Assembly (NCBI RefSeq): GCF_000732725.1
Contig: NZ_JPNB01000002.1
Span: 744,001 to 808,000, forward strand
DNA: 64,000 nt
Direction of reading: 5' to 3'
From: Kineothrix alysoides
GTDB taxonomy: Bacteria; Bacillota; Clostridia; Lachnospirales; Lachnospiraceae
In this document: positions 1-64,000 of the stretch, one piece after another
How the letters are laid out: every line of letters starts with the position of its first letter
Position numbering within the stretch: the first letter of the stretch is position 1
Position numbers and translations under genes: made by a program
Notes under the pieces: generated by a model
The model's input: only the letters and a program-made list of their open reading frames with translations
Databases searched by the model: none
What the model was told of the DNA's origin: nothing

Positions 1-281
1 CAGGGAACTATTTCTTCCACTCCACCTAGGCATGAAAAACCTTCTGCCGTGGCAATACTCCGATCTATATAGGCAATCATTTTTTGCATATAAGGCAGTC
101 TTTCAATATGTGGGATTTCGCTCAGACCCATAATCCGAAAGGCAGCAAACAGAGGATGCTCTACAAAATCCGCTGTCAGCTTCCCGACTAATTTCGATTG
201 ACTCAGCAGACTCAAGATTTCTTCAGTCTTCAAATATTCGTTTTTTTCAGAAGCAATCCTCAAAACTAATGCGGAATCCAT
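1..281 (-). CDS. Unrecognised protein, N-terminal part only (runs off the window start)
   Basis: An open frame of 93 codons runs from an ATG at 279-281 leftward off the window edge. A strong AGGAGG ribosome binding site lies seven or so bases before the ATG (complement at 287-293). The protein starts MDSALVLRIASEKNEY and looks soluble and mostly helical, without a signal peptide or membrane segment. I do not recognise the family and only the N-terminal third or half may be visible. It is the next gene downstream of the acetyltransferase gene on the same strand, with a 55-base gap, so the two may be co-transcribed. Confidence 0.6.
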   Translation of the reverse strand, partial: MDSALVLRIASEKNEYLKTEEILSLLSQSKLVGKLTADFVEHPLFAAFRIMGLSEIPHIERLPYMQKMIAYIDRSIATAEGFSCLGGVEEIVP

Positions 282-335
282 GTTACACCTCCTGGAAATT
301 CGTTACTGAACATAATCATTATTATCTTATCAATA

Positions 336-965
336 TTAAAACCTGTTTAAGTAATTCTGTAAACCATCGACCAGCCTTCCAATATGTATCCCATCTACAA
401 AGGAATGATGTACCTGAACAGAAAAAGGAAGAATCCATTTCTTATCCCTTTGAAAAAATTTCCCCCAATCAAACAGAGGTGTCGCATTATCTTTTTTCCC
501 AGAGTTTGTATGCGAAATATGAGTATATGATACCCATGGAAGGGGAGAAAACTGAAACACATTATTACCTAATGGTCCAGTAAAATATTCCTTTTGATTT
601 TCAGCTTTTTCTATGGCGGACATCATGTATTCTTCTAATGTATCCTGCATTTCTACATTAACGACCTTAAAAAGCTCGGTGTCTTTGTTCATATACGTAA
701 AAGCCGTATCAATCTTATCATATAGTACTATCTGACCATCTACAAAGCGATATCGGAACTCTTCGATTTCGTTTGCGCATTTAGAAACAGCAAAAATTAA
801 CGCTATTGTAAACGAATACTCTAGTTCTTTAATTTTCTCTAAGAAGTTGCTTATATCCAACTCAAAAGTGACACAGTATGAGGGCTCAACGCTGTTCCTA
901 AATATTTGACAATGCAATGCTCGTTTCCAGTTATTTTCATCAACTACTTCATAATTATCAGCCAT
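336..965 (-). CDS. Chloramphenicol acetyltransferase-like protein (type A CAT fold)
   Basis: The 209-residue product has the size of the trimeric type A chloramphenicol acetyltransferases, which move acetyl from acetyl-CoA to the drug's 3-hydroxyl. The signature HHSFVDG near residue 186 carries the catalytic histidine and the conserved Asp-Gly, followed by IHIGRLVDGL as in CAT C termini. The N-terminal half has the expected CVTFELDI and FRYRF segments. The start has a GAGGAG site close upstream. Several clostridial CAT homologues have this signature but are not proven resistance genes, so the substrate is inference. It stands alone, behind galM on the same strand with an unusual inverted-repeat spacer between them. 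Confidence 0.85.
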   Translation of the reverse strand: MADNYEVVDENNWKRALHCQIFRNSVEPSYCVTFELDISNFLEKIKELEYSFTIALIFAVSKCANEIEEFRYRFVDGQIVLYDKIDTAFTYMNKDTELFKVVNVEMQDTLEEYMMSAIEKAENQKEYFTGPLGNNVFQFSPLPWVSYTHISHTNSGKKDNATPLFDWGKFFQRDKKWILPFSVQVHHSFVDGIHIGRLVDGLQNYLNRF

Positions 966-1038
966 TGATCATCTCTCCTCAATAAATGATTTCAATATTA
1001 CTCATCAAGCAATTATTTAACTTCCAAAACGAAATAAA

Positions 1039-1128
1039 TCCTCCAATAAAGATTATTTACAATTCATCAGTAATCGTTTGGCTATGCGCTAAACATCTAT
1101 GATTTTCGTAAACATCCTTATTGGAGGA
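1039..1128. repeat. 90-bp segment bounded by inverted repeats
   Basis: The ends are exact complements over 11 bases (TCCTCCAATAA at 1039-1049 and its complement at 1118-1128). The similarity extends inward for about 21 bases with a few mismatches (GAT and TTTAC shared). It lies just after the galM stop codon and before the CAT start. As RNA it would fold into one long hairpin without a U-run; as DNA it resembles a tiny inverted-repeat element. No target-site duplication is visible. Confidence 0.55.
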
Positions 1129-1139
1129 CCAAGTTTGTA

Positions 1140-2186
1140 TTATACTTCGAATTTGTAAACAGTGGTGGTATCGTATTCCCTGTCCGGCCCGAAAACCGCT
1201 GACGGGAAGGAGGGTTCGTTTGCCGTATCGGGATAATATTGAGTCTCCAGACATAAGCCATATCTTCTATTGTAAGTAATGCCGCCCTTTCCGGTATCCT
1301 TTGTCATAAAGTTGCCTGCATAGAATTGAACGCCCGGCAGATCTGTATAGGTTTCCATAATTCTTCCGCTGGAAGGCTCTTCCACGGTGGCAATATGACG
1401 CATAGTACCTTCTTCTCCACCCAATACCCAGTTGTGGTCATAACCGCCCGTAAGCTTAAGCTGTTCAAAATCGTCGTCGATTCTGTCTCCGATACGTCTG
1501 GGACTTGTGAAGTCCATAGGGGTTCCTGCCACGGGTGCGATTTCACCAGTGGGAATTGCTCCCTCCACTACCGGTGTATAATTGCCCGCATTTATGGTAA
1601 GCACATGGTCATAGATTTCGCCTGCGCCATGTCCGGCCAGGTTAAAATATGTATGATTCGTCATATTTATAATCGTATTCTTATCGCTGGTCGCATGATA
1701 GTGAATCCGCAGCTCGTTATCATCGGTAAGCGTATAGGTTACCGTTATCTTCTTATTTCCTGGAAATCCCAACTCTCCGTCCTTGGTCTCCAAAGATAAA
1801 GCAATACTGGTTTCTGTAGCCTCTGTCACATCCCACACTTTTTTATGATATCCCAGACTCGCATGGCTGTGCAGGTTATTCGGCCCGTCATTCATATCCA
1901 GCTTATAGGTCACACCCTCTAGTACGAAGGACGCTCCCGCTATACGGTTGGCATTCGGTCCTATCGTCGCTCCGTGATTGGGAGCATTGACAAAATAGCC
2001 TTCAAGGTCTCCATAGCCAAGAACCACATCTGCAAACTTTCCGTCTTTATCCGGTACACAGAGACTCTGGAGTATAGCACCGTAATTGATTATCTGTGCC
2101 TGCATTCCATTTTTATTCTCCAGGGAATAAAGATTAATTACCGTTCCGTCGTTCGTCTCTCCAAATCGCGTTGTTCTTATACCCAT
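1140..2186 (-). CDS. galM: Aldose 1-epimerase (galactose mutarotase)
   Basis: Interconverts alpha and beta anomers of glucose or galactose in the cytoplasm. The 348-residue protein has the family marks: an NHTYFNL histidine motif near residue 155, YDHNWVL near 240, and the catalytic glutamate in LETQYYPD near 310. I chose the ATG at 2184-2186, giving MGIRTTRFG, because a GGAGGT site sits just upstream; a longer reading would overlap recR by 29 bases without its own site. It is the last gene of the dnaX-ybaB-recR run, an unusual partner, and probably shares transcription with it. The gap to recR is 37 bases. Confidence 0.93.
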   Translation of the reverse strand: MGIRTTRFGETNDGTVINLYSLENKNGMQAQIINYGAILQSLCVPDKDGKFADVVLGYGDLEGYFVNAPNHGATIGPNANRIAGASFVLEGVTYKLDMNDGPNNLHSHASLGYHKKVWDVTEATETSIALSLETKDGELGFPGNKKITVTYTLTDDNELRIHYHATSDKNTIINMTNHTYFNLAGHGAGEIYDHVLTINAGNYTPVVEGAIPTGEIAPVAGTPMDFTSPRRIGDRIDDDFEQLKLTGGYDHNWVLGGEEGTMRHIATVEEPSSGRIMETYTDLPGVQFYAGNFMTKDTGKGGITYNRRYGLCLETQYYPDTANEPSFPSAVFGPDREYDTTTVYKFEV

Positions 2187-2223
2187 CCTAATTACCTCCA
2201 TCTCTTCTTTCGCTCTTATATTG

Positions 2224-2820
2224 TTATAGCTCGGTCCTTCCTTCCAAAGCACGAAGCAGCGTTACCTCATCGATGTACTCCAAGTCTCCGCCTACCGGCA
2301 CCCCGCTGGCGATTCTGGTCACTCTTATTCCGACGGGCTTGATAAGCTTGCTAATATACATAGCCGTAGTCTCACCCTCCAAACTGGAGTTGGTAGCTAT
2401 GATTACTTCCTCTACCTCGCCTTCCAGCCTCGCCATAAGCTCCTTCAGCTTAATATCGCTTGGTCCGATGCCGAGCATGGGGGAAATAGCGCCGTGAAGC
2501 ACATGATATACTCCCTCGTATTTGCCTGTTTTCTCGTAAGCCGCCAGATCTCTGGTATTCTCTACGACCATAATGATGCCGTGGTTTCTTTTTCCATTTG
2601 CACACACAGGACATAATTCCTGGTCAGTCAGCGTAAAACAGTTCTGACAGTAGCGGACGTTCTCCTTTGCCTCCAATATGGTGTTCGCCAGCCGCTGAAC
2701 TCTCTCCTTGGGCATATTGATCAAATGAAAAGCCAGCCTCCCCGCCGATTTCGCACCGATTCCCGGAAGTCCCGATAATTCATCGATTAATTTATTAATA
2801 GGTCCGCTGTATAGGTCCAT
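2224..2820 (-). CDS. recR: Recombination mediator protein RecR
   Basis: RecR works with RecF and RecO to load RecA at gaps in single-stranded DNA. The 198-residue length is standard. Visible parts in order are the helix-hairpin-helix region with GLPGIGAKSAGRLAFH near residues 18-33, the four-cysteine zinc finger (CQNC and CPVC, about 57-72), and the Toprim domain from about residue 80 including VVENTRDL and ATNSSLEGETTA. The stop of ybaB and the ATG of recR overlap at 2820. The order dnaX-ybaB-recR is conserved widely in bacteria, which supports the call. Confidence 0.97.
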   Translation of the reverse strand: MDLYSGPINKLIDELSGLPGIGAKSAGRLAFHLINMPKERVQRLANTILEAKENVRYCQNCFTLTDQELCPVCANGKRNHGIIMVVENTRDLAAYEKTGKYEGVYHVLHGAISPMLGIGPSDIKLKELMARLEGEVEEVIIATNSSLEGETTAMYISKLIKPVGIRVTRIASGVPVGGDLEYIDEVTLLRALEGRTEL

Positions 2821-3170
2821 TAGAACGGCAAGCCTCCTCCAAGACCTAAACCGCCGGTCATCTTATTCATTACTTCCGCATTCGCCTCTTCTGCCTGACG
2901 AAGCGCTTCGTTCGTTGCCGCAACAATCAAATCTTCCAACATCTCGATATCTTCAGGATCTACTACCTCCGCAGAAAGCTTCACCTTTGTGATTTCTTTT
3001 TTGCCCGTTACCGTAACTTCAACGGCCCCGCCGCCTGCTGCCGCGATGAACTCCTTCGTCTCCATTTCCTTCTGGTTTTCTTCCATCTGTCTTTGCATGC
3101 GCTGTGCCTGCTTCATCAGATTATTCATATTGCCCGGCATACCTCCGGAAAATCCTCCACGCTTTGCCAT
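2820..3170 (-). CDS. YbaB/EbfC-family nucleoid-associated protein
   Basis: A small DNA-binding protein of 116 residues that forms dimers and coats DNA; its cellular role is only partly known. The N terminus is glycine and methionine rich (GGFSGGMPGNMNNLMKQ) followed by a long amphipathic helix rich in Gln, Met and Glu. The core VEVTVTGKKEITKVKLS and DPEDIEMLEDLIVAA is typical of the family. It lies between dnaX and recR, the standard location, 33 bases after dnaX and touching recR by one base. Confidence 0.95.
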   Translation of the reverse strand: MAKRGGFSGGMPGNMNNLMKQAQRMQRQMEENQKEMETKEFIAAAGGGAVEVTVTGKKEITKVKLSAEVVDPEDIEMLEDLIVAATNEALRQAEEANAEVMNKMTGGLGLGGGLPF

Positions 3171-3203
3171 TTGCTTTCAATCCTCCTATTTTCAAATTAT
3201 TCT

Positions 3204-4775
3204 TTATTCATTTTCTATTTCTATATCCATGTGAATGACCTGGCTCAGGTCGATATACGAATCTTCAAATTCTTTATCGCTTCCTATGCCTTGTACGTTC
3301 ACTTCGATTTCTTTTTGTACCGCATCAGAAATGATGCGCTGCAACTGCTCCTTATTGTCCGGATTCTTCATCAGGTAGTCGGAGGCCAACCCGTCCGCCA
3401 CCACTATTATCAGCTTGTTATCCCCTCCCAGACTCAGTCTGGCATCTTTGAGATAGGTCTTCATCGGCTGGTCCGTATTCATTACTATAGAGGGCCACCG
3501 TTCCACCACTGCTTTTACATCCTCCGGAACTGCCTTGGGCAGCTCTGCTTTTGCCCGTTTTATCTGCTCCGTCCGCCCTCTGTCCGGAACACCGGCACTT
3601 TGGGGCATTACTACGGTCACACCTTTTTCTACTTTATCCTCCAGCTCTCTCACCCGGCCGAGCAAGGACTGTTCATCCGTCTCCATGCTTGGCTTGCACA
3701 ACTTGATAAGAGATATCTCTACCAATATCCTTTTCTGGGTCGCATAACGAAGCTTCCCTGAAAGCTCGGAAAAAATGCGGATATATCTTATAATTGTATC
3801 CATATCCGTCTTCTGTGCTTCTTCCTTCAGCCTTTCCAAATTTTCGCTGGACACATCTATAACGTCCTCAATGTCATCAGAAGTAAGCACCAAAAGAAGG
3901 TTTCTCAAATACCATGTAAAATCAGTCACGAACTGGGACAATTCCCTTCCTTGAATGACTATCTCTTCTAACAGCTCTATACAGCCGGATACGTTTCTAT
4001 CCAGAACCTGTGCGAACAATCTGCTGAAAAATACAGTATCCACTGCACCAAGCACATCCAGCACCTTGTCATAGGTAAGCTCTTCGCCAAAATGAAAGGC
4101 AACACACTGGTCTAACAGACTTAAAGCGTCTCGCATGGAGCCATCCGCCGTCTTGGCGACGTAGCGAAGAGCCCTATCCTCTACTTGTACACCTTCTGCC
4201 TGCATCAGTTCCATCAGCCTGTCGGAAATTGTATCTATGGTAATTCTGCGAAAATCATATCTCTGGCATCTGGACAATATCGTTATCGGTATCTTATGGA
4301 CTTCCGTGGTCGCCAGTATAAAAATGACGTAAGAGGGAGGTTCCTCCAGGGTCTTCAGCAAGGCATTGAAGGCTCCTATGGATAGCATATGAACCTCGTC
4401 GATAATATAAACCTTATATTTTCCTTCCGCGGGAGAGTAGGATACCTCATCTACGATTTCGCGGATGTTATCCACACCGTTATTAGAGGCAGCATCTATC
4501 TCGATAACGTTCATGCTGGCTCCCGATGCAATTGCCCTGCATAGGGCACATTCCCCGCAGGGGCTTGCATCCTTCGGGCTTTGGCAGTTTACCGCCCTGG
4601 CGAAAATCTTTGCCACCGAGGTTTTACCAGTTCCCCTCGTTCCACAGAAAAGATATGCATGACCGATGCGTTCTGCTTTTATTTGATTTTTCAGCGTGGT
4701 TACTATATGGTCCTGCCCCTTGACATCTTTAAAGCCCTTAGGCCGGAACTTGCGATATAACGCGGTATAAGACAT
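3204..4775 (-). CDS. dnaX: DNA polymerase III subunit gamma/tau
   Basis: The clamp-loader ATPase subunit. Visible features are the start MSYTALYRKFRP, Walker A GTRGTGKTS near residue 45, a zinc-binding cluster with CGECALC near 75, Walker B with IIDEVHML near 120, and the LATTEVHKIP/SRCQRYDF sensor region. At 523 residues it is shorter than E. coli tau, with a modest C-terminal part as in many Firmicutes. Its ATG follows the pfkA stop by three bases and uses a GGAG site that overlaps the end of pfkA, so translational coupling with pfkA is likely. Confidence 0.97.
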   Translation of the reverse strand: MSYTALYRKFRPKGFKDVKGQDHIVTTLKNQIKAERIGHAYLFCGTRGTGKTSVAKIFARAVNCQSPKDASPCGECALCRAIASGASMNVIEIDAASNNGVDNIREIVDEVSYSPAEGKYKVYIIDEVHMLSIGAFNALLKTLEEPPSYVIFILATTEVHKIPITILSRCQRYDFRRITIDTISDRLMELMQAEGVQVEDRALRYVAKTADGSMRDALSLLDQCVAFHFGEELTYDKVLDVLGAVDTVFFSRLFAQVLDRNVSGCIELLEEIVIQGRELSQFVTDFTWYLRNLLLVLTSDDIEDVIDVSSENLERLKEEAQKTDMDTIIRYIRIFSELSGKLRYATQKRILVEISLIKLCKPSMETDEQSLLGRVRELEDKVEKGVTVVMPQSAGVPDRGRTEQIKRAKAELPKAVPEDVKAVVERWPSIVMNTDQPMKTYLKDARLSLGGDNKLIIVVADGLASDYLMKNPDNKEQLQRIISDAVQKEIEVNVQGIGSDKEFEDSYIDLSQVIHMDIEIENE

Positions 4776-4778
4776 AGT

Positions 4779-5852
4779 TTAATCTCCAAAGCTTATTCCC
4801 AACATTTTGGCTTCCTTGACGACGCCGGATTCAGGAGAAACCATCTTCAGCTTTCCCGCCACCTCTTCCAAAGGAACCTTTACTATTTCACGATTCTTGT
4901 AGCCTACCATACAGCCGTACTCTCCGTCCAAAACCATCTTGCCGGCTTCTGAGCCGAGGCGGCTTGCAAATACTCTGTCATATGGGCAGGGGCTTCCGCC
5001 GCGCTGCGTATGTCCGGGAACGGTAACGCGCACATCTTGGCCGGTTTTATCCTTGATTTGCTGCGCAATCTCGTAGGAAACAGAAGGGAATTTGTAATTT
5101 TTTAATTTTTCTTTATATTCTTTCTTCGACAGCTTGGAGTCTTCCTTGGAAATGGCGCCCTCCGCAACTGCTAAAATCGTAAATTTACGTCCGTTTTTAC
5201 TTCTTTCTTCAATTTTATGAATTACCTTATCGATATCGTAAGGAATCTCGGGGATGAGGATAATATCAGCACCTCCGGCAATTCCGGCGTTCAACGTCAA
5301 AAATCCAACTTTATGTCCCATTACCTCCACGATAAATACCCGTCCATGGGAAGCTGCTGTTGTATGGATGCAATCGATGGCTTCTGTTGCGATATTAACA
5401 GCACTCTGAAAGCCGAAGGTCATGTCCGTCCCCCACAGATCGTTGTCGATGGTCTTGGGGAGGGTCACGACATTAAGCCCTTCCTCGCGCAGAAGATTGG
5501 CCGTCTTATGGGTTCCGTTTCCACCCAAAATTACGAGACAGTCCAGACGCAGCTTGTGATAGTTCTGTTTCATCGCATCCACTTTATCGATTCCGTTCTC
5601 ATCCGGTTCTCTTATCTGCTTAAAAGGAGTTCTGGAACTTCCAAGTATTGTTCCGCCCTTAGTGAGTATTCCCGAAAAATCGGTACTGGCCAGCATACGG
5701 AAATTGCCGTAAATCAGCCCCTTATAGCCTTCTAAAAATCCGTAAATCTCTACTTGTTCTCCACTATTAAAAAGACATTTCCCCACTCCGCGCATTGCCG
5801 CGTTAAGAGCCTGACAATCTCCGCCGCTTGTTAGCATTCCAATTCTTTTCAT
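4779..5852 (-). CDS. pfkA: 6-phosphofructokinase
   Basis: Phosphorylates fructose-6-phosphate in glycolysis. I start it at the ATG at 5850-5852 (MKRIGMLTSGGDCQALNAA) because of a GGAGGAAG site directly upstream; this gives 357 residues. Motifs are TSGGDC near residue 9, LGGNGTHKTANLL near 105, and PKTIDNDLWGTD near 130. The Gly after GGN is the type linked to ATP use, while the Lys in PKTIDND is the type linked to pyrophosphate-dependent or intermediate enzymes (E. coli has Gly there). So the phosphoryl donor is probably ATP but not certain. It heads the run into dnaX, an uncommon arrangement. Confidence 0.92.
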   Translation of the reverse strand: MKRIGMLTSGGDCQALNAAMRGVGKCLFNSGEQVEIYGFLEGYKGLIYGNFRMLASTDFSGILTKGGTILGSSRTPFKQIREPDENGIDKVDAMKQNYHKLRLDCLVILGGNGTHKTANLLREEGLNVVTLPKTIDNDLWGTDMTFGFQSAVNIATEAIDCIHTTAASHGRVFIVEVMGHKVGFLTLNAGIAGGADIILIPEIPYDIDKVIHKIEERSKNGRKFTILAVAEGAISKEDSKLSKKEYKEKLKNYKFPSVSYEIAQQIKDKTGQDVRVTVPGHTQRGGSPCPYDRVFASRLGSEAGKMVLDGEYGCMVGYKNREIVKVPLEEVAGKLKMVSPESGVVKEAKMLGISFGD

Positions 5853-6013
5853 CGGTCTTCCTCCATTAAAAATGTCTTGATTTTTCCGGGCCATTAAACA
5901 GTTCCGTATATTACGCATTTTATAGTAAACTTTCTATTTTGTCAAAAAATTTACTAAGCATCTTGCTAAAATAGAAAATATAATATAGAATAAAATCTGT
6001 TGAATTACAAACT

Positions 6014-6101
6014 GGAGATGTACCCAAGTGGCTGAAGGGTCCGGATTCGAAATCCGGTAGGTCGGTTCGCCGGCGCAAGGGTTCAAATCCCTTCATCTCC
6101 G
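6014..6101 (+). tRNA. tRNA-Ser (anticodon CGA)
   Basis: An 88-base class II tRNA. The acceptor arms GGAGATG and CATCTCC pair perfectly over seven bases with discriminator G at 6101. The anticodon stem CCGGA/TCCGG closes a seven-base loop with CGA in the middle, which reads UCG serine codons. A long variable arm (TAGGTCGGTTCGCCGGC) and a TTCAAATC T-loop are present. CCA is not encoded. A TATAAT element lies about 30 bases upstream. Accessory genes begin right after this tRNA, but I found no repeated 3' end later in the window that would mark an attachment site. Confidence 0.95.
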
Positions 6102-6115
6102 TCATAATTTTAGTC

Positions 6116-6150
6116 AAAAAAAATGCCATGCGGTCAAAGCTGCATGGCAT
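6116..6150 (-). terminator. Rho-independent terminator of the YeiL-like pseudogene
   Basis: Perfect 9-bp stem (ATGCCATGC and complement at 6123-6131 and 6142-6150) with a 10-base loop. Read on the minus strand it is followed by eight T residues, so it ends transcription coming from the regulator locus. It has no T-run in the plus direction, so it does not obviously terminate the tRNA. Confidence 0.85.
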
Positions 6151-6327
6151 AAGGCTTTCTTAGGGGGAATACCTCGCCTGCCAATATCTTTGCCGCCCAC
6201 GGATTTAAGACACAGAAAACCCTCCTGGGGATCTATACTGATTCGCGCGGAAAGGAGCTTTCCTCCATCCAGCAGACAATTGACGAGCAGACGATTTGCC
6301 ACAAAATCAGCAAGTTCGAATGATAGA

Positions 6328-7022
6328 TTATTGTCCGTTACCGTGACTGGATACATACTTTTCGAGTTGGATATAGTCTGTAATCTTATAATTTTTTCCT
6401 TCTTGAGTATTCCTTGATCGCAAAATTTTTTAATTATATATAAAACATGTCTATAGCTAACATTTAAATACTCAGATGCATCTGTATGAGAAATTGAGTA
6501 AATTCCGTTTTCTTCATATTGTATTATAAATTGAGCCAGTTTCTCAACCAAAGAATAATTCATGTATTCACTCATTCTGTAGCTTCTGGCTATCAATTTG
6601 TTTGCCAGATATTGAGCAAAATAGAATGATGTTTCGGCCGATGAATTACAATGCTTTTGCAGCATATCCAAATCAAACTCCAGACAATGAACTTCTTCTA
6701 AAACTTGATTTTCTTTTATGGTATCTTCATGAGTAAAAATCGAAATCTCTCCCAGCCAATCACCGCTGTTAAAAAAGTCCAATACAGACCTCTTTCCGTT
6801 ATGGTGATCAATATATACCTTGTCCGCAAGCGGACAAAGTATGTTTATGCACACTCGCTCTGCTCGGCGCAGTATAATATTGTTAAAATATTATACCTTA
6901 ACGATACCGCTAATAATGTAATAACATTGATTAACCGGCAGGTGCGTATGATAAATATGTGTACCTTTAGGGAAAACTTTGGGTTGCCCTAAAGTATATA
7001 GTTGAGGAAGTAATTCAATCAT
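6328..7022 (-). pseudogene. YeiL-like Crp/Fnr-family regulator, broken by an insertion and a frameshift
   Basis: The parent protein would start MIELLPQLYTLGQPKVFPKG at the ATG at 7020-7022, behind an AAGGGGG site. After 43 codons (ending CYYIISGIVKV) an in-frame TAA appears, carried by a 78-bp insertion. Removing it restores IVKVYIDHHNGKR, a normal cNMP-binding-domain transition, and then FNSGDWLGEIS. The DNA-binding helix-turn-helix YLNVSYRHVLYIIKKF matches E. coli YeiL closely (family knowledge). A second lesion lies at an A-run at 6392-6397: adding one A gives KKEKNYKITDYIQLEKYV and a stop at 6328, whereas the actual frame runs on into the terminator at 6114. A truncated product from the GTG at 6854 is possible but would lack the first half of the sensor domain. 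Confidence 0.8.
6822..6899. mobile_element. 78-bp insertion with 8-bp direct repeats and two hairpins
   Basis: The 8-mer TATACCTT occurs at 6814-6821 and again at 6892-6899; the 78-bp unit between them (counting one copy) interrupts the YeiL-like gene in frame. The insert carries two perfect inverted repeats: TTGTCCGC with its complement around 6820-6837, and a 10-bp one (GTATAATATT) near 6872-6897 that reaches into the right repeat. This is the form of a small non-autonomous element or hairpin repeat. No transposase is encoded. Confidence 0.65.
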
Positions 7023-7099
7023 AATATGCCCCCTTCTTTGTGAAATTTATCATATTCTTTTAATTTGCTTTCTTGTATTATATATTTGGAGGTGAAAAA

Positions 7100-7549
7100 A
7101 TGTCTATAAAAATAAAAAAGATATCAGTGTCTCTTATCATGTTTATATTGTTTGGATTTGGTATTTCATTACAGATTAAGTCGAATATTGGCCAAAGCAT
7201 GCTCAATGCTTTAGCTCTTACGCTAACAGATGTATCAGCTGCAAAAATAGGCACATTTGTGATCGGTCTATTTCTTTCGTCAACCACATTAGGGATACTA
7301 CTTGCAATTGGTATTATAAATTTTCCGTTGGAAGGCTTTTGTATCACATTAAGTAATCTATTTCACACGAAGCTTACTACAGTTCGATTTTCACTTGATG
7401 CATTTTTTTTTGGCATCATATTAATTTTGGTTGTATTCACACATGTTCCGTTTTATATTCGCGAGGGAACTATTATTAGTTTTATTTTGTTGTCCTATTT
7501 ATTAGGTCAGTCATATAAATATGCCCAAAAGCTTAGTATTTCACAGTAA
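7100..7549 (+). CDS. YczE/YyaS-like integral membrane protein, short
   Basis: A 149-residue protein with four or five hydrophobic segments. The opening FGFGISLQIKSNIGQSMLNAL and the later FYIREGTIISFILLSYLLG match the YczE/YyaS family pattern known from Firmicutes, usually about 200 residues; the middle of the family seems shortened here. I start at the ATG at 7100, which has a perfect GGAGGT site at 7088-7093, rather than 27 bases earlier. Function is unknown; family members are often next to regulators. It diverges from the broken YeiL-like gene, and the two may once have formed a regulator-target pair. Confidence 0.65.
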   Translation: MSIKIKKISVSLIMFILFGFGISLQIKSNIGQSMLNALALTLTDVSAAKIGTFVIGLFLSSTTLGILLAIGIINFPLEGFCITLSNLFHTKLTTVRFSLDAFFFGIILILVVFTHVPFYIREGTIISFILLSYLLGQSYKYAQKLSISQ

Positions 7550-7788
7550 ACAACTATATTGTATATCGCTCCCTATCTGCATCTGTTTGAAAAGTCAGAC
7601 GGAATATGGCTGAAAGAGCAACAATAAATTGAGGGCATTTGTTTTTATCCTGATGTGCAGCATGAAGGGGGTCGAAATATATGTAAAATATGAAAGGTGT
7701 TCTGGAAAATCAAAATTGGGAAAAGCTGATTATTTATTGCGCGTATATATAAGCAGTAATTTTGTTTGAATTTGAAATGGAGGTTTTG
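7550..7788. other. Intergenic, no gene recognised
   Basis: AT-rich spacer of 239 bases between the membrane protein and the methyltransferase. I see no hairpin terminator with a T-run, no tRNA and no credible open frame. The last 30 bases hold the GGAGG site for the methyltransferase start. Confidence 0.5.
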
Positions 7789-8559
7789 ATGAATAACAGT
7801 AAAATTATTGAAAATAACAAATCCTATTGGGATGCAAATGCTGATTTTTGGTTTGGAACAACCGCGCTTCCAGAATATGGAGTGAAATTTGTAACAGAAG
7901 ATGATTTACATTTGTTTGGAGATGTCTCTGGCAAGAAGATGTTAGAAATATGTTGTGGTAGTGGACATTCATTAAAGTATCATGCAGATAGAAATGCAGG
8001 CGAACTTTGGGGTGTAGATTTATCCCCAAAACAGCTCAATAATGCGAAAAAGTTTTTATCTGAAAACGGATACACAGCAAATCTTATATGTTCCCCTATG
8101 GAAGCAGAACTTGATGTCCCTAAGAACTATTTTGATTATGTATATTCGATTTATGGAATAGGTTGGACAACTGATTTACAGGGTACTTTTGATAATATAG
8201 CTTCTTACTTAAGGAAAGACGGGATTTTTATTTTTAGTTGGCATCATACATTGAATTATTGTGTAGCGTGGTCTTGTTCTGAACGCAAAGATATTATTGA
8301 AAATGATAAATTAGTTTTCAGTAAAAGCTATTTTGATGAATCGTATTTTACAATGCCTGTTGATAATAGTGAAATAATTTTATGTAATCGTAAAATATCA
8401 ACATATGTTAATGCTTTGGCTAAGGCTGGATTTGTTATTGAACAGATGATTGAACAAAACGACAGCGCAACAATGGAATCAACGGAAGATATAAGCGATA
8501 AGACAAAGAAAGCAAAAATGGTACCTATTTCGCTATGCTTTAAGGCAAGAAAGCTATAA
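7789..8559 (+). CDS. Class I SAM-dependent methyltransferase
   Basis: A 256-residue cytoplasmic protein of the small-molecule methyltransferase type. Motif I is LEICCGSGHS near residue 52, followed by the acidic end of strand two in GVDLSPKQL, and a post-motif region YFDYVYSIYGIGWTTDL. The N terminus SYWDANADFWFGTTALPEYG is typical of a family of clostridial methyltransferases with substrates still unassigned. The start ATG at 7789 follows GGAGG at 7779. A remnant with a closely similar N terminus lies at 15845-16000, so there were once two copies in this region. Confidence 0.88.
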   Translation: MNNSKIIENNKSYWDANADFWFGTTALPEYGVKFVTEDDLHLFGDVSGKKMLEICCGSGHSLKYHADRNAGELWGVDLSPKQLNNAKKFLSENGYTANLICSPMEAELDVPKNYFDYVYSIYGIGWTTDLQGTFDNIASYLRKDGIFIFSWHHTLNYCVAWSCSERKDIIENDKLVFSKSYFDESYFTMPVDNSEIILCNRKISTYVNALAKAGFVIEQMIEQNDSATMESTEDISDKTKKAKMVPISLCFKARKL

Positions 8560-8678
8560 TACGAAAACGACAAATTCGGATTTATTGCCTGTCTGCCCGG
8601 TACTATTTAACCTAACTGAAAAATCTTTTTTCCACTATTATTCCATAAGGAGACGTCAATATTGTTACAATGTTAACG

Positions 8679-8713
8679 CACAAAAAAGTCCAGTGTTACC
8701 GGGCTTTTTTGTG
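8679..8713. terminator. Two-way Rho-independent terminator
   Basis: Stem CACAAAAAAG with complement CTTTTTTGTG, extended by two G-C pairs across one mismatch, loop around 8692-8699. It has a T-run in either direction and sits between the convergent methyltransferase and isochorismatase-like genes. Confidence 0.8.
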
Positions 8714-8808
8714 TTTTAGGGCAAAGCAATACCACGCCGAACAACGATTTTTTCTTTTCCGCTTGTGCAGCGGGTATGTTGGCCTATCGACTGAGTTCAG
8801 TAATGTTT

Positions 8809-9318
8809 CTATGCTTCAAAGATGTGATTAGGTAACAAGTCATTTAAACTAATGATTTTACTGCCTTTACTTTCATAATAACGCAGCATTTCGTCAATTT
8901 TCCTTTTATCATAACTGGTAACGCAATCTGATAGAACATTAACACCATAATTTGCTTTACGTAAGTTGTAACAGGTTGATTTAACACAAGCGACAGCATC
9001 TGCTCCTGCTATATAGAAATCACATATTTCATTTTTACTAATAAAGTCTGTAAATTCTTCACTGGTTAATACGTTTCCTTTGCATTTTGTAAAAACATTT
9101 TCTGATACTATTTTCAAGTCTGAAGCTAATTCCGACCCATGTGTATTGGGTTTAAAAGTCCTCGTGCCATCTGATAAATTTTCATGCCTTATATAAATAA
9201 CATGAATATTATTATTGACTGCCCAATCAATAGCTTTATTGATATTGTCAATAATATTCTTGTAATTCTTTGTTATGTCATTTTGAATATCAATTATTAC
9301 TAAGGCTTTTTTCTGCAT
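8809..9318 (-). CDS. Isochorismatase-family cysteine hydrolase
   Basis: A 169-residue protein of the isochorismatase/nicotinamidase fold. The catalytic triad can be placed: Asp in LVIIDIQND near residue 10, Lys in FTKCKGN near 80, and Cys in ADAVACVKST near 112. These enzymes cleave amide or vinyl-ether bonds; the exact substrate cannot be read from sequence. The start ATG has a GGAGGAGACAA site. It is divergent from a WYL-domain regulator, with two inverted repeats between them, so regulation by that neighbour is likely. Confidence 0.85.
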   Translation of the reverse strand: MQKKALVIIDIQNDITKNYKNIIDNINKAIDWAVNNNIHVIYIRHENLSDGTRTFKPNTHGSELASDLKIVSENVFTKCKGNVLTSEEFTDFISKNEICDFYIAGADAVACVKSTCYNLRKANYGVNVLSDCVTSYDKRKIDEMLRYYESKGSKIISLNDLLPNHIFEA

Positions 9319-9346
9319 ATTGTCTCCTCCTGACCGGTAGATGAAT

Positions 9347-9373
9347 GTTACTGTGAACGGAGTGAACAGTAAC
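9347..9373. promoter_or_regulatory. Inverted repeat in the divergent promoter region
   Basis: GTTACTGT and its exact complement ACAGTAAC flank 11 bases. It lies 29 bases upstream of the isochorismatase-like start and may act as an operator or a leader hairpin. Confidence 0.5.
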
Positions 9374-9408
9374 AGATTGATTTGTTTGCTTTTTTATTGT
9401 ACCATTCA

Positions 9409-9434
9409 ATTGTTGACATCATTATGGCAACAAT
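9409..9434. promoter_or_regulatory. Candidate operator for the WYL regulator
   Basis: Arms ATTGTTGACAT and ATGGCAACAAT are complementary at ten of eleven positions around a four-base centre. The left arm contains TTGACA, a good -35 element. It lies 40 bases upstream of the regulator start, between the two divergent genes. Confidence 0.55.
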
Positions 9435-9473
9435 CTATGATGAAAAAAAGAAATTTTGAAAGGCGGCTATCAG

Positions 9474-10406
9474 ATGAAAGTCGACAGGCTTGTTAGCATT
9501 ATTATGATACTCCTTGATAAAAAGCGTATAGGAGCACAGGAGTTAGCAGATATGTTTGAAGTTTCACCCCGCACAATCTACCGCGACATAGACACTATCA
9601 ACATGGCGGGTATTCCTGTTCGCGGGGCATCGGGAGTGGGCGGTGGCTTTGAAATTATGCAGAACTACAAGATTGATAGAAAGGTTTTTTCGACTGCCGA
9701 CCTTTCCGCTATCTTGATGGGGCTTTCCGGTCTTTCCAGCATGATACGAGGTGATGAACTGGTAAATGCCCTTGCGAAAGTCAAAAGTTTTATCCCCGCC
9801 GACAAAGCGAAAGACATTGAATTAAAAGCAAATCAAATATATATAGATTTAAGTCCGTGGATGGGCAACAGGAACATACAACCATATTTAGAGATTATCA
9901 AAACAGCTTTACAGGAAAGCAAGCTGCTTTCGTTTGAATATGCAGACCGCCACGGAAATAGAACTGCACGAACAGCCGAGCCGTATCAGCTTGTATTGAA
10001 AAGCAGTCATTGGTATTTGCAAGGATATTGCCATAAAAGAAATGATTTCCGCTTATTCAGACTATCCCGCATATCAAACCTGCAAATACAAGAGGAATTT
10101 TTTACGCCACGGGATTATCAAAAACCGCAGTTAGATTTTGCTAATATTTTGGCAACTATGCAAATACAAATCAAAATTCGTATTCATAAGTCTGCCATGG
10201 ACAGGGTACTTGATTATTGTACTTATGAACACTTTTCACCAGACGGTGATGAGCATTACATTGTTAGTTTTCCTTTCATAGAGAACGAATACTACTACAA
10301 TATTCTTTTCAGTTTCGGAGATAAATGCGAGTGTTTAGAGCCGTTACATATCCGCACAGAAATGAAGCGCAGGATACATGATATAGCTGCCTTATACGAA
10401 AACTAG
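9474..10406 (+). CDS. YafY-type transcriptional regulator (HTH plus WYL domain)
   Basis: A 310-residue DNA-binding regulator. Residues 1-60 form a DeoR/HTH_11-type winged helix (KRIGAQELADMFEVSPRTIYRDI). The WYL domain follows from about residue 140, with the family core SSHWYLQGYCHKRNDFRLFR near 178-197, expected to bind a ligand or nucleic acid. I use the ATG at 9474 (MKVDRLVSI) with AAAGGCGG upstream. The divergent hydrolase gene is the likely target. WYL proteins also serve phage-defence and DNA-damage loci, but nothing nearby suggests that here. Confidence 0.9.
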   Translation: MKVDRLVSIIMILLDKKRIGAQELADMFEVSPRTIYRDIDTINMAGIPVRGASGVGGGFEIMQNYKIDRKVFSTADLSAILMGLSGLSSMIRGDELVNALAKVKSFIPADKAKDIELKANQIYIDLSPWMGNRNIQPYLEIIKTALQESKLLSFEYADRHGNRTARTAEPYQLVLKSSHWYLQGYCHKRNDFRLFRLSRISNLQIQEEFFTPRDYQKPQLDFANILATMQIQIKIRIHKSAMDRVLDYCTYEHFSPDGDEHYIVSFPFIENEYYYNILFSFGDKCECLEPLHIRTEMKRRIHDIAALYEN

Positions 10407-10454
10407 AACAAGGTGTTGCGATTTAAATTTGAGAAATGCACCCGCAACAGATTT

Positions 10455-10500
10455 GCCCTGCCGCCATCCGTTTCACTCCGGAAGGCGGCGGGGCCTTTTT
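10455..10500 (+). terminator. Rho-independent terminator after the WYL regulator
   Basis: GC-rich arms GCCCTGCCGCC (10455-10465) and GGCGGCGGGGC (10484-10494) form a long stem with one mismatch or bulge, followed by a T-run at 10496-10500. Confidence 0.85.
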
Positions 10501-10607
10501 GTTTGCCATCTTCCACGGACATAAGTAATGCATAAACACATGACTCGATATTATTCGTTCTATCGTATATAATATGTAGTAATAACTTATGCAAAGGAGA
10601 TGAGGTT

Positions 10608-10784
10608 ATGAAATACATCACGCCAAAAGAAGCCGGTGAGAAATGGGGAATCTCCGACCGACGCATACAGCTTCTGTGTAAGCAAGGCCGCATTGAGGGC
10701 GTGTACCGGCTGGGCTGGACATGGGCTATTCCGGAGAACGCGGAAAAGCCAGCGGACGGCAGACTTAAAAAACAACCTGATTGA
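10608..10784 (+). CDS. Small helix-turn-helix protein (excisionase/MerR-like)
   Basis: A 58-residue product beginning MKYITPKEAGEKWGISDRRI. The sequence KEAGEKWGISDRRIQLLCKQGRIEG is a winged-helix DNA-binding fold of the kind found in excisionases and small accessory regulators, ending with a short basic tail. An AAAGGAGATGAGG site precedes the ATG. Such genes are common as cargo of conjugative elements and next to resistance modules in clostridia. It directly precedes the two-component/ABC module, 133 bases upstream, and may regulate it. It is too short to judge more. Confidence 0.75.
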   Translation: MKYITPKEAGEKWGISDRRIQLLCKQGRIEGVYRLGWTWAIPENAEKPADGRLKKQPD

Positions 10785-10803
10785 ATTTTATAAAGTTTAA
10801 GGT

Positions 10804-10858
10804 AACTGAAAGGTAATGTTAAGCCAATATTAAAGTTCGATTGGATAAACTGAAAGGT
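10804..10858 (+). promoter_or_regulatory. Direct repeats upstream of the response regulator
   Basis: AACTGAAAGGT occurs at 10804-10814 and again at 10848-10858, 44 bases apart, and TTTAAGG/TTAAG half-sites surround the first copy. Repeats in this position suit an OmpR/PhoB-type regulator controlling its own operon. This is inference. Confidence 0.45.
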
Positions 10859-10917
10859 TCGGCTGTTATGATAGCTTTACAGCCCGGAGATGAAAAATAA
10901 ACAAGGAGGGATAAACC

Positions 10918-11604
10918 GTGAACCAAACCATTCTTATTGTGGATGACGAAAAAGAAATCCGTGAGCTTCTGCGGCTGTATATTGAAAAGGACGGGTATTC
11001 TACGGTACAGGCCGAGAACGGATTAGAGGCGCTTAAACAGGCCGACTCCGCGCAAATTGATCTGGCCATCATCGACATTATGATGCCGGAGCTTGACGGC
11101 TACCAGCTTATCAAAGCCTTGCGGGAACGTGGGAATCTTCCCATTATCGTCTTGAGTGCGAAAACGGAAAACCACGAAAAAATCTTGGGGCTTGATCTCG
11201 GAGCCGATGATTATGTAACAAAACCTTTTGACCCTCTGGAAGTGATTGCCCGAATCAGAGCAAGACTGCGCCGCCATGGCGCACAGACGGCGGATTCCAG
11301 CGCGGCTTTGCTGACAGTGGGCGGGTTGACGCTGGATACCTCTGCTTGCAGCCTGCACTCCGACAATGAAAGTATACAGCTCACCGCCACAGAATTTAAC
11401 ATGATGAAGCTGTTTATGCAGAGCCCCGGCCGCGTATTTACCAAACAGCAGATATATGATGCCGCATGGCAGGAAGCGGCCGCCGTTGACGACAATACGG
11501 TGATGGTCGCCATCAGCAAGCTACGCGGCAAGCTTACCGGCGATTGCGGGGTGTCCATCGGGACAGTTCGTGGGCTGGGGTATCGGTTGGAGGCGCAAAG
11601 ATGA
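10918..11604 (+). CDS. OmpR/PhoB-family response regulator
   Basis: A 228-residue regulator. The receiver domain has the acidic pair in LIVDDEKEI, the phosphoacceptor Asp in LAIIDIMMPELDG near residue 52, the Ser/Thr in VLSAKT and the Lys in DDYVTKPFDP. The C-terminal winged helix ends with VMVAISKLRGKL and GTVRGLGYRLE. Its stop overlaps the kinase ATG by four bases, so the pair is co-translated. The following FtsX-type transporter genes identify it as the regulator of a peptide or antibiotic-sensing module. Confidence 0.95.
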   Translation: MNQTILIVDDEKEIRELLRLYIEKDGYSTVQAENGLEALKQADSAQIDLAIIDIMMPELDGYQLIKALRERGNLPIIVLSAKTENHEKILGLDLGADDYVTKPFDPLEVIARIRARLRRHGAQTADSSAALLTVGGLTLDTSACSLHSDNESIQLTATEFNMMKLFMQSPGRVFTKQQIYDAAWQEAAAVDDNTVMVAISKLRGKLTGDCGVSIGTVRGLGYRLEAQR

Positions 11605-12743
11605 AGCGAAGACACAGCATACTGAGAACCGTTGTGCTTCGGTTTATCGGCTATTTCCTCGGAATTGAGATTGTCATATCTATATTTGAAGATATATTTA
11701 ATGCTCTTGTGTATGGCGCTGAAATTGATTTCCCATATGACGGAATCCCCGGTATAGCAGCCGGTATGGAACCGCGCCAAATCGCACTGGTTATTTTATG
11801 GGGGCTGGTGCAATTGGCAGTATACTGTGTGGGAATTGCCCTTTTTGCGCGTAGTATAAGCCGCAAAGTTTCTTATCCTGCCGGGCGCATGGCAGAGGGC
11901 TTTAGTGAGGTTTCAAATGGCAATTTAAACATCTTGCTGGATTTTGAAACAGAAACCGAGTTCAAAGAAATGCGAGATGCCTTCAACCACATGACACGTA
12001 AACTCAAAGACTACGAAGAAAAACGCATGGCTATGGAAAACGAGCGGATGCGACTTTTCTCGCATATCGCCCATGATTTGAAAACTCCAATGACGACAAT
12101 TACCGGATATGCCGGCGCTCTGGCAAGCGGCATGGTGGATGATGCGGATAAGCAACGGGAGTACCACATGGCAATCAAAGCAAAATCAGACCAAATGAAC
12201 GCATTGGTTGACCAACTGCTTTCTTATTCCAAACTGGGCGCGCCGCAGTATCAAATGAAACTGGCTTCCGCCGATATAGCAGAACTGCTTCGCGTGGCTT
12301 GCGCCTCTCTCTTCGGCGAAATAGAGAATAAGCAGATGGAACTTAACCTGCTGCTGCCCGAAGAACCTGTATTTCTCAAAATAGATTCACTGGAAATGAG
12401 CCGCGCCATCGGCAATCTCCTGACAAATGCGATTCGTCATAACCCGGCGGGCACTCTGCTGTCTGTGAGCCTGACGGAAGAATATGAACATATCATCATT
12501 CAAATTGCGGACAGCGGCGTGATTATCCCTGAAGCAATTGCCGGAAATTTGTTCGAACCCTTTATTTCCGGCAGCGATTCAAGAAGCTCGGGCAGCGGAA
12601 CGGGACTGGGGCTTGCCATTGTGAAAAAGGTGGCGGAGCAGCATTCCGGCGAGGTCTTTGTGTCGGACACTATCGCACCCTACACAAAGATGTTTGTTTT
12701 ACGCTTGCCCAAAAATAAGAAAAGCGGAGGTAGAAATGTATAG
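11601..12743 (+). CDS. Sensor histidine kinase
   Basis: A 380-residue membrane kinase starting at the ATG that overlaps the response regulator stop. Two transmembrane segments lie at about residues 12-32 and 68-92, with a short outer loop of about 35 residues between. A HAMP-like linker follows, then the HisKA box FSHIAHDLKTPMTTITGY near residue 155 and the ATP-binding core with NLLTNAIRHNP, GTGLGLAIVKK. The short extracellular loop suggests that it senses through the membrane or through the neighbouring transporter, as in peptide-resistance modules. Its end overlaps the permease start by eight bases. Confidence 0.93.
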   Translation: MKRRHSILRTVVLRFIGYFLGIEIVISIFEDIFNALVYGAEIDFPYDGIPGIAAGMEPRQIALVILWGLVQLAVYCVGIALFARSISRKVSYPAGRMAEGFSEVSNGNLNILLDFETETEFKEMRDAFNHMTRKLKDYEEKRMAMENERMRLFSHIAHDLKTPMTTITGYAGALASGMVDDADKQREYHMAIKAKSDQMNALVDQLLSYSKLGAPQYQMKLASADIAELLRVACASLFGEIENKQMELNLLLPEEPVFLKIDSLEMSRAIGNLLTNAIRHNPAGTLLSVSLTEEYEHIIIQIADSGVIIPEAIAGNLFEPFISGSDSRSSGSGTGLGLAIVKKVAEQHSGEVFVSDTIAPYTKMFVLRLPKNKKSGGRNV

Positions 12744-15072
12744 TAATTTCATTAAGAACGACATACGCAAAAGCAAGCTGATTACCGCAACAATCACAGC
12801 ATTTATCCTGATTGCGGCTATGCTCACCGCTTTGGCAGCTTCGCTAACCGTAAATTTATCAGGCGCTGTTGATAATATACTGCTCTCGGCAAAGGCAATC
12901 CATTTTATACAGATGCACACCGGCGATGTGGATATGGAACAACTTCGGAACTTCGCCGCCGACCAAGAGTCTGTGGAGGATTATCAGGTACTGCCGTTTC
13001 TTAACATCGACGGTGCCGAAATTGTGATTGGAGACAACTCCCTTGCTGACAGTGTACAGGACAACGGCTTTTCCATACAGAGCGAGAAATTCGATTTCCT
13101 GCTCGGCTTAGACAACAAAATCATCAGCCCCTCAAACGGCGAAATTTATTTCCCCATTTACTATATGCAGGAAGGTAATGCAAAGCTCGGCGACAAGGTT
13201 ACTATTCATGGCGTGGATTTTACCGTGGCGGGATTCTTGCGGGATTCCACAATGAACGCAGCGCTTGTGTCCTCCAAACGATTCCTTGTGAGCGAAGCTG
13301 ACTTTGAAAGAATCCTGGAGTTCGGGCAACTGGAACAGCTCATAGAGTTTCGGTTATGTGACGGCGTTTCCTACGCGGATTTTGAGACCGCCTATCTCGA
13401 TGCGGGACTTCCGGCAAACGGCCCGCCCGCCATCACATATGCGCAAATAAGGCTGGTGAACGGCCTCACGGACGGCATCATGATCGGCGTACTGGCACTG
13501 ATTGTCATACTGGTAATTATCGTGGCGTTTTTGTGCATCCGCTTTACGCTGCTAGCGAAAATTGAGGAGGATTACAGGGAAATCGGCGTGTTAAAGGCCG
13601 TTGGAATGCGGGTGAGCAGCATCAAAAAACTCTACCTCGCAAAATACAGCGTCATCGCCGGAATAGCCTGCATGCTCGGATTCCTGCTCTCCGTTCCGCT
13701 CTCAGAGCCATTCAAGCAAAACATCCGCCTATACATGGGCGAAAGCGATCGTCAGACATTCCTGTTGGGCTTACTTTGCGGCTTTGTCGGCGCAGCGGCG
13801 ATTTACGGCGTAGTTTTGATGTATGTAAACGGTGTGCTGCGGCGCTTTCGGAAAATATCTGCAGCGCAAGCGGTCAGGTTCGGCTCACCCCGGGAAAAAT
13901 CAAAATCGGCGAGAGGCTTCCTGCTGAGTAACAACCGGATTTTTCCCCGGAATGTTTTTCTCGGAATCAAGGATATTCTTACCCGCAAGAAGCTCTATGT
14001 GACAATGCTGACGGTGCTGATTATCTCATCTTTTATTATGGTTGTGCCGCAGAACATCTATAATACAATTTCGGCAAAGAGCTTCATCACCTACATGGGC
14101 ATGGGGATATGTGACGCTACTTTGTATATTAAACCCACACAGGCGGAGGACGTCACCCAAAAGGGCACGGAAGCGGCAAATTCACTGGCAACAGACGAAA
14201 ATGTGGAAAAGTACACCATGATAACTACCAAAATGTTTGATATGAAAGTGGACGACGGCTCTACGCAGAAGCTGAGGGTGAGCTTGGGCGACCATACGGC
14301 CTATCCCATTACCTATACGCAGGGAACGGTTCCACAAACAGCATCGGAGATCGCCATTTCAACCTTGTACGCAGACGACCTCGCAAAAACCATTGGTGAT
14401 GAAATCGTCTTAACAGTTGACGGTGCTGATAAGCGGCTGACGGTCAGCGGGGTTTACTCCGACATTACCAGCGGCGGCAGGACGGCGCAAGCCATTTTTG
14501 AGACCAGCTCCGGGGATATGTTGTCGGTCGGTATCCCAATCACATTCCGAACGGGTGCAGACTCTGAAGCAATCATAGCGCAGTATAAAGGGCAATTCCC
14601 TTTCGCTAAAGTCTACGGCGTTGAGGAAAATATCAGCCAGATGTTCGGCCCAATGATAAGTTCGGTTAAGATGGCTTCATATGCCGCGATAGGGGTAACA
14701 GTTCTTCTCACCGTACTGGTCACGGTGCTGTTTATGAAGATGCTGGTGGCCAAAGACCGCTATTCCATCGCAATTCTGAAATCAATGGGCTTCACAAGCG
14801 AGGGTATTCGCAGGCAATATCTGACACGCTCCGTAATTGTGTTAGCGCTGGGCGTTATCATCGGAACGATTATGGCTAACACGCTCGGCGAGTACGTTGG
14901 CGTTGCGATTGTATCCGCATTCGGCGCGACCGCTTTCAACTTTGTGGTCAACCCGTTCTTCGCCTACATGGTTTCCCCGCTGTTGATTGCGACATGTGTG
15001 TATATCGCCACATTACTGGGCGTATCAGACATCCGCCCGCTCAAAATTTCCGAACACATTAAGGAGGCATAA
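12736..15072 (+). CDS. FtsX-type ABC transporter permease
   Basis: A 778-residue membrane protein, starting at the ATG at 12736 behind GGAGGTAGAA. It has an N-terminal transmembrane helix near residues 18-42, a large outer domain, and then two groups of FtsX helices. The first group follows ILVIIVAFLCIRF near 260 and contains EIGVLKAVGMRVSSIKKLYL; the second near 660-770 contains IAILKSMGFTSEGIRRQYL. These two cytoplasmic coupling segments are the family mark. Together with the ATPase it forms a MacB/Bce-like exporter that removes or resists membrane-active compounds. The two-component genes are fused to it in one operon. Confidence 0.92.
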   Translation: MYSNFIKNDIRKSKLITATITAFILIAAMLTALAASLTVNLSGAVDNILLSAKAIHFIQMHTGDVDMEQLRNFAADQESVEDYQVLPFLNIDGAEIVIGDNSLADSVQDNGFSIQSEKFDFLLGLDNKIISPSNGEIYFPIYYMQEGNAKLGDKVTIHGVDFTVAGFLRDSTMNAALVSSKRFLVSEADFERILEFGQLEQLIEFRLCDGVSYADFETAYLDAGLPANGPPAITYAQIRLVNGLTDGIMIGVLALIVILVIIVAFLCIRFTLLAKIEEDYREIGVLKAVGMRVSSIKKLYLAKYSVIAGIACMLGFLLSVPLSEPFKQNIRLYMGESDRQTFLLGLLCGFVGAAAIYGVVLMYVNGVLRRFRKISAAQAVRFGSPREKSKSARGFLLSNNRIFPRNVFLGIKDILTRKKLYVTMLTVLIISSFIMVVPQNIYNTISAKSFITYMGMGICDATLYIKPTQAEDVTQKGTEAANSLATDENVEKYTMITTKMFDMKVDDGSTQKLRVSLGDHTAYPITYTQGTVPQTASEIAISTLYADDLAKTIGDEIVLTVDGADKRLTVSGVYSDITSGGRTAQAIFETSSGDMLSVGIPITFRTGADSEAIIAQYKGQFPFAKVYGVEENISQMFGPMISSVKMASYAAIGVTVLLTVLVTVLFMKMLVAKDRYSIAILKSMGFTSEGIRRQYLTRSVIVLALGVIIGTIMANTLGEYVGVAIVSAFGATAFNFVVNPFFAYMVSPLLIATCVYIATLLGVSDIRPLKISEHIKEA

Positions 15073-15075
15073 GTC

Positions 15076-15834
15076 ATGGAAAACATCGTTACCGGAAAAA
15101 ACATCATAAAAATCTTTGGAAAAGGCGTTGAACAGGCAAAGGCGCTCGATATGGTAAATGTTGAAATTACAAAAGGTGAATTTGTCGCCGTTATGGGCCC
15201 GTCAGGCTCTGGAAAATCCACCCTGTTGTTCGCGCTTTCCGGTATGGATAATATATCGGACGGGTCGGTGAAGTTCGGCGATACTGAGCTTTCTAAACTC
15301 CGGGAAAATGAACTTGCGGATGTACGCCGTACGAAAATGGGCTTTATCTTTCAGCAGCCCACTATGCTGAAAAATCTGAACCTCTTGGATAACATCATCC
15401 TCCCCGCCGTTGGGGACGGCAAAAAGGATACTGTGTCCCTGGGGCAAAGGGCAAAGGCACTGATGCGTAAAACAGGAATTGATGGGCTTGAAAAAAGGGA
15501 TATCACCGAAGTTTCAGGTGGGCAGCTTCAGCGGGCCGGTATCTGCCGCGCACTGATAAACTCGCCGGAAATCCTTTTTGCCGACGAACCGACAGGTGCG
15601 CTTAATTCCAAATCGGCCGAGGAAATCATGGGGTTGCTGGTAGGCATCAACAGGGAAGGCACCTCGATTCTGCTGGTAACCCACGACGCGAAGATTGCAG
15701 CCCACGCCGACAGAATTTTGTTTACGAAAGACGGAAATATCGTCTCCGAGCTCCTGCTGCAAAAATTCAACGGGAAGGATATGGAGGCAAAAACCGAAAA
15801 GGTACTCGCACAGATGGCTGCTGTAGGGATTTAG
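15076..15834 (+). CDS. ABC transporter ATPase of the MacB/Bce type
   Basis: A 252-residue ATPase, three bases after the permease. Walker A is GPSGSGKST near residue 40, the Q-loop is FIFQQPTML, the signature is VSGGQLQRAGI near 143, and Walker B is ILFADEPTGALN, all typical of the LolD/MacB class. It powers the adjacent FtsX permease. The product ends soon after a normal length for the class. The codon use and GC content of the whole 10.9-15.8 kb module look higher than in the AT-rich genes on both sides, which hints at a separate origin. Confidence 0.95.
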   Translation: MENIVTGKNIIKIFGKGVEQAKALDMVNVEITKGEFVAVMGPSGSGKSTLLFALSGMDNISDGSVKFGDTELSKLRENELADVRRTKMGFIFQQPTMLKNLNLLDNIILPAVGDGKKDTVSLGQRAKALMRKTGIDGLEKRDITEVSGGQLQRAGICRALINSPEILFADEPTGALNSKSAEEIMGLLVGINREGTSILLVTHDAKIAAHADRILFTKDGNIVSELLLQKFNGKDMEAKTEKVLAQMAAVGI

Positions 15835-15844
15835 GTACAGGAAG

Positions 15845-16000
15845 CAGCAATGGAATACAATTGCAGATAATTGGTTTGGCATAAAAGCATTACCTACACA
15901 TGGTGTCTATCACGGAGATAACGGAGCGGATGTGCCTTGGGGAATTTATTATACTCATGAAATTGACATGATCCCCTCTGCATTTTCGCTATTTTATTAA
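15845..16000 (+). pseudogene. Remnant of a SAM methyltransferase N terminus
   Basis: A frame from about 15845 to a TAA at 15998-16000 encodes QQWNTIADNWFGIKALPTHG, which parallels SYWDANADFWFGTTALPEYG of the methyltransferase at 7789. No start codon or ribosome binding site is attached, motif I is missing, and the sequence after GVYHGDNG no longer matches. It appears to be a decayed fragment left between the ABC module and the van operon. Its stop overlaps the vanT stop on the other strand. Confidence 0.6.
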
Positions 16001-17187
16001 ATCATCATTCTTTCTAACCGTGCCCCTAAACGGCTTAACAGCTCATTCGTGATTGTTTTTGTTTGTTCCGCCAGGTCATAGGCTGTTATTTCAGAGTTGC
16101 CGGATTTTCCAATTACAACGGCAATATCCCCACTCGTGACATTAGGAATATCAGATATATCAACTAATGTTTGGTCCATACAGATACGGCCTACAATTGG
16201 TGCTTCACAACCGTTTATTAAGACTTTTCCATTTCCGCAGGACAATGAACGAGGTAAGCCATCAGCATATCCGATTGCAAGGACAGCGATTTTTTTATCC
16301 CGGTTGGCAGTATACTGTAAACCATATCCGGCGTTTTCTCCCTTGAATAAATCTTTTACCGACGCCACTCTTGCTTTAACAGAAAGTACAGGGCGTAAAT
16401 CTATAGTACTATTAAGCATATCTTCACGATTACTAAGCACCCCATAAAGCGCAATTCCAATTCTCGCATAATCTCCCGATAATTCAGGATAATTTAACAA
16501 TCCATAGCTTGCTTGCAAGTGTATTTTAGGACAACTATAGCCACGCTCTTTTAGCCTGGAAATCACTTCAAGAAAAATCGTTCCCTGTTTCATAGTAAAG
16601 GCCTTTTGCTGCGTCATGGTATTATCAGCAGCGCATAAATGAGTATAAGCACCTTCTACAATAAGATTTTTACAGTGAAAGATATTACAAATATCATCCA
16701 TTTTTTCGCTGCGTTCGCCTAAACGGTGCATGCCTGTATCAATTTTTAAATGTACTTTGATTTTTTTACCATAAGCATTTAGTATCTTTGCATATGCATA
16801 ATCAATTACAGTCTGAATTAAGCGATATTTTCTCAATAAAAAAAACTGTTGGGGGCAGGTATATCCTAAAATTAAAATTTTCCCTTTTATACCATTACGC
16901 CGGAGTTCTACCCCCTCTAAAACAGTAGCCACGCAAAAACAGTGAACACCTAAAGAATTTAATTCCTTTGATACTAAAACAGCACCGTGGCCGTAAGCGT
17001 CAGCTTTTACTGCCGCCATCAGCTGGCAGCCGGACGGTAACAAATTGTATAGTTCGTTGACGTTATGGCGCAGGTTTTGGGAATTAAGTTCAATCCATGC
17101 GCGTCCCTCTCGATAAGGATACTGGGCATTTGCTGAAATAAGATTTCCAGTATAAAAACGATGCTGCGGTAAAACTACAGTCTTCAT
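15997..17187 (-). CDS. VanT-type serine/alanine racemase without membrane domain
   Basis: A 396-residue PLP-dependent racemase. The PLP lysine is in AVKADAYGHG near residue 61, the dimer-partner tyrosine region is ENAGYGLQYTANRD near 285, and the end has GRICMDQTLVDIS. The sequence from GRAWIELN onward resembles the C-terminal half of VanT, which makes D-serine for VanG-type ligases (family knowledge). Known VanT proteins are about 700 residues with an N-terminal membrane domain; here only a 25-residue soluble leader precedes the racemase. Its ATG overlaps the vanG stop by four bases. A plain alanine racemase role is possible, but the operon argues for D-serine supply. Confidence 0.85.
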   Translation of the reverse strand: MKTVVLPQHRFYTGNLISANAQYPYREGRAWIELNSQNLRHNVNELYNLLPSGCQLMAAVKADAYGHGAVLVSKELNSLGVHCFCVATVLEGVELRRNGIKGKILILGYTCPQQFFLLRKYRLIQTVIDYAYAKILNAYGKKIKVHLKIDTGMHRLGERSEKMDDICNIFHCKNLIVEGAYTHLCAADNTMTQQKAFTMKQGTIFLEVISRLKERGYSCPKIHLQASYGLLNYPELSGDYARIGIALYGVLSNREDMLNSTIDLRPVLSVKARVASVKDLFKGENAGYGLQYTANRDKKIAVLAIGYADGLPRSLSCGNGKVLINGCEAPIVGRICMDQTLVDISDIPNVTSGDIAVVIGKSGNSEITAYDLAEQTKTITNELLSRLGARLERMMI

Positions 17188-18362
17188 TTATTCACTGCCC
17201 GTTCAATCGCTGTTGAGATAATCTGCTCAAGTGACATACCGGCAGCTTTCAGCATATTAGGAAAACGACTATGAACTGTAAATCCGGGGATTGTATTTAC
17301 CTCGTTAAATACAATTGTTCCGGAAGCAGACAAAAACATATCAACTCGCCCAAATCCCTGGCAACCTAATGCCTTGAAAATTGTTTTTGCCGTTCTCTTC
17401 ATCTTTTCTGCTGTCACAGCGTCTATTCGTGCGGGAACATGAATAGCAGACGTTTTCAGCGTATATTTTTCAGTAAAGCTGAAGAATCCGTCTGCAAGTT
17501 CTATTTCATCTACTTCACCAATAATCAGGTTATTATCTTTGTTTTCTAAAACGGCGCAGCCTACCTCAAAACCAGAAATGCACTCTTCAATAATGACCCT
17601 TTCATCATACTCAAAGGCTAACTTTATAGCCGCCGGAAAGTCATGGCGGTTTGTTACTTTCGTAATGCCGTAAGATGATCCTGCCCTTACCGGCTTTACA
17701 AACTGGGGATATCCTATCCGTTCTGCTTGTATAAAGGCCTCTTCTTCGTCCATATTCTTTTCAAGAACAAAAGAAATTGGAACAGATATTCCCGCCGCAC
17801 GAACGAGCTTATGTGCTATATCCTTGTCCATGCACAACGCAGAAGAAAGAGTACCGCAGCCTGCAATGGGAATACCCGCAAGTTCAAACACCCCCTGCAC
17901 CGTTCCGTCCTCACCGTTTTTTCCATGCAAGACGGGAAAAGCCACATCAATATGAACTTTTTCAATTTTGTTATTTTCAAACATAAGCAAATCATGTTCA
18001 GCTCTATTAAGCGATACCATTACGGGGGTGCAATCAAAAGTATTACACCATGTATCTGCTGTTATTTTTTCAATATCACCATCAAACTTAAACCAATTCC
18101 CTTTTGATGAAATACCTATCAATATGGGAGTGTATTTTTCCTTATTCATGTGGCTGATTACCGCATAAGCAGATTCAAGCGACACGCTGTATTCTGATGA
18201 ACAACCGCCAAAAATAACTGCAATATTTTGGCGTAATTGCGGACAACGCTTTAGAAGTTTTTTATTCACGCTTTCCTTGAAATCTTTTGAAGTTGCAATA
18301 TCTTCCGCTGCCTTTTGTAACGCAGTTTCAGTTTCTTTTCTAAAATTATTTTCCAAGTTCAT
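17184..18362 (-). CDS. vanG: D-Ala:D-Ser ligase, VanG type
   Basis: A 392-residue ATP-grasp ligase. Residues from NIAVIFGGCSSEYSVSLESA (46-65) to the end track VanG of enterococci, including FPVLHGKNGEDGTVQG, KPVRAGSSYGITKV and VFNEVNTIPGFTVHSR. The segment TEKYTLKTS carries the EKY motif associated with D-Ser-accepting ligases. The product D-Ala-D-Ser lowers vancomycin affinity of the cell-wall precursor. The N terminus has about 44 extra charged residues before the ligase fold, with no alternative ATG inside, which is unusual. The start has an AAGAGGG site. It follows vanY by 14 bases. Confidence 0.9.
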   Translation of the reverse strand: MNLENNFRKETETALQKAAEDIATSKDFKESVNKKLLKRCPQLRQNIAVIFGGCSSEYSVSLESAYAVISHMNKEKYTPILIGISSKGNWFKFDGDIEKITADTWCNTFDCTPVMVSLNRAEHDLLMFENNKIEKVHIDVAFPVLHGKNGEDGTVQGVFELAGIPIAGCGTLSSALCMDKDIAHKLVRAAGISVPISFVLEKNMDEEEAFIQAERIGYPQFVKPVRAGSSYGITKVTNRHDFPAAIKLAFEYDERVIIEECISGFEVGCAVLENKDNNLIIGEVDEIELADGFFSFTEKYTLKTSAIHVPARIDAVTAEKMKRTAKTIFKALGCQGFGRVDMFLSASGTIVFNEVNTIPGFTVHSRFPNMLKAAGMSLEQIISTAIERAVNK

Positions 18363-18376
18363 TGAACAGCCCTCTT

Positions 18377-19222
18377 TCAGTTTGTTTTATTGAGATATTC
18401 TTCCAGACAAATATCTTGATTGTATATATCTTCAGCAGCTTCCATTCCGACATAACGATAATGCCAAGGCTCATTAATTACTCCCGTTATATCTGTTTTA
18501 TGAGCCGGATAACGACGGATAAACCCGAATTTATAGCTATTTTGACTGAGCCATTCATATACTTCTTTTCCGGTGGAATGAATACCATCCGCATTGATGT
18601 CCACTCCAAGCCCCAACTGGTGTTCACTTGTTCCGGGAATTGCTACCCACTCTTCGGCTTTAGTCGTTGCCTCTTCGAATGCATAGCCCTCGGCTTGGTA
18701 TTCAGCAATTTTTTCGTCCATTAAATTCTGCTGTTTTTGTGTGGTTCTGTACCCAGACGCTACAACAGGATAAATGTTATCGCTTCCTGCGGCATCAAAC
18801 ATTTCCCGCAATGCCGGATATATCCGTTTATCTATGCATTGTCCGTCTGCAAATTCTGTTAATTCTACCTCGTATCCATCCGGAATGCGGTTCCATTTAT
18901 TTACTAAAATCAAACACCATGCGGTTTCTTCAGCATCGGTTTTATCAAGATTGTTTTCCTCATTGGCTATTGAATCGGCATGAAAATCGGTATCATTTGT
19001 CTCAACGGCAGAATTAAGAATTTTAGGCTGTTTATCTTCGCCAACCGGATCATTGTTTGATAACAGACCAAAACCCAACATTGTTGCAGCAAGACAGTAA
19101 CACACCAATAAAGCTAATAAAAATAAACGTATGCGTCTGAGGAGCCGGGCTTTGCGTCTTAATTTCTTGCGCGGTTTATGTTTATGTCTATTAATATCAT
19201 CATTGCTTGAATATTCTTTCAT
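18377..19222 (-). CDS. vanY: Membrane-anchored D,D-carboxypeptidase, VanY type
   Basis: A 281-residue protein with a basic N terminus and one transmembrane segment at about residues 32-53, then a low-complexity acidic linker and a VanY peptidase domain. The zinc-site motif SEHQLGLGVDI lies near residue 197 and EPWHYRYVG near 252, together with the substrate region ASGYRTTQKQQ. VanY trims the terminal D-Ala from pentapeptide precursors outside the membrane. The domain is related to VanXY, but the anchor points to VanY. No separate VanX or soluble VanXY is present in the operon. Confidence 0.88.
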   Translation of the reverse strand: MKEYSSNDDINRHKHKPRKKLRRKARLLRRIRLFLLALLVCYCLAATMLGFGLLSNNDPVGEDKQPKILNSAVETNDTDFHADSIANEENNLDKTDAEETAWCLILVNKWNRIPDGYEVELTEFADGQCIDKRIYPALREMFDAAGSDNIYPVVASGYRTTQKQQNLMDEKIAEYQAEGYAFEEATTKAEEWVAIPGTSEHQLGLGVDINADGIHSTGKEVYEWLSQNSYKFGFIRRYPAHKTDITGVINEPWHYRYVGMEAAEDIYNQDICLEEYLNKTN

Positions 19223-19336
19223 TCATAATAACCCTTCTTTGCCATTTGGATAAATGCAGATATAAAAAGCTCCTGTCCAGTAATTATCTTACCAAACAGA
19301 AGCTACATTGATTTTAATATTCAGTTATTTAATTCC

Positions 19337-19352
19337 TAAGAAAATCCTAATA
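19337..19352. promoter_or_regulatory. Candidate VanR site before vanY
   Basis: TAAGAAAATCCTAATA lies in the 146-base gap between vanS and vanY. The complement of 21289-21304, upstream of vanR, is the same at 15 of 16 positions. AGGAAAAT-type half-sites lie nearby. A shared element in both van promoters suits a VanR operator; this is inference. Confidence 0.5.
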
Positions 19353-19368
19353 TCCGATTGATATTTTC

Positions 19369-20508
19369 CTAAACCGGCTGCGGCAAAATAACAGTAAATA
19401 TAATCGTATTGTTTTCGCTTTGTGCTTCAATGTTTCCGCCATGTAAAGATACAATCTCCTTTGCTATCGCTAAACCAAGGCCAGCGCCTCCTGTATTTGA
19501 AGTTCGGGCTTCGTCCATCCGGTAAAACTTCTCAAAAATTGCAGATAGCTCTTCCCTCGGAATCGTTTGTCCTTGGTTCTGAAATGAGATTACTACTTTG
19601 TCATTCTGCTCCTCGGCAGAGATAATAATTTCTGTATTCGGATAGCTGTAAGCCACCGCATTTTTCAATATATTATTAAAGACCCTTGCTAATATTCCAG
19701 GGTCGGCATAAGCAGTAAGATTTTCGTCAGCTTTCAGTATTGCGTTATTTCCATTTAAAGAGAGAATAGGCGTAAGCTCATCTGTTAATTGTACGAGCAT
19801 ATAATAAAGGTCTACATTTCCTTTTTCTATTTTGATCTGCTGCAGATTATAGCGCGTGATTTCAAAAAACTCATTTATCATCTTTTCTAAACGATATGCT
19901 TTATCTAGGGTTATATGCAGATATTTAGTTTTCTGTTCCATTGGCATATCGGGCGCCTCTTCCAATAAACTTAAATACCCGATTACAGATGTAAGGGGTG
20001 TCTTTATATCATGCGCAAGATACATGACTAAATCATTTTTTCTCTGTTCTGCCAACTGCACTTCCAGTTTGCGTTTTTCAAGCGTTTGTTTTACTGTATT
20101 CAACTTTTTTTCTATAGCCGACATTTCGGGTAATAGTTGGATTTCTGATTCATCTTCATTTAGCAAAGCATCAATGCCTTGATTTATTATATTAAAATAT
20201 TGAGTAAACCAATTAAGGAAAAAGCGAAGCAGTACAAAAAAAATAATAGCAATAGCCGCCATCCAAATTATATTCCTATTGTTACGAAATATTTGCTGAT
20301 ACAGGCTAAGAGCACCATAATAATCTATTCTGAGACTCCGCCGGAATATAGAAACAATCCAATCACCGCCGTTATTCCGCCATAAAAATGTATATAGAAC
20401 AGAAATAACTATGAAAGCAATAATTACCATACCAAGAAGGCGAAAGAACATCTTTGATTTCAGTTGCGCATAATCAGCTTTGTTAACTTTTCTATATTTG
20501 TGTTTCAA
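19369..20508 (-). CDS. vanS: Sensor histidine kinase VanS
   Basis: A 379-residue kinase closely similar to VanS of the VanA/VanG class. I start it at TTG (20506-20508), which gives LKHKYRKVNKADYAQLKSKM, because known VanS proteins begin this way and it falls inside the vanR end (17-base overlap). Two transmembrane segments near residues 22-42 and 75-95 flank an outer loop with GDWIVSIF. The H-box MYLAHDIKTPLTSVIGYLSL and the ATP site NILKNAVAY, GAGLGLAIAKE are intact. It senses glycopeptides or their effect on the wall and phosphorylates VanR. Confidence 0.93.
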   Translation of the reverse strand: MKHKYRKVNKADYAQLKSKMFFRLLGMVIIAFIVISVLYTFLWRNNGGDWIVSIFRRSLRIDYYGALSLYQQIFRNNRNIIWMAAIAIIFFVLLRFFLNWFTQYFNIINQGIDALLNEDESEIQLLPEMSAIEKKLNTVKQTLEKRKLEVQLAEQRKNDLVMYLAHDIKTPLTSVIGYLSLLEEAPDMPMEQKTKYLHITLDKAYRLEKMINEFFEITRYNLQQIKIEKGNVDLYYMLVQLTDELTPILSLNGNNAILKADENLTAYADPGILARVFNNILKNAVAYSYPNTEIIISAEEQNDKVVISFQNQGQTIPREELSAIFEKFYRMDEARTSNTGGAGLGLAIAKEIVSLHGGNIEAQSENNTIIFTVILPQPV

Positions 20509-21196
20509 TTTTATACCCCACTCCCCATATCGTTTTGATGTACTTCGGATTGTCCACAGTATCATCCATTTTTTCACGCAAATGACGAATATGAACGGTT
20601 ATCGTGTTGTTGCTCTTGTTGTAATATTCGTCTTTCCAAATTCTATGAAACAATTCTTCTGCACTTACGACACTGCCTTTCTGCTCTAAAAGAATACGGA
20701 GTATAGAAAATTCAGTAGGAGTGAGTGCAAGCGGCCTTTCGTTCAAAAGGCATTCATGTGTTTTAATATCCATTACCAAACCTGAATGGACGATGACAGT
20801 ATCTTCCGTATCCTCGGAACGTGACAGATTGTATTTTTTATACCGCCGTAGCTGCGCTTTTACTCTTGCTACCATTTCAAGAGGTCGAAAAGGCTTTGTA
20901 ATATAATCATCTGCACCTAATGTTAAGCCTGTAATTTTATCAATTTCTTCATCTTTTGCTGTCAGCATAATAATCGGGTAAGTATATTTCTCCCGGATTT
21001 TTTGACATAATTTAAACCCATTCATATCCGGAAGCATAACGTCCAATATTGCAAGGTCAAGTTCGTTCGTCACAATATAGGCAAGAGCATCCCTTGCTGA
21101 ATAAAATTTAAAAACAGTGTAGCCTTCATTTGTTAAATATAATTCAATTAAATCTCCAATTTCATGTTCATCGTCTACAACAAGTATTTTTTCCAA
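20492..21196 (-). CDS. vanR: Response regulator VanR
   Basis: A 234-residue OmpR-type regulator. The receiver part KILVVDDEHEIGDLIELYL, the Asp in LAILDVMLPDMNG near residue 51 and TLGADDYITKPFRPLEMVAR match VanR. The C-terminal winged helix ends VHIRHLREKM and GVGYKIETQI. The start codon is TTG at 21194-21196 with AAAGGAG upstream. It heads the five-gene operon vanR-vanS-vanY-vanG-vanT. The sequence TATTAAGATTTTCTTA at 21289 lies in its promoter region. Confidence 0.93.
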   Translation of the reverse strand: MEKILVVDDEHEIGDLIELYLTNEGYTVFKFYSARDALAYIVTNELDLAILDVMLPDMNGFKLCQKIREKYTYPIIMLTAKDEEIDKITGLTLGADDYITKPFRPLEMVARVKAQLRRYKKYNLSRSEDTEDTVIVHSGLVMDIKTHECLLNERPLALTPTEFSILRILLEQKGSVVSAEELFHRIWKDEYYNKSNNTITVHIRHLREKMDDTVDNPKYIKTIWGVGYKIETQI

Positions 21197-21502
21197 TATA
21201 AATATAATGCTCCTTTCCTTTGCATTGTAAATAACGTCTTATTTTAGCAAATAGTCATAAATAATTTGTAATTTTTAGAATAAGATATTATTAAGATTTT
21301 CTTATTTTTTAGCAGTTTGCTGCACGGAAATATAATCCGTAATCACCAGCCCTTTCGGTTTCAAGCAATATTATATGCGGACATCAGAATAATAACAATA
21401 TATAAGCAAAAAACATGGCTTGCCATCACCATTGGGCGAATTGGCACGGGATACCTAAAAACCCTGTATGTGCCCGATTTTTTGTTATGCAGCCCCTATA
21501 CT
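21197..21502. other. Intergenic: vanR promoter region, otherwise nothing recognised
   Basis: The first 110 bases are AT-rich and hold the vanR ribosome site and the candidate VanR element at 21289-21304. The remaining part up to the AraC stop contains open frames in no consistent direction and no family that I recognise; it could include decayed sequence. Confidence 0.5.
21289..21304. promoter_or_regulatory. Candidate VanR site before vanR
   Basis: TATTAAGATTTTCTTA; its complement matches the element before vanY at 15 of 16 bases. It lies about 93 bases upstream of the vanR start. Confidence 0.5.
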
Positions 21503-22474
21503 CTACGTATTATGATAAAATCCCGAATCCGCCTGATAACGTCTCATCCGATATTTCAGCGGAGTACAGCCATATGTCTTCTGGAACTTCTTAATAAAAT
21601 TGGAGGGATAACCATACCCCGCATCCCTGGCAATTTCAGCTATGCTCTTCTCCGTCGTTACAAGTAGGTTTGCGGCATGGGACATTCTTAGAGAAGCAGT
21701 ATATTCTCCGATAGTCATATGGTAATATTCGAAAAATCCCGCTTTCAACTTCTGGGAATTAATAAGCAGCGTCCGGCTGAGTGCCTCGATGGTTGGAGGA
21801 TGAGTGAACTCCTCCGTTAGTATATTATGGGCGCGCTGAATGCTCTGAAAATCCTTCTGATAGGAAAATGAGGTACGCGCCTGATACCTTTTGCTCTCCA
21901 AAAGAATTCCCATGCACTCTAAGATTGCAGCCTCCAATAAAAGACCGTTCAAGCAGTCTTCTTCGTCCCTTATTAACAAGCGCTGTAAAATAACCATAAT
22001 TTCCGCAGGGAGATAACGCTTGGTATGATTTTCCGAAAATTGCTCCAAGGGGTTAAAGTCAGGAAAACGAATGGCGATTTCCTGGAGGAATGCCGGATAA
22101 ATCGTAAATTCTGCTCCATAAAAATGGTCGCCGGGCTTCCACGCCTGCCTCCCTTTCAAATTTCTCTCCAGTACAAGAAAAGCGGAAGACTCAAAGGAGG
22201 AAACAGGCTGACGTTCCAATTGAAATCTCGTCTTACCTTCATAAACGATTCCAAAGCGCAAAAAAGGCTCCGGCGTGTTGAACTGAACCACAAAAGAACG
22301 GGGAATGGTATAATCGGCAATTCCAAAATCATAAAAGCCCGGCTTTGTATAAAGGTGAAAATAGCCGTTTTTCGGATTTTCATATAAAGTATAATTTTCT
22401 TTTTCTATAGCCTGAAAGTCCAGCTCGCGCAACATAATCCGGCGAAATTCATTAGGATTTTCTGAATGATACAT
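21503..22474 (-). CDS. AraC-family regulator, probably of siderophore uptake
   Basis: A 323-residue regulator. The C-terminal 110 residues hold the two helix-turn-helix motifs, with IEALSRTLLINSQKLKAGF and SIAEIARDAGYGYPSNFIKK, ending in GCTPLKYRMRR. The N-terminal 200 residues form the ligand-sensing half typical of the siderophore-responsive AraC group, with no signal peptide. It is divergent from a complete iron-siderophore type importer, separated by 260 bases containing a strong promoter and operator. That arrangement matches AraC regulators that sense the imported siderophore, which is inference here. Confidence 0.88.
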   Translation of the reverse strand: MYHSENPNEFRRIMLRELDFQAIEKENYTLYENPKNGYFHLYTKPGFYDFGIADYTIPRSFVVQFNTPEPFLRFGIVYEGKTRFQLERQPVSSFESSAFLVLERNLKGRQAWKPGDHFYGAEFTIYPAFLQEIAIRFPDFNPLEQFSENHTKRYLPAEIMVILQRLLIRDEEDCLNGLLLEAAILECMGILLESKRYQARTSFSYQKDFQSIQRAHNILTEEFTHPPTIEALSRTLLINSQKLKAGFFEYYHMTIGEYTASLRMSHAANLLVTTEKSIAEIARDAGYGYPSNFIKKFQKTYGCTPLKYRMRRYQADSGFYHNT

Positions 22475-22580
22475 ATAGACCTCCTCTCTTCATAATTCTT
22501 GCATTGTTCATAACCTTTATTATATTGGATTGTAAAAATAATTCAATCAGATAATAAAATAATGAGAAAAGATAAAATAG

Positions 22581-22634
22581 TTGCATACGACTAACCGCTT
22601 TGCTATAATGCAAAGGTCGTTAGTTGAAACTAAC
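22581..22634 (+). promoter_or_regulatory. Promoter with a metal-box-like operator before the iron importer
   Basis: TTGCAT (22581-22586) and TATAAT (22604-22609) are spaced by 17 bases. Just downstream, at the expected transcription start, is the palindrome GTTAGTTGAAACTAAC (22619-22634). TTAG-n-CTAA palindromes are typical of DtxR/IdeR-type iron repressors, so repression by iron-loaded regulator is a reasonable reading. The sequence facts are direct; the regulator is inferred. Confidence 0.65.
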
Positions 22635-22662
22635 TTTTTCGAAAAAGATGTTCTTCTATTTC

Positions 22663-22693
22663 TGCGAGCTTTTGTCTGCGCCGTAAGCTCGCA
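22663..22693 (+). promoter_or_regulatory. Leader hairpin before the binding-protein gene
   Basis: TGCGAGCTT and its exact complement AAGCTCGCA flank a 13-base loop in the 5' untranslated region, 42 bases before the start codon. There is no T-run, so it is not a terminator; it may stabilise the message. Confidence 0.5.
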
Positions 22694-22734
22694 ACATAAG
22701 AAAAATTTGCGCAGGTACGAGGAGAAATGAAAAA

Positions 22735-23763
22735 ATGAAGAAAAAATTTATAATATTATTGACAACCGCCGTGATGAGTTTTGGTGTCTTAGCGGGCTGC
22801 GGCAGTTCAGCAGCAGAAACACAAGGTAATGTAAATACAGCAGAAAGTACAAATCCAAGTAATGATCCAAATGAGAAACAAGACGAAAGTCCAAGCACCG
22901 GTGAGACAGACACTGCCGAAGCGGATACGATTACCGTTACTGACGCCAGAGGCGAGGTTGTAATCCCTGCAAATCCTGAACGTATCGTTGACTTAAGCGG
23001 AAACAGCGATATTTTAAGTGTGTACGGATACACGGTCATAGGTACTGCGAACTCTGACGCTTATGATTATACCAAATTCCCCTCCTATCTAGAAGACACT
23101 CTAAAGGATGCTAAAATTCTTGGCTACAGCATGCAGGACACTATGGATATCGAGGGTATCTTGGAGTTAGAGCCGGATTTGATCATCATTTCCAGTGTTC
23201 AGGAAAAAATGTATGAGCAGCTTCAGGAAATTGCTCCTACCGTCATGATCGAACTGGCACAAATTAACTGGCGGGATGACATCAATGCCTTTGCAAAAAT
23301 TATGGGAAAGGAAGATGTAGCCTCACAGTGGCTGGCGGATTATGATAAGAAGGCAAGCGACAAGGGCACAGAAATCAAAGCAGCTTACGGTGAAGAAACA
23401 ACCTATCTGGCATTTCTTGCCAGCGGCGGGCAGCTCTATGTCTTTGATGCTGCAGGAATCGGAAGCGTAATGTACGAGGATATGGGACTTGCCAAGCCTG
23501 CCAATATGCCCGCGCAGGATAACATCAGTCTGCCCGTAATAAGCTATGAGGGACTTGCCGAGTTGGATCCCGATTACATATTTGTAGCGGCTACCGAAGC
23601 GGATATGGAGAGTTTAAAGCAAAGCAGCATCTATAACAGTATGCGCGCTGTAGAAGACGGAAATGTAGTAGAGCTTCCTTCCAGCCCTTACTTCAATATG
23701 GGTTATAGCTGTATTGGAAGGGAAGTCTTTTTAGCGGAATTTACCGGTTTAATGGAGCAATAA
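22735..23763 (+). CDS. Iron-siderophore type substrate-binding lipoprotein
   Basis: A 342-residue lipoprotein. The signal peptide ends in the lipobox LAGC at residues 18-21, followed by a Ser/Asn/Glu-rich linker. The FecB/BtuF-type fold starts at ITVTDARGEVVIPANPERIV and continues with LELEPDLIIISS and the long connecting helix. It captures a ferric chelate outside the cell and delivers it to the two permeases encoded next. The start has GAGGAG a few bases upstream. The gene is the first of a four-gene operon under the promoter at 22581. Confidence 0.92.
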   Translation: MKKKFIILLTTAVMSFGVLAGCGSSAAETQGNVNTAESTNPSNDPNEKQDESPSTGETDTAEADTITVTDARGEVVIPANPERIVDLSGNSDILSVYGYTVIGTANSDAYDYTKFPSYLEDTLKDAKILGYSMQDTMDIEGILELEPDLIIISSVQEKMYEQLQEIAPTVMIELAQINWRDDINAFAKIMGKEDVASQWLADYDKKASDKGTEIKAAYGEETTYLAFLASGGQLYVFDAAGIGSVMYEDMGLAKPANMPAQDNISLPVISYEGLAELDPDYIFVAATEADMESLKQSSIYNSMRAVEDGNVVELPSSPYFNMGYSCIGREVFLAEFTGLMEQ

Positions 23764-23768
23764 ATAGT

Positions 23769-24752
23769 ATGAAAAGAAATACGATCATTTTAACAGCAGC
23801 CGGTGTGCTGCTGTTATTTGCGGGCATGATTATGTCCGTTCATATCGGTGCGAAAAATATCCCCGTTTCAGAAATTTACCGGGCTTTTTTTCATTATGAT
23901 GATTCTCTAAATGCCAAACTCGTACGCGAGGTGCGCCTGCCTCGAATGCTCTTGGCCGTACTGGTAGGCGGGATGCTTTCTTTGGCGGGGACTATGATGC
24001 AGGGCATTATGCGCAATCCTATCGCGGAGCCTTCCGTCATGGGTGTAACCCAAGGGGCTACGCTGGCAGTATCCATTGCCGCAGTGTCCTCCTTTGCGGG
24101 CGGCATATACGGCAATTTTTTCATGGGCTTGCTGGGCGCTGCCGGGAGCGGCATCCTGATACTCGTATTTACCATGGGAAAAGCCTCTAATCAGAGCATT
24201 TCCAGAATCCTGCTGGCCGGAACGGCCCTAAGTACCTTCTTTCTTTCCCTAGCCTCCGTGGTGGCCTTATTGGGAAACCGCTCACAGGAACTGGCCTTCT
24301 GGGTAGCGGGCGGCTTGCGTCAGGCCGGCTGGGTTCAAGTAGCTGTCGTCGCTGCAGCCGGCGGCTTTTTTTCCATACTCGCATTTTCTTACGCCGGAAA
24401 AATCAACATTATCAGCCTCGGTGATGATGCTGCTGCCGGGCTGGGGATTTCTCCGGAAAGGATAAAGCTTCTTATTATATTGTACCTCGTCCCGATTTGC
24501 GGCGTCTGTGTGGCGGCTGCGGGCAACATTGGATATCTGGGGTTGTTCGTACCTCATATTATACGCAAGCTGATAGGAAATGACTACCGCAGGCTAATGC
24601 CCCTTTCCTTTTTATATGGAAGCACTATCCTCGTACTGGCGGACATTGCCGCCCGGACTATCTCGGCTCCTTATGAGCTTCCTGTGGGACTTTTTACCGC
24701 CTGCATGGGTGTTCCCGTATTTTTAATGCTGGTAAGAAAGGAGAAAAGATAG
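23769..24752 (+). CDS. FecCD-family ABC permease
   Basis: A 327-residue membrane protein with about nine or ten helices. Family marks are LVREVRLPRMLLAVLVGGML, AGTMMQGIMRNPIAEPSVMG and GYLGLFVPHIIRKLIGNDYR near residue 255, the last carrying the loop that docks on the ATPase. It pairs with the following permease as a heterodimer for ferric-siderophore import. The gene begins five bases after the binding-protein gene and its stop touches the next ATG. Confidence 0.95.
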   Translation: MKRNTIILTAAGVLLLFAGMIMSVHIGAKNIPVSEIYRAFFHYDDSLNAKLVREVRLPRMLLAVLVGGMLSLAGTMMQGIMRNPIAEPSVMGVTQGATLAVSIAAVSSFAGGIYGNFFMGLLGAAGSGILILVFTMGKASNQSISRILLAGTALSTFFLSLASVVALLGNRSQELAFWVAGGLRQAGWVQVAVVAAAGGFFSILAFSYAGKINIISLGDDAAAGLGISPERIKLLIILYLVPICGVCVAAAGNIGYLGLFVPHIIRKLIGNDYRRLMPLSFLYGSTILVLADIAARTISAPYELPVGLFTACMGVPVFLMLVRKEKR

Positions 24753-25760
24753 ATGAAAGAGAAAAAATACGGTTTTAGAGCAGCGGTTTGTCTGTCTCTC
24801 CTTTTAACAGTTGTCCTCATAGCTCTTATGGTGGGTAGCTATCACATATCTCCTTTTCAGATAGTACAAACCCTATTAGGAAGCGGGAGCAAGCTGCAGA
24901 ATTTCACCGTTTTTCAGATACGCCTGCCAAGAATTGTTCTGGCTGTCATCGTAGCGTCAGCACTCGGCGTTTCGGGAGGAATCCTTCAGGGCATTACAAG
25001 AAATCCCCTGGCAGAACCGGGGATGATCGGAATTAATGCAGGAGCCGCATTATTCGTGGTACTCTGGATTTCGGCAGGAACTACCGACTATTACTCCACC
25101 CTTCCGGTTCTTACTATTCTGGGAATGCCTCTGCTGGCGATGACAGGATCCTTGCTTTCCGTAGGGCTTATTTACCTTCTTTCCTCCAAGAGTGGCATCC
25201 GTCCTGTTCGCTTTATTCTTACGGGAATCGGAGTAAACGGCGGCATTTTAGCTGTGATTTCCTTTTATCAGCTAAGCATGTCCAAAGGGGATTACAATCA
25301 GGTACTGACTTGGACTAACGGAAGCCTCTGGGGCAGCAACTGGAACTATATCCTCCTGACAGCACCTCTAGTCATTCTCCTAATCGGGGCAGTGCTATTT
25401 CGCAGTAAGAACCTGGATGTGCTGGCTCTGGGTGATGAACTGGCGGCAGGAGTAGGGTTATCCGTACCAAAGGAACGTTTGCTCTTTCTGCTTCTTGCCA
25501 CTTTTTTGGCGGCACTTGCCACCTCTGTTGCCGGAAGCATAGCATTTTTGGGACTTTTAGGGCCGCAAATCGCCAAAAGACTCACAGGCCCGGTACATGG
25601 CAAAATGCTTCCCATGGCAGCTTTGATCAGCAGCATTCTTTTAGTAGGAGCCGATGTTATAGCAAAAAATCTGTTTTCCCCTCTGGAGATTCCGGTCGGA
25701 ATCGTCGTATCCATAGTGGGGGTTCCGTATTTTATTTACTTGATGATAAAGGAAAGATAG
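24753..25760 (+). CDS. FecCD-family ABC permease, second subunit
   Basis: A 335-residue permease with the same pattern as its neighbour: FQIRLPRIVLAVIVASALG, SGGILQGITRNPLAEPGMIG and AFLGLLGPQIAKRLTGPVHG. About ten transmembrane helices are visible. The two permeases are paralogues, so the importer uses a heterodimer. It follows directly on the previous stop codon, consistent with coupled translation. Confidence 0.95.
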   Translation: MKEKKYGFRAAVCLSLLLTVVLIALMVGSYHISPFQIVQTLLGSGSKLQNFTVFQIRLPRIVLAVIVASALGVSGGILQGITRNPLAEPGMIGINAGAALFVVLWISAGTTDYYSTLPVLTILGMPLLAMTGSLLSVGLIYLLSSKSGIRPVRFILTGIGVNGGILAVISFYQLSMSKGDYNQVLTWTNGSLWGSNWNYILLTAPLVILLIGAVLFRSKNLDVLALGDELAAGVGLSVPKERLLFLLLATFLAALATSVAGSIAFLGLLGPQIAKRLTGPVHGKMLPMAALISSILLVGADVIAKNLFSPLEIPVGIVVSIVGVPYFIYLMIKER

Positions 25761-25772
25761 GAGGTTACGGGA

Positions 25773-26558
25773 ATGGGAATTGAAATTAAAAATCTACAGG
25801 CAGCATACGAGGACAGAATCATCATTCCGGACGCCAGCCTCGTCATACCGAAGGGAAAAGTAACGATGCTAATCGGTCCTAACGGCTGCGGCAAGTCTAC
25901 GCTGCTAAAGTCAATCGCAAGAACGATTCCTGCAAAAAGAGGCAGTATTTATCTTCACGGAGAAGACATCCGGAGAATGCCGCCCAAAAGCCTCGCCAAG
26001 AAAATGGCAGTACTGCCCCAGAGTCCCTTGGTTCCCGAAGGAATACAAGTAAAGGAGCTGGTGGCATACGGGCGATTTCCCTATCAAAAGCCATTGTCCG
26101 GCCTGAAAAGGGCGGATCACGAAATAATTCGCTGGGCTATGGAAAAAACGGGAGTTCTGGAGCTTGAGGAGCGAAGGGTAGAAGAATTATCAGGCGGTCA
26201 AAGGCAGCGCGTCTGGATTTCTCTGGCGCTGGCTCAGAAAACCGGAGTTCTGCTCCTGGACGAGCCCACCACTTATCTGGATATGGCCCACCAATTAGAG
26301 ATTCTGGAGCTGCTGCGCAAATTGAACCACGAAGAGAAGACCACCATTGTCATGGTCATTCACGAGTTAAATCACGCTTCCAAATTTGCTGACCATATCA
26401 TCGGCATGAAACAGGGACATATCCTGTTCGAGGGTACTCCCAAGGAAGTGATTCACGTAGAAAATCTAAGAAAGCTCTATGAAATTGAGGCGGTGCTTAT
26501 GGAAAATAAGGATAAGGGTTATCCGATTTGTATGGATTACTCCTTGATATGTGAATAA
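25773..26558 (+). CDS. ABC importer ATPase of the FecE type
   Basis: A 261-residue ATPase. Walker A is GPNGCGKST near residue 37, the signature is LSGGQRQRVWISLALA near 138, Walker B is VLLLDEPTTYLD and the switch histidine is in VMVIHELNHA. A GGAGGTTACGGGA site lies ahead of the ATG. It powers the two FecCD permeases. A strong terminator follows at 26701, which closes the operon. Confidence 0.96.
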   Translation: MGIEIKNLQAAYEDRIIIPDASLVIPKGKVTMLIGPNGCGKSTLLKSIARTIPAKRGSIYLHGEDIRRMPPKSLAKKMAVLPQSPLVPEGIQVKELVAYGRFPYQKPLSGLKRADHEIIRWAMEKTGVLELEERRVEELSGGQRQRVWISLALAQKTGVLLLDEPTTYLDMAHQLEILELLRKLNHEEKTTIVMVIHELNHASKFADHIIGMKQGHILFEGTPKEVIHVENLRKLYEIEAVLMENKDKGYPICMDYSLICE

Positions 26559-26891
26559 AAATACCTATTGACGCCCCTTTTTCCTTTTATCGTCTTAAAG
26601 TCATAAAAATTAATAAATAAATTTTTACAGTTCCTCAATTGAGCACATGGTCAGGTTTGAGAAAAAAACACGGTTCATAGACCATATACACAATGGGATA
26701 AAAGCCCGGGAGATATTTTCTAATTCTCCCGGGCTTTTTTACTGCCTGAGTTTTCTCATAAAATTTCTTCATAAAATAATTTTCTATAAAACAAATAAGA
26801 TATTCGCAATAAGCGAAAAGTGTTGTACAATAAGTCTAATTAATCAGAAAAGAAAAATCTCAAAAAATCATAGAAAAAGAAGGGGCATACT
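26559..26891 (+). other. Intergenic: operon end and promoter of the next gene
   Basis: The 333 bases hold the terminator at 26701-26740 and then an AT-rich stretch with the inverted repeat TTCGC-GCGAA near 26803-26817 and a short TTGTACAA palindrome near 26823. These probably belong to the promoter of the flavodoxin/ferredoxin gene that follows. I see no gene. Confidence 0.6.
26701..26740 (+). terminator. Rho-independent terminator of the iron importer operon
   Basis: A perfect 13-bp stem AAAGCCCGGGAGA with its complement, an 11-base loop and a run of T residues to 26740. It is the strongest terminator in the window. Confidence 0.95.
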
Positions 26892-27776
26892 ATGAGCAAC
26901 CGGAATATACCGTTTCAAGATATAACCTTAGCCTACTTTTCGGGAACAGGCTGTACGAAAGCCGCCGTTTCCTGCTTTGAAAGCCGGCTTGCCGGACTTG
27001 GAATCCACACCAGCACAATCTGCATCTCCTCCGATAGCTCCGGCAGTGTCGGAACCTCGGATTTGCTGATTGTTTTTTCTCCGGTATATGCATTCCGCCT
27101 GACTTCCATCGTCGAAGACTGGGTAAAACGGCTGCCTGATGCCCAAAATACATACGCCGCCATCATATCTGTTTCCGGAGGCGGAGAGATTTCGCCCAAT
27201 ACTGCTTGTCGGACCCTTTGTAAACGCATTTTAATAAGAAAGGGTTACCACTTTGTGTATGAAAATATGCTGGTAATGCCCTCCAACTTCGCATCCCATG
27301 CCGGAGCACAGCTAAACAAACAGCTAATCGATTCTTTACCTAAAAAGGCCGCACAGATGATTGATGATATTTTATCCGGGAAAAAAAATAACACACACCC
27401 TAAGTTTCAGGATAGGCTCTTTGCCTCAATCGGGAAAGCGGAGCATCTGGGCGCAAAGTTTTTCGGGGCCTTCATCCGCACGTCAAGCCATTGTAATCAG
27501 TGCGGACTATGTATTAAAAGCTGTCCAAAGAGGAATATCCGAATGAAAGAGGGAAAGCCCGCCTTCGGCTTCCATTGTATGCTATGCTTAAGGTGTATTT
27601 ATGCCTGCCCTCAAAAAGCCCTTTCTCCGGGAATACTCAAATTTTTCGTATTAAAGGAGGGCTTCGACTTAAAGGCTATGAGTAAGGCTCCTGACCCAGG
27701 AAAAGATCAGAATGTACAGGAGTATTCTGCCGCCGAGCAGCTTCTTTGGAAGGGTGTTCTCGATTACCTGGAATAA
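26892..27776 (+). CDS. EFR1-type flavodoxin/ferredoxin fusion protein
   Basis: A 294-residue cytoplasmic redox protein. The N-terminal 150 residues have a flavodoxin-like fold with YFSGTGCTKAAV at the FMN phosphate loop. Two [4Fe-4S] motifs follow near residues 198 and 224: CNQCGLCIKSCPKRN and CMLCLRCIYACPQKA. Such fusions are common in clostridia as small electron shuttles, with partners mostly unknown. Its place after the iron importer suggests a role such as siderophore reduction or iron-dependent redox work, which is inference. An AAGGGG site precedes the ATG. Confidence 0.88.
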   Translation: MSNRNIPFQDITLAYFSGTGCTKAAVSCFESRLAGLGIHTSTICISSDSSGSVGTSDLLIVFSPVYAFRLTSIVEDWVKRLPDAQNTYAAIISVSGGGEISPNTACRTLCKRILIRKGYHFVYENMLVMPSNFASHAGAQLNKQLIDSLPKKAAQMIDDILSGKKNNTHPKFQDRLFASIGKAEHLGAKFFGAFIRTSSHCNQCGLCIKSCPKRNIRMKEGKPAFGFHCMLCLRCIYACPQKALSPGILKFFVLKEGFDLKAMSKAPDPGKDQNVQEYSAAEQLLWKGVLDYLE

Positions 27777-27851
27777 TGGGAACTGCCGTTTTTCGGTACA
27801 AATAGGCTCAAAGCGGTTGCATCTTCCGGCATTAACTGTTATAGTAATACT

Positions 27852-29522
27852 ATGAGATTTTTTAATACACTAAAAGAGGTTTTTATATCATCACTGCCCC
27901 TAGCGGCAGTAATCATTATCGTTTGTGTTTTTGTGGCTCCCATGGAGAACGCATTCGATTATGTCAAGTTAATAGTTGGTTATATGAGTGTTGTTCTGGG
28001 ACAGTCGCTGTTTTTGGATGGTTTGAGCATCAGTATTCTGCCTATCGGCAAGCTGGTGGGAAGCTCCCTCGTGAAGCTGAAAAAAGCCATATTTATCATT
28101 TTCTTCGGCTTTGTATTCGGTTTGCTCGCTACGGTTGCTGAACCTGCTTTGGCAGTTCTCGCCCGTCAGACACATATGATTATGAACATTATCGATGAGA
28201 CACTGTTCATATGGATTATGGGTTCTGGCATCGGTGTGCTGGTCGGGTTTGCTTTGTATCGAATCATGAAGGATCTGAATATCAAGATTGTATTTGCTAT
28301 ACTTTACATTGCAATTTTTGTTGTCGTCTTTTTTGTACCTGAAGAATTTATCGCATTGGCTTTTGACGGAAGCGGTGCAACCACCGGTGATATTTCCGTT
28401 CCCTTTATACTGGCTCTGGGCTTAGGTGTTTCCGGTACTATGTCAAAGCACAAGGCTAACGAGGACACATTCGGAATCATTGGGCTTGCATCGGTAGGTC
28501 CTATTTTAGCGCTGTTTTTCTACGGTATCATTTTAAATGCCGTACATGGAGGAGTCCTTCCGCCGGCCGGAGTATATGATCCGGGCGCGGCAGAAAGCTT
28601 AGGAGCGATTATCCAGTCGAATATATCCGGCGTCGCCCTGGCCCTCTTTCCAATTGTAATCGTATATTTACCGTTTCAATTTCTGCTGATAAAGCTTCCT
28701 AAAAAGGAACTGATTCAAATATTGCTCGGCTCCATTTCCACCTACGTGGGCCTTCTCATTTTCTTGTCAGGAATTGATTTCGGCTTTGCGTTTGCGGGCA
28801 AATATATCGGTGAAGTGTTTTTGGATGCCTCGCGTCCGGGATGGTTCAAATGGTTGCTGCTCTTGGTGGGCTTCGTACTCGGAGTCGCCATTACGCTTTC
28901 CGAACCTGCCGTTACGGTACTCGGTGAACAGCTCGAGGAAATTACCAACGGTCATATTAAGAAAATAACGATACGCTCTACACTTGCTATCGGTATTGGG
29001 TTTGCTGCGCTATTTTCCATGGTAAAGATATTAACACAGATAAATATACTCTGGTTTTTGGTTCCGCTTTACGCTATAGCTCTTATTATGATGAAATTCA
29101 CTTCGAATCTCTTTGTGGGATTGGCCTTCGATTCAGGCGGAGTTACCGGTGGTGCCCTGACATCGGCATTTTTAACTCCCCTTACCTTAGGCGCAGCTCA
29201 GGCTGTTGCTGATTTGGAAGGTGCAGGTGCACAGTCGATTTTGACAAACGGATTCGGAATTATTGCCTTTATTTCCGTAACACCATTAATTGCTGTTCAG
29301 GCTTTGGGCATTATTTACGATATAAGACTTAGAAAAACACAAAAACTTATCGAAGAAAACGAGTTGGCAGAAATTCATGAATTGGAATCACTCGTCTTGC
29401 AAGCTACATCTGCAGATTCTGACGCCGGTTCTTCATCTAAGAAAATCGGCAGGCGCCGTAAAAATAGAAAATTTAAGCATAGGGGTTCCCCCATGGAGGA
29501 TAGAAGAAGTGATACACGATGA
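27852..29522 (+). CDS. DUF1538 integral membrane protein
   Basis: A 556-residue membrane protein made of two similar halves. Each half contains a conserved acidic segment: ATVAEPALAVLARQ near residue 97 and ITLSEPAVTVLGEQ near 345, and each has a glycine-rich block, ALAFDGSGATTGDIS near 175 and GLAFDSGGVTGGALT near 423. This internal repeat is typical of inverted-repeat transporters. About twelve helices and a basic C-terminal tail are visible. Function is not established. Two PII-like genes follow directly and overlap its end, so a nucleotide or metabolite signal probably controls it. No good ribosome site precedes the ATG. Confidence 0.85.
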   Translation: MRFFNTLKEVFISSLPLAAVIIIVCVFVAPMENAFDYVKLIVGYMSVVLGQSLFLDGLSISILPIGKLVGSSLVKLKKAIFIIFFGFVFGLLATVAEPALAVLARQTHMIMNIIDETLFIWIMGSGIGVLVGFALYRIMKDLNIKIVFAILYIAIFVVVFFVPEEFIALAFDGSGATTGDISVPFILALGLGVSGTMSKHKANEDTFGIIGLASVGPILALFFYGIILNAVHGGVLPPAGVYDPGAAESLGAIIQSNISGVALALFPIVIVYLPFQFLLIKLPKKELIQILLGSISTYVGLLIFLSGIDFGFAFAGKYIGEVFLDASRPGWFKWLLLLVGFVLGVAITLSEPAVTVLGEQLEEITNGHIKKITIRSTLAIGIGFAALFSMVKILTQINILWFLVPLYAIALIMMKFTSNLFVGLAFDSGGVTGGALTSAFLTPLTLGAAQAVADLEGAGAQSILTNGFGIIAFISVTPLIAVQALGIIYDIRLRKTQKLIEENELAEIHELESLVLQATSADSDAGSSSKKIGRRRKNRKFKHRGSPMEDRRSDTR

Positions 29523-29826
29523 TGTTCCGTCTTGTCTGGAATTTTTAACTATAATCGCCGGAAGAAAGCTGAAGGCTTCTCTTATTGAATCGTTGTCGGC
29601 AGAGGGCGGACGGCTGATAACCGTCATGTATGGAAAGGGCTCAGTCAAAACCGATTATCTTCGGGATATGTTCGGGCTGGTGCCAGAGGAGAATAAGGTC
29701 GTAATAACCTGCCTTCTTCCTTGTAAAAAGGTTGACACAGTAATGGATATGCTGGTCAGCAAGTTTCATTTCGACAAACCGAACACGGGTATCGCATTTA
29801 CCGTACCCATTAACATTACTTTTTAA
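29509..29826 (+). CDS. PII-like signalling protein, first copy
   Basis: A 105-residue protein from a GTG at 29509, chosen because GGAGG lies ten bases upstream, inside the end of the DUF1538 gene (14-base overlap). The pattern LTIIAGRKLKASLIESLSAE, a glycine-containing T-loop region GKGSVKTDYLRDMFG, and FDKPNTGIAFTVPI at the end fit the GlnB/PII superfamily ferredoxin-like fold. The canonical T-loop Tyr of GlnB is not evident, so it is a divergent PII. It is likely to bind the DUF1538 protein. Confidence 0.75.
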   Translation: MIHDDVPSCLEFLTIIAGRKLKASLIESLSAEGGRLITVMYGKGSVKTDYLRDMFGLVPEENKVVITCLLPCKKVDTVMDMLVSKFHFDKPNTGIAFTVPINITF

Positions 29827-29843
29827 TTTTGGAGGAATTAACG

Positions 29844-30185
29844 GTGACAGAATCTAATCCTAAAAAAGCATTATATATTATAGTAAACATTGGCTTCGCC
29901 GATGAAATTGCGGAAATCATGCGCAAGGAAGGTGCAGGCGGAGCAACGATCATGAATGCCCGCGGTTCAGGTCCTATGCCAAAATCCATTTTAGGAATCA
30001 CTATTGATACTGAGAAGGAAATCATTCTCAGCGTAGTAGATGAGGAAATGAGCGAGAAAATCATTCATGCCGTAAGGCAAAAAGCGGGTCTCGGCACTCC
30101 GTGCAACAGTATCTGCTTTACGATGCCGGTGGATAAATTTGTTATGACACATGTATCAGAACCATCGAACGAACCGACAAAATAA
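29844..30185 (+). CDS. PII-like signalling protein, second copy
   Basis: A 113-residue protein from a GTG at 29844 with GGAGG nine bases before it. It has the PII fold pattern ALYIIVNIGFADEIAEIMRK, GAGGATIMNARGSG in the T-loop and KAGLGTPCNSICFTMPVDK near the end; the last is close to the C-terminal GxGxxGxxF-type region of PII proteins. It differs clearly from the first copy, so the two may sense different ligands or form a mixed trimer. The terminator at 30198 ends the three-gene operon. Confidence 0.82.
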   Translation: MTESNPKKALYIIVNIGFADEIAEIMRKEGAGGATIMNARGSGPMPKSILGITIDTEKEIILSVVDEEMSEKIIHAVRQKAGLGTPCNSICFTMPVDKFVMTHVSEPSNEPTK

Positions 30186-30197
30186 TGAGGAAAACAG

Positions 30198-30235
30198 AAA
30201 TGCTTGCCATAAGTAACGGCAAGCATTTATTTGTT
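30198..30235 (+). terminator. Terminator of the DUF1538/PII operon
   Basis: AAATGCTTGCC and its exact complement with a nine-base loop, followed by a T-rich tail (ATTTGTTCTTT). Confidence 0.85.
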
Positions 30236-30263
30236 CTTTAAAAGGAAAGTGATCCTTTTAAAG
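30236..30263. repeat. Second hairpin between convergent genes
   Basis: CTTTAAAAGGA and its exact complement flank six bases. It directly follows the terminator and precedes the 79-bp repeat at the end of the flavodoxin gene, and may terminate the minus-strand transcript. Confidence 0.6.
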
Positions 30264-30271
30264 AAAAGTGT

Positions 30272-30350
30272 ATGCGCAGCTACGCGCGCGGAACAAATGC
30301 TGTGCTGTCGGTGTTTTTAGCTGCGAAGGTGGGCGACGCACACATTTGTT
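30272..30350 (+). repeat. 79-bp dispersed structured repeat, copy 1
   Basis: Matches the complement of 43902-43980 at 64 of 79 positions with no gaps. It contains an imperfect long hairpin: AACAAATGCTGTGCT near the middle pairs with GCACACATTTGTT at the right end. The A-to-T change in one arm relative to the other copy is matched by a T-to-A change in the other arm, so pairing is kept. It overlaps the last 24 codons of the flavodoxin gene. Confidence 0.75.
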
Positions 30351-30807
30351 CTACGAACTCGCTGACTTTCTCCTGTGTAAGTTCTTCATTCTTCTTTGCA
30401 TTGATTAAGCTCAAGGTTCCGTCCATACGCCCTAACTTCTCGTTCAGCTTAACGATACATTTCTCTGCGTCACCGCCCGCACTGCAGATAAAAGCAGCCG
30501 TCACTTTGTTTCTCATATCATTATTTTCCAGAAAGGTATTGATGGGCGATGCCGGTCTGCTGTTCCAGATAGGCATTCCAATAACAACCCTGTCATAATC
30601 TGCCGGATTATATAGGTATGGTTTTAGCCTGGGCCTTTCTCCAAAAGTGGCCGCTTTACCGCAAAAGATGTACTTGCCTATGGTACTGCGGGGATATTCT
30701 TTTATTGGTTCAAGAGCCATAATATCAGCATCCATCTTCCTGGCAATCAGTTCGGCAGCAAATTTTGCATTCCCGCTCATCGAATAATATACCACTAATG
30801 TCTTCAT
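30280..30807 (-). CDS. Flavodoxin-family protein
   Basis: A 175-residue FMN-binding protein. The phosphate-binding loop is YYSMSGNAKFAAELIA at residues 7-22, with VVIGMPIWNSRPASPINTFL near 78 and AAFICSAGGDAEKC near 108 as in the short flavodoxins/NADPH-quinone reductase-like group. It acts as an electron carrier in the cytoplasm. It begins four bases after the PadR regulator, so the two form an operon. The last 24 residues (from about MCASPTF on) are encoded by a dispersed repeat, so the natural C terminus may have been replaced. Confidence 0.87.
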   Translation of the reverse strand: MKTLVVYYSMSGNAKFAAELIARKMDADIMALEPIKEYPRSTIGKYIFCGKAATFGERPRLKPYLYNPADYDRVVIGMPIWNSRPASPINTFLENNDMRNKVTAAFICSAGGDAEKCIVKLNEKLGRMDGTLSLINAKKNEELTQEKVSEFVEQMCASPTFAAKNTDSTAFVPRA

Positions 30808-30811
30808 CTTT

Positions 30812-31363
30812 CTATTTCTCCTCCTTATTTTTCAATATTTCTTCCGCTTCCCCGCACCACTCCAGATAAGCACGATATGTCCGTATTCCGAATCTGACGG
30901 TAAGAAGATAATATTCGTGAGCTGCTTCCATATCCTTCACCTTTTCCAGTATTTCCTCCGAGGCCATAAGATAGGGAAGCTCCTGCTCTATTTTTTTTCT
31001 AAACTCTTTGATATGGTTCAGCGTCTGCTCCGCTCCTGCTTCACTGCCAAAAAACAGTTTGAGCAGCGTCTCATAACGAAGCTCATCCTTTTCCACCGGA
31101 AGAGTGAGCCATTTTCCCAAATAAGCGTGTCCTGCATCCGTAATAGTGTAAATCAGTTTGCCTCTGCTGCTGTCTCCGTCCTCCCGCTTTGTGGCGAGCC
31201 CTCGCTCCACCAGGCCGCTCAAGGTCGGGTATATACTTCCGTAGCTTGCACCCCAGAAATATTTAAGTGAGGTATCCATTCTCTTCTTTATTTCGTATCC
31301 GGTTAGCTCGTCGTGGCTGAGCAATCCTAAAATTACACAATCCAGTTTCTTTTCCGATGCCAT
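30812..31363 (-). CDS. PadR-family transcriptional regulator
   Basis: A 183-residue repressor. The N-terminal winged helix has CVILGLLSHDELTGYEIKKR, SYGSIYPTLSGLVERGL and SRGKLIYTITDAG, which are the PadR marks. The C-terminal half is a coiled helical dimer domain (TLNHIKEFRKKIEQELPYL) of the Vir/AphA type. It is probably an autoregulator that also controls the flavodoxin gene behind it. The start codon follows an AGAAGAGAAGAA site. Confidence 0.92.
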   Translation of the reverse strand: MASEKKLDCVILGLLSHDELTGYEIKKRMDTSLKYFWGASYGSIYPTLSGLVERGLATKREDGDSSRGKLIYTITDAGHAYLGKWLTLPVEKDELRYETLLKLFFGSEAGAEQTLNHIKEFRKKIEQELPYLMASEEILEKVKDMEAAHEYYLLTVRFGIRTYRAYLEWCGEAEEILKNKEEK

Positions 31364-31375
31364 TTCTTCTCTTCT

Positions 31376-31556
31376 TTCACTCTTGCTTTCTACTTTTATT
31401 TCACTCTTGCTTCTTGCTTTCCATTCACTCTTGCTTCTTACTTCCTATCTCGCTTTTACTTCTTGCCTTCTATCTCGCTCTTACTTCTTGATTTCTATCT
31501 CGCTCTTACTTCTTGATTTCTATCTCGCTCTTACTTCTTGATTTCTATCTCGCTCC
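31376..31556. repeat. Tandem repeat, 25-bp unit, polypyrimidine
   Basis: Three exact 25-bp units run from 31471 to 31545 (each starts TATCTCGCTC and ends CTTGATTTC), preceded by a unit with three changes at 31446-31470 and by three more degenerate 24-25 bp units back to 31376, and followed by a partial unit to about 31556. The plus strand is almost all C and T. The array fills the padR upstream region and enters the 3' end of the next minus-strand gene. Confidence 0.9.
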
Positions 31557-32293
31557 CCGTTTTTATTTTCAGGTCTCATTTTATAATATAATACATTTTG
31601 CGGACATAAATCAATACATGCGCCGCATTGGATACATTCTATACTGGTTATTTTTCCTGCTTTCACCATCTCTTTTACCTCTAATCCCATAGGGCAGCTT
31701 CGATCACACTTTCCGCAGGAAATACATTTTTCTTTATTAGCTGATACATGGAGTCCCGGCAAATGCAGCAAGTCGCGCAGTTTCGTTCCAATTACCATAA
31801 AAGGAGCCATCCAGCAAAAATAATGGCAGAATACTCTTTTTCCCCCTAGAATAGATGGGATGAATATGAGCACTATGATCCCGTAATAAATGATGTATGT
31901 ATAAATGTTTGCCACGGAAATCCCGTGATCCGTTTGAAAGAAAAAATCTACTCCGGTAATTTCCCCTTTATAAAAATAGCAGAAGGCAACTGCTCCGATC
32001 CACAGAAACCAGATAACGTATTTGATATAGTTTCTAACGCCTTGCTTCGGTCTTCTGTCGTTAATCATAAAGGCGCATTCCTGAAGTCCGCCCGCAGGAC
32101 AGGCATAGGCACAGAAAATTCTTCCAAAAGGAATCGAAAGTAAGAACATCAGCAGGAACATAATAAAGCTCCCGTTGATAATTCCATTCAATCCGGCATT
32201 AATAATGAGCACCGGAGAAAAATAATATAGGGTAATGGGAAACAAAAGCAAGGCTATTATAAGAAATAGTTTCCTAATATTCTGTCGCTTCAT
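31520..32293 (-). CDS. NapH-like membrane ferredoxin (polyferredoxin)
   Basis: A 257-residue membrane protein with four or five transmembrane helices. The first cysteine cluster CAYACPAGGLQEC lies after the second helix, and two classical [4Fe-4S] motifs, CISCGKCDRSCPMG and CIQCGACIDLCPQN, lie near residues 190 and 220. The pattern suits NapH/CcoG-like proteins that pass electrons across or along the membrane. I start at the ATG at 32293, which has GGAGGAG upstream. The last residues (GERDRNQEVRAR) are encoded by the 25-bp tandem array, so the tail length probably varies between strains. Confidence 0.87.
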   Translation of the reverse strand: MKRQNIRKLFLIIALLLFPITLYYFSPVLIINAGLNGIINGSFIMFLLMFLLSIPFGRIFCAYACPAGGLQECAFMINDRRPKQGVRNYIKYVIWFLWIGAVAFCYFYKGEITGVDFFFQTDHGISVANIYTYIIYYGIIVLIFIPSILGGKRVFCHYFCWMAPFMVIGTKLRDLLHLPGLHVSANKEKCISCGKCDRSCPMGLEVKEMVKAGKITSIECIQCGACIDLCPQNVLYYKMRPENKNGERDRNQEVRAR

Positions 32294-32315
32294 AAAACTC
32301 CTCCATGTATCAGTT

Positions 32316-32337
32316 TGATATATAATATCATATATCA
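32316..32337. promoter_or_regulatory. AT-rich inverted repeat before the polyferredoxin gene
   Basis: TGATATAT and its exact complement ATATATCA flank six bases, 23 bases upstream of the start codon, in a longer run of related TGATAT/ATATCA half-sites up to 32350. A regulator site is likely; the regulator is not known. Confidence 0.5.
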
Positions 32338-32411
32338 TATTGATATATATAGCAACTACTTTTTTCATAAATTTCTTATCCAAGCTAAAATTTAAACTTT
32401 ACTGTTGCAAA

Positions 32412-32435
32412 TTATATTAACTCGAGTTAATATAA
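32412..32435. promoter_or_regulatory. Perfect 24-bp palindrome, candidate TetR operator
   Basis: Arms TTATATTAA and TTAATATAA around CTCGAG form an exact palindrome, 45 bases before the membrane-protein start. The second gene of this operon encodes a TetR-family regulator, and TetR proteins bind such sites, so autoregulation is a direct suggestion. Confidence 0.7.
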
Positions 32436-32479
32436 ATATAATGTTACACAAAACTACAATTCTAATTTGGAGGTTTATT

Positions 32480-33031
32480 ATGTATAAATGGATACGTCAA
32501 CAAGCTTCATGGAAAAAGACAGCACTAATTTTTATTACAGCCCAAATCATATTCTTATGTATGAATACCTTAACCTTTCCGGCCATTATGAAAGACGGAT
32601 CCGGTCTTATCCCTTTTGATATGACCGGGATATCAGGATATGATTACCAATATGCGGATAGCTTTATTAACGAACTTACTTTAAACGGAAGAACTGTATA
32701 TCTCTTCTTTCAGGAGCCGCTTGATATTCTCTATCCACTGCTTATTTCTTTCAGCTTTGTTATGGCCTTTTGCCTTCTCAGCAAAGAAAAAAGCCGCTGG
32801 CCTCTGATCGGATTTATCCCGATGATATTTGACTATCTGGAGAACATACTGGTTATTTCCATGCTGACCGTAAAGCCTCTTCCTTTATTCCTGCCTTCCG
32901 TATCTTCTTCTATTACCTGGCTTAAGGCTGTTTCTAGCATGTTGTGCATGGGATTGCTTATCATTGTATCCTTATGGTATTTCACCGGATGGATCATACA
33001 AAGGAGAAAACAGAAATATGGAAACAAATGA
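32480..33031 (+). CDS. Four-helix membrane protein of unknown function
   Basis: A 183-residue protein with four hydrophobic helices near residues 14-32, 83-105, 112-130 and 145-168, and a basic C terminus (IQRRKQKYGNK). I do not recognise a functional motif; the outer loop between helices one and two is long. The ATG at 32480 has GGAGG at 32469. It overlaps the TetR regulator gene by 14 bases, so it is the likely object of that regulator. It may be a small exporter-like or stress-related membrane protein, but this cannot be decided. Confidence 0.75.
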   Translation: MYKWIRQQASWKKTALIFITAQIIFLCMNTLTFPAIMKDGSGLIPFDMTGISGYDYQYADSFINELTLNGRTVYLFFQEPLDILYPLLISFSFVMAFCLLSKEKSRWPLIGFIPMIFDYLENILVISMLTVKPLPLFLPSVSSSITWLKAVSSMLCMGLLIIVSLWYFTGWIIQRRKQKYGNK

Positions 33032-33647
33032 TTTTTCCCTTCGCGAACTGAATTTTGGCAATAACCGGCACAAAATTATGAAAGAATTTCTAACACGATT
33101 AACAACGCAGTCCATCAACGATATTTATGTGGAGGACGTATGCAAGGCGGTCGGAATATCCAAAGTTACCTTTTTTCATTATTTTCATTCTAAAGAAGAA
33201 ATTGTTCATTATTTCATACTGGGATGGGAATATGCCAGAAGTTATGAAGCCATAAACGGATTGTTTCATGGCCGGCAAGGAATTGAACATATTTTTAAAA
33301 GTATCAGTCAAGAAGTATTTGCTCAAAATTTGATGCTTTCCCTCACTCAGTTCTTATCAAAGACAGAGTGTTTTAATTTACAAATCGCAATTACGGGATA
33401 CGAATACAGCCTCTTTCATTCAAAAGCCTATCAGCAGAAAATAAGGCCTATGAATATTATGGAAGTTATGTCTCACTATGTATGTGAGACTACTTTTACA
33501 GGTAAAAATGATGATTTATGCACTATGCTCCTAACACTTCTTTATGGAGCTCCCCTCGCTGCGAAATGCATAGGAAACATATCTTTAGGAGAATTGTATG
33601 AAAAGGATTTAACGCTTCTGTTATTTCAAATAGAAAATTATTTATAA
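33018..33647 (+). CDS. TetR-family transcriptional regulator
   Basis: A 209-residue regulator. The N-terminal helix-turn-helix is clear: LTTQSINDIYVEDVCKAVG followed by ISKVTFFHYFHSKEEIVHYF, the TetR signature with Phe-His-Tyr-Phe. The C-terminal domain is helical and unassigned. The ATG at 33018 follows AAGGAG by 11 bases and lies within the previous gene. The 24-bp palindrome at 32412 is its probable operator. Confidence 0.9.
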   Translation: METNDFSLRELNFGNNRHKIMKEFLTRLTTQSINDIYVEDVCKAVGISKVTFFHYFHSKEEIVHYFILGWEYARSYEAINGLFHGRQGIEHIFKSISQEVFAQNLMLSLTQFLSKTECFNLQIAITGYEYSLFHSKAYQQKIRPMNIMEVMSHYVCETTFTGKNDDLCTMLLTLLYGAPLAAKCIGNISLGELYEKDLTLLLFQIENYL

Positions 33648-33734
33648 AAAGATTATTGATTGTCCTCATAGCATACTTGTTTCCCGGGAAGCCAGACTAT
33701 ATAATAAGCATAATAGCTGTTTCATCAGGTTTAG

Positions 33735-33783
33735 AAAGTGTGCTTTGTAAACTCTCGCGACCAGATGTTCTGGCAGCACAGCT
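33735..33783 (-). repeat. Dispersed structured repeat, short relative
   Basis: The 49 bases match the core of the 43902-43980 copy in the same orientation at 37 of 49 positions, without gaps. AAAGTGTGCT, ACTCTCGCG and GCAGCACAGCT are unchanged. An inner hairpin CCAGA-TCTGG replaces a weaker one of the longer copy, again keeping pairing. It lies in the 191-base gap between the TetR and DUF1697 genes. Confidence 0.65.
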
Positions 33784-33838
33784 GTAAACAGAAATGTATG
33801 GACTTATAAAATATAGGATGAGAAATGAGGATAAATAA

Positions 33839-34393
33839 ATGAAATACGCAGCTCTTTTTAGAGGAATTAATGTAGGCGGTAAAAATATAGTAAAAATGGC
33901 CGCACTGGAACAATTATTCTTCGACTTAGGCATATATACGGTAAAAACTTACATTCAAAGCGGTAATGTCGTCTTTGAAACCAGCCTTTCAGAGACGGTT
34001 TTGCCGGAAAAGATAAAAGCCGGCTTCGAAGACCGCTTCGGCTTTAAAAGCAATGTCATCATGAGAAATGCAGAAGAATGGAAATACCTTATTGAACAGC
34101 TCCCGTTCACGAACGAGGAAGTAAAGGAAGCGGAGGCCGCTGATCCGCAAGTCGAACATCTCTACGTCTATTTTTTGAATGATTTTCCGGAACAAACAAC
34201 TATCGATACAATACAAAAAGACTATATCGGAACAGACAAGATACGGGCGGGACAGAAAGAAATATATTTTCTCTGCAGCCAAAGCGTCCGGAATTCAAAG
34301 CTCGCCATCCGTATTTCTAAAGAATTCGAATCAGCTACCGTGCGTAACTGGAAAACAGTGAGCAAATTATACGATATGCTCACCAATATATGA
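33839..34393 (+). CDS. DUF1697 family protein
   Basis: A 184-residue cytoplasmic protein. The start MKYAALFRGINVGGKNIVKM and the following YIQSGNVVFETS are the family hallmarks; the RxINVGG loop is nearly invariant. Structures of this family show two ferredoxin-like domains, but no function is established. It is a single gene between a dispersed repeat and the Crp/Fnr gene. The upstream site is weak (GAGGATAA). Confidence 0.9.
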   Translation: MKYAALFRGINVGGKNIVKMAALEQLFFDLGIYTVKTYIQSGNVVFETSLSETVLPEKIKAGFEDRFGFKSNVIMRNAEEWKYLIEQLPFTNEEVKEAEAADPQVEHLYVYFLNDFPEQTTIDTIQKDYIGTDKIRAGQKEIYFLCSQSVRNSKLAIRISKEFESATVRNWKTVSKLYDMLTNI

Positions 34394-34414
34394 ATTCGAT
34401 AAGGAGGTTTAGCG

Positions 34415-35134
34415 ATGAAATGTAATTGCTACGCCGGAGAATGTCCGCATAATCTTTGCATGCACAAGGTTCCAATATTTTCTTCCTTGAGCCAAGAGGA
34501 AATGAGCCATATTTCCTCTATAATAAATCATAATAATTATCAGAAGGGTGAAATTCTGTTTTCGGAAGAGGATAGCCTTCGTTCTCTTATAATCATAAAC
34601 GAGGGCAGTGTAAAAGGTTTTAAGATTACTCCTGAAGGCAGAGAACAAATTCTTCATGTTTTTTCCGTAGGGGATTTTTTCGGAGAACGTAACTTATTTG
34701 GCGGCCAAAAATCTGCCTATACAGCAGAAGCATTGGAACCTACGAAAACTTGTTCTTTTACAAAAGATGATTTCCATAAAATCCTCTTTGCTTATCCGGG
34801 CATTGCCATAAAAATCATCGAAACACTGGAAGAGCGGATTGCACGCATGGAAAGCACAATGCAAAGCATGGGAGTACGCAGCCTGGATGGACGAATCGGA
34901 GGGCTTCTTCTGGACTTTGCCGATAAATATGGGGAGGTAGTACCGGAGGGAATTCTCATCCGCCTGCCGCTGAGCCGTGAAGGCATTGCCAATTTCCTTG
35001 GCGTTGCCCGCGAAACTGTGAGCAGAAAGCTCGGACAACTGGAGATCGATGGGGTCATCCGCCCCGTCGGCAACAAGAATATTCTTCTTCTGGATGGCGA
35101 AGCTTTAAAGACCATGACCGGAAAAGATACATAA
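34415..35134 (+). CDS. Crp/Fnr-family regulator with an N-terminal cysteine cluster
   Basis: A 239-residue regulator. The first 15 residues hold four cysteines (MKCNCYAGECPHNLC), a likely [4Fe-4S] or redox site. The cNMP-type beta-roll follows (KGEILFSEEDSLRSL, GDFFGERNLFGG), then a dimer helix and the helix-turn-helix REGIANFLGVARETVSRKLG. An AAGGAGG site precedes the ATG. It reads as an FNR-like oxygen or NO sensor. An FNR-type box, TTGAT-N4-ATCAC, lies 43 bases downstream of its stop, in front of the next operon, which is a strong hint for its target. Confidence 0.9.
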   Translation: MKCNCYAGECPHNLCMHKVPIFSSLSQEEMSHISSIINHNNYQKGEILFSEEDSLRSLIIINEGSVKGFKITPEGREQILHVFSVGDFFGERNLFGGQKSAYTAEALEPTKTCSFTKDDFHKILFAYPGIAIKIIETLEERIARMESTMQSMGVRSLDGRIGGLLLDFADKYGEVVPEGILIRLPLSREGIANFLGVARETVSRKLGQLEIDGVIRPVGNKNILLLDGEALKTMTGKDT

Positions 35135-35176
35135 AATGCTAAAATGTGAACAGAATGAATACTAAATTTCCAAAAT

Positions 35177-35190
35177 TTGATTATAATCAC
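35177..35190 (+). promoter_or_regulatory. FNR-like box
   Basis: TTGATTATAATCAC fits TTGAT-N4-ATCAA with one mismatch. It is 80 bases before the DUF1858 start. A short GC-rich hairpin (TGCGCG and CGCGCA) follows at 35237-35255 in the leader. Confidence 0.65.
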
Positions 35191-35269
35191 AGATATATAC
35201 TCTCCGACCTGCTACACTGATGCTACGGACTTGACATGCGCGAAAAACTCGCGCAGAAAGGAGCAGAAA

Positions 35270-35509
35270 ATGTCAGATAAAATTCTCGACCTCAATTTAA
35301 CGGTTTATGAATTATGTACCTCGGATTCGGGAATAATTCCCATATTGGCCGAAGCAGGTTTTACAGATATTACAAAGCCCGGTATGCTGGCCACGGCGGG
35401 GCGGTTCATGACAATCCCCAAAGGTGCGGCTCTTAAAAAGCTGGATCTGGAAAACATAAAACTTATTTTTGCAAGACATGGATATATAGTAAAGGAGGAG
35501 AAGAAATGA
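35270..35509 (+). CDS. DUF1858 domain protein
   Basis: A 79-residue protein. The pattern LNLTVYELCTSDSGIIPILAEAGF and GRFMTIPKGAALKKLDLENI is that of DUF1858, a small helical domain that also forms the N terminus of ScdA-type iron-sulfur-cluster repair proteins. The ATG at 35270 has AAAGGAG upstream. It shares a four-base ATGA overlap with the next gene. With that neighbour it looks like a split version of a hemerythrin-type NO-damage repair system, which is inference. Confidence 0.88.
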   Translation: MSDKILDLNLTVYELCTSDSGIIPILAEAGFTDITKPGMLATAGRFMTIPKGAALKKLDLENIKLIFARHGYIVKEEKK

Positions 35510-36753
35510 GTGCGGAAATTAACAACAGAGAGTATCGCCAGCAGGTTTTGAAGGAATTGATTTCTGAGCTTCACGATGGTAAAAGCGTGGATGAAGTGAA
35601 AGAAAAATTCGCCGAGGTATTCGGAAACGTGTCGGCAGAAGAAATCGCTCAGGCAGAACAGGGCCTGATTGCAGGCGGTCTTCCCGTTACGGAAGTACAG
35701 CGTCTTTGCGACGTTCACGCTTCGGTGTTCAAGGGCTCCATCGAGGATATCCATCGCATCCCCGTTTCCTCAGAGGTTCCGGGTCATCCGGTAGATACGC
35801 TTAAACGGGAAAATCGCGCCATTGAAAAAGAAATAGACGAGGTGCGTACACAGCTTGCTCTGCTTCCCGACCCGGACGCAAAAGACAAGGTGAAAGCAGG
35901 CTTAAGAAGACTTATAGAAATTGACCGGCATTATCTAAAAAAAGAAAACCTCTTCTTTCCTTATATGGAGCAATATGGAATTACTGCTCCGCCTAAGGTT
36001 ATGTGGGGTGTAGACGATGAAATCCGCGCGCAGCTCAAGGCTGTGTCAGCAAAGCTCGACAGCGAAGAGCTTTCTTCTCTGGCAGCGGAAATTGAAGCAT
36101 TCCTGGATAAAGCCGGGGAGATGATTTTCAAGGAAGAGAACATTATGCTCCCCATGCTGTTGGAAAATCTGACACAGGATGAATGGAAGACTGTGGCGGA
36201 CGAAAGCGTAGAACTTGGCTATTGCCTCATCGATAATGTTCCTGTATGGACGCCCGTTGCGGGCAATGCTCCCGAACCTTTGGCCCAGGAGCCTACTGCC
36301 GTATCCGGCACGATCAACCTTCCTACCGGAGTGTTAAAGGTGGAAGAGCTTAGTCGAATGCTGGACACTCTACCCATCGACATTACATTTGTCGGCAAGG
36401 ATGACACTGTCAAATACTTCTCCCAGGGCGCAGAGAGGGTATTCCCACGCACAAAGGCTATTATCGGACGGAAAGTATCCAACTGCCATCCCCCGGCAAG
36501 CGTTCATATCGTGGAGAAACTGGTGGAGGACTTCAAAGACGGAAGAAAGGATTATGAAGATTTCTGGATCAATATGGGTGAAAAATTCATCCTGATACGC
36601 TACTTTGCCGTAAGAGATGAGGCAGGAGAATACATGGGCGTCCTGGAAGTAACACAGAATATCCGTCCGCTTCAGGCAATTGAAGGAGAAAAAAGATTGG
36701 TTTCAGATGAAGGGAGATTCAATGATGAGCACACCCTATTTAAAAAATATTGA
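35506..36753 (+). CDS. DUF438 / hemerythrin-like / PAS protein
   Basis: A 415-residue cytoplasmic protein. The first 70 residues match DUF438 (REYRQQVLKELISELHDG, LIAGGLPVTEVQRLCDVHA). A hemerythrin-like four-helix segment follows at about 95-240 with H and E residues at helix positions (HPVDTLKRENRAIEKE, DRHYLKKENLFFPYME, FKEENIMLPML) suited to a di-iron centre. A PAS domain occupies about 285-400 (PIDITFVGKDDTVKYF, GRKVSNCHPP). The HPPxS-type end is typical of this family. Likely an O2- or NO-binding sensor or repair factor. Confidence 0.9.
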   Translation: MSAEINNREYRQQVLKELISELHDGKSVDEVKEKFAEVFGNVSAEEIAQAEQGLIAGGLPVTEVQRLCDVHASVFKGSIEDIHRIPVSSEVPGHPVDTLKRENRAIEKEIDEVRTQLALLPDPDAKDKVKAGLRRLIEIDRHYLKKENLFFPYMEQYGITAPPKVMWGVDDEIRAQLKAVSAKLDSEELSSLAAEIEAFLDKAGEMIFKEENIMLPMLLENLTQDEWKTVADESVELGYCLIDNVPVWTPVAGNAPEPLAQEPTAVSGTINLPTGVLKVEELSRMLDTLPIDITFVGKDDTVKYFSQGAERVFPRTKAIIGRKVSNCHPPASVHIVEKLVEDFKDGRKDYEDFWINMGEKFILIRYFAVRDEAGEYMGVLEVTQNIRPLQAIEGEKRLVSDEGRFNDEHTLFKKY

Positions 36754-37069
36754 ACACGAAAAAATACTGGACCTTTGCGCTTTGGTAGAATACTCGGAAG
36801 GGCAGGTCGTAAGCCGTACGTTGGCGCAAAATTCCGCAGTGAGTATTACCTTGTTCGCTTTTGATGAAGGAGAGGAAATCAGTTCCCACTCCTCCACCGG
36901 GGATGCAATGCTGAGCGTTTTGGACGGAACGGCAAAAATTACTATTGGAGGAGAGGTATATTCCTTGAGTTCAGGGGAAACTATTGTGATGCCTGCGGGT
37001 ATTCCTCATGCGGTAGCAGCAGAAAAGAGATTCAAGATGCAGCTTACGGTAGTCTTCCCGCAAAATTAA
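36722..37069 (+). CDS. Small cupin-domain protein
   Basis: A 115-residue single-domain cupin. The two motifs are visible: GEEISSHSSTGDAMLSVLDG near residue 47 and GETIVMPAGIPHAV near 88. The usual metal ligands are partly present (H in SSHSS, H in PHAV). I start at the first ATG of the ATGATG pair at 36722, with AGGGAGA upstream. It overlaps the previous gene by 32 bases, so it is in the same operon. Cupins of this type often follow hybrid cluster or rubrerythrin genes; the substrate is unknown. Confidence 0.88.
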   Translation: MMSTPYLKNIEHEKILDLCALVEYSEGQVVSRTLAQNSAVSITLFAFDEGEEISSHSSTGDAMLSVLDGTAKITIGGEVYSLSSGETIVMPAGIPHAVAAEKRFKMQLTVVFPQN

Positions 37070-37087
37070 ACTGGGGAAGGACTCACT

Positions 37088-37216
37088 TTGAAGCACTTAA
37101 ATGAAATGGGGACGTCTGAGAAAATAGAAGTCATTGGAAAAACTGCAGCTACTGCAAAAGCAGACGCTACTGCAAAAGCAAAGGAACTGCAAAAACAGAG
37201 ACTACTGCAAAAGTAA
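37088..37216 (+). CDS. Candidate 42-residue Ala/Lys-rich protein
   Basis: A TTG at 37088 follows a GGGGAAGGA site by a few bases and opens 42 codons (LKHLNEMGTSEKIEVIGKT then an Ala/Lys/Gln-rich tail). The tail is encoded by three imperfect copies of an 18-base unit, ACTGCAAAAGCA-like, which gives repeated ATAKA steps. It fills the gap between the cupin and ferredoxin genes on the same strand. No known family is recognised. It may be a small accessory protein or only a transcribed spacer. Confidence 0.4.
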   Translation: MKHLNEMGTSEKIEVIGKTAATAKADATAKAKELQKQRLLQK

Positions 37217-37244
37217 ATACAATTAAAAGAAAGGAGGAATTGAC

Positions 37245-37433
37245 ATGAAAGCTGAACTAGATAGAAGCGGATGTATTTCCTGCGGATTGTGTACCAGCAT
37301 TTGTCCTGAAGTTTTTCGGATGGCTGATGATGGTATTGCAGAAGTATATGTAGAGGATGTTCCGGCAGAATTAGAGGCAAGCGCCGTAGAAGCGCAGGAC
37401 GGATGTCCGGTAGCAGTCATCAAAGTAGAGTAA
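37245..37433 (+). CDS. Single-cluster [4Fe-4S] ferredoxin
   Basis: A 62-residue ferredoxin of the Thermotoga/Desulfovibrio single-cluster type. The motif CISCGLCTSICPEVF at residues 10-24 gives three ligands, and the fourth cysteine is in DGCPVAVIKVE near the end. Its acidic surface is typical of an electron donor. It is the last gene of the DUF1858-DUF438-cupin operon and may donate electrons to a hemerythrin-like or hybrid-cluster reaction. A GGAGGAATTG site precedes the ATG. Confidence 0.95.
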   Translation: MKAELDRSGCISCGLCTSICPEVFRMADDGIAEVYVEDVPAELEASAVEAQDGCPVAVIKVE

Positions 37434-37468
37434 TTCATAGGAAAAAGTCTTATCAGTATTATAAAAGC

Positions 37469-37507
37469 GGCGCCGCGTAAACTTAATCAGTTATACGCGG
37501 CGCCTTT
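37469..37507. terminator. Terminator between the ferredoxin operon and hcp
   Basis: GGCGCCGCGTA and its exact complement form an 11-bp GC-rich stem with a short T-run on the plus side and an A-run before it, so it may serve both convergent operons. Confidence 0.8.
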
Positions 37508-37563
37508 ATCTATCATATGAAAGGGGGAGTGAATAATCTTATGGCATAAATCAATAACTCATC

Positions 37564-39198
37564 TTAGAAAAAAAGCTTAATATCGTCCTCTACCGTACCG
37601 ATTCCTGCAATCCCAAAGTTTTCTACCAGCACCTTAGCCACATTGGGGGAAAGGAATGCGGGGAGTGTGGGTCCTAAATGGATGTTCTTCACGCCCAGGT
37701 AGAGCAGCGCCAAAAGTACGATAACGGCTTTTTGTTCATACCATGCGATGTTGTATGCTATGGGCAGCTCGTTGATGTCAGCAAGCCCGAATACTTCTTT
37801 AAGCTTTAAGGCGATTACTGCCAGGGAGTAAGAGTCGTTGCACTGTCCTGCGTCCAGAACACGAGGAATTCCTCCGATATCTCCCAAATCCAATTTGTTA
37901 TATTTATATTTTGCACAGCCTGCTGTGAGAATTACGGCATCTTTAGGTAATTCCTTAGCAAAGTCGGTGTAATAATTTCTCGATTTTGCCCTTCCGTCAC
38001 ATCCTGCCATAACAACGAATTTCTTGATCGCTCCGGATTTTACGGCATCTACTACCTTATCTGCCAACTGGAACACCTGATGATGAGCAAATCCTCCAAC
38101 AATTTCGCCTCTCTCGATTTCCGTAGGCGGCTGGCAGGTTTTCGCCTGAGCAATAATCTCGGAGAAGTCCTTTTTCTCTCCTATCTCTCCGGGAATGTGC
38201 TTGCAACCCGGGAAGCCCGCTGCGCCGGTGGTGTAAAGGCGATCCTTATAGCTATCCTTCGGAGGAACAATACAGTTCGTAGTCATGAGAATCGGCCCGT
38301 TAAAGCTTTCGAACTCTTCTTTCTGCTTCCACCAAGCATTTCCGTAGTTTCCTACGAAATGGGAATATTTCTTGAATGCCGGATAATAATGGGCAGGAAG
38401 CATTTCGGAATGGGTATATACATCTACACCGGTTCCTTGCGTCTGCTCCAGCAGCATTTCCATATCGCGCAGGTCATGACCGGAAATAAGAATACCGGGG
38501 CGGGTTCCCACGCCAATATTGACCTTGGTAATTTCGGGATTACCGTAAGCGGAGGTGTTGGCGTTATCCAAAAGAGCCATGCCGTTTACTCCGTATTTAC
38601 CGGTTTCCAAAGTCAGCGCGATCAAATCTTCCACGCTCAGACTATCATCCAGAGTCTTAGCAAGAGCACTTTGCAAAAATGCATCTAACTCTACATCGTC
38701 CTGAAGCAAAGCATTAGCATGCTTGCTGTATGCAGAAAGACCCTTTAAGCCGTATGTGATCAGCTCGCGCAGGCTGCGGATATCTTCGTTTTCTGTGGAC
38801 AGCACGCCTACCTGTGCTGCCTTTGCTGCAAATTCTCCCCTGTCAGAAGACTCCCAAAGAGCTGCTGCGGGAAGGCTATTTATTTTTTCAACCTGATTTA
38901 ACAGATTTTTCTTCACTTCCAAGGTTTCCAAGATGCGGGCAACGATTGCCTCCTCATCAAAGTTCGCATTAGTGATTGTTATAAATAAGTTGCGTGTTAC
39001 CATATGATTCACATTTGCATCAATTTCCTTGCCCTCAGCGCGCAGCTGCGTAGTAACAGCAGACAGTCCCTTAGTGACATAGATGAGCAAATCCTGAATA
39101 CCCGCTACCTCCGGGCTCTTTCCGCAAACACCGACCTGGGTACACCCTGTACATCCGGCAGCCTCCTGACACTGGTAACAAAACATTTTATTTTCCAT
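37564..39198 (-). CDS. hcp: Hybrid cluster protein (hydroxylamine/NO reductase type)
   Basis: A 544-residue enzyme with the N-terminal [4Fe-4S] motif [20 protein letters not shown] and the hybrid Fe-S-O cluster ligands in the second half, for example [28 protein letters not shown] and [11 protein letters not shown]. Hcp reduces hydroxylamine in vitro and NO in vivo. The ATG at 39198 has GGAGG upstream. It is the last gene of the set FNT-HcpR-hcp and lies opposite the DUF1858/DUF438 operon. The palindrome at 39293 suggests control by the neighbouring HcpR-like protein. Confidence 0.97.
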
Positions 39199-39292
39199 AC
39201 TTCGTTCCTCCTTTATGATTTGCATAAAAAAATTTATATTTGCAATTTACATGCTTCTTCTTTATGTCTATCATAGCAAGAGTGTATAAAAA

Positions 39293-39316
39293 AATCCGTA
39301 ACATTTGTTACGGATT
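39293..39316 (-). promoter_or_regulatory. Palindrome before hcp: candidate HcpR operator and terminator
   Basis: Arms AATCCGTAACA and its exact complement around TT. The core is GTAAC-ATTT-GTTAC, which matches the pattern that I recall for clostridial HcpR sites. On the minus strand it is followed by seven T residues, so it also has the form of a terminator for the regulator gene that ends eight bases before it. It lies 95 bases upstream of hcp, and a TATGAT -10 candidate follows. Confidence 0.7.
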
Positions 39317-39323
39317 GAAAATT

Positions 39324-39998
39324 CTATAAAATATCTTGAAATTGATTTTTATCTGTAATTATAATCTTCTTTTTCTTAATAAGAAGCAATCCTTCTTCCT
39401 GCATCCTCATCAATTCCCTGGATAGTGAAGGTCTTGCCGCATTAAGGAAATCTGCCAGCTCCTCACGGTTCATAGAAAGCTCTACGTTTCCGTCCTCAGA
39501 AGAATTCATAAACAACACTCTGGCAATCTTCTGCCGCAAAGTACCGGCCGACATGATCTGAAGCTTTTGATTCAAATAATACGCTTTCTGCGCCAGAATC
39601 CCCATCAGGTTGGAAATCAGCTTCGTATGATAATCACAGTTCTCCCCGCAGGTGTGATACAAAAATTCCTTCGGAATCAGTAATACCGATGTATCGGCTG
39701 CAGCCTGCGCATAATGGTCATATTCCCCCTTACTGAGAAACAGAAAAACTTCTCCAAACAAATCTCCTGCTCCGCCAATCGTCGCGACGATATTTCGTTT
39801 GCCGGAAACAGAGTCGTTACAGATGACTACCGAGCCGTCCAGCAATACATGGAGTTTGTTCGGCTTATCGTGCTGCGAAAAGATGATTTGGTCTTTTTCA
39901 TAGGAAATGATTTCAGACCGGCTGCACGTTAAGCAATTCTGAATTTCTTCATCACTCATATTAGAAAATAAAGCGCTCTGATTAAGCTGAAAATTCAT
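39324..39998 (-). CDS. HcpR-like Crp/Fnr-family regulator
   Basis: A 224-residue regulator. It has a cNMP-type sensor roll (LHVLLDGSVVICND, GDLFGEVFLFL), a dimer helix and the helix-turn-helix NREELADFLNAARPSLSRELMRMQ. The recognition helix ARPSLSREL is of the type seen in clostridial regulators of hcp. No N-terminal cysteine cluster is present, but CLTC and CGENC occur, so heme or other NO sensing is possible. It overlaps the channel gene by 17 bases and precedes hcp, so the three are functionally one unit. Confidence 0.88.
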   Translation of the reverse strand: MNFQLNQSALFSNMSDEEIQNCLTCSRSEIISYEKDQIIFSQHDKPNKLHVLLDGSVVICNDSVSGKRNIVATIGGAGDLFGEVFLFLSKGEYDHYAQAAADTSVLLIPKEFLYHTCGENCDYHTKLISNLMGILAQKAYYLNQKLQIMSAGTLRQKIARVLFMNSSEDGNVELSMNREELADFLNAARPSLSRELMRMQEEGLLLIKKKKIIITDKNQFQDIL

Positions 39999-40887
39999 GT
40001 TCCGCCTCTTTTAAAGAAATGAGGGCCTTGTCGGATTCTTCCTGCTCGTTATGCGCCTTTTCCCTATAAGCTAAATATATCGGAACTGCGAAAAACAGCG
40101 AGCCGCCCACGATATTACCAATCGTTACGGGAAGAAGATTTACCACAAACATATTGCCCCAGTTCAGCGCAGAAAGCTGTGCTTCGGTATAGCCGTACAG
40201 CTCCATCGCTTTTGCTGCATAATTTTTATTTGCTAACGCGAGAATACCCGCAGAAATGTAATACATATTGGCAACGCAATGCTCGAAACCGCAAATGACG
40301 AATACGAAGATAGGGAAGAAAATTGCCCAAATCTTACCCGCCAAATCTTTCGCTCCCGCAGCCATGAATACTGCAGCACAAACGACGATGTTGCAAAGGA
40401 TGCCGGAAATAAAGGCTGTAACGGGATTGATCGTCGATTTGGCAAGGGCTACCTTTATAACATATGCACCTAATGCACCGTGCGAAAATTCGAACTGACC
40501 GCTGTATGTGACGAGGACTGCCATGAGAACAGCTCCTGCTAAATTGCTGACAAACACAAGCGTAAGATTTTTGGCCATCACAGGCCACGGATATTTCTTA
40601 TCCAATATTCCAAAAATAACGAGACAGTTACCGGTAAACAGTTCTCCGCCAATCAAAACGATGAGCATGAGGCCGATAGGGAACACCGCTCCGCCGATTG
40701 TTCTGGCAACCCCTGTGCTCTCTATTCCATACATGGAAACGCTGCTGGCTGCTGCACCTATGCTGATGAACGCACCCGCTACCACACCCATAAGAAGTAC
40801 CTTCCAAACCGGATAAGAAACCTTATTCATACATAACTTTATATATTTTTGCAATATCTCCTTCGGAGTATACAAATTTTCCTGCAT
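39982..40887 (-). CDS. Formate/nitrite transporter family channel
   Basis: A 301-residue member of the FNT family with six transmembrane helices. The conserved segments are GVVAGAFISIGAAASSV near residue 32, GGELFTGNCLVIFG near 75, VSNLAGAVLMA and GFEHCVANMYYI near 205, the last with the central histidine of the pore. I start at the ATG at 40887 (MQENLYTPKEIL). Association with HcpR and Hcp points to nitrite (NirC-like) rather than formate transport, which is inference. Confidence 0.92.
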   Translation of the reverse strand: MQENLYTPKEILQKYIKLCMNKVSYPVWKVLLMGVVAGAFISIGAAASSVSMYGIESTGVARTIGGAVFPIGLMLIVLIGGELFTGNCLVIFGILDKKYPWPVMAKNLTLVFVSNLAGAVLMAVLVTYSGQFEFSHGALGAYVIKVALAKSTINPVTAFISGILCNIVVCAAVFMAAGAKDLAGKIWAIFFPIFVFVICGFEHCVANMYYISAGILALANKNYAAKAMELYGYTEAQLSALNWGNMFVVNLLPVTIGNIVGGSLFFAVPIYLAYREKAHNEQEESDKALISLKEAEHEFSA

Positions 40888-41018
40888 TTTGACTACCTTC
40901 CCATTTTTGGACCCATTTTCAGTAACATGAGAAGTGTACCAAATTTTTCGTTGTTTGAACAATATAAAAAAAGCATGCAAGTATATCATTTTTTACATAT
41001 TGATATGCCATCTCGTTA

Positions 41019-41954
41019 TTATTTATACTCTTTGTATGCCACTTCGTCTCTGGCCAAGTACAACCGTTTCTTAAATTGTTCATCCAATTCACCGAGTTCG
41101 TATTCATTTCTATATATGAGGACATCCTTGTAGCTGTTATTTGGAATCGCACATTTTCTTTGCACCAGCCCATACTGTTCCAAATATACTTCGGGAAGAG
41201 GAGACACCCACATAAAGGTGGTGGGAACCCTCGTCAGCAGGTCAAACTGGCATCCCCTGTCATAAACGTAAATATGCTTTCCGGCCTTCGTCTGCTCCTG
41301 CGGCTCCACGCTTCTCCTATCCACATAAGGAATAATCAAATCTGCATGGGACAGCTCGATATGGTGAAACAAATCCTCGGCCCTCACAGACGGCACCGCT
41401 GCCAGCGGATGCTCTCTGGACATCACCGCCAAATATTCGAACTCCCATACCAGCTCATGGCTCAGTCCGTTGCTCCTTACAAAATCCAAAAAATAATTTT
41501 CATAAATGCTCTGATAGCGTATAATTCCTAAATCAAATTTTTCATAGGCGACGTTACTGATCGCCTGCATGGAATTGGTTTCCTGAATGGTAATCTCCAT
41601 TCCCTGCGCTGTATCCAGTTGTGCCACAAATTCCGTAAAACCTTCGGCGATATAGCTGCCTCTCGGTATGGATATACGAAGCCTCTGGCTATCCGCCCTC
41701 TCCCCTAAGCCTAACGCCTCCATCTCCTCCATATGCTCCATAATGCTTTTCGCATGAACGAGGAAATTGCGCCCTTTCTCAGTAGGTATGATTCCAGCCT
41801 GCGCACGCTCGAATATCTCGTACCCCAGTTGCTTTTCCAGCTCCTTTATGGCCTTGGAAAGATTGGGCTGGGCCATAAAAAGATTATGCGCTGCCTTGGT
41901 AATGGAACCGGTTCTTTCTATTTCTATTGCATAACTGAAAAATTGTGTATTCAT
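41019..41954 (-). CDS. LysR-family transcriptional regulator
   Basis: A 311-residue regulator. The N-terminal winged helix has the LysR pattern FFSYAIEIERTGSITKAAHN, FMAQPNLSKAIKELEKQLGY and FERAQAGIIPTEKG. The effector domain spans residues 90-300 with the usual RISIPRGSYIAEGF opening. It is divergent from the SulP transporter, 273 bases away, so that gene is its likely target. The start has AGGAGTTTTCC upstream. Confidence 0.92.
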   Translation of the reverse strand: MNTQFFSYAIEIERTGSITKAAHNLFMAQPNLSKAIKELEKQLGYEIFERAQAGIIPTEKGRNFLVHAKSIMEHMEEMEALGLGERADSQRLRISIPRGSYIAEGFTEFVAQLDTAQGMEITIQETNSMQAISNVAYEKFDLGIIRYQSIYENYFLDFVRSNGLSHELVWEFEYLAVMSREHPLAAVPSVRAEDLFHHIELSHADLIIPYVDRRSVEPQEQTKAGKHIYVYDRGCQFDLLTRVPTTFMWVSPLPEVYLEQYGLVQRKCAIPNNSYKDVLIYRNEYELGELDEQFKKRLYLARDEVAYKEYK

Positions 41955-42072
41955 GGAAAACTCCTTTTTTCATAGCGCTTTTTATAATAAAAGTTGATTC
42001 TTTTTGAGGTCAGTTATTTTAAAAATAATAAAAAAACAATTTTTGATAGTATAAAAACCAATTTTTGTTTCT

Positions 42073-42101
42073 TGACGAAATATAATAAAACTACTATAAT
42101 G
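42073..42101 (+). promoter_or_regulatory. Promoter of the SulP gene
   Basis: TTGACG and TATAAT with a 17-base spacer, a near-consensus sigma-A promoter. The 125-base leader contains ATAGCAAT repeats near 42175-42192 and an inverted ATTGCT-AGCAAT pair near 42164-42181, possible LysR or RNA signals. Confidence 0.75.
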
Positions 42102-42227
42102 ATTTTTCGTGAGCTAACTATAGCTTTCTTTATCTGTCACTTTTATCGTTACTATTTACAGCATTGCTGTTCATAGCAATTGTGAATAGCAATCATTTAC
42201 CTTAATATTTTCCTTACGGAGGATGAA

Positions 42228-43853
42228 ATGTTAATCAAAAATTATACTGCACAATTAAAGAACGAATTCAAAGGATACAACGGGACTGCTCTCATGCAGG
42301 ATCTGATGGCCGGCTTAACTGTTGCTGCCGTGGCGCTTCCCCTTGCCCTCGCCTTCGGTGTCAGCAGCGGTTCCACTGCGGCAGCCGGTCTGGTAACTGC
42401 TATCGTTGCCGGTTTGGTCATCGGGGCTCTTTCCGGCGGCTTCTACCAAATATCAGGACCTACCGGAGCTATGGCTGCCATACTGATATCCATCATTGCC
42501 AGATACGGCATACAAGGAGTCTTTATCGCCGCTTTTATTTCCGGTATCCTCCTTGTACTCTGCGGAATCTTCCATATAGGCAGGTTGACCAGCCTGATTC
42601 CTGCTCCCGTCATTACCGGTTTCACCTCGGGCATCTCGGTAATCATCGCTCTCGGGCAAATCGATAACTTCTTCGGTGTGACCTCCAAGGGTACGGGTAC
42701 GATTTCCAAGCTGCTAAGCTATGGGCGTCTGGGCTTTCCCATTCATATGGAATCCGCCCTACTCGGGCTGCTTGTCATTGTGTTCATGATTTTCTTTCCT
42801 AAGAAATGGAACGCTGTAATTCCGGCTTCCTTCCTTAGTATTATACTCGCTACCGTCCTGTCTATCACACTGCATATGGATGTGGCAACGGTGGGCGCTA
42901 TCCCTAAGACTCTTTTTCTGGAAACCCGCTTTACCTTGAGCTCCTTGAATATGGAAAATATCAAAGGCCTGCTCGGACCCGCCGTCAGCATCACCATGCT
43001 GGGCATGATCGAAAGTCTTCTGTGCGGCGCAAGTGCAGGCAAAATGGCTAATGTGCGTTTAAACAGCGACCAGGAACTGGTAGCCCAGGGTATCGGCAAT
43101 ATAATCCTTCCTTTTTTCGGCGGCATCCCGGCCACGGCTGCCATCGCCCGCACCAGTGTCGCCTTGAAATCAGGTGCACGCACGCGCCTTACCGGAATCT
43201 TTCATGCGCTGGGGCTTCTCGCCTTCATGCTCGTGCTCGGTCCCATCATGGCTAAGATACCTTTGCCGGCTCTCGCAGGAGTGCTTATGGTCACCGCTTT
43301 CCGCATGAATGACTGGGAAGAAATCAAATACATTATCACCCACAAATTTAAAGGCGCTTCTATGAAATACACGGTCACCATGGGGGCTACTATCGTCTTC
43401 GACCTTACAACTGCTATTATGATAGGCATTATTACCGCTTTGATTCTCCTGGTAAACCGTCTGTCCAATATCGAAATTAACTACGAAGAAGTGGATATGA
43501 ACCGCGTCCACAACACCGACGCCACTCTTGCGAAAAGGTATGAGAATGCCATTGTTGCTTATCTCACCGGCTCCGTGCTCTTTGCTAACACCCAGCATAT
43601 CGAAGATATGGAACATCATGCAGAGGACTACAATACGGTGCTTCTGTCCATGAGAGGAGTTTCCTATATGGATATTTCGGGGGCCATAGCATTCATGCAC
43701 GTGCTGACCTCCCTGCAAAATCAAGGGAAGAAAATCATCCTATGCGGTGTTCCCAATAAGACCATGACTATGCTCCATCGCTCCGGCATTTATGAAATGG
43801 TGGGTAAAGAGAACTTTTACTGGAGCGTGGAACGCGCACTTTTACATAATTAA
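42228..43853 (+). CDS. SulP-family inorganic anion transporter with STAS domain
   Basis: A 541-residue membrane protein. About 11-14 helices occupy residues 20-410, with ALPLALAFGVSSGSTAAAGL, GGFYQISGPTGAMAAIL and GGIPATAAIARTSVALKSGA typical of SulP. A STAS domain fills the last 110 residues (VLLSMRGVSYMDISGAIAF). Members carry sulfate, bicarbonate or other anions; the substrate cannot be read. A GGAGGATGAA site precedes the ATG. It is controlled from a strong promoter and probably by the divergent LysR protein. Confidence 0.93.
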   Translation: MLIKNYTAQLKNEFKGYNGTALMQDLMAGLTVAAVALPLALAFGVSSGSTAAAGLVTAIVAGLVIGALSGGFYQISGPTGAMAAILISIIARYGIQGVFIAAFISGILLVLCGIFHIGRLTSLIPAPVITGFTSGISVIIALGQIDNFFGVTSKGTGTISKLLSYGRLGFPIHMESALLGLLVIVFMIFFPKKWNAVIPASFLSIILATVLSITLHMDVATVGAIPKTLFLETRFTLSSLNMENIKGLLGPAVSITMLGMIESLLCGASAGKMANVRLNSDQELVAQGIGNIILPFFGGIPATAAIARTSVALKSGARTRLTGIFHALGLLAFMLVLGPIMAKIPLPALAGVLMVTAFRMNDWEEIKYIITHKFKGASMKYTVTMGATIVFDLTTAIMIGIITALILLVNRLSNIEINYEEVDMNRVHNTDATLAKRYENAIVAYLTGSVLFANTQHIEDMEHHAEDYNTVLLSMRGVSYMDISGAIAFMHVLTSLQNQGKKIILCGVPNKTMTMLHRSGIYEMVGKENFYWSVERALLHN

Positions 43854-43901
43854 TTTACCACATTTTACAGCTCACATGTTGTAAAAAATGAAAATGACAA
43901 A

Positions 43902-43980
43902 AACAAAAGTGTGCTTCACGCACTCTCGCGGCCAATTACTTCGGCAGCACAGCTTTTGTTCCGCGTGCGTAGCTGCGCAT
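43902..43980 (-). repeat. 79-bp dispersed structured repeat, copy 2
   Basis: Its complement matches 30272-30350 at 64 of 79 positions without gaps. The arms AACAAAAG-C-TGTGCT and AGCACA-CTTTTGTT pair with one bulged base. The copy lies just after the SulP stop codon. The inner part CGCGAGAGT is shared with the short copy at 33735. Confidence 0.78.
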
Positions 43981-43983
43981 CCA

Positions 43984-44049
43984 TTTTTTCTTGTAATAGG
44001 AGCACTTTCCTATTACAAGAAAAAAGCTCCGTTTGCACGGAGCTTTTTT
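43984..44049. terminator. Stacked hairpins ending the SulP transcript
   Basis: A 17-bp stem (TTTTTTCTTGTAATAGG and complement, 43984-44000 and 44009-44025) runs into a second stem (AAGCTCCG and complement, ending in TTTTTT at 44049). The A-run is shared, so the two structures compete. The second is a regular Rho-independent terminator. Confidence 0.85.
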
Positions 44050-44215
44050 CTTTATTTTCTTATGAGGGGGAGATAGTGAATTCAAATAGTGAGTTCTTCA
44101 ACCATCTAAGTACATCTTAAAGGATAAATGTGTCTTCCATGTGTATAGTTCTTAAAAAAGATATAAACTTTCCCAAGCATTTATAAAGTAAAAATTAAAA
44201 AAAATTAACATTTTA

Positions 44216-44845
44216 TCAATATGATCCATATACCTCAAATTCCGCCACTTGCGCTCCTGCTCCCCCTGTATTAGAGGTAAATTCCAGTTCTATATATTTG
44301 GCATCCGTCTCTTCAAAGTTCAGTATTGCTTCATTTCCCCTGTCAGGATCGAAGTCATATGCCTGAAGCGGAATCAGCTCTTCGTAGTTTATTCCATCTT
44401 CACTTATTCTCACCGCGAATTCCTGTGTGCGCTTTCCCCATATCTTCTGCGGGCACAAACTTACCCTTACCGCATGGATACCCGCCGTCTGAGCCAGCTC
44501 CAAGGTGAGGATATCCGGGTAGCTGTTTCCGTCTCCCTCCCAATAGGAGGGGCCGGCAGTCTTGCCGTCAATGGCCTTCTTCGGTACGTAAACGTCCGCA
44601 AATCCGCTTGCTTCGATTTTTCCCTCCAGTGCAAGGTTATCTCCCTCCGGCACCTGTGAAATATATTCTTCTTTCAGAAAGGCTTCATGCTCCATAGGCG
44701 CCGATTGCTCCGGAGCCTCCACTATTGTCACGTTCGTTTCAGGCATCTTCACCGCTTCTTTTTCACCTATACGCATATCGTAAATGAAGAGAACAGCCCA
44801 TGATACCAGCATAAGGGTGAGTGCTATTATTCCTCCTTTTTTCAT
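44216..44845 (-). CDS. Secreted or anchored discoidin (F5/8 type C) domain protein
   Basis: A 209-residue protein with one N-terminal transmembrane segment (GIIALTLMLVSWAVLFIYDM), a linker of about 55 residues, and an F5/8 type C carbohydrate-binding domain from residue 68 (NLALEGKIEASGFADVYVP, AIDGKTAGPSYWEGDG, EFAVRISEDGINYEEL, AKYIELEFTSNTGGAGAQVAEFEVY, given in parts). It probably binds glycan at the cell surface. It is four bases behind the beta-helix glycosidase, which also has an N-terminal anchor, so the two may act together. Confidence 0.87.
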   Translation of the reverse strand: MKKGGIIALTLMLVSWAVLFIYDMRIGEKEAVKMPETNVTIVEAPEQSAPMEHEAFLKEEYISQVPEGDNLALEGKIEASGFADVYVPKKAIDGKTAGPSYWEGDGNSYPDILTLELAQTAGIHAVRVSLCPQKIWGKRTQEFAVRISEDGINYEELIPLQAYDFDPDRGNEAILNFEETDAKYIELEFTSNTGGAGAQVAEFEVYGSY

Positions 44846-44849
44846 ACCG

Positions 44850-46424
44850 TCACTCCCCCTCTGATATACTTATATTTTCCGTGGTCGACTCGTCTAATTG
44901 GAAGCCGCCTTGCTCGAAGCTGTTAATTTTCTTACCAAGAATCTCAATATTGGAGATTTGAACATTTTTGATTTTATGTTCGCCGTCAAAGCCTTTGATT
45001 CTGGAAGGACTTTCTTTTCCTGACAACACTGTCACATTATTTATGACCACATCTTCGATGGTTCCCCGTTCCCTGGTACTGGACCAGTTTCCATTTTGAG
45101 CGATGTGTATATCGATTAGGTAGGGCATCTCATCCCCATCTCCGCTTCCCATCTGGGCATTCTCCACCACGATATTCTCAAAAAGCACTTCGGTCACCAG
45201 CGCATCATCCGCATTGTGAATGGATATCACAGGCTTATGGAAATTGTTCAGCACCGTAATATTTTGAAATGTTACATTCCTTATTTCTGCATTTTCCTTT
45301 TGTCCCTTGTTGGTTTCATATCCTATTTCCATGGACTGCGCCAGATCGGTCCATAGCTGGATATTCTCGAACCGGATATTTTCTGTGTTTTCATCATAAT
45401 TTTTTACTACGAGGGAATCGTCCCATGAACGTATGAAACAGTTGGTCACCGTATAATCCTTGCAGGACTGCAGGCTGATTCCGTCGCCGTTTGGCCTTGC
45501 TGAGATGATTTTCACTCCGTCAATTTCCCCGCCCCGGGAATCAAAAGCCTGACATACCCACGCATTGGGATTTAAGACGATGACATCTTTAATTTTAATA
45601 TTGCTGCAGTGGTCGAATTTCAGAGGGATATACGCTTCCTTTCCCTTCCAGCCGCTTAAGTTCGAACAGTCGATGATACCCCTTCCCGTAATCGTGATAT
45701 CCTTTCCATAGTTGGCGTTTATCACTCCATGTACTACTGCACCGCCGGCTAAATAAATCGTCTGTCCGTCTTCCGGTACGATGGATTCTATATTCCATTC
45801 GCCGGGTCCTATGTAGATGACCTTTTCATCGTCAATATCCGGCTTATCCGTTTCTATACTTCCTGCAAATATATGCACTGCGCGTTCCGGCGCATCGTTG
45901 AAAGTAACCGTATAATTATCCGGCTTTGTCACCAAAAAGCTTACCGTATGCGCCTCTTTATCGATTTCGGCTTCTATGCCGGAAGAAAGCGGACTTATTT
46001 TCACCGAATCAATTTCTCTGCCCGGTACTTCGACTTCTATCTTAGCTGCACCTTCGAAATCGAAATAAGCTACCGGTGTCCTCGACAAGGGAGGCAGGTA
46101 ATTTTCCACCCACTGTCTCGTGTGATTGACATTAGTGTCATATACATAGCACTCATATCCGTTTACGCGCACTTTTGTATCCGTACAATGCATAAGCGCC
46201 ATATCCCGCCCTTCTTCCGAGGTATTCTTCAAATCCTCCTCCGAAGCATCCTTCAAGGACTTAGGCCCCTCATACAAAACCAAAGCAGATTCTTTCAACA
46301 TTTTCTCCTCCGCACTTTCTTTCTTCTTAAATCCGATATCCGCAGCAGTCCCCAAAATTCCAACCACAAATACCGCCCCCACAACGATTTGCACAACTGC
46401 CCAAACCCGTTTTTTATTTTTCAT
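44850..46424 (-). CDS. Membrane-anchored parallel beta-helix glycosidase (GH28/GH49-like)
   Basis: A 524-residue protein with an N-terminal transmembrane anchor (VVQIVVGAVFVVGILGTAA), an N-terminal beta-sandwich part (about 80-200, with VAYFDFEGAAKIEVEVPG) and a right-handed beta-helix from about 210 to the end (TIYLAGGAVVHGVI, TITGRGIIDCSN). The active-site region has NGDGISLQSC and RSWDDSLVVKNY, with three Asp residues as in GH28 and GH49 enzymes. The N-terminal sandwich fits the GH49 dextranase-like group, which would agree with the GH65 phosphorylases, but polygalacturonase-like activity cannot be excluded. The start at 46424 has GAGGAGGG ahead. Confidence 0.78.
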   Translation of the reverse strand: MKNKKRVWAVVQIVVGAVFVVGILGTAADIGFKKKESAEEKMLKESALVLYEGPKSLKDASEEDLKNTSEEGRDMALMHCTDTKVRVNGYECYVYDTNVNHTRQWVENYLPPLSRTPVAYFDFEGAAKIEVEVPGREIDSVKISPLSSGIEAEIDKEAHTVSFLVTKPDNYTVTFNDAPERAVHIFAGSIETDKPDIDDEKVIYIGPGEWNIESIVPEDGQTIYLAGGAVVHGVINANYGKDITITGRGIIDCSNLSGWKGKEAYIPLKFDHCSNIKIKDVIVLNPNAWVCQAFDSRGGEIDGVKIISARPNGDGISLQSCKDYTVTNCFIRSWDDSLVVKNYDENTENIRFENIQLWTDLAQSMEIGYETNKGQKENAEIRNVTFQNITVLNNFHKPVISIHNADDALVTEVLFENIVVENAQMGSGDGDEMPYLIDIHIAQNGNWSSTRERGTIEDVVINNVTVLSGKESPSRIKGFDGEHKIKNVQISNIEILGKKINSFEQGGFQLDESTTENISISEGE

Positions 46425-46503
46425 ACCTTCCCTCCTCATTCAATCTCCACTATGAAACTTCAAACTTCTCAGCCCTTGTGCTATGCTGACTTAGTATTTC
46501 TTT

Positions 46504-47157
46504 TCACATCTTACCAAGCACGCTCTCCCAGTTAATGGATGCTGTCAGGTTCTCAGCCATATAATCTGCACCCAGGCTCAGATAATAGGGCCCTACACCG
46601 AGTGCCTTCATGCCTGCAGCTTTCGCCGCCTGAACCCCAGCCGCGGAATCCTCTACTACGAGACAGTCTTGCGGAGGAAGTCCCAGCTTATCCGCTGCCA
46701 CGAGAAACACCTCCGGATCCGGTTTGGAACGGGTAGTATCCAAGCCGCTGCTTATCTTATCCATATAGGTCAGCAAGCCGATTCTCTTCAAGATATCGGG
46801 CGCATTCTTGCTCGCCGAGCCTACTGCAGTCATAATGCCCTTTTCCTTTAACAGCCTTATGGTCTCAAGCGCCCCCGGCAAAACGGCACTGTCATTTAGT
46901 TCCTCAAGCATTTCCTTATAATAATTATTCTTGCGTTCCGCAAGTTCCTCTTTCTCTTCTTCCGCATAGCTTTTATTTCCTTTATCGAGAACGATCTGCA
47001 GGGATTCCATTCTGCTCACCCCCCGCTGCTTCTCGTTATCCTCTCTTTTAAAATCAGCGATACCGATTTCCTGTGCCAGCTTCTTCCACGCCTTATAATG
47101 CAGTTCATCCGTAGATACCAGCACTCCGTCCAGGTCAAAAATAACTCCTTTAATCAT
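46504..47157 (-). CDS. pgmB: Beta-phosphoglucomutase
   Basis: A 217-residue HAD-superfamily enzyme. The nucleophile motif is FDLDGVLVSTDELHYKAW near the N terminus, followed by a cap with KQRGVSRMESLQIVL, the Thr/Ser motif VGSASKNAP near 115 and VVEDSAAGVQAAKAAG near 167. It turns beta-glucose-1-phosphate, the product of GH65 phosphorylases, into glucose-6-phosphate. The start is uncertain by four codons; I prefer the ATG at 47157 over 47169. It is divergent from the LacI gene and close to both GH65 genes. Confidence 0.92.
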   Translation of the reverse strand: MIKGVIFDLDGVLVSTDELHYKAWKKLAQEIGIADFKREDNEKQRGVSRMESLQIVLDKGNKSYAEEEKEELAERKNNYYKEMLEELNDSAVLPGALETIRLLKEKGIMTAVGSASKNAPDILKRIGLLTYMDKISSGLDTTRSKPDPEVFLVAADKLGLPPQDCLVVEDSAAGVQAAKAAGMKALGVGPYYLSLGADYMAENLTASINWESVLGKM

Positions 47158-47219
47158 ATGAATAACCATGCCTTTCTTACCGTTTGTTTTTTTATTGTTT
47201 TTATGTTAGAATCGAATTA

Positions 47220-47233
47220 GTTTAAGGTTAAAC
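47220..47233. promoter_or_regulatory. Candidate LacI operator between pgmB and lacI-type gene
   Basis: GTTTAAGGTTAAAC differs at one base from the exact palindrome GTTTAACGTTAAAC found twice before the gene at 54738. It lies within the longer perfect repeat TTAAGGTT-A-AACCTTAA (47222-47238), 41 bases before the regulator start. Confidence 0.72.
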
Positions 47234-47274
47234 CTTAACTAATAAACCTAAGAAATATAGAAGGGTCGTCGTAT

Positions 47275-48291
47275 ATGGCTACAATAAGAGATATTGCCCG
47301 CGTTACCGGGGTGAGCTGCACCACCGTTTCCAATGTGATACACGGCAAAGATAACCGGGTATCCGCGGACACCATAGAAAAAATAAATACTGCAATCAAG
47401 GAACTGGGATATATTCCGAATATGTCGGCACGTTCCCTCGTATCCAACTCCTCCAAGGTGATAGGGTTCGTGAATCACGTCATCACCCGCAAGGATTCCA
47501 ATTTTATGGAAGACCCTTTTCATTCCGCATCTATCGGTGCCATTGAGCAGGCGCTTCGAGAAAACGGATATTATTTAATGCTGCGCACCATCGAGACCTC
47601 CGAAGAGCTGTTGGCATTTCTGCGCAACTGGAATGTGGACGGGCTGTTTTTTACCGGCATATTCAAGGATCACTTTTTCGACGTCCTTTCAAATCTTCAC
47701 ATTCCCATCGTCCTTATCGACAGCTATACGAACCAGAGCTCCTTATGCAATGTCGGCCTGGAGGACTTTAAGGGCAGCTATAACATTACTAAATATTTGA
47801 CCGGGCGCGGTCATAGAAGGATTGCCTTCGCTTCTCCCGATATCAAAGACGGCGGAGTTCTTCAGGAGCGTTTCCTCGGCTATAAAGCAGCCTTGACCGA
47901 GGCAAATATTCCCTTCGACAAATCTCTCGTCTTCGTTCAGGAAATGGATGTGGCCTCCTGCCGCTTAGTGAGCGAGGATATTTGCCGTCACCCGGATATT
48001 ACCGCTGTGGTCGCCACTGCCGACGTTATGGCTGCCGGAATCATGACCGGTCTGCGGGAACGGGGAAAACGAATTCCTGATGACATTTCTGTCGTTGGCT
48101 TCGACGACATCAGTCTATGCCAGATGGTAACACCGCCTCTCACTACGGTCCATCAGGACATCAATTTGAAGGGTCGCCTTGCCGTAAATATGATGCTCCA
48201 GCTCTTAGAAGGAAATGAGGCAGAAGAGGACCACCTCATTCTGCCCACCTCATTAGTTGAGCGCGAGAGCGTACGTTCTCTGCTCACATAG
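47275..48291 (+). CDS. LacI-family transcriptional regulator
   Basis: A 338-residue repressor. The N-terminal helix-turn-helix is ATIRDIARVTGVSCTTVSNV followed by the hinge helix YIPNMSARSLVSNSSKVIGF. The effector domain is of the sugar-binding type and ends with PPLTTVHQDINLKG and LILPTSLVERESV. It probably controls this locus through the GTTTAA(C/G)GTTAAAC sites. Its stop overlaps the 3' end of the convergent GH65 gene by eight bases. An AGAAGGG site lies upstream. Confidence 0.95.
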   Translation: MATIRDIARVTGVSCTTVSNVIHGKDNRVSADTIEKINTAIKELGYIPNMSARSLVSNSSKVIGFVNHVITRKDSNFMEDPFHSASIGAIEQALRENGYYLMLRTIETSEELLAFLRNWNVDGLFFTGIFKDHFFDVLSNLHIPIVLIDSYTNQSSLCNVGLEDFKGSYNITKYLTGRGHRRIAFASPDIKDGGVLQERFLGYKAALTEANIPFDKSLVFVQEMDVASCRLVSEDICRHPDITAVVATADVMAAGIMTGLRERGKRIPDDISVVGFDDISLCQMVTPPLTTVHQDINLKGRLAVNMMLQLLEGNEAEEDHLILPTSLVERESVRSLLT

Positions 48292-50515
48292 GGAGGATTA
48301 CCGCTTCGTCCTTCGTAATCTCTATCCGGTATTCCTTTCCTGAATAATGAATCTGAAACCTCATCTTCTTCCATGTATCAGGAAGGTGAGGATTTATTTT
48401 TATTGCTCCATTCTCGATATACATTCCGGCAAATCCTTTGACTGCCGTCATATAGGCGCCTCCCGCCGCTGCCGGATGGGTGCCTCCTATGTAGACCAAG
48501 CCGGCCCATTCTTTGCCTCCTCCCGCCAAATCTGCGGAAGCGGATTTCAAAAAGAAAGGGTAAGCCTTCTCCGGCATTCCGAGGCGACATGCCAGTATGG
48601 CATACATGCAGGCGCTTAAGGAAGAGCCATGCTCCGTGCGGGGCTCATAATAATCCCAGTTCTTCTTCAAAGTATCTTCCGGAAAATCCTCCGGGAACAA
48701 ATTCAGCCACGTCACCACATCCGCCTGCTTGATTACTTTCGTATGAGATGCTACTCCGTAAGCCCCGCCCCAATATTCTTTTTCATGAAGCAGCCGTTCC
48801 TCCACCTCTTTGACCGTTACATCTTCGAGTTGGGAATATCCCTCAAACTGTTCTATGATTCCGTTTTCATCCGGCTGCGGAATATATATTTTCTCCGCTG
48901 CGTCCTTATACTTCGTTTCCAAAGAAGAAAGATCTGCTTCGTTTGTCTTACCCGCGCCAATAGTCCCTTCCATAAACAGGCTTACCGTCTTCACCGCACT
49001 TTCGAAGGTGTATTTCGCCATGCGGTTGGTATATCCGTTGTTGTTAATTCTCTCATGATACTCGTCGGGGCCGATGCAATCGAGAATCTCATACCGATCC
49101 CCGCCTACCCTCTTGTATAACAGACTGTAGTAAAACTTAGCACATTCCAGTACAGTTTCGGCGCCGCCTTCTCTTAACAGCGAATAATCTCCGGTCATTT
49201 CTGTATACCGCATGATTCCGTATACTACTGCCGAGGAAATATGATACTGCTTATCCCGGAAAAAAGTGCGCATGGGACGGCCGGTAAACACGTCTGTCAC
49301 ATTATAGTCGCTGCATGCATCAAATCCGCCTTCTTGGCTCTCCCAAGCGTAGAAGGCTCCTTCATATCCGTATTGCTTCGCCTTTTTTCTCGCTCCGGGC
49401 AGAGTATCGATGCGGTATTTCATAAGACTTTTGGCAACCTCCGGCTCGGTATTCAGGAAAAAGTCCAGCATAAACATTTCCGTATCCCAGAATACCGCCC
49501 CCTTATACGTCTGTCCTGAAAGCCCCCTCGCAGCTATGGATAAGCCCTCTTTGTGGCGCGGCGCAATGCAGTGCAGATGGTACAGCGAATAATTCAGCGC
49601 CTCCATGGCGGCATCGTCCCCTTCAATGTACACTTCGCAGTGATCCCATCTCTTTTCCCAACAGTCAGTATGTTTCTTTTTTGCTTCTTCGTAGTCTTGC
49701 ATAAGACAGCCTGTTGCTGCTTTATAAAAAGCCTCGTCCCTATAAAAGGCTTCATCCTTACAAATAGGGTTCTCCTTATCAATGCCTTTTTCACATCCGC
49801 CGATATCCGCACTCGTATAAACACTCACCCATTTTTCCACGGTATAGTCTGTATTACAGTCTGTCACGAAGATAATTCTTCTCAGGATCTCATTCTCCTC
49901 CTGCTTAAGCTTCACCTCCGCCGGAAAATTCCACGCGCAGCGTTCGGATACCCATACCCTTTCCCCCTTCTCATGGGTAATTGCTTCGGCGCTTAATATC
50001 CCGTCTTTTTCCTGAAATTCTACAGCATCGTAATGGGGACCATGAATGTCCCATACGTCACCATCAATTCCCGTTACAATTTCCACATCCGCGTGAAAAT
50101 CTGCCGTAACGGTATAGCGCAGTCCGATTCTATGTACGTTCACAGCATCCGCAAATTTCTCACTCCTTACCGCCACATTCCCTCTGGGCGTTCGAAAGAG
50201 CGTCTCCCGTCTGAAGATACCATGGCGGTAATCCAGCTCGCACTCATGCTTTTGCGGCTCCTTTTCGGGCAGTCTATACATGGTCCCATCTACCTTCAAG
50301 TAGGTATACAGGCCGTTTGGAGCATTCAAAGGCTCTCTCCATCCATCTCCTACCTTATCGTAGATTCCGGCCAGATTCACCGCAGTAAGCTGCTCCTTTC
50401 GGTATTCCTCCAGGGTTCCCCGGATTCCCATATATCCATTGCCTATCAAAAATCGATTGCCGGACCACGTAATTTCCTCCGGATCATATCCTTTTTTCCT
50501 TATATTCCAATCCAT
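48284..50515 (-). CDS. GH65 glycoside phosphorylase (first)
   Basis: A 743-residue GH65 enzyme, the usual size. The start ATG at 50515 (MDWNIRKKGYDPEEI) has GGAGAGG upstream. The (alpha/alpha)6 barrel contains GAVFWDTEMFMLDFF near residue 340 and the catalytic acid in DCIGPDEYHERINNNGYTN near 465. Family members phosphorolyse maltose, trehalose, nigerose or kojibiose to beta-glucose-1-phosphate. The linkage cannot be fixed from sequence alone. It follows the second GH65 gene by five bases, so both are made together and probably split different linkages. Confidence 0.93.
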   Translation of the reverse strand: MDWNIRKKGYDPEEITWSGNRFLIGNGYMGIRGTLEEYRKEQLTAVNLAGIYDKVGDGWREPLNAPNGLYTYLKVDGTMYRLPEKEPQKHECELDYRHGIFRRETLFRTPRGNVAVRSEKFADAVNVHRIGLRYTVTADFHADVEIVTGIDGDVWDIHGPHYDAVEFQEKDGILSAEAITHEKGERVWVSERCAWNFPAEVKLKQEENEILRRIIFVTDCNTDYTVEKWVSVYTSADIGGCEKGIDKENPICKDEAFYRDEAFYKAATGCLMQDYEEAKKKHTDCWEKRWDHCEVYIEGDDAAMEALNYSLYHLHCIAPRHKEGLSIAARGLSGQTYKGAVFWDTEMFMLDFFLNTEPEVAKSLMKYRIDTLPGARKKAKQYGYEGAFYAWESQEGGFDACSDYNVTDVFTGRPMRTFFRDKQYHISSAVVYGIMRYTEMTGDYSLLREGGAETVLECAKFYYSLLYKRVGGDRYEILDCIGPDEYHERINNNGYTNRMAKYTFESAVKTVSLFMEGTIGAGKTNEADLSSLETKYKDAAEKIYIPQPDENGIIEQFEGYSQLEDVTVKEVEERLLHEKEYWGGAYGVASHTKVIKQADVVTWLNLFPEDFPEDTLKKNWDYYEPRTEHGSSLSACMYAILACRLGMPEKAYPFFLKSASADLAGGGKEWAGLVYIGGTHPAAAGGAYMTAVKGFAGMYIENGAIKINPHLPDTWKKMRFQIHYSGKEYRIEITKDEAVILPM

Positions 50516-50520
50516 CTCCT

Positions 50521-52827
50521 CTATCCTCTCCATGCGGCGGGAACTGTAATTTCCTTCGGTTCTTTGCCTACCGCAACCAATTCCCCATATAAATCGATAT
50601 CGATGGCCTTTCCCTCTAAGGTGGATAAGCATACCTTTTCCCCATCCACTTCCACCAAGAGGACATCTTCCCTATAGCCGATGCGGAAAGAATAGCTCCT
50701 CCACTGCTTCGGCATCGAAGGACAAAGGCTTATATTTTCTCCGTCCGAGCGAAGCCCTCCGAAGCCGTAGACGATATTCATCCATGCTGCTGCAATGGAG
50801 GTAGTGTGAAGCCCTTCGCTGCTGTTTCGGTTATAATTATCCAGATCCATCCTCGTCGCGAACTGGAAGAAACGGTAAGCCTCCTCGTGCTTCTTGAGCT
50901 GCGATGCTAAAATGGAATGCACCGACGGCGACAAGGAGCTCTCGTGAATGCATCGGGGCTCGTAGAACTCATAGTTAGCCCGAAGGATATCCTCCCCGAA
51001 GGCGGAATTGAGCAGAAGCATGAACATCAGCACATCCGGCTGTTTGATCATGTCATTGCGATAGATTCTGTCATACGACCAATGATTATAAAGCGGGAAA
51101 TCTTCAACCGGTATATGATCCACATCCACGTGCGGAAGCTTGAAATACCCCTCGTGTTGTTCGTAAATTCCCGTCTTCTCATCGAAGGGAAGGAACATAT
51201 TCTCTTCCATCTCTTTCCATTCCCGGCATTCCTCCTCAGTCAGATTCCTTTTCAGGCAGAGAGCTTCCATCTCCTTCGGTTTCTCCTCCTTTAGCCTCCG
51301 GCAGACGGACAAAGTATAGGAGAACGTGAACTTCGCCATATAGTTGGTATAACAATTGTTATTTACCATCATCTGGAACTCGTCAGGCCCCATAACTCCA
51401 TAATATCCGAACTTCTTCCTATCTTCGGTAAAGCCCCCCCTATCCGCCAGCATCCTGCATATTTCTATGAGCATTTCCATGCCGTACTCCATGAGAAATT
51501 CTATGTCCTGGGTGAGCTTCTCGTAGAACCATATGCCGTATGCCACCGCAGTGGAAGCCTGAAGCTGTAAGCTGGCGTGCTGCCAGAGATTGCAGCATTC
51601 CTTTCCGCTGATGGTGGCTACCGGATAAAAGGCGCCTCTGCAATCCAGATCTGCTGCCCTCTCCTTCGCCTCCTTTAACGTCAGATAACGGAACATAAGC
51701 AGATTTTTAGCTGCCTGCACATCATTGAACAGGAAAAACGGAAGGCAATACGTTTCCGTATCCCAGAAGGCATTCCCGTTGTAAGCCTCTCCGGTCAGCC
51801 CCTTAGCTCCAATGTTCGTGCCCGCCGCTGCTCCGTGATAGGTCTGGAACATTTGAAAGATGCAAAAGCGGATGCCCTGCTGGTTCCACTCATCTCCTTC
51901 GATGGTAATGTCTGCTTTCCTCCATACATTTTTCCACCAGCAGATGTTATCTTGAAGCACTCCCTCGAAGCTTACGTCTTCCAGCTCTTTTCTCCCGTTA
52001 TCGCACAGGGATAAAAAAGATTCTATGCTCCCGTTCTTATGTACTGCGTTATATATTTTTTTTGTTACAGTAACTGCTTTTTTTCGATCAAGCCTTATTA
52101 CCAGCTCTATGGCAACCCTCTTTTCCCCGATGATTGACGAGACGGCAGGTTTTTCACCGCTTTCCGTATCTATGTAGCAGGAAGAATATACATGCTGTCC
52201 GGTTCTCACCGTCTCACCCAGAATCGCCAAACGGGAGTCTTCAGCCTTCTGACCTCTGCACTTCCAAAGAGATTCCTTTGCCGATTGATGGACGGTGTCA
52301 AAATCCAAACCTGACACAACTGTCACATCTCCGTCAAAATTCAATGCCTTTGCTGTTATTCTCTGCACCGCTATTTTATTTTTCTTCATGGAAAGAAGTC
52401 TTTCAAATACCAGTTCCAGCTTCCTTCCGCTTTTCGTCTCCCATAAGAAGGAACGGGTGAGAAGGCCGGATTTCATGTCCAGCGTTCTTTTAAAAGAACT
52501 TATATTACATGTCCCGATATCCAGTGTTTCCCCATCCAAGTTGATTCTCGTATAGAGGAAGTCCACAGCGTTCACCATGAATTCCGTAGTATCGACCACA
52601 CCCTTATAGCCTTGGCTTCCCTGCTTTTTCTCTTCGTATATGCCGTTAAAATAGCTTCCCTGCATATGCGCGCCGGTATAGCCCTCCTCAAAATAGCCGC
52701 GCACTCCCATATATTCGTTCGCCTGGGAGAATACCGACTCCGCCACCTCACCGTACTCCGGGTCAAAACCATCCTCTATAATTTTCCATGCGTCAGCAAG
52801 AAAATATTTATCTGCAAATTTAGCCAT
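50521..52827 (-). CDS. GH65 glycoside phosphorylase (second)
   Basis: A 768-residue GH65 paralogue. The barrel has GNAFWDTETYCLPFFLF near residue 350 and the catalytic acid region GVMGPDEFQMMVNNNCYTN near 475. It shares the general fold but not close sequence with the other GH65 protein, so specificity probably differs. It begins 15 bases after the permease gene on the same strand. The pairing of two GH65 enzymes with one beta-phosphoglucomutase is a complete route from disaccharide to glucose-6-phosphate plus glucose. Confidence 0.93.
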   Translation of the reverse strand: MAKFADKYFLADAWKIIEDGFDPEYGEVAESVFSQANEYMGVRGYFEEGYTGAHMQGSYFNGIYEEKKQGSQGYKGVVDTTEFMVNAVDFLYTRINLDGETLDIGTCNISSFKRTLDMKSGLLTRSFLWETKSGRKLELVFERLLSMKKNKIAVQRITAKALNFDGDVTVVSGLDFDTVHQSAKESLWKCRGQKAEDSRLAILGETVRTGQHVYSSCYIDTESGEKPAVSSIIGEKRVAIELVIRLDRKKAVTVTKKIYNAVHKNGSIESFLSLCDNGRKELEDVSFEGVLQDNICWWKNVWRKADITIEGDEWNQQGIRFCIFQMFQTYHGAAAGTNIGAKGLTGEAYNGNAFWDTETYCLPFFLFNDVQAAKNLLMFRYLTLKEAKERAADLDCRGAFYPVATISGKECCNLWQHASLQLQASTAVAYGIWFYEKLTQDIEFLMEYGMEMLIEICRMLADRGGFTEDRKKFGYYGVMGPDEFQMMVNNNCYTNYMAKFTFSYTLSVCRRLKEEKPKEMEALCLKRNLTEEECREWKEMEENMFLPFDEKTGIYEQHEGYFKLPHVDVDHIPVEDFPLYNHWSYDRIYRNDMIKQPDVLMFMLLLNSAFGEDILRANYEFYEPRCIHESSLSPSVHSILASQLKKHEEAYRFFQFATRMDLDNYNRNSSEGLHTTSIAAAWMNIVYGFGGLRSDGENISLCPSMPKQWRSYSFRIGYREDVLLVEVDGEKVCLSTLEGKAIDIDLYGELVAVGKEPKEITVPAAWRG

Positions 52828-52842
52828 ATATTCACCCGTCTC

Positions 52843-53721
52843 CTATCCCTTTACGGCGCCAGCCGCCGCGCTGTCAGTAATCTGCTTCTGGAAAATCGCA
52901 AACAATACAGTGGGAGGTATGATGGAAAATACTACTGCCCGCAAAACGCTTACCGCATCTGTCGGCGTATCTTTGAAGGCGAAGAGCTTCACCATAACCG
53001 TTTCTTTTCCCGAGCCGTTCAACACCAGATATGGGAAAAGGAAATCCGACCAAGCCGCTGTAACCGCAAATATAGCAACTACCATGATAATGGGCTTACT
53101 AAGAGGGAGCATTATTCTTATGAACACCTGCAGCACGCCGCAGCCGTCCAGCCTCGCAGCCTCCAAAAGTTCCGATGGAAGCCCCTCGAAAAATTCCTTG
53201 AACAATACTACATAGAACGCATTCGCACCGAAAGCCAGCCAAATCGGAATAAAACTTCCCTTAAGTCCTATCAGGCTTATATTTCTTATTACAGCTACGA
53301 TACTGGTGGTAGCCGGAATGAGCAGGCTCCACATGACCAACGCCCATGCGACCTTATAGCCCTTGGGCTTCAGCACGGCGAATCCATAAGCCAGAAGTCC
53401 GTTGAAAATAACTGCACATATGGTACTTCCGCCTACAGCAATTGCTGAATTGAAATAATACTTTCCGAATTTAAAAGCCTTCCACGTAACCCGGAATTTT
53501 TCAAAATCGAAGGCAGTAGGCCAAATAGTAGCGTTTCTTGTAAATTCCTTAATGTCCTTAAACCCTGCCAGCATAACCCATATTGCAGGAAACACGCAGA
53601 TGAGAACAATCAAAAAGCACATCAGCAATATAACAGCCGCAAGGACTTTTACCTTGGGAGATTTGATATCATAGCCTCTGATGGCACCGTCTTTTTTATC
53701 CGTATAGCTTTGAAACAACAT
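52843..53721 (-). CDS. Carbohydrate ABC permease, MalG type
   Basis: A 292-residue inner-membrane permease with six helices. The coupling motif is EAARLDGCGVLQVFIRIMLPLSKP near residues 185-208, of which ARLDGCG is diagnostic, and the protein ends with the KGA-type tail AVKG. It pairs with the MalF-type permease, 12 bases upstream. It lies between the importer genes and the phosphorylases, which supports a disaccharide as cargo. Confidence 0.95.
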   Translation of the reverse strand: MLFQSYTDKKDGAIRGYDIKSPKVKVLAAVILLMCFLIVLICVFPAIWVMLAGFKDIKEFTRNATIWPTAFDFEKFRVTWKAFKFGKYYFNSAIAVGGSTICAVIFNGLLAYGFAVLKPKGYKVAWALVMWSLLIPATTSIVAVIRNISLIGLKGSFIPIWLAFGANAFYVVLFKEFFEGLPSELLEAARLDGCGVLQVFIRIMLPLSKPIIMVVAIFAVTAAWSDFLFPYLVLNGSGKETVMVKLFAFKDTPTDAVSVLRAVVFSIIPPTVLFAIFQKQITDSAAAGAVKG

Positions 53722-53733
53722 ATCCTCTCCCTC

Positions 53734-54627
53734 CTAATCTTCTTTTTTTCTCGTTGCAACCGTATAAATACCGCTGAGTATGATGAGTACAATACAAATC
53801 ATAACGGACAGCGCTGCACCTGACGGGAAGTCAAAGTCGCGGAATGCATAGCGATACATGAGCATCATCAGCGAAATGCTCGCGTTGTTCGGTCCGCCAT
53901 TAGTCATAACCATAGGCTCGTACAAAATCTGGAACACCGATATAATCTGCAACAGCAGCAGCGTCTTCGCCAACGAAAAAACGCTGGGAAGGGTAATATG
54001 CCTGATTCTCTGCCTGATACCCGCTCCGTCTATAGTGGCCGCCTCGTACAGATCCGGGCTGATACTGCTTATATTCGCCATATAGATGAGAGCTGTGGCT
54101 CCGGCACTTTTCCACGTCAGGGTAATGATGATGAGAGGAATCGTCCAATGAGGATTGGTAAGCCAAAGCTGAGGATCAATTCCAAACTTCGATAAAATTA
54201 TATTCAAAACTCCCGTCTTGCCCGGATTGAAGAAAAAGCTCCAAATCCATACGGTCGCCAGGCCGGGGACAATATTGGGAAAGTAAATTCCTACTCTGAA
54301 AAGACCTTTAAATCTCACGGTCTCCGAAATTAATATGCCCAATGCGATGGGCACCAAAAATCCTATGACTAAGGACCATAGCGTATAGCTGAACGTATTC
54401 TTAAATGCCGCTATGAAATCCGGGTTGTTGATTACCTTTATGTAATTATCGAAGGCTACAAATTCCTGCAGCTCGTATCTGACTGCGCTGAACATGGACA
54501 GTCTGACGTTCTCTAACAGCGGCTCCCATACATAAAAAGCAAATAACAGCAATGTAGGAAGCATTACAAGCCAGCCCAGTAAGTCTCTTTTTTTAAATGA
54601 TTTACGTTTGCGCATTATGCGAAACAC
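53734..54627 (-). CDS. Carbohydrate ABC permease, MalF type
   Basis: A 297-residue permease with six helices. The coupling loop is YEAATIDGAGIRQRIRHITL near residue 195 and a basic start KRKSFKKRDLLGW precedes the first helix. It forms the transmembrane heterodimer with the MalG-type protein. It starts 110 bases after the binding-protein stop, with a strong hairpin between, which would let the binding protein be made in excess. Confidence 0.95.
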   Translation of the reverse strand: MFRIMRKRKSFKKRDLLGWLVMLPTLLLFAFYVWEPLLENVRLSMFSAVRYELQEFVAFDNYIKVINNPDFIAAFKNTFSYTLWSLVIGFLVPIALGILISETVRFKGLFRVGIYFPNIVPGLATVWIWSFFFNPGKTGVLNIILSKFGIDPQLWLTNPHWTIPLIIITLTWKSAGATALIYMANISSISPDLYEAATIDGAGIRQRIRHITLPSVFSLAKTLLLLQIISVFQILYEPMVMTNGGPNNASISLMMLMYRYAFRDFDFPSGAALSVMICIVLIILSGIYTVATRKKED

Positions 54628-54665
54628 CTCCTCGCTTTTTGTGGGAAGCTCCCATCATAGAAACC

Positions 54666-54694
54666 GGAGAAAACCGTTTTTCGCGGTTTTCTCC
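54666..54694 (-). promoter_or_regulatory. Intercistronic hairpin after the binding-protein gene
   Basis: GGAGAAAACCG and its exact complement flank seven bases. No T-run follows on the minus strand, so it is more likely to protect the upstream message than to terminate it. Confidence 0.6.
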
Positions 54695-54737
54695 ATGTTT
54701 TTATGCTTTATGTTAATACCTTCCCTTTATATTTCCT

Positions 54738-56234
54738 TTAGTTTGCCGAATTAGCATCATCAAGCAGCTTCTGATAGTTGTCGTTCGCTGTGTTCATAAG
54801 TGCCGTTACATCGGCATTCTTATCCGTAATAACAGACTGTAACACCTTGGTGAGCTCACTGTACATATCCTGTGTTAAGCCCGGCTCTTCGGAACGAAGG
54901 CCTTCGGAAGAGGTAGCATCAAAGTAAGGCTGGAACATCTTTGTATCTACATTGCCATAATCTTCGATGATTTTTGCTTCCGCATCCAGGATAGCCTGAT
55001 CGGTCCAGCAAGGGAATCTGGGAATAACCGGAACTCCTGCTGCCGATTTGTTCTCAGCATCCGCCTGCATACCGGCTATCGCATCTTCCGATACAGAGGG
55101 GCCTTTGCCCATTACTTCGATATAATCCAAAGCAGCGTTGATCTGTTCCGGAGTCGCGTCTTTAGAGAACATATAAGGAGTACCGCCGAATAGGGAATAC
55201 TGACCGCCGGGGCCTTCCGGAATCGCGCACATCGCCAGTTTGTCTACAGGAAGTCCGTTCACCTGTGTAGGCTGGTTTACCGCATCGTTAGCTGCAATAT
55301 ACATAGCCGCATTGCCCGTTCCAAGCTGTGTAAAGCCCGTTCCCCAATCTTCGTTGGTAGGATCTGCGGTAAGCACGTCATAATCCCATTTCAAAGACTT
55401 CACGAATTCCATCGCTTCGATGGCTTCCGGGGAGTTCAAGTTAGAGGTAAAGGTTCCGTCACCGTTATCAATACAGAGCGTAGCACCGAAATTCCATGCT
55501 ATATTGGAAAAATGCCATCCGCCTGCTCCGTCCTTTGCTAACAATACAAAACCTGCTGCTCCGGTCTTGTCTTTGATGGTCTTAGCTGTCTGTGCAAGCT
55601 CTTCCATCGTCTTAGGATAAAGAGGATAACCATCCGCATCCACCAGACCGGCTTCCTCGAAAAGCTCTACATTCAACATAAGTCCCAGCGCATAGCCGTC
55701 ACGTGGAATTCCGTAAATGTTGCCGTCCTTGTCGGACAATAATTCCTTGATGGAAGGATTCATGGAATTCAGCCATCCTTTTCCATCCAATTCGGAGGTT
55801 ATATTAGCAACTGCCTTGCTGGCAATCAACTTCTGGGGCTCTGTGAACCATGACTCAAATACGGTAGGGCAGTTGCCGGATTCTACCATAGGCATGAACG
55901 TGTCCGTAGCATATTTGTAATATGCCGGGGTGTATGTAGCATTCGGATTCTTCGTTTTCATCGTCTCAACAAAGCCTTCGTGCATCGCGATATCATCCGC
56001 CAAAGTATCCTCCGGCCAGATTCCAAGGGTTACTTCCACCGGTTCCGCTTCCGCAGGTTCCTGCACCTCTGCTTCACCTGATGCTTCAGTCTTCGTTTCA
56101 TCTGCCGTCGTGGTTTCCTGCGTCGCTTCCGTAGCTGCCGTTTCGCTGGTGCTTCCGCATCCGGCAAGCATAGACATCGTTAATGTCATACAGCATACAA
56201 TGCCCAAAATTCTTTTTACTGCTTTCTTCTTCAT
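54738..56234 (-). CDS. Sugar ABC binding lipoprotein (family 1 type)
   Basis: A 498-residue lipoprotein. The signal peptide ends in LAGCGS near residue 24, followed by a Thr/Glu-rich linker (EATQETTTADETKTEASGE). The periplasmic-binding fold follows with EVTLGIWPEDTLADDIAMHE and GTGNAAMYIAANDA. It feeds the MalF/MalG pair. Two exact copies of a 14-base palindrome lie upstream and suggest LacI control. No ATPase gene is present in this locus, so a shared MsmX-type ATPase is probably used. Confidence 0.94.
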   Translation of the reverse strand: MKKKAVKRILGIVCCMTLTMSMLAGCGSTSETAATEATQETTTADETKTEASGEAEVQEPAEAEPVEVTLGIWPEDTLADDIAMHEGFVETMKTKNPNATYTPAYYKYATDTFMPMVESGNCPTVFESWFTEPQKLIASKAVANITSELDGKGWLNSMNPSIKELLSDKDGNIYGIPRDGYALGLMLNVELFEEAGLVDADGYPLYPKTMEELAQTAKTIKDKTGAAGFVLLAKDGAGGWHFSNIAWNFGATLCIDNGDGTFTSNLNSPEAIEAMEFVKSLKWDYDVLTADPTNEDWGTGFTQLGTGNAAMYIAANDAVNQPTQVNGLPVDKLAMCAIPEGPGGQYSLFGGTPYMFSKDATPEQINAALDYIEVMGKGPSVSEDAIAGMQADAENKSAAGVPVIPRFPCWTDQAILDAEAKIIEDYGNVDTKMFQPYFDATSSEGLRSEEPGLTQDMYSELTKVLQSVITDKNADVTALMNTANDNYQKLLDDANSAN

Positions 56235-56266
56235 TTTTTGCTCTCCCTTCTTTAATTACATTTATA

Positions 56267-56280
56267 GTTTAACGTTAAAC
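56267..56280. promoter_or_regulatory. Candidate LacI operator O1
   Basis: Exact palindrome GTTTAACGTTAAAC, 33 bases before the binding-protein start codon, where bound repressor would block transcription or its start. Confidence 0.75.
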
Positions 56281-56377
56281 TTCAAATATTTATATATTTT
56301 TACATTTTCTTACATCATATTTTTGATAAACGCCCTTTTTAAGCCTATTCTATATTTAATGTAATTAGTTTTTATTA

Positions 56378-56391
56378 GTTTAACGTTAAAC
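56378..56391. promoter_or_regulatory. Candidate LacI operator O2
   Basis: A second exact GTTTAACGTTAAAC, 111 bases from the first, center to center. The spacing allows a DNA loop between two bound repressors. Confidence 0.75.
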
Positions 56392-56567
56392 CTATTGTAC
56401 CATTCAAAGATTTGGCTGTCAATATTAACAACATCGTCAATACTAACAAATTTTTTTATCCAAAATATAGATGTTTGCGTTTATACCTTTGTGCACTTTT
56501 TACAATTAATATGTTTTATGGTTACCCTCCAGATAAAAGTTGAACTGTAACATATTAAGAACTTCCT

Positions 56568-57317
56568 TCATATGATTTCCTCTATTGCTCCATCTTTTCT
56601 GAACTGAGCAGGGGACACCCCTTTTATCTTCTTGAATACCTTGGAAAAATATTTCTCATCGTGAAAACCTACCTTAAAAGCAATTTCATATATTTTCAGC
56701 CGGTTCTGCTTTAAATAAAAGCAGGCGTGCTCTACCCTTATTCCGTTCAGATAATCTATGAAGCAGCAGTCCATACTTCCGGAAAAGAGCGCAGAAAGAT
56801 AGCTCGCCGTAATATCCACCTGATTCGCTACTCCGACGAGGGTGAGATTCTCGTTATAGTGCTCCTTGATGTATTCCGCCGCCCGGTTGACGAGATAGTT
56901 GTCGGTCACATCCTCTCTGGCACTTTCCTTCTTCTCCTTCCCGAGGACCAAATCTACCGCTTCGTTGACAAGACGAAGTATCTCTGTAGAACGGCAGGGT
57001 TTAAGCACATACTCCTTTACCCCATATTTCAAAGCGGTCTGAGCGTATCTGAATTCGTCGTAACCGCTTAAAATAATGGTAACTGGAAGAATCTCCAGCT
57101 CACTTGCCTCCTTCATGACTTCCAGTCCATTCTTTCCGGGCATCTGAACGTCCAGAAGCATCAGCTCCGGACGATAACGCAGAATCAAGTCGATGGCTTC
57201 CTGTCCGTTGCATGCGGTATATATACGGTCGATTCGGTCGCTGTGAAGCCTTATGTAATTGGAAATTCCGTTTCGGATGTTATCTTCATCATCTACGACC
57301 AGTAATTTTATACCCAT
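56568..57317 (-). CDS. YesN-type response regulator (receiver plus AraC domain)
   Basis: A 249-residue regulator. The receiver domain has LLVVDDEDNI, the phosphoacceptor Asp in LMLLDVQMPGKNG near residue 56 and YVLKPCRS. The C-terminal AraC-type DNA-binding domain covers residues 150-245, with VANQVDITASYLSALFSG and IAFKVGFHDEKYFSKVFKK. It is encoded 16 bases after its kinase. It sits between the two importer sets and probably activates the second, or both. The start has AAGGAGAAAG upstream. Confidence 0.95.
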   Translation of the reverse strand: MGIKLLVVDDEDNIRNGISNYIRLHSDRIDRIYTACNGQEAIDLILRYRPELMLLDVQMPGKNGLEVMKEASELEILPVTIILSGYDEFRYAQTALKYGVKEYVLKPCRSTEILRLVNEAVDLVLGKEKKESAREDVTDNYLVNRAAEYIKEHYNENLTLVGVANQVDITASYLSALFSGSMDCCFIDYLNGIRVEHACFYLKQNRLKIYEIAFKVGFHDEKYFSKVFKKIKGVSPAQFRKDGAIEEII

Positions 57318-57333
57318 AACTTTCTCCTTTTGT

Positions 57334-59178
57334 TTATGTAGGTACCGGACTCATCAGGATAATAGTGACCTCGGTGCCTTCCGAAGGTCGGCTGGTAATC
57401 GTCAGACTGAAATTCTCCCGATATTTCAGTTCCAGTCTCTCTCTTACATTTTTGATCGCATATCGCCCGATCCTCTGCCCGACATAACGTTTCGAATCCT
57501 CTACATTCCAAATAGCGGCAATTTGTTCCTCTGTCATTCCGATTCCGTTATCCCTGATGGAAAAGATTAAATTATTCTCTTGACGCTTTCCGGTTATTTT
57601 AAGAAAGCCTCCTTTTTCTGAATGCTCGAAGCCATGGATAATAGCATTTTCCACGAAGGGCTGGAGAATAAGCTTAGGAATAGATTCCTCCATAATGTCC
57701 TCGTCTATATCAATTTCGTATTCCAAACGTTTATTGAAACGCATTTTCTGTATATGAAGGTAGTTGGCGATAAGCTCTTTTTCCATTCCTACAGATATGA
57801 TACCCTTCCCCTGCCCCAGTACAAGGCGGAAAAGCTGGGAAAGAGCCAGAATATCCTCTGCCAGCTCTTCATTTCCCTCACTTTGGGTACGCCAGTAAAG
57901 GGAATCCAGCGTGTTATATAAAAAGTGGGGATTAATCTGAGCCTGAAGGGCGCTGAGCTCGCTCTCCTTCTCTCTCAGTGCCATGACATAATTGCGGTCG
58001 ATCAATTCCTTGATGGATAAAACCATCTGATTGAAGCAAGCGGTCACTTCCCCAATTTCGTCCTGGGATTCTACTGCCACCTGCTGATTGAAATCGCCTC
58101 CCTGAAATTTGTCCATAGCCACACAGAGGCGCTGCAGGGGGCTGGAAATAATGTTGGAAATCAGCTTCAGAAGCGGCCAGAGGCCTACGAGCATTCCTAT
58201 AAGCATTAAAACGGGAGCTATGATAATGTTGTTAAGCTGCTTGTCGCTGTTGCTCTTAGGCACCATCTTGCAGACGATGACTCCCTTTTTCTGCTCTTGG
58301 CTGCAAAATACGTTGTAGGAGTCGTGCTCGAAGTAAACAGCTCTTTTCTTATGGTCCTGCTTCAGATATTCCTCGCCGGATATATAAGAAAGGATTTTCT
58401 CATCCACCGTGCCGTAACGGGTCAGCTCGCTGCCCTCGCTGCTTAGGATAACGATACCTTCATTTTCCTGCTGAATGGCATTTTTACATAAATCAGTATA
58501 CTTTTCCTCGTTGACTCCGAGTACCAGATAGCCTAGCTTTTCTTTTTTGGACATATCGAATATTTCTCTGCACATCACGATTTTATCCGTATAGTTGGCC
58601 CGATAGATGCTGCCGGTTCCCTGACTTACACGTTTCCAGACGATATCTCCCCTCATTTCCACTGCCTTTTTATAGGTATCTGTCTGCCTTACCGTCCCGA
58701 TGTCCGAAAGGTGTACGCTGGAATCGATGCCGCGAAGGTAAGCGTTCACACCGTTCTCCGGATAAATGGCCATCGTCTTGATATAACCCTTCAGGGCGAT
58801 GATATCCAGAATAATTTTCATTGGCGCTCTGTTATACCACAGTCTGGAATCCTCGTTGAGCTCCTCCGGATGACTGCTTGTGAGAATCGCACCGATATCG
58901 CTGTTAATACAAATATAAACCGACAAATCGGATAATTCTGTCTGGATAACAGTAATGCTCTTATCCAGACTTCTTACCACGTTGCTATCGGCTTCTATCT
59001 GCTGGTTCTTCGTATCTTTATAATTGCTGATCAGAATAAAGGTAGTAATTAATATAAGTATCGGGCTGATTACCAGATACACATAGAAAATAATTTTCTG
59101 CCTTATATTGAAATATACCGTCAGGCGACCGACTTTTTTCATCGCAGTCTCTATTATCCTAATCATGATGCTTGCCAT
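57334..59178 (-). CDS. YesM-type sensor histidine kinase
   Basis: A 614-residue membrane kinase with transmembrane segments near residues 32-52 and 315-337 that enclose a large outer sensor domain. A HAMP domain follows (VAMDKFQGGDFNQQVAVESQ), then the His-kinase box ALQAQINPHFLYNTLDSLYW near residue 415 and the ATPase part with QPFVENAIIHGFEHS and RDNGIGMT. This class senses extracellular sugars or binding-protein complexes. The start follows GAAAGGACA. Confidence 0.95.
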   Translation of the reverse strand: MASIMIRIIETAMKKVGRLTVYFNIRQKIIFYVYLVISPILILITTFILISNYKDTKNQQIEADSNVVRSLDKSITVIQTELSDLSVYICINSDIGAILTSSHPEELNEDSRLWYNRAPMKIILDIIALKGYIKTMAIYPENGVNAYLRGIDSSVHLSDIGTVRQTDTYKKAVEMRGDIVWKRVSQGTGSIYRANYTDKIVMCREIFDMSKKEKLGYLVLGVNEEKYTDLCKNAIQQENEGIVILSSEGSELTRYGTVDEKILSYISGEEYLKQDHKKRAVYFEHDSYNVFCSQEQKKGVIVCKMVPKSNSDKQLNNIIIAPVLMLIGMLVGLWPLLKLISNIISSPLQRLCVAMDKFQGGDFNQQVAVESQDEIGEVTACFNQMVLSIKELIDRNYVMALREKESELSALQAQINPHFLYNTLDSLYWRTQSEGNEELAEDILALSQLFRLVLGQGKGIISVGMEKELIANYLHIQKMRFNKRLEYEIDIDEDIMEESIPKLILQPFVENAIIHGFEHSEKGGFLKITGKRQENNLIFSIRDNGIGMTEEQIAAIWNVEDSKRYVGQRIGRYAIKNVRERLELKYRENFSLTITSRPSEGTEVTIILMSPVPT

Positions 59179-59256
59179 TGTCCTTTCAATGCCCGGCGGC
59201 TTCCGTCATCCTGCCGCCGAATGTAAGGAATACATTTCGTTTTCCTTTCTTTTAGT

Positions 59257-60102
59257 TTATCCTTTTACCGCTCCCATGGCTACCCCTTTTGTGATATGTT
59301 TGTTCAAAAGGATGTAAACAATGACTGCAGGTGCCGCCGTCAGTGACATGACTGCGAACTGCACCGCATAATTGGAGGAATACTGTCCGGTAAATTCCAA
59401 TACTGAGAAGGGAAGCGTCTTCCACTTGGGCGAGCTTAAATAGGTGCTGGCCATTATGAACTCGTTCCAATTGTTCAAGAAGGTCATAATAGCTACCGTT
59501 GCGATAGATGGCTTAAGAAGGGGCGTCACAATCCCAAATACGATGCGGTAGATACCGCAGCCATCCACTACCGCCGCTTCTTCCAACTCTACGGGTACCG
59601 CTTCTAAGAAGCTGGTCATAAGGAATAATCCTTGCGGCAGTGAAAAAGCCACATAAGGAATGAGCAGAGCCCAGATAGTATCCGTCAAGTCTATTGCGTT
59701 GTATATCTTGTAGTTAGGAAGAAGTGTTGCATGGATTGGAATCATCATGCCTATAAGCAGCAGAGTCTTTACTGCTCCGGCAAGCTTCCATTTCATTCTT
59801 TTGCAGGCAAAGGCCGCCATGATAGAGATGAAAATAACCAATAAAACAGCAAGGCCGTTAATCAATATACTATTTTTCAAATACAAAAGAAAATGTCCGT
59901 CCACAAAGGCTTTCACGTAATTGCCCCATTGGATTTTCTTTGGTATGATCAAAAGTCCGGTGGTAAACATTTCATTGCTGCTGGCGAGAGAGAAATCCAA
60001 AAGCCAAATGAGCGGGAATACCTGCACGACTGCCACCGCAATGAGGATAACCCATAAGAAAGTTCTTTTTACTGCACTTCCTATCGTCTTTTTTTCTTTC
60101 AT
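59257..60102 (-). CDS. Carbohydrate ABC permease, MalG type (second importer)
   Basis: A 281-residue permease with six helices. The coupling region is LEEAAVVDGCGIYRIVFGIV near residue 175 and the tail is GVAMGAVKG. It is a paralogue of the protein at 52843 and pairs with the permease encoded 17 bases upstream. It precedes the YesM kinase gene by 78 bases on the same strand, so readthrough into the regulators is possible. Confidence 0.95.
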   Translation of the reverse strand: MKEKKTIGSAVKRTFLWVILIAVAVVQVFPLIWLLDFSLASSNEMFTTGLLIIPKKIQWGNYVKAFVDGHFLLYLKNSILINGLAVLLVIFISIMAAFACKRMKWKLAGAVKTLLLIGMMIPIHATLLPNYKIYNAIDLTDTIWALLIPYVAFSLPQGLFLMTSFLEAVPVELEEAAVVDGCGIYRIVFGIVTPLLKPSIATVAIMTFLNNWNEFIMASTYLSSPKWKTLPFSVLEFTGQYSSNYAVQFAVMSLTAAPAVIVYILLNKHITKGVAMGAVKG

Positions 60103-60119
60103 TATGTATCAGCCCCTTT

Positions 60120-60995
60120 CTATGCCGGTTGTCTGTCTGCGAATATTTTATTCAAAAATACTGTTACCAATAGGCAAATGATGATGAACACCACACCGAT
60201 GGCGTTTCCGTAGCCATAGCGGAAGGCCTTGAATGCCTGCTGGTATAAGTAGTTCGCCGCAAACTGCGTGCTGTTGCCGGGTCCTCCGTTGGTAAGCAGA
60301 TATACGGTCTCCATCTGTTTTAAGGCGGAGATAATGGCCATAGTCACATTTACCTGAATGACAGGCTTCATGAGAGGCAGGGTGATTCTTAAAAAGGTAG
60401 ATACCTGATCTGCTCCGTCAATGGAGGCTGCCTCATATAGAACGGGGTCGATATTCTTGATTCCGGTATAGTAAATCAGCATGCCCCAGCCGAAGCCGTG
60501 CCAGATGAGTACTACTAACACGGACCAAATAGCCGTGTCGTTGCTGAACCAGTTAATTTTACCCTGATAGCCCAATGCCCTTAGCGCATTATTTAGCAAA
60601 CCGAAATCCGGGTTGTAAATAAATTTCCATAGATAAGCGATAACGGCTACAGAAATAACATTAGGTATGAAATAAATGCACCGAAATACACCTTCCGCCT
60701 TTCCCTGCAGCTTATCCAGAACAGCCGCAACTATTATAGCAATGGGATGCTGGATAAAAATAAAACCTATGGCAAGAAGAAGGGAGTTCGTGAGGGAACG
60801 CCCGAAATTCGCATCGCGTAACAGTGTCTTATAATTTTCCCATCCGATCCACTCCGCCTGCCCCATCCCCGAATACGATGTAAAGCCATAGTATACGCTT
60901 AAGCATATGGGAGCCAGTATCGCAAAGAGAAATACCAGCAATCCGGGCAATACCAAAGAAAATATTACCAATTTATTGCTATATAGTTTTTGCAT
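60120..60995 (-). CDS. Carbohydrate ABC permease, MalF type (second importer)
   Basis: A 291-residue permease. The coupling loop is LYEAASIDGADQVSTFLRIT near residue 195, and six helices are visible. I start at the ATG at 60995 (MQKLYSNKLVIFSLVLPG), which has GGAGGAATA directly upstream, rather than 39 bases earlier. It follows the binding-protein gene after a gap with a strong hairpin. Confidence 0.94.
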   Translation of the reverse strand: MQKLYSNKLVIFSLVLPGLLVFLFAILAPICLSVYYGFTSYSGMGQAEWIGWENYKTLLRDANFGRSLTNSLLLAIGFIFIQHPIAIIVAAVLDKLQGKAEGVFRCIYFIPNVISVAVIAYLWKFIYNPDFGLLNNALRALGYQGKINWFSNDTAIWSVLVVLIWHGFGWGMLIYYTGIKNIDPVLYEAASIDGADQVSTFLRITLPLMKPVIQVNVTMAIISALKQMETVYLLTNGGPGNSTQFAANYLYQQAFKAFRYGYGNAIGVVFIIICLLVTVFLNKIFADRQPA

Positions 60996-61047
60996 TCCTA
61001 TTCCTCCGGTCTTTAGCTGAACATTTAAATTCATTTTTTATTAAACA

Positions 61048-61089
61048 GGGTTGGCACATGAAGAGAAATCATTCTTTATGTGCCAACCC
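61048..61089 (-). promoter_or_regulatory. Intercistronic hairpin after the second binding-protein gene
   Basis: GGGTTGGCACAT and its exact complement form a 12-bp stem with an 18-base loop. It has no proper T-run on the minus strand. The arrangement repeats the one at 54666, although the sequences differ. Confidence 0.65.
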
Positions 61090-61110
61090 GGCATTTACTG
61101 TTTGTTTATT

Positions 61111-62484
61111 TTATTTGCAGGCATTTCCGATAGAAGTGAGGAAATCTTCTGCGCTTGTAGTTCCGTTGGAAGCATTCTGGATCTCGCTTTCCATCACTGT
61201 CTTGAATACGGAAGGTCCGCAGTCATTAATAGGTGTTCCGGAAACGCTGGTAGCATTGTTCAGGATATCCATGAACTGCTTCTGCAGCTCGGTCTCGCTG
61301 CCGCTCATGTAAGCGGTCTGGTCCTGAGCGGACATACCAACACCATTTTCCCAGCCATACTTGGATAATTTATCCGGCTGATATAAGTAATTTAAGAATT
61401 TAATCGCTTCTTCCTTCACCTCGGAGCTTGCGGAAACTGCGTAGCCGCCGCCGTTCCATGCTGCGATATCCGTAGCCTTACCTTTTCCGCCGTCAACTAC
61501 AGGCATGGTGAAAGCTCTGATATTGGTGCGGATGTCCTCGCTGATGTCCTGATTGAGAGCCATGGAAGATTCCCAGCTTCCCATGTAGAACATCGCCGCC
61601 TGACCGTTGGTAAAAAGATTCATCGCAGTCGCGTAATCCTGAGAATCATATCCTGTCTGGAATAATCCTGCCTGAGCGGACTGTGCAAAAAGTTCTGTCG
61701 CTTGTTTGAATACCGGATTGGCAAAATCAGCGTTTGCAATCGCTTCGGAAACGATGTCGCCATGTGTACCGTTAATTTTCACGATCAGGTCCGTGAGGTA
61801 AATCGCCATCGGCCATCCGTCTCCTCCGTCCATAGCTACCGGCACGATGCCTGCTGCGTTGATATCATCCGCTAACGCCAGCAACTCGTCATAGGTAGCA
61901 GGTACTTTCCAACCGTTATCCTCAAACATTTTCTGGTTGTAATAAAAGGCCATAATATCTGTGTTTCTCGGAAGTCCGTAAAGCTTTCCGTCTTTCTTGA
62001 AGCCATCCAAGGAACCGGAAACAAATCCGTAATCCGCATAATCTGCTTCATTCAGCTCTGCAAGAACGCCTGCGTTAAGTACATCATCCAAGAAGGAGGG
62101 CTGTCCCCAGATGCTTACTACATCCGGCATACCGTCCATGGCATATGCTTTGAATTTCGTCTTGTAAGCTTCTTCATCGAGAGCTTCCACTTCGATGGTC
62201 ACATTGGGGTTAGCAGCCAGGTACTCGTCGATGACCATTTGTTCTATCAATCCCTGACCGTTCTTTCTGTCAGGAAGGTTGGAGAAAACTTTCAGTGTGA
62301 CGGGATCTGTAGATGCTGTGCTGTCCGCCGCATCTGCTGTTTCTTCTGCGGGGGCTGCCGTTTCTTCTGCTGCAGTGTCAGCTGCAGGAGTCGTAGCTTC
62401 CGTAGATGCGGTGCTGCCGCAGCCTGCGAGCATGCTGATCGTCATGGCTGTCGTGAGTAGCGTTACCAGTAATTTTCTTTTCAT
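61111..62484 (-). CDS. Sugar ABC binding lipoprotein (second importer)
   Basis: A 457-residue lipoprotein. The signal peptide ends in LAGCGS near residue 22 and an Ala/Thr/Glu-rich linker follows. The binding fold shows TLKVFSNLPDRKNGQGLIEQ, GLPRNTDIMAFYYNQKMF and GQAAMFYMGSWESSMAL. It is the first gene of the second importer and starts behind GGGAGGATTAC. No LacI-type palindrome is seen in front of it, so control by YesM/YesN is more likely. Confidence 0.95.
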   Translation of the reverse strand: MKRKLLVTLLTTAMTISMLAGCGSTASTEATTPAADTAAEETAAPAEETADAADSTASTDPVTLKVFSNLPDRKNGQGLIEQMVIDEYLAANPNVTIEVEALDEEAYKTKFKAYAMDGMPDVVSIWGQPSFLDDVLNAGVLAELNEADYADYGFVSGSLDGFKKDGKLYGLPRNTDIMAFYYNQKMFEDNGWKVPATYDELLALADDINAAGIVPVAMDGGDGWPMAIYLTDLIVKINGTHGDIVSEAIANADFANPVFKQATELFAQSAQAGLFQTGYDSQDYATAMNLFTNGQAAMFYMGSWESSMALNQDISEDIRTNIRAFTMPVVDGGKGKATDIAAWNGGGYAVSASSEVKEEAIKFLNYLYQPDKLSKYGWENGVGMSAQDQTAYMSGSETELQKQFMDILNNATSVSGTPINDCGPSVFKTVMESEIQNASNGTTSAEDFLTSIGNACK

Positions 62485-62863
62485 TGTAATCCTCCCTTTG
62501 TTTTATGTGATCTTATTGACTGATTTAAGTATATTACCAGGAGACTACTTATTCCAGATAACAGATTTTCAAAAAGGTGGATTATTTTTGGATTTGGGGG
62601 TGGGGGATGAATGGGGAGGTTGTGAGGGGAAAGAAGGGTTTACCCCGAAATGCAAAGGGGTGAGGGTAGGTTGCGGGCGGGAGGTTATGGGAATGGCGGA
62701 GTAGTAGGAAGGTGGGAGTTGGTGGAAGTAGATGGGCGTAGAGTGGGGTTAAGTTGATATGAGGGTACAGTGGAGGTAGGGTGTGGCTTTGGGGGTGAGG
62801 GGGCATATTATAGTAATATAAGTGCTTTTATTACAAATTTTGCATAGTGGAGAAATCATTTTT
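62485..62863. other. Intergenic with a G-rich block
   Basis: The left 90 bases contain the promoter region of the binding-protein gene (a TTATTGACTGATTT stretch). From 62590 to about 62810 the plus strand is strongly G-rich and nearly free of C. The start region of the next gene follows. I see no credible gene in the block. Confidence 0.7.
62590..62810 (+). repeat. G-rich low-complexity block with G-quadruplex potential
   Basis: Runs of five, five, four and four G residues occur within 62596-62629, and G-rich triplets continue for about 200 bases on the plus strand. Loops are short enough at the left end for a stable quadruplex on that strand. Confidence 0.75.
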
Positions 62864-63328
62864 ATGAATGGGTTGATTGAATTCGATGAAATAGATGAAC
62901 ATTTAAGAATGGGTGATTATCCGGTGCTTGGAATGGGTTCGGCGAGGAGAGTTTTTGATTTAGGGAATGATACTGTGGTTAAGGTGGCCCGGAATGTGAA
63001 GGGATATGCGCAGAATGAAGTGGAATGTATGATTTCCGAAATGGATGAGTCGGATACTTTTGCAAAGGTTCTGTATGTGGCACGGGATGGGCGGTGTCTG
63101 GTTATGGAGAAGGCCGGGCCGGTCTATAACTTCGCTTCCATCCGCTCTTATTATCACGTGGAAAGTAATAAGGATTTGTTTCAGTTGAATAATTTGAGCT
63201 ATATTCCCCGTAAATATAATTTGCTGATAAGCGATTTGTGCAGGCCTGTTAACTGGGGAGTTATTGATGGACGGCCTGTCATTATCGACTATGGGTTTAC
63301 GGGGCGAATCAGGCGAAAGTATTATTGA
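62864..63328 (+). CDS. Small kinase-fold-like protein
   Basis: A 154-residue protein that seems a reduced protein-kinase/aminoglycoside-phosphotransferase fold. A glycine-rich loop GMGSARRVFDLGNDTVVKVA gives the usual nucleotide loop and lysine near residues 23-42, a glutamate sits in NEVECMISE, the hinge-like CLVMEKAGP lies near 85, and VIIDYGFTG near 140 resembles the DFG metal site. The HxD catalytic loop is not evident, and the region NLLISDLCRPVNWG may replace it. The ATG at 62864 follows GTGGAGA. Function unknown; phage or toxin-like relatives are possible. Confidence 0.65.
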   Translation: MNGLIEFDEIDEHLRMGDYPVLGMGSARRVFDLGNDTVVKVARNVKGYAQNEVECMISEMDESDTFAKVLYVARDGRCLVMEKAGPVYNFASIRSYYHVESNKDLFQLNNLSYIPRKYNLLISDLCRPVNWGVIDGRPVIIDYGFTGRIRRKYY

Positions 63329-63334
63329 ACAGCG

Positions 63335-63380
63335 ATTGACAAGGTCTTGCACGCCCTAAGCCGTATGCAGCCTTGTCAAT
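63335..63380. terminator. Inverted repeat between convergent genes
   Basis: ATTGACAAGG and its exact complement CCTTGTCAAT flank 26 bases that hold a smaller TGCA-TGCA pair. It has no clear T-run, so its use as a terminator is uncertain. Confidence 0.45.
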
Positions 63381-63394
63381 GGATGGTAATGTTA

Positions 63395-64000
63395 TCAGTC
63401 TATTCCTCTGAGTTGTATATTGGGAATGATTGGACGCAGTATCTTCACAATTTCTTCCAGTTCTTCTTTTTCATAGGAGTGGAAGCCTTGCTGAATGGCT
63501 TGCTCGCTGTCTTTGTAGCCTTGAAGGAAGTAGGCTTTCGCTCCTTTTATTTCTTCTGCTAGGTCGAGAAGATCCTGTCTTGTGTGGAATTCCTTTACTA
63601 CGGTTGTTCGCAGTTCATATGGAATCCGGCTGTTCATGATGATTTGAATGGAGCTTTTTATTTTTTCTGTGTCCATATGCTCTGCACCTGCAGTCTGTCC
63701 ATATTTCTCCAAACTGTTTTTTACGTCCATAGCGATATAGTCGAGGAGGTTTTCTGCCAAAAGTTTCTCGATGACTTCGGGCTTGTAACCGTTGGTATCC
63801 AGCTTTACAAGGTAGCCGAACTCCTTGATCTTGCGTATGAACTGTAAAAGCTCAGGCTCCAGTGTAGGCTCGCCGCCGGTGATGCATACGCCGGTCAATA
63901 TGCCGATTCGTTTTTTCAGAAAGGTGAGTACTTCCTCTTCGGGTATAAGCGGCTGGCTGTCAGGATTGAGAACCAAGCCTCCGTTATGGCAAAAGGGGCA
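63395..64000 (-). CDS. Anaerobic ribonucleotide reductase activase-like radical SAM protein (N terminus cut by window end)
   Basis: The visible 202 residues begin inside the protein with CPFCHNGGLV, the last two cysteines of a CX3CX2C radical SAM site. They continue with GVCITGGEPTLEPELLQFI, the GGEP motif, LDTNGYKPEVIEKLL and YIAMDVKNSLEKY, typical of NrdG2-type activases (TIGR02495-like) that put a glycyl radical on the anaerobic reductase NrdD. The reductase gene is expected just outside the window. The reading continues to the window edge, so the start is not seen. Confidence 0.9.
   Translation of the reverse strand, partial: CPFCHNGGLVLNPDSQPLIPEEEVLTFLKKRIGILTGVCITGGEPTLEPELLQFIRKIKEFGYLVKLDTNGYKPEVIEKLLAENLLDYIAMDVKNSLEKYGQTAGAEHMDTEKIKSSIQIIMNSRIPYELRTTVVKEFHTRQDLLDLAEEIKGAKAYFLQGYKDSEQAIQQGFHSYEKEELEEIVKILRPIIPNIQLRGID

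Follow-up and report, generated by a model that had tools for sequence, protein, structure and literature searches.

Several families of small, gene-less repeats are known from bacterial genomes. REP, BIME and REPIN sequences, which are found with TnpA_REP (RAYT), are short dispersed intergenic palindromes that often stand in tandem, are non-autonomous and are thought to act as single-stranded DNA hairpins. The BOX elements of pneumococcus are modular dispersed hairpin repeats, and group IIC introns insert directly behind intrinsic terminators. IS200/IS605 elements such as IS608 and ISDra2, and small elements derived from such insertion sequences, carry hairpins near their ends, and according to one account they use a guide 5' of the hairpin and insert into the lagging-strand template (PMC6006769). 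The definition of REP and REPIN sequences given in another source is a hairpin of 20-50 nt that is preceded on its 5' side by a conserved tetranucleotide of the GTAG type (PMC8266576).

A 64,000 nt stretch of the Kineothrix alysoides genome (the window; the genome, G000, is 4.68 Mb in 3 contigs) contains a repeat that resembles each of these systems in part. Like REP sequences, it is a dispersed, often tandem, intergenic palindrome, but it is longer and composite, stands behind terminators, has Lachnospiraceae-type hosts and was found without an adjacent Y1 gene; GTAG is absent from the hairpin foot in the family consensus, and a reverse-strand GTAG in the loop of an internal hairpin (P2) varies among copies. 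Its end structure agrees in part with that of the IS200/IS605 group, with hairpins near the ends and, at the right end, sequence 5' of the foot that matches the terminal bases; it also shares with this group the terminator T-tract as a site common to local IS200-type copies and, by indirect evidence, an orientation that fits the lagging-strand template. However, none of the IS200-type elements examined has ends like those of the repeat, some copies lie between direct repeats and there is no internal transposase gene. Its position behind terminators (60 of 105 copies against 23 of 420 control positions) recalls group IIC introns, yet the element is only about 115 nt long, has no Rfam intron domain, and no intact reverse transcriptase was found in its own genome. 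From BOX, as described, it differs in module structure and host. Two further candidates were rejected, a classical MITE of the DDE type, as judged by the ends, since the left ..TAATAGGA and the right ..GCACACTTTTGTTC are not mutual inverted repeats, and an integron attC site, as judged by the corresponding pair, which is GGAAC/GTTCY in the element. The attC R-box pair is RYYYAAC / GTTRRRY and comes with an integron integrase. No description of this family was recognised in a literature search. By anatomy and target it is a variation on the REP/MITE kind that is terminator-targeting and patchy, with a putative enzyme acting in trans.

The first-pass annotation had reported a 79-bp dispersed repeat in the window, and this observation is confirmed, with two corrections. 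The copies at 30272-30350 (+) and 43902-43980 (-) are identical at 64 of 79 positions without gaps, and the 49-bp relative at 33735-33783 (-) is an internal fragment of the family that covers model positions 27-75 (24 bits with the family profile). The arms AACAAA[A/T]G / C[T/A]TTTGTT are paired in both full copies, and the inner stem of the short copy does change in pairs (CCAGA/TCTGG versus CCAAA/TTTGG). The balanced A/T and T/A change in the arms is also real but rare, being present in 1 of 85 aligned copies. The repeat itself was correctly recognised, but its true unit is longer than 79 bp and includes a further hairpin, here called H1. The location at gene ends holds broadly; more exactly, copies lie directly 3' of a terminator-like hairpin and T-tract, as in the 60 of 105 scored copies above. 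The features of the window, compared where possible with the sister species G009, are as follows.

30199..30227, + strand: hairpin of the terminator that precedes the first copy, AATGCTTGCC..GGCAAGCATT; a similar hairpin stands at the unoccupied orthologous site of G009
30229..30237, + strand: left flank ATTTGTTCT, the terminator T-tract on the target side; it recurs at 30344-30352, and the empty site of G009 has ATTTGATCT
30234..30265, + strand: H1 of the first copy, TTCTTTAAAAGGA / TCCTTTTAAAGAA, whose stem covaries across the family
30272..30350, + strand: first 79-bp core, with P2 (GCGC..GCGC), the long-arm stem P3 (AACAAATG..CATTTGTT) and inner hairpins
33735..33783, - strand: internal core fragment (model positions 27-75), ends missing
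43902..43980, - strand: second full 79-bp core
43984..44025, - strand: H1 that belongs to the second copy, reading TTTTTTCTTGTAATAGGA / TCCTATTACAAGAAAAAA on the + strand
44025..44044, - strand: hairpin of the terminator behind the minus-strand frame 44216-44845; in the orientation of the 43902 copy it lies directly 5' of that copy; the orthologous terminator in G009 bears a different subfamily member

A frame on the minus strand at 30280-30807, flavodoxin-like by eye, terminates within the 30272 copy; its residues after ..EFVEQ are element-derived, and the insertion-free orthologue in G009 ends ..EFVDQINACLK.

In aligned copies the full unit is about 115 bp, with H1 preceding the 79-bp core, and units in head-to-tail arrays are spaced 110-117 bp apart. 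H1 (..TAATAGGA-loop-TCCTATTA..) abuts the target T-tract; it is followed by a linker that at times holds a mini-hairpin (e.g. GCCCTTCGGGC), and the linker by the core. The core comprises ATGCGC-AGCTAC-GCGC (the GC hairpin P2), the stem AACAAAAG-C-TGTGC / GCACA-CTTTTGTT and the inner hairpins. At the right end, AACAAAAG, located 5' of the hairpin foot, pairs with the terminal CTTTTGTT; the left end is also a hairpin (H1), but there it is the stem itself, and no separate guide, that pairs with the flank. Of 20 extra right-end regions fetched, 7 carry derivatives with internal deletions but with both ends intact, one of them joining H1 through ATGCGC to AGCACACTTTTGTTC, so that the ends act as those of one unit. 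Copies truncated at the 5' end (L161, L162, L168) and at the 3' end also occur. Among the available loci, in which left and right halves were sought up to 3 kb apart, there was no protein-coding or autonomous version. An internal terminator/antiterminator switch (GTGTGC-GAA-GCACAC plus TTTTGTT versus AACAAAAG..) was considered and dropped, as pairs 61-69, 62-68 and 63-67 are non-Watson-Crick in many copies.

Further copies are present in the genome, in numbers far above chance. The 30272 copy gave 51 blastn matches in its own genome, and the 43902 copy 28 when fewer candidates were scored. In the same genome a pattern of the element's final 15 bases identifies 87 right ends at up to one mismatch, against 0 for a reversed-pattern control, and the exact left-arm 20-mer occurs 44 times. 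Outside K. alysoides the distribution is patchy. Among 250 genomes that represent the genera of the family by one genome each, all with a completeness of 90% or more, 7 contain the 20-mer, own genome counted. In a set of 41 genomes, own included, 7 matched; the places listed number 28 in G012 and 22 in G009. A scan of species genomes gave at least 97 stretches with a match; among the 80 stretches listed, the record titles name Roseburia, Schaedlerella, Murimonas, Eubacterium, Lachnospiraceae bacterium and a few general names. Dispersed copies are up to 98.7% identical in G012 and 96.2% in G000. The 30272 copy had no match in phage and plasmid records, and a 20-mer had none in viral contigs.

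A hairpin followed by at least four T residues abuts the start of H1 in the 60 of 105 scored copies, compared with 6, 7, 5 and 5 of 105 at four shifted control positions (23 of 420 together). The scored copies are those outside tandems for which the beginning of H1 could be recognised, with repeated flanks removed; the other 45 have no terminator by the scoring rule. A cruder test gave 69 of 165 against 12 of 165, and the nearest upstream gene is co-oriented with the element in 124 of 150 copies, 22 tandem-internal copies being set aside in both counts. Some copies lie just upstream of an apparent ribosome-binding site and ATG. For the complete relatives G009 and G012 the origin was taken to be at dnaA and the terminus to lie opposite it; on this basis 41 of 48 element loci are in leading orientation, rising to 38 of 41 once a tenth of the genome on each side of the terminus is excluded. 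In the fetched loci, 101 of 129 open frames with 150 codons or more are leading, and the leading share expected if the element followed only its upstream gene is 69% (P 0.0002). Elements with the same orientation as the upstream gene are leading in 30 of 31 cases, and those opposite to it still in 8 of 10. The neighbouring gene is therefore no better a guide to orientation than replication is, a pattern that would follow if the top strand were used in single-stranded form on the lagging-strand template.

Comparison with the sister species shows both empty and occupied sites. The 30272 site is unoccupied in G009, where a similar terminator is followed by ATTTGATCTAC; in K. alysoides ATTTGTTCT flanks the element on both sides. 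The sites of C1:1011378 and of the three-unit array C1:1030582 are empty in G009, that of C3:256335 is empty in both G009 and G012, and that of the 3'-truncated copy C1:36828 is empty in G009, its counterpart in G012 perhaps holding an H1 remnant. One G009 copy is likewise missing from G000. Among 17 own-genome sites for which a sister-species counterpart could be aligned, 4 are empty in G009, 6 are occupied-like and 7 ambiguous. Empty orthologous sites show that copies have inserted, and the clean ones represent insertion since the species split, or precise loss. The six occupied-like counterparts (C1:209255, 1134335, 2075771; C2:203197, 1304761; C3:222063) hold an H1-like hairpin, a derivative or a related module; the orthologue of C2:1304761 (L132, in the G009:4382628 region) is a lone H1-like hairpin without the 79-bp core. 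Some orthologous sites are filled in both species by different subfamilies or derivatives, namely 43902 versus G009:267987 and the sites of C2:1247391, C1:2075771 and C2:349740. The flanks that border C2:1247391 are alike at all but a few positions, yet the H1 arms differ at three pairs, with every change matched on the other arm. TTTGTTC-like direct repeats flank several copies; the right repeat hardly varies across the family and could be part of the element itself. The element offers natural sequence variation at both ends together with empty sites in sister species.

Paired changes of this kind had been taken in the first-pass annotation as a sign of selection for structure. The fold is indeed conserved with pair-preserving change, but most of that change lies in H1, outside the 79-bp core. 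RNAalifold, run on the alignment of 85 copies, predicted five pairs, all of them outside H1 and P3, a result to which the many gaps in the H1 columns probably contributed, and covariation was then counted on a structure that we had named ourselves. On that structure the test divides: cells changed on both sides number 94, compared with 47.2 in shuffled alignments (none of 500 reaching 94) and 17-31 with slid partners, but the pairs that show such change number 9 against a shuffled mean of 8.3, a value reached by 207 of 500 shuffles. Cells were paired in 89.1% of cases, versus 39.6-52.1% with slid partners. The long arms are nearly invariant, with 3 of 15 pairs changed on both sides and 32-69 as the sole strongly covarying pair (TA 139, CG 33). 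H1 stem positions use all four Watson-Crick pairs, one of them with TA 23, GC 22, AT 17 and CG 12 of 83.

RNA would tolerate a G-T mismatch but not an A-C one, so that selection on the copies as RNA would favour the former. In 190 H1s there are 43 G-T and 37 A-C mismatches, in agreement with 74 and 64 at offsets 1-9 of 169 H1s, a set from which only the mismatch balance was used as its shuffle z-scores are inflated by an anchor picked for best pairing. The long arms of 190 cores have 46 and 38. RNA selection on the copies is therefore not evident in H1 and the long arms, and the near-equality argues for DNA hairpins or neutral decay. In the inner hairpin (six pairs, 64 own-genome copies) G-T exceeds A-C by 75 to 40, and by 70 to 11 in the outer four pairs, which would fit RNA; across all 190 copies the counts are 176 and 128, and the lean comes from few shared variants. 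The window scanned with Rfam at gathering threshold gave no match to the repeat, its sole match being a tRNA-Ser (CGA) at 6013-6103, and when two copies were scanned at low threshold, all matches scored far under their cut-offs (RAGATH-36, 12.5 bits versus 70). Given these scans and the RNAalifold result, a reading as an RNA gene was dropped. The earlier wording, structure in DNA or RNA, was a fair hedge, with the evidence now leaning to DNA and a mobile element and not to a host-serving RNA. The paired change may stem from selection that acts, mainly on DNA but possibly also on RNA, on hairpins of those copies that serve as mobile sources, with decay afterwards, and would then reflect no benefit to the host at individual sites. 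Dispersed repeats can evidently covary without being functional RNAs.

Taken together, the repeats probably form a family of about 115-bp non-autonomous, REP/MITE-like mobile DNA elements that are moved as single-stranded DNA by a Y1-type or similar enzyme in trans, a reading that we hold with modest confidence. The copies have inserted, form head-to-tail tandems, keep their ends in derivatives and, in a majority of scored cases, sit directly behind terminators, and in two complete relatives they lie in leading orientation. While single-stranded on the lagging-strand template the element would fold up, and cutting and joining might be carried out by an IS200/IS605-type Y1 transposase, or a similar single-strand nuclease, supplied in trans. 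The hairpin of the element with its TTTTGTTC end could then serve as a new target, giving rise to tandems. Y1 transposition is not known to make a target duplication, and the TTTGTTC-like direct repeats would fit it poorly unless the right one belongs to the element; the 5'-truncated copies are as reverse transcription would give, against a Y1 enzyme, though 3'-truncated ones occur too. As for candidate enzymes, a Y1 transposase is matched at two places in K. alysoides, at one of them free of internal stop codons, and the ends of that intact element are unlike the repeat, as are both left and right ends of the multi-copy Y1 elements of G009 and G012 (5 of 14 Y1 matches were unreadable). No Y1 gene flanked by the repeat was detected in the fetched loci with the repeat profile (best E 0.12, L283), and the 25 most recurrent clusters of flanking ORFs include no transposase; no cognate enzyme was identified among these Y1 and flanking-ORF candidates. 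Nine repeat-bearing relatives have a Y1 match in 4 cases and a reverse transcriptase match in 7, so that neither enzyme is proven. What moves gene-less hairpin repeats outside the REP/RAYT world becomes a testable question with this element, and the family offers a clear case of small non-autonomous DNA with transcription terminators as its landing pads.

A guide-directed, gene-less form of homing, in which the internal AACAAAAG and the H1 foot pair with the T-tract behind a terminator hairpin, is unlikely as an account of the family. Any hairpin followed by TTTTGTTC, the element's own end included, would then be a landing site, read from single-stranded DNA or RNA by an enzyme borrowed from the host or an insertion sequence. 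The window copy has the guide AACAAATG beside ATTTGTTC, and the unoccupied orthologue has ATTTGATC, so its A/T change could be a guide-target match and not a compensatory mutation. This reading of the change comes from one site, and two copies with the usual guide also stand at ATTTGTTC flanks, for which reason we do not make it a main claim. Also unlikely is a bacterial counterpart of SINEs, a short structured RNA inserted behind terminators by the reverse transcriptase of a class C-like group II intron acting in trans. Group II introns can follow terminators and show replication-strand bias, and both the terminator targeting and the leading-strand orientation would also be expected of group IIC-like introns. 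The match of AACAAAAG to the target T-tract is what an exon-binding site would show, and the reverse transcriptases in 7 of 9 relatives point the same way, but the K. alysoides genome itself has a below-cut-off RVT_1 match of 54 positions alone, a fragment, and group II matches are absent from the window at Rfam gathering scores and from two copies at low threshold. Similarly, the existence of 5'-truncated copies has to be set against 3'-truncated copies and internal deletions with both ends kept, which are also common, and the G-T lean of the inner hairpin against H1 and the long arms, where no G-U preference is clear.

That the repeat serves the host, either as a structured RNA or as an element at 3' ends that supports terminators, stabilises transcripts or acts as an attenuator, and is selected site by site with its spread secondary, is very unlikely. 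Co-orientation with the upstream gene (124/150) at transcript ends would suit such a role, but orientation tracks replication even where that gene is opposite (8/10). The conserved fold, and the copies just upstream of an apparent ribosome-binding site and ATG, would suit it too, but sister-species sites are empty or bear different subfamilies, mismatches have built up near-symmetrically in H1 and P3, and the distribution is patchy, the exact 20-mer being found in 7/250 family genomes. An equally poor prospect, in our estimate, is that the family has no current mobility, old copies being homogenised by recombination and palindrome-templated mutation producing paired changes without selection. 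Template switching would be expected to leave Watson-Crick changes and symmetric mismatches such as those of H1, and orthologous sites filled in both species by different subfamilies are in line with this reading. Such immobility is difficult to reconcile with the clean empty sites, which represent insertion since the species split or precise loss, or with dispersed copies that are up to 98.7% identical in G012 and 96.2% in G000, and the terminator targeting and strand bias require an insertion mechanism.

Other sequences share these sites. IS200-type elements were seen directly behind terminator-like hairpins at L176, L275, L276, L279, L280, L282, L283 and L284; of 14 Y1 matches in G000, G009 and G012, 9 had a readable left end, and 8 of these follow a hairpin and T-tract (by eye and hairpin finder, without a control set), the exception being L285. 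It is possible that the IS200-type elements of the genus have a general preference for terminator sites. Modules that open with the same ATAGGA-type sequence behind terminators (TATCATAGGAAAGACCTTGTTA.. and ..GACACCCTAATC..TAATAGGA) occur at L126, L152 and L074 and are perhaps related to H1. A different dispersed palindrome, GTTACTGTTCACTCCGTTC..GTGAACAGTAAC-like, is present in intergenic sites at L056 (C1 near 200600), L146 and L150.
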